Shown here: piece by piece, positions 1 to 5,547 of the stretch
Layout: every line of letters begins with the position of its first letter
Numbering within the stretch: the first letter of the stretch is position 1
NCBI GenBank assembly: GCA_030040475.1
Contig: JASHTQ010000051.1
Location: forward strand, 1 to 5,547
DNA: 5,547 nucleotides
Direction of reading: 5' to 3'
Source: Streptosporangiaceae bacterium
GTDB lineage: Bacteria > Actinomycetota > Actinomycetes > Streptosporangiales > Streptosporangiaceae
Program-made: the position numbers and the translations under genes
The notes under the pieces: generated by a model
The model's input: the letters and a program-made list of their open reading frames with translations, nothing else
Told to the model about the DNA's origin: nothing
Database searches by the model: none

Positions 1-39
1 GCCCTGGTTAATCGCAGCCCTGGTTAATCGCAGCCCTGG
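1..39. repeat. 16-bp tandem repeat across the marP stop codon
   Basis: The unit GCCCTGGTTAATCGCA occurs at 1-16 and 17-32, followed by a partial third copy GCCCTGG at 33-39. On the minus strand the copy at 17-32 contains the last two codons (Cys, Asp) and the TAA stop of the protease gene. The copy at 1-16 lies after the stop, so it does not change the protein. The array may continue to the left of the window. It looks like a recent slippage or duplication event, or the start of a longer array; a function is not visible. Confidence 0.9.
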
Positions 40-1220
40 GTCGAGACGGGCGTGGTGTCCTGCTCGCCGGCCCTGGCGTCCGCGGACACCTCGGACGCGG
101 TCAGCGCGAAGCCGGTGTCGGAGACGCCGACCGCCGCGGCGAACACCACCCCGTCGACGGTGCCGTCGGGGGAAAGCAGCGGGCCGCCCGAGTTGCCCGA
201 TTCGACATTCGCCCTGATCTCGTAGATCTGGCGGGTCACCGTGCTCGTCTGGTAGATGTTCGGGCCCTGCGCGGTCTGCACGCCGCCGATCCTCGCCGAC
301 ACGGTAACCAGGCTCGCGGCGTCCAGCGGGTACCCGGCGACCACCGCGTCGTCGCCCGGATGGGCCTGGCTCGCGAACGCCAGCGGCGCCAGGTCGAGCC
401 CGGGCACGTACAGGACGGCCACGTCCACCTGCGGGTCGTAGAACACGACCGTGGCCCGGAGCTGCTGGCCCGTCGTGGTGGTGACCGTCTGGCTCTGCGT
501 CACCCCGGCCACCACGTGGGCGTTGGTGAGGACGTGCTGCGGCGAGATGACGAATCCGGAGCCCTCGATGGAACGCGAGCAGCTGGGCGCGATCCCCTGC
601 ACCTTCACCACCCGGCTGCGGGCGGCGAGGAATCCCGGGCTGTAGAGCACTGCCGGGTCCGGGGCCGGGATGGCCAGGATGCGCTCCTCGCCGATCCCGC
701 TGAACACCTCGGCGTAGGTGCTGTTGCTCGTCAGCAGCCTGCGGAAGTCCGAGAAGGCCGTCTTGGCGGGCGAGGGCATGAACCTGTCCAGGGTCTGCAG
801 CACCAGCGAGTTGTTCACCTGCTGGTCCACCACCGGGAAGGGGGACTGGCTGAGCACCGACCCGACGACCCACGCGATCAGCAGCACCGAGACGATGCTG
901 ACCGCGGAACCGCCGATCGAGTCGAGCGTCGTCGCCGAGCGCCAGGTCACCGTCGAGCGCATCGCCGCGCCGATCGAGGAGGCAACGAACTGCCCGATCA
1001 CGGCGAAGCTCACCAGCAAGACCACGGCCACGACGTCCTGCTGGGTCTGACCGCCGACCAGCGCCCTGGCGATGCTCGGGCCGAATTCCGCGCCGAGCAC
1101 CGCGCCGCCGACGAACCCGAAGAAGCTGAGCACGCCGACGATGAAGCCCTGCCGGTACCCCGAGACCGCGAACGCGGCGACCACCACTATCAAGATGAGG
1201 TCGAGCACATCACCGCGCAC
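24..1220 (-). CDS. marP: MarP-type membrane-anchored periplasmic serine protease
   Basis: The 398-residue protein joins a CvpA-like membrane domain (four hydrophobic segments near 5-22, 25-46, 60-82 and 102-124) to a chymotrypsin-fold protease (about 200-385). The triad is visible as H235 in TNAHV, D266 in DPQVDVAVL and S344 in SGNSGGP. C214 and C397 match the disulfide pair of M. tuberculosis MarP (Rv3671c), whose length is nearly identical. In mycobacteria MarP is needed for acid and oxidative stress resistance and cleaves the peptidoglycan hydrolase RipA; the same role here is inferred. The start is GTG at 1220 with GAGG only 2 bases upstream. GTG at 1208 (codon 5) is 14 bases from that GAGG and is an alternative. 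The gene follows the Nudix gene by 69 bases and is probably cotranscribed. Its final codons lie in a 16-bp tandem repeat. Family assignment is firm; the substrate is unknown. Confidence 0.94.
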   Translation of the reverse strand: MRGDVLDLILIVVVAAFAVSGYRQGFIVGVLSFFGFVGGAVLGAEFGPSIARALVGGQTQQDVVAVVLLVSFAVIGQFVASSIGAAMRSTVTWRSATTLDSIGGSAVSIVSVLLIAWVVGSVLSQSPFPVVDQQVNNSLVLQTLDRFMPSPAKTAFSDFRRLLTSNSTYAEVFSGIGEERILAIPAPDPAVLYSPGFLAARSRVVKVQGIAPSCSRSIEGSGFVISPQHVLTNAHVVAGVTQSQTVTTTTGQQLRATVVFYDPQVDVAVLYVPGLDLAPLAFASQAHPGDDAVVAGYPLDAASLVTVSARIGGVQTAQGPNIYQTSTVTRQIYEIRANVESGNSGGPLLSPDGTVDGVVFAAAVGVSDTGFALTASEVSADARAGEQDTTPVSTQGCD

Positions 1221-1241
1221 GACCTCAACGGTATAGGGTCC

Positions 1242-1258
1242 CGCCCACTCGGTGGGCG
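1242..1258. other. Short hairpin in the Nudix-marP spacer
   Basis: CGCCCAC and GTGGGCG form a perfect 7-bp stem with a 3-base loop in the 69-base gap between the Nudix stop and the marP start. There is no T-run after it on either strand, so it is not a convincing intrinsic terminator. It may be an attenuating or mRNA-processing structure, or chance in GC-rich DNA. A further weak 5-bp stem lies at 1276-1289. Confidence 0.4.
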
Positions 1259-1289
1259 CCCGCGGCGGTAGCCGGCCGGCACTCGCCGG

Positions 1290-1916
1290 TCACAGGTCGG
1301 TGACGACGGCAGCGTCCCAGGGGCGCTCCCAGCCGCCCGCGGCGAGCAGGCGGTCGACGATGCTGGCCGTGAAGCCCCAGATCAGCATTCCGCGGACGCG
1401 GAACGCGGGCGATAGGCGCCCGGCGGGCCCGCGCACGGTCAGCCGTGCGGCCGGGTCTGCCAGCTCCGCGACCGCGACTCGCTCCACCGCCGCCACCTCA
1501 CGCGGGTCGACGGGGGCCACCGCGCAGGGCTCCCGCCACCACGCCAGCACGGGGAGGACACGGAACCCGGTCCGCGCGATGAACAGCTCCGGCAGCGTCC
1601 CCACCACGTCGACGCCGCCCGGATCGAGGCCGACTTCCTCGGCGGCCTCGCGCAGCGCCGCCGCGACCGGCCCGGAGTCCGTGGCGTCGATCGCGCCGCC
1701 GGGAAAGGCAGGCTGGCCCGCGTGCAGCCGCAATCCCTCGCTGCGCTGGATCAGGAGCAGGTCGGGACCGTCCGCGCCCTGGGCGAACAGCACCAGCACG
1801 GCCGACGGCCTGCCTCCGCTGGCGGGCGGCAGGACCATCGGGTCTACCTCCATCCGGGCTGCCTCCTGCGCCAGCTCGCGCAACCAGACGGGGACGGGCT
1901 CGCCACCCGGGGTCAC
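1290..1916 (-). CDS. Nudix hydrolase, CoA diphosphatase family (NudL/YeaB-like)
   Basis: The 208-residue cytoplasmic protein belongs to the Nudix branch that cleaves coenzyme A and its derivatives to 3'-phospho-ADP and 4'-phosphopantetheine. The CoA-family signature R-S-x3-R-x3-G-x3-F-P-G-G is complete: R58-S59, R63, G67, F71-P-G-G74. The Nudix helix follows as REAAEEVGL at 89-97, with E90, E93 and E94 as metal ligands. The segment between the GG pair and R89 is one residue longer than the textbook Nudix box, and D80 stands near the usual first Glu, as in the CoA family. The GTG start at 1916 shares GTGA with the nth stop, so translation is probably coupled to nth. The homologue in M. tuberculosis (Rv3672c) lies in the same cluster. 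Substrate is inferred from the signature; related Nudix substrates cannot be excluded. Confidence 0.9.
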
Positions 1917-2620
1917 GAGAACGGGCCGGGTTTGACGAGCTTCGCCGCGATCTGCGGATCGGTAGGGCCTTCACCGTAGGACGGGCACAGCCGGGCCAGC
2001 CCGCAGGCGCCGCAGGCGGGGCGGCGGGCGTGGCAGACCCGGCGGCCGTGCCAGATCATCCGCTGGGAGAGATCCGTCCAGTCGCGGCGCGGGATCAGCG
2101 CGGCCACCTCGGCCTCGACCTTCTCCGGATCCGTGCTCGTGGTCCAGCCGAACCTGCGGGCCAGCCGCCCGAAGTGCGTGTCGACGGTGATACCGGGGAT
2201 GCCGAAGGCGTTCCCGAGCACCACGTTCGCGGTCTTCCTGCCGACGCCAGGCAGCGTGACCAGGTCGCGAAGCCGCGGCGGCACCTCGCCGCCGAACCGC
2301 TCGCAGAGCGCCCGCCCGAGGCCGATGAGGCTGTTCGTCTTCGCGTGGTAGAAACCGGTCGACTGGATGATCTTCTCCAGCTCGTCGCGGTCGGCCGCCG
2401 CGTAGTCCGCCGCGGTCGGGTACCTGGAGAACAGGATCGGCGTGACCATGTTCACCCGCTTGTCCGTGGTCTGCGCGGACAGGATGGTCGCGACCAGGAG
2501 CTCGAGCGGCGTGCGGAAGTTCAGCTCGGTGTGCGCGTCGGGATAGAGCAGGGCCAGCTCCCTGTCGATCCTGCGGGCGCGCCTGACCAGCGCGGTATGC
2601 GAAGCGGGCTCAGCGGTCAC
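1913..2620 (-). CDS. nth: Endonuclease III (DNA glycosylase/AP lyase)
   Basis: This 235-residue base-excision repair enzyme removes oxidised pyrimidines and nicks at abasic sites by beta-elimination. The helix-hairpin-helix motif LPGVGRKTA (123-131) contains the catalytic lysine K129. The catalytic aspartate is D147 in TVDTH. The 4Fe-4S loop C196-x6-C203-x2-C206-x5-C212 has exact family spacing. The N-terminal [13 protein letters not shown] segment (41-53) is also typical. The protein is full length, slightly longer than the E. coli enzyme (211 residues) because of extra residues at the N-terminus and after the cluster. The start is GTG at 2620. No Shine-Dalgarno sequence is present, but a TANNNT hexamer lies 6 bases upstream. 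The stop overlaps the Nudix start by 4 bases, and the sigma factor gene ends 39 bases upstream. Identification is very secure. Confidence 0.97.
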
Positions 2621-2626
2621 CGTTCA

Positions 2627-2632
2627 AGCTTA
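2627..2632 (-). promoter_or_regulatory. Putative -10 hexamer for leaderless nth transcript
   Basis: Minus-strand TAAGCT fits the actinobacterial TANNNT -10 pattern and is followed by 6 bases (TGAACG) and then the GTG start of nth. That places the expected transcription start at or beside the start codon. No convincing -35 element is seen 16-18 bases upstream, and no ribosome binding site exists. The 39-base spacer also holds the 8-base palindrome GGGCGCCC (2634-2641). Confidence 0.4.
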
Positions 2633-2659
2633 GGGCGCCCGCCAGGCTGGACGCCCAGG

Positions 2660-4372
2660 TTAGATGCTGAGCCGCAGCCGCACTTCGAACGACGAGGGCG
2701 CGTTCGGCGCCACCGACGGCGCGGGGGACGCGGACAGCGTGCCCCTGGCGGGAGACGGCGATGCGGACGGGGACGGGGACGGGGACACCGGGACCTTGGG
2801 CGGCGGCGTCGAGGAGGTCGCCGAAGGCGACGCGGACGGCGATCCGGACTTCGGCGCGGACGGGGAGGGGGAAGCAGCCGGGTGGGCCGGCCGGGAGGAC
2901 CAGCTCACGCCGATCGCCTGATCCGCGGCCCCGACCGGATCGATGTACACGGCTCCGGTTCCGCCGGTGCCCATGACCCGGCGCACCGTCACCACCAGCG
3001 TGATGCTCTGCCGTGACCGGAGCGTTCCCCGGTAGCGGCTCAGCGTCAGCTGCTTCGACGTGGTGGTCGCCGACCAGTCCACCGGCCCGCCGAGGACGGT
3101 CACCGAGATCGACCCCATGCTGCCCCCGCCGAGCGCCAGGTGCCCCGACGTCACGGTCAGGTTGCCGGTGCCCGCAGGCCCCGCCCCCGAGGGGCCTGCG
3201 GGCGCCGGCGCCGATGACCACACCGGAGTCGGCCTCGAGCCCCTCGCGGGTCCCGCATAGCCGCCCGGCTTCCCGGTCGCGCCGGGTGCCGGGGACGTCT
3301 TGATGATGATGGGGACGCTGACCGCCGGCCCGCCGCCTGGCGGCCGCGGCGTCGCGCCCCCCGACGGTGACGCCGCCACGACGGCCGAGCCCCGGCCCGC
3401 GCTGTTGATGTCCGACCCGCCGAGCAGGAAGGCGGTCGTCATCAGCGCCGCCACCGCGATTCCCGCCGCTACCGGGAGAAACGCTCCGGTCATGACCGCG
3501 CCGACCCGCTGATCGTCGGCGGGCCGCTGCGCGGCACGCGGCGAGCGCGGTGCGGCCGGCGCCTGCCGCGCCGCCGTCACCGCGGTCACGGGGAATCCCG
3601 ATCCGGCAAGCACGGGCGCCCTGGTCACGGCGAATTCCCGGTAACCGGACAGCCTGGGATCGGCGAAGAAGCCGAGCACCCCGGCCCGCGCTCCGGCCGG
3701 CAGCGTCGGGTCGGGAAGCAGGCCGAAGACGCGTTCCGCGGAGACGCTGCGGGGCAGGTTCGGCCCGCACACCGGGCAGCTCGCGGCGTGCTGCAGCACG
3801 CGTTCCCGCAGCTCGGGCGTTACGGTGCCGGTCCAGCCCTGCATTACCCCGGCGCGGTCAGGACAGTCGTGGCTGCCCGAGGCGATCAGGATCTCGGTGC
3901 CGAGCGCCTGCTGCAGGCTTTGCCTGGCCCGGCTCAGCAGCGCCCGGACGTCCTCGGGCGGCAGGCCGAGCACCAGGCTCAGGTCGACCTGGTGCCTGCA
4001 GGCCAGGTCGAGGGCCTCGCGCTCGGCGGGCGCCAGGCTCAGCGTCGCGTTCCACGCCACCAGCCTCGCCTCGGCATCGGCCTGGCTCGGCCTGGCCGGC
4101 GGCTCGTCGGCCCGCGCCACCGGACGGCGGCGCCTGCATTCCGCCCTGGCCAGCGAGTAAAGCCACGGCCCGAGCAATTCGGCGTCGGCTAGCCGCGCTA
4201 TGTTCGCGGTAGCCACGCTGAGCGTGTCGCGGAGCGCCATCTGGGCGATTTCGCGACTCCTCAGCATGCCCCAGCAATACCGGAAGAGCCGTTCGCCGTA
4301 AACGTCGAAAAGATCGGCCAGCGCCCCTGCTGATCTCGCTCGCAAGGCGTTGACGAGCTGCTGGTCATGCAT
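2660..4372 (-). CDS. ECF-type sigma factor fused to zinc motif, membrane helix and outer beta domain
   Basis: From ATG 4372 the product is 570 residues. Region sigma2 lies at about 6-83 (LVNALRARSAGALADLF ... RYCW ... WLYSLARAECRRRR) and the sigma4 helix-turn-helix at 111-158. Next comes a zinc-binding anti-sigma-like motif, H195-x3-C199-x2-C202, with H168 and C170 upstream as possible extra ligands. One transmembrane helix (about 293-318) leads to a Pro/Gly-rich linker (325-401), a BACON/Ig-like beta domain (402-493, with VDWSATTTSKQLTLS and a closing IGVSWS) and a Ser/Pro tail (494-570). This implies a membrane-tethered transcription factor that carries its own inhibitory module and an outer sensor or wall-contacting part; how it is released is unknown. 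TTG at 4417 would add 15 residues. ATG 4372 is preferred because family N-termini begin just before LVNALRAR and because TACCTT lies 7 bases upstream. Actinobacterial ECF groups with C-terminal extensions are known. Confidence 0.85.
   Translation of the reverse strand: MHDQQLVNALRARSAGALADLFDVYGERLFRYCWGMLRSREIAQMALRDTLSVATANIARLADAELLGPWLYSLARAECRRRRPVARADEPPARPSQADAEARLVAWNATLSLAPAEREALDLACRHQVDLSLVLGLPPEDVRALLSRARQSLQQALGTEILIASGSHDCPDRAGVMQGWTGTVTPELRERVLQHAASCPVCGPNLPRSVSAERVFGLLPDPTLPAGARAGVLGFFADPRLSGYREFAVTRAPVLAGSGFPVTAVTAARQAPAAPRSPRAAQRPADDQRVGAVMTGAFLPVAAGIAVAALMTTAFLLGGSDINSAGRGSAVVAASPSGGATPRPPGGGPAVSVPIIIKTSPAPGATGKPGGYAGPARGSRPTPVWSSAPAPAGPSGAGPAGTGNLTVTSGHLALGGGSMGSISVTVLGGPVDWSATTTSKQLTLSRYRGTLRSRQSITLVVTVRRVMGTGGTGAVYIDPVGAADQAIGVSWSSRPAHPAASPSPSAPKSGSPSASPSATSSTPPPKVPVSPSPSPSASPSPARGTLSASPAPSVAPNAPSSFEVRLRLSI
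2765..2786. repeat. GGACGG hexanucleotide repeat in sigma gene tail
   Basis: Three GGACGG units plus GGAC on the plus strand encode part of the alternating Ser-Pro tail (about residues 529-536) of the sigma factor protein. Gain or loss of units would stay in frame and change the length of the extracytoplasmic stalk. Confidence 0.7.
3164..3209. repeat. Long inverted repeat (19-bp arms) inside the sigma gene
   Basis: Left arm 3164-3182 and right arm 3191-3209 are complementary at 18 of 19 positions, including 13 perfect base pairs next to the 8-base loop (GCCCGCAGGCCCC and GGGGCCTGCGGGC). The single mismatch is T/G on the plus strand, which would be a wobble pair in a plus-strand RNA and an A/C mismatch in the sense mRNA. 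It lies in the codons for the Ala/Pro/Gly linker (residues about 388-403) between the membrane helix and the beta domain. No T-run follows, so a terminator is unlikely. Confidence 0.8.
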
Positions 4373-4379
4373 GCCGAAA

Positions 4380-4385
4380 AAGGTA
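4380..4385 (-). promoter_or_regulatory. Putative -10 hexamer for leaderless sigma gene transcript
   Basis: Minus-strand TACCTT matches TANNNT and is followed by 7 bases and the ATG at 4372. There is no Shine-Dalgarno sequence before that ATG, so a leaderless transcript would explain the start. The -35 region is not recognisable. Confidence 0.35.
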
Positions 4386-4420
4386 GAGCAAACGCGTGCG
4401 CGCAGCCACCTATTCAATAA

Positions 4421-4448
4421 AACGAGCGCTTAAACTAGCACTATTTCC
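4421..4448 (-). promoter_or_regulatory. ECF-type promoter upstream of the sigma gene
   Basis: Minus-strand GGAAAT (4443-4448) and CGTT (4421-4424) are separated by 18 bases. This resembles the bipartite promoters of ECF sigma factors (GGAAC or GGGAAT, then CGTT or GTT, with spacing near 16-19). Transcription would begin near 4410-4416, leaving about 40 bases before the ATG at 4372. ECF genes are commonly autoregulated, so this is a reasonable target of the encoded factor itself. The region is much richer in A/T than the flanking genes. Confidence 0.45.
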
Positions 4449-4456
4449 GCTAGCAC
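4435..4456. repeat. CTAGCAC direct repeat around the ECF-type -35 element
   Basis: CTAGCAC occurs at 4435-4441 and 4450-4456, a 15-bp period, and the GGAAAT element lies between the copies. It could be an operator for a protein binding near the promoter, or chance. Confidence 0.45.
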
Positions 4457-4504
4457 ACGTAAACGCGCCAATAACTTACTCATGGCCAGTTCGGTGTACC
4501 TTTA

Positions 4505-4541
4505 TCCCGATATCGAGATGTACCCATTGCGGGTATCGGGA
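4505..4541 (-). terminator. Terminator-like inverted repeat between the phosphoribosyltransferase and sigma genes
   Basis: Arms TCCCGATA (4505-4512) and TATCGGGA (4534-4541) are perfect 8-bp complements. Inside them TACCC (4521-4525) and GGGTA (4531-4535) can form a competing small hairpin. The structure starts 3 bases after the stop of the phosphoribosyltransferase gene, as expected for a terminator or 3' end stabiliser. No U-run follows on the minus strand (TAAAGG), so an intrinsic terminator of the classic kind is not supported. An operator or attenuator role before the sigma gene is the alternative. Confidence 0.45.
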
Positions 4542-4544
4542 CAG

Positions 4545-5303
4545 TTATGCCTGATGCACGGCGCAGCTGGACGGATCGTAGGGCCGGACGGTCAGCCGGG
4601 CGGCGAACGAGCCGGCACCGGGATCGGCCGGGTTGACGTGCCGGCCAAGTAGCACGGTGGCAACGCGGCGTGCGCCGGCCAGTTTGAGGGACGCGGCGGC
4701 GGACTGCGCGCTGGCGCCGGAGACCCAGCTGTCGTCGAGCAGCAGGACGCTGGCTCCGGCTGCCGGGTGGCCGGCGACGAACCGGCCGACCCGGAGGTCG
4801 CGGCCCTGCTCGCCGGGGCGGATGGCCAGCGGGATCAGCGGCAGCCGCAGGTACGGCGAAACCAGCCTGAGCAGCGGGTGCGGACCCGGCCGGCCGGTCC
4901 CGGTCGGCACCACGGCGAGCAGGTCGGGTGATGACATGCCCGCGCACCGCCATACGCAGCCGCCGTGATCGTTGAGGAAGGCGAGCAGCAGGGCGCCGAG
5001 CACCGCCTGGGCGGCGGCGCTCGGCGCCGCCCAGGACTTGTAGCGCCACAGCGCGGCCGCGTAGTCCGTTCCCTTCACCGCGTAGCAGATGGGCACGACG
5101 GCGTCGGCGAGCAGACCGGGGCCGGCGCTCGCGGCGGCACCGCGCCGGTGCAGCCCGCACTGATAACACCGGGCGTACCCGGGTCGCACCGGCCCGCGGC
5201 ACACGACGCAGCTTGCCTGGCCGGCCGGCGGCGCGACCGGGTACAGCGGCATCGCCGACCGCAGCCGGAGCCGCAACCCATCCCACGCTGTGGACGCGGA
5301 CAT
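4545..5303 (-). CDS. ComF-like phosphoribosyltransferase domain protein with N-terminal zinc ribbon
   Basis: The 252-residue protein has a zinc ribbon C32-x2-C35-x10-C46-x2-C49 near its N-terminus. A ComF-like segment follows at about 71-110 (ICYAVKGTDYAAALWRYKSW). The PRPP-binding loop is VLLLDDSWVSGAS at 186-198, with acidic pair D190-D191. Canonical family members have DDVxTTGAT; here the TTG part is VSG, so catalysis is uncertain. ComF proteins act in DNA uptake in competent bacteria, and actinobacterial members mostly lack a known function. ATG 5303 has no Shine-Dalgarno sequence, but TAGCAT lies 6 bases upstream, which suggests a leaderless mRNA. ATG 5252 would give a protein 17 residues shorter that keeps all motifs. 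The sigma factor gene follows in the same orientation after 172 bases containing a hairpin and promoter elements. The domain call is firm and the function is open. Confidence 0.83.
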   Translation of the reverse strand: MSASTAWDGLRLRLRSAMPLYPVAPPAGQASCVVCRGPVRPGYARCYQCGLHRRGAAASAGPGLLADAVVPICYAVKGTDYAAALWRYKSWAAPSAAAQAVLGALLLAFLNDHGGCVWRCAGMSSPDLLAVVPTGTGRPGPHPLLRLVSPYLRLPLIPLAIRPGEQGRDLRVGRFVAGHPAAGASVLLLDDSWVSGASAQSAAASLKLAGARRVATVLLGRHVNPADPGAGSFAARLTVRPYDPSSCAVHQA

Positions 5304-5342
5304 GCGCCGATGCTACGGGCGGGCACCGACAAATCGGCGCAT
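5302..5342. promoter_or_regulatory. Perfect 10-bp inverted repeat overlapping the phosphoribosyltransferase start
   Basis: ATGCGCCGAT (5302-5311) and ATCGGCGCAT (5333-5342) are exact complements separated by 21 bases, giving a centre-to-centre distance of 31 bp, about three helical turns. One arm covers the start codon and the last base pairs of the -10-like hexamer. It may be a dimeric operator, or a hairpin hiding the start codon in longer transcripts. Confidence 0.6.
5310..5315 (-). promoter_or_regulatory. Putative -10 hexamer for leaderless phosphoribosyltransferase transcript
   Basis: Minus-strand TAGCAT fits TANNNT and is followed by 6 bases (CGGCGC) and the ATG at 5303, so transcription would begin at or next to the start codon. 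No -35 element is evident at the usual spacing. Confidence 0.45.
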
Positions 5343-5372
5343 CGTGGCCAGAGGACCGCGAGTCGCGCGCGG

Positions 5373-5390
5373 GTGTGACGCAGTTCACAC
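5373..5390. promoter_or_regulatory. CRP-type palindromic operator
   Basis: GTGTGACGCAGTTCACAC is a perfect palindrome with 6-base arms and a 6-base spacer, containing TGTGA-N6-TCACA exactly. This is the consensus bound by CRP-family regulators, including actinobacterial ones (M. tuberculosis Rv3676 and corynebacterial GlxR). Its centre is 78 bp upstream of the phosphoribosyltransferase start on one side. It is about 61 bp upstream of a possible plus-strand transcription start near 5443 on the other. Family binding is inferred from the motif; no CRP gene is in the window. Confidence 0.6.
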
Positions 5391-5412
5391 GAAGTTCACA
5401 TCCTCCGTTCAC
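5383..5412 (+). promoter_or_regulatory. GTTCAC direct repeats resembling a PHO box
   Basis: GTTCAC occurs at 5383, 5394 and 5407, with steps of 11 and 13 bases. Streptomyces PhoP binds 11-nt direct repeat units with a GTTCACC core, and the first two copies match that period. The first copy overlaps the right half of the CRP-type palindrome, so the two readings compete for the same bases. The third copy (TTCACC at 5408-5413) could double as a -35 element for a weak TAGATG at 5430-5435 with a 16-base spacer. Confidence 0.4.
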
Positions 5413-5432
5413 CGGGACTTCGCGTCGAGTAG

Positions 5433-5547
5433 ATGGCGGCATTGCGGAGAAATCTCGCTCTTGCCCGCCTGGTCCGGCCCGATACGGCAGAATGATCTCT
5501 GCTCAAAGGGGCGGCCTGGCACCGGCGGCATCTCCCGCTGCCTGATG
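5433..5547 (+). other. Plus-strand leader with overlapping tiny ORFs, ending at an ATG
   Basis: A 20-codon ORF (5433-5495) overlaps a 17-codon ORF (5492-5545) by ATGA. The second stop overlaps an ATG at the last three bases of the window by one base (TGATG). None has a strong ribosome binding site; AAAGGGG at 5505-5511 is too far from the last ATG. A 5-bp hairpin GCAGA/TCTGC lies near 5487-5503. The stretch is best read as the leader of a plus-strand gene that begins at or beyond the window edge. The tiny ORFs themselves are not convincing genes. Confidence 0.3.

Follow-up and report, generated by a model that had tools for sequence, protein, structure and literature searches.

A membrane-tethered ECF sigma/anti-sigma fusion protein without the acidic region 2.2 motif from a Streptosporangiaceae bacterium

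Introduction

Anti-sigma factors block regions 2.1 and 2.2 of the sigma factor, which is released again by regulated proteolysis. The acids of region 2.2 touch the beta' clamp (PMC8999054, PMC13147305, PMC8103513), and helix 4 of class I anti-sigma factors covers the same sigma surface as this clamp contact (PMC7406223). SigW-RsiW from Bacillus subtilis and SigD-RsdA from Corynebacterium each consist of two separate proteins, and in C. glutamicum MarP has been shown to act on RsdA as site-1 protease, a cut that releases sigmaD (PMC11175481).

The closest described counterparts of the protein reported here are ECF48, ECF52 and ECF53, in which a zinc anti-sigma domain and transmembrane helices are joined to the sigma factor and for which proteolytic activation is expected (PMC8999054). 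SCO4117, which belongs to ECF52, is reported to affect differentiation and antibiotics in S. coelicolor (PMC5826349). Classifications list sensors that unite sigma and anti-sigma factor in one polypeptide, and for the membrane-tethered actinobacterial kind SCO4117 is the only protein that we found described as tested in the literature searched. According to its description, IutY (ECF243) from Pseudomonas putida also combines a sigma factor and a membrane anti-sigma factor in one protein and is released by proteolysis but, unlike the present protein, it belongs to an iron-starvation cell-surface signalling system. ECF43 factors, in turn, lack the DAED motif and are switched on when a Thr, located either in the motif or in the linker, is phosphorylated (PMC8999054, PMC13147305, PMC8103513).

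In the open-licence literature, outside which the main classification papers lie, we found no report of a DAED-less member of the sigma-zinc-transmembrane kind, nor was any experiment on the family described below found in the literature searched. Such a family bears on whether a sigma factor really needs DAED to bind core polymerase, as well as on whether MarP, the site-1 protease of RsdA, can do the same for a sigma factor that is part of a fusion.

Results and discussion

The window, i.e., the whole stretch of DNA that was analysed (5,547 nucleotides, with its genes and the promoter- and terminator-like elements given below all on the minus strand), encodes a membrane-tethered ECF sigma/anti-sigma fusion of 570 aa (2660..4372), as judged from the ORF, at least 95 other proteins with E <= 0.001 and an AF2 model. 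A chance ORF in high-GC DNA was ruled out by the homologues, the codon GC and the model. The protein search returned at least 96 rows at E <= 0.001, the window's own included, among 7992 scored candidates, and a search of genome contigs gave 72 loci in the second scan and none in the first, mostly from Nonomuraea, Streptosporangium, Microbispora, Planotetraspora and Sphaerisporangium. These searches were merged into a wider set of 166 rows (96 proteins and 70 locus proteins), of which 153, the window counted, remained as family rows after subtraction of 13 outgroup rows. The family with the altered sigma part is found mainly in Streptosporangiales.

The sigma2-like domain (residues 1-80, 4133..4372) consists of the AF2 helices 2-11, 17-37, 40-60 and 64-80 and matches SigW by profile (E 2.7e-8) and by fold, SigW being also the best profile and fold match overall. 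It is followed by a sigma4-like domain (residues 100-165, 3878..4075), assigned from the model, in which one short helix spans residues 131-135. Compared with other relatives, three residues between the HTH helices are missing in the window's subclade; this short form occurs in 81 of the 84 rows P0001-P0084 and in none of the 61 genome-locus rows. The Pfam scan of the window protein found no sigma model, and the ECF model TIGR02937 scored only below its cut-off. Both sigma2 and sigma4 of the ECF48/52/53 architecture class are present nonetheless. The sigma fold read into this part by the preliminary description is borne out for sigma2 by the SigW comparison, with the reservation that region 2.2 is altered and sigma4 is shortened.

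The alteration concerns residues 42-49, IAQMALRD (4226..4249), which replace the canonical DAED..QE contact to the beta' clamp, as seen from the gapless SigW alignment, a control set and family counts. In the profile alignment, EAEDIAQE of SigW stands opposite iAqvAlrD of the family, so that the acidic DAED/DxxDxxQE motif associated with core binding of sigma-70 proteins is absent from the window protein. Positions 42-45 (DAED in canonical factors) carry no acid in 152 of the 153 family rows, the window included. Position 48 is Arg, replacing Gln, in 150 rows, position 49 is Asp in all 153, and an acid is found at position 41 or 40 in 145; W70-L71-Y72 and R76 are conserved among the aligned family proteins as well. 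Two related genomes supplied the control set of 69 sigma-70 region 2 domains (30 hits as loci and 39 further down the hit list), all of which are acidic at the position of window M45 (Asp in 65, Glu in 4), and which carry Gln (50), Ala (13), Ser (4) or Gly (2) but never Arg at the position of R48. Likewise, P0093-P0095 led to a canonical related family in which 118 of 118 newly listed, top-ranked members have Asp45, Gln48 and all four zinc ligands, a count biased towards Asp45/Gln48 by the canonical profile that ranked them, and a hydropathy peak is found in 116 of these 118 top-ranked members. Our contrast with ECF52-type proteins in region 2.2 is drawn from these canonical relatives, not from SCO4117's own sequence.

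In the 49-row tree, all rows with the altered motif fall into one clade of 35 (support 99/98), three of which carry a non-Arg residue at position 48, except for two further rows (L060 and P0096) that stand outside it. Because the altered rows cluster in one well-supported clade, the loss of the acidic region 2.2 motif is old, shared among them and maintained; plain decay is disfavoured because the replacement residues are conserved and an acid is kept at 41 or 40 in most rows. Distant tethered relatives from Actinomadura and Sphaerisporangium (L060, L067-L070 and L072) carry other region 2.2 residues, e.g., ALSAAVGA in L068. Fusions of this kind may therefore have lost the acidic motif repeatedly, the alignment being less certain for these distant relatives.

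Since ECF48/52/53 and SCO4117 have been published, the sigma-zinc-transmembrane kind is already known. The preliminary description, which mentioned C-terminally extended ECF factors of actinobacteria but called the mode of signal sensing and release poorly described, is to be corrected on this point, considering that such fusions are in print in greater detail as ECF48/52/53 and that SCO4117 has been studied in vivo. Hence the architecture is not new, whereas the sigma2 interface, to go by its sequence, is unusual: what appears new here is a sigma core without the acidic region 2.2 motif. We favour, with confidence evenly balanced, a membrane-tethered sigma/anti-sigma regulator of the ECF48/52/53 type, found mainly in Streptosporangiales, in which the contact of sigma2 with the polymerase has been rebuilt, and which would work by zinc-domain inhibition, proteolytic release and non-canonical docking. 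Somewhat more tentatively, we suggest that the family dropped a near-universal acidic contact, mostly without gaining a phospho-acceptor, and thereby represents either a second docking mode (R48, D49 and an acid moved to 41) or a non-polymerase membrane sensor that retains its fused inhibitor.

The term 'one-component signalling protein' used by the preliminary description is justified as far as the fusion is concerned, while the working sigma factor that it assumed is called into question by the replacement of beta'-clamp residues in nearly all family members. With these residues absent, and with a shorter sigma4 in the subclade of the window, the protein may no longer work as a sigma factor. 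It would then be an ex-sigma that kept its fold and lost core binding, acting as a membrane-bound regulator, e.g., an anti-sigma-titrating mimic or a DNA- or protein-binding sensor output; sigma mimicry is described as a mode of action for PhyR. Such a loss would fit the acid-free positions 42-45 as opposed to the uniformly acidic position 45 of the controls and the uniform Asp of the canonical relatives, the exchange of Gln48 for Arg, the shortened HTH of the window clade and the lack of a Pfam sigma model for the window protein. We nevertheless regard it as unlikely, as the altered motif (R48 and D49), W70-L71-Y72 and R76 are strongly conserved, an acid is retained one residue away, and the presence of an anti-sigma domain with conserved ligands in the same chain is best understood if a sigma factor remains to be inhibited. 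In any case, architecture alone is an unsafe basis for annotating such fusions as working sigma factors.

Behind sigma4, as in the ECF48/52/53 class, sequence comparison places a zinc anti-sigma domain (residues 166-205, 3758..3877), although the zf-HC2 model itself scores only below its cut-off. Its ligands C170, H195, C199 and C202 show no exchange in any of the 46 proteins aligned, and 164 of the 166 rows of the wider set have them. Between the zinc site and the membrane, alignment and model reveal conserved helices (residues 206-270, 3563..3757) with an invariant P261, possibly representing the anti-sigma helix-4 region; the RsiW profile alignment extends into this part without being significant (E 0.17), and the anti-sigma piece modelled alone had no match among the 22 chains compared. 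In the best match to SigW the protein resembles SigW-RsiW, whereas the RsiW match falls short of significance. The hydrophobic helix expected by the preliminary description is located at about residues 290-318 (3419..3505), with a hydropathy of 2.12 at residues 299-317, so that the transmembrane helix of the ECF48/52/53 class is in place too. A hydropathy peak of >= 1.6 behind the zinc site occurs in 156 of the 166 rows, the 10 misses including several short fragments.

The ligand order Cys-x24-His-x3-Cys-x2-Cys (CHCC) is that of RsrA, where the first gap is x25 and redox sensing depends on the first Cys (PMC4960319). Because the order is the same, with a first gap just one residue shorter, we kept in consideration a cytoplasmic redox switch, in which the zinc site would be the sensor as in RsrA, oxidation would expel the zinc and thereby release the sigma part, and the outer domain would be a mere anchor. 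The near-universal retention of the ligands next to a variable outer part would agree with such a switch. On the other hand, a structural role is described for the zinc of RsiW and, among class I anti-sigma factors that are membrane-bound, about 48% carry the motif (PMC7406223), the conservation of the transmembrane helix is hard to explain with purely cytoplasmic sensing, and the neighbouring wall genes (see below) favour an envelope signal. We consequently deem the redox switch improbable.

On the outer side, a Gly/Pro/Ala-rich stalk (residues 326-402, 3167..3397), assigned from composition and modelled with low confidence, leads to an Ig/BACON-like beta domain (residues 403-493, 2894..3166) supported by the AF2 model and fold comparison, and a Ser/Pro-rich C-terminal tail (residues 494-570, 2663..2893; 29% Ser and 26% Pro over 495-570) closes the chain. 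Taken together, the fusion observed in the preliminary description, with sigma2, sigma4, zinc domain, transmembrane helix, stalk, Ig/BACON-like domain and Ser/Pro tail, is confirmed, and the combination of a sigma factor, an anti-sigma-type domain, a membrane anchor and an outer domain in one polypeptide is supported. The outer beta domain is real in the window protein but is not a family-wide trait: a BACON-type profile of our own making found it in 83 of the 166 rows, but L001 and L004 are the only two of the 61 genome-locus family rows that have it, and the tails of P0077, P0083 and P0090 are Pro-rich in place of the beta domain. As described for ECF52 (SCO4117), ECF48 and ECF53, the window protein combines sigma2-sigma4, a zinc motif, a transmembrane part and a long Pro-rich extension in Actinobacteria, but it has an Ig/BACON-like domain where ECF52 has the carbohydrate module smart00776. 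A Pfam scan of the window protein (E <= 1) recovered no carbohydrate module and only BACON_2 (E 0.06, below the cut-off; the curated score for the BACON domain, PF19190, was not reached), while Pro-rich stretches are present. By this Pfam-based measure, the protein lacks the outside module that marks ECF52 proper together with a Pro-rich region.

With ECF43 proteins such as EcfP and EcfK the window family shares the replacement of the DAED acids by uncharged residues. In contrast to ECF43, whose motif is described as containing a Thr that accepts the phosphate and whose kinase is encoded next to it, the family mostly lacks the acceptor and has its anti-sigma domain fused; the window protein reads Ile-Ala-Gln-Met at positions 42-45, with no Thr in the motif. 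That a Ser/Thr kinase supplies the region 2.2 charge on top of anti-sigma control is brought to mind by the phospho-Thr activation of DAED-less ECF43 factors in region 2.2 or the linker (PMC8999054, PMC13147305), by the reported phosphorylation of SCO4117 (PMC5826349), by a Ser/Thr somewhere in positions 42-45 in 42 of the 153 family rows and by T50 in 134 of them, but it was set aside as improbable, as a Ser/Thr at positions 44/45 is present in only 11 rows and absent in 142, T50 is no clear substitute because it is about as common in canonical relatives with intact Asp45 (102 of 118), and no Ser/Thr kinase was found among the five window proteins or seven neighbour proteins from two relatives (L003 and L042).

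Coming back to the favoured regulator, the zinc domain would, at rest, lie folded in cis against sigma2 (and sigma4), together with the helices that follow it, and so prevent core binding. Once the cell wall sends a signal or the outer domain is engaged, the extracytoplasmic stem would become accessible to a site-1 protease, for which MarP is the best candidate in the window; a site-2 protease would cut within the membrane, and the cytoplasmic fragment would be trimmed. The freed sigma might dock on core polymerase via a non-canonical surface, with Arg48, Asp49 and the acid at 41 replacing the Asp/Gln contacts, and would probably drive its own promoter.

The candidate protease is a MarP family membrane serine protease (24..1220; NCBIfam MarP 424 bits, cut-off 250). 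Because MarP cuts RsdA and frees sigmaD in C. glutamicum, the window MarP may be taken as a reasonable candidate site-1 protease for the fusion protein, and no more. The locus resembles SigD-RsdA in that a MarP is encoded nearby, the action of MarP on the window protein being putative. Between marP and the sigma gene lie a NUDIX hydrolase gene of CoA-pyrophosphatase-like type (1290..1916; Pfam NUDIX 52.7 bits, cut-off 21.1; 91.8 bits against the CoA pyrophosphatase model, below its cut-off of 134), which overlaps the nth stop by 4 bases, and the endonuclease III gene nth (1913..2620; TIGR01083 252.7 bits, cut-off 211.7), which begins 39 bases past the sigma stop. On the other side is a comF-like phosphoribosyltransferase gene (4545..5303), named by eye with no family model above cut-off; Cys pairs near the N-terminus of its product and a VLLLDDSWVSGAS motif were noted by eye.

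The order along the minus strand is therefore comF-like, sigma, nth, NUDIX and marP. Among the loci examined, this gene context recurs only in L001, from a MAG, where the same order is interrupted by a HAD hydrolase gene that lies on the opposite strand and separates sigma from nth. One conserved sigma-nth-NUDIX-marP operon was accordingly rejected, and the linkage of marP to the sigma gene in the window and L001 alone speaks against the MarP step. Of the 50 family loci with >= 7.5 kb downstream of the sigma gene, 47 have an NlpC/P60 endopeptidase gene within 5 kb on the same strand, 49 have ppa, 49 have dacB and one (L001) has marP. In Nonomuraea-type loci the NlpC/P60 gene encodes a RipA/RipC-like peptidoglycan endopeptidase (e.g., L003 9507-10628). 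Upstream, 52 of the 61 loci with >= 4 kb available have an ABC-F gene, and 59 of them encode a small protein that, by eye, looks secreted.

The 44 bases before the predicted ATG show a consensus in 63 family loci, L001 included, composed of GAAnnGGTRGARC at -44..-32, AGTTAC at -27..-22 and TTAC..TC at -14..-7. GAAnnGGTRGA is present in 49 of these loci, and TACnnT at exactly -13..-8 in 58, among them L001 (TACGTT). The window has the -10-like TACCTT at this conserved place (4380..4385), a leaderless-type spacing, and the -35-like GAATAGGTGG (4406..4415). Its own block scores poorly (-45.8 full and -6.0 core, against a core median of 28.7) because the -35-like part lies one base nearer to the ATG than in the consensus and agrees in only 8 of 11 defined bases; this score speaks against the own-promoter step. 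Some family loci, too, score low at the site before their own gene, down to -31.6 for the full block. L001, itself among the 63 loci of the matrix, has a core score of 23.4, above the best non-own site (20.9), and carries GAA-nn-GGTAGAG and its TACGTT at the consensus distances if ATG 7986 is the start (alternative 7956).

We surmise from these alignments that the block is possibly a leaderless autoregulated promoter or operator. It is partly common to the window and L001 despite a genomic context unlike that of the other loci, and the promoter seems to have moved along with the gene, as would be expected for an autoregulated ECF gene. A coding function of the block was dismissed in view of in-frame TAA codons in L006 and L008 (by eye). 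A motif scan of six genomes gave 9 hits: five at the sigma gene (four exact, one with one mismatch) and four with one mismatch each in two genomes, with no hit in the genome of L006. A backward control pattern gave 37 hits in the same genomes. No regulon can be read from the motif because mismatch-free matches away from the sigma gene are lacking in the six genomes, and the block as a regulon motif was dropped, the control pattern being the commoner one.

The block abuts the start codon (4373-4415) and contains repeated GGTA/TTACC-like half-sites (by eye). Between the comF-like and sigma genes, ahead of the sigma promoter region and in a gap of 50% GC, a consensus scan placed a terminator-like hairpin with a T-rich tail (4425..4442), two such sites being found against 0.8 expected in the region. 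An Rfam scan of the window gave no family. At and behind the marP stop, a short tandem repeat, GCCCTGGTTAATCGCA, is present in about 2.5 copies at positions 1-40 (by eye) and could be an assembly-edge effect.
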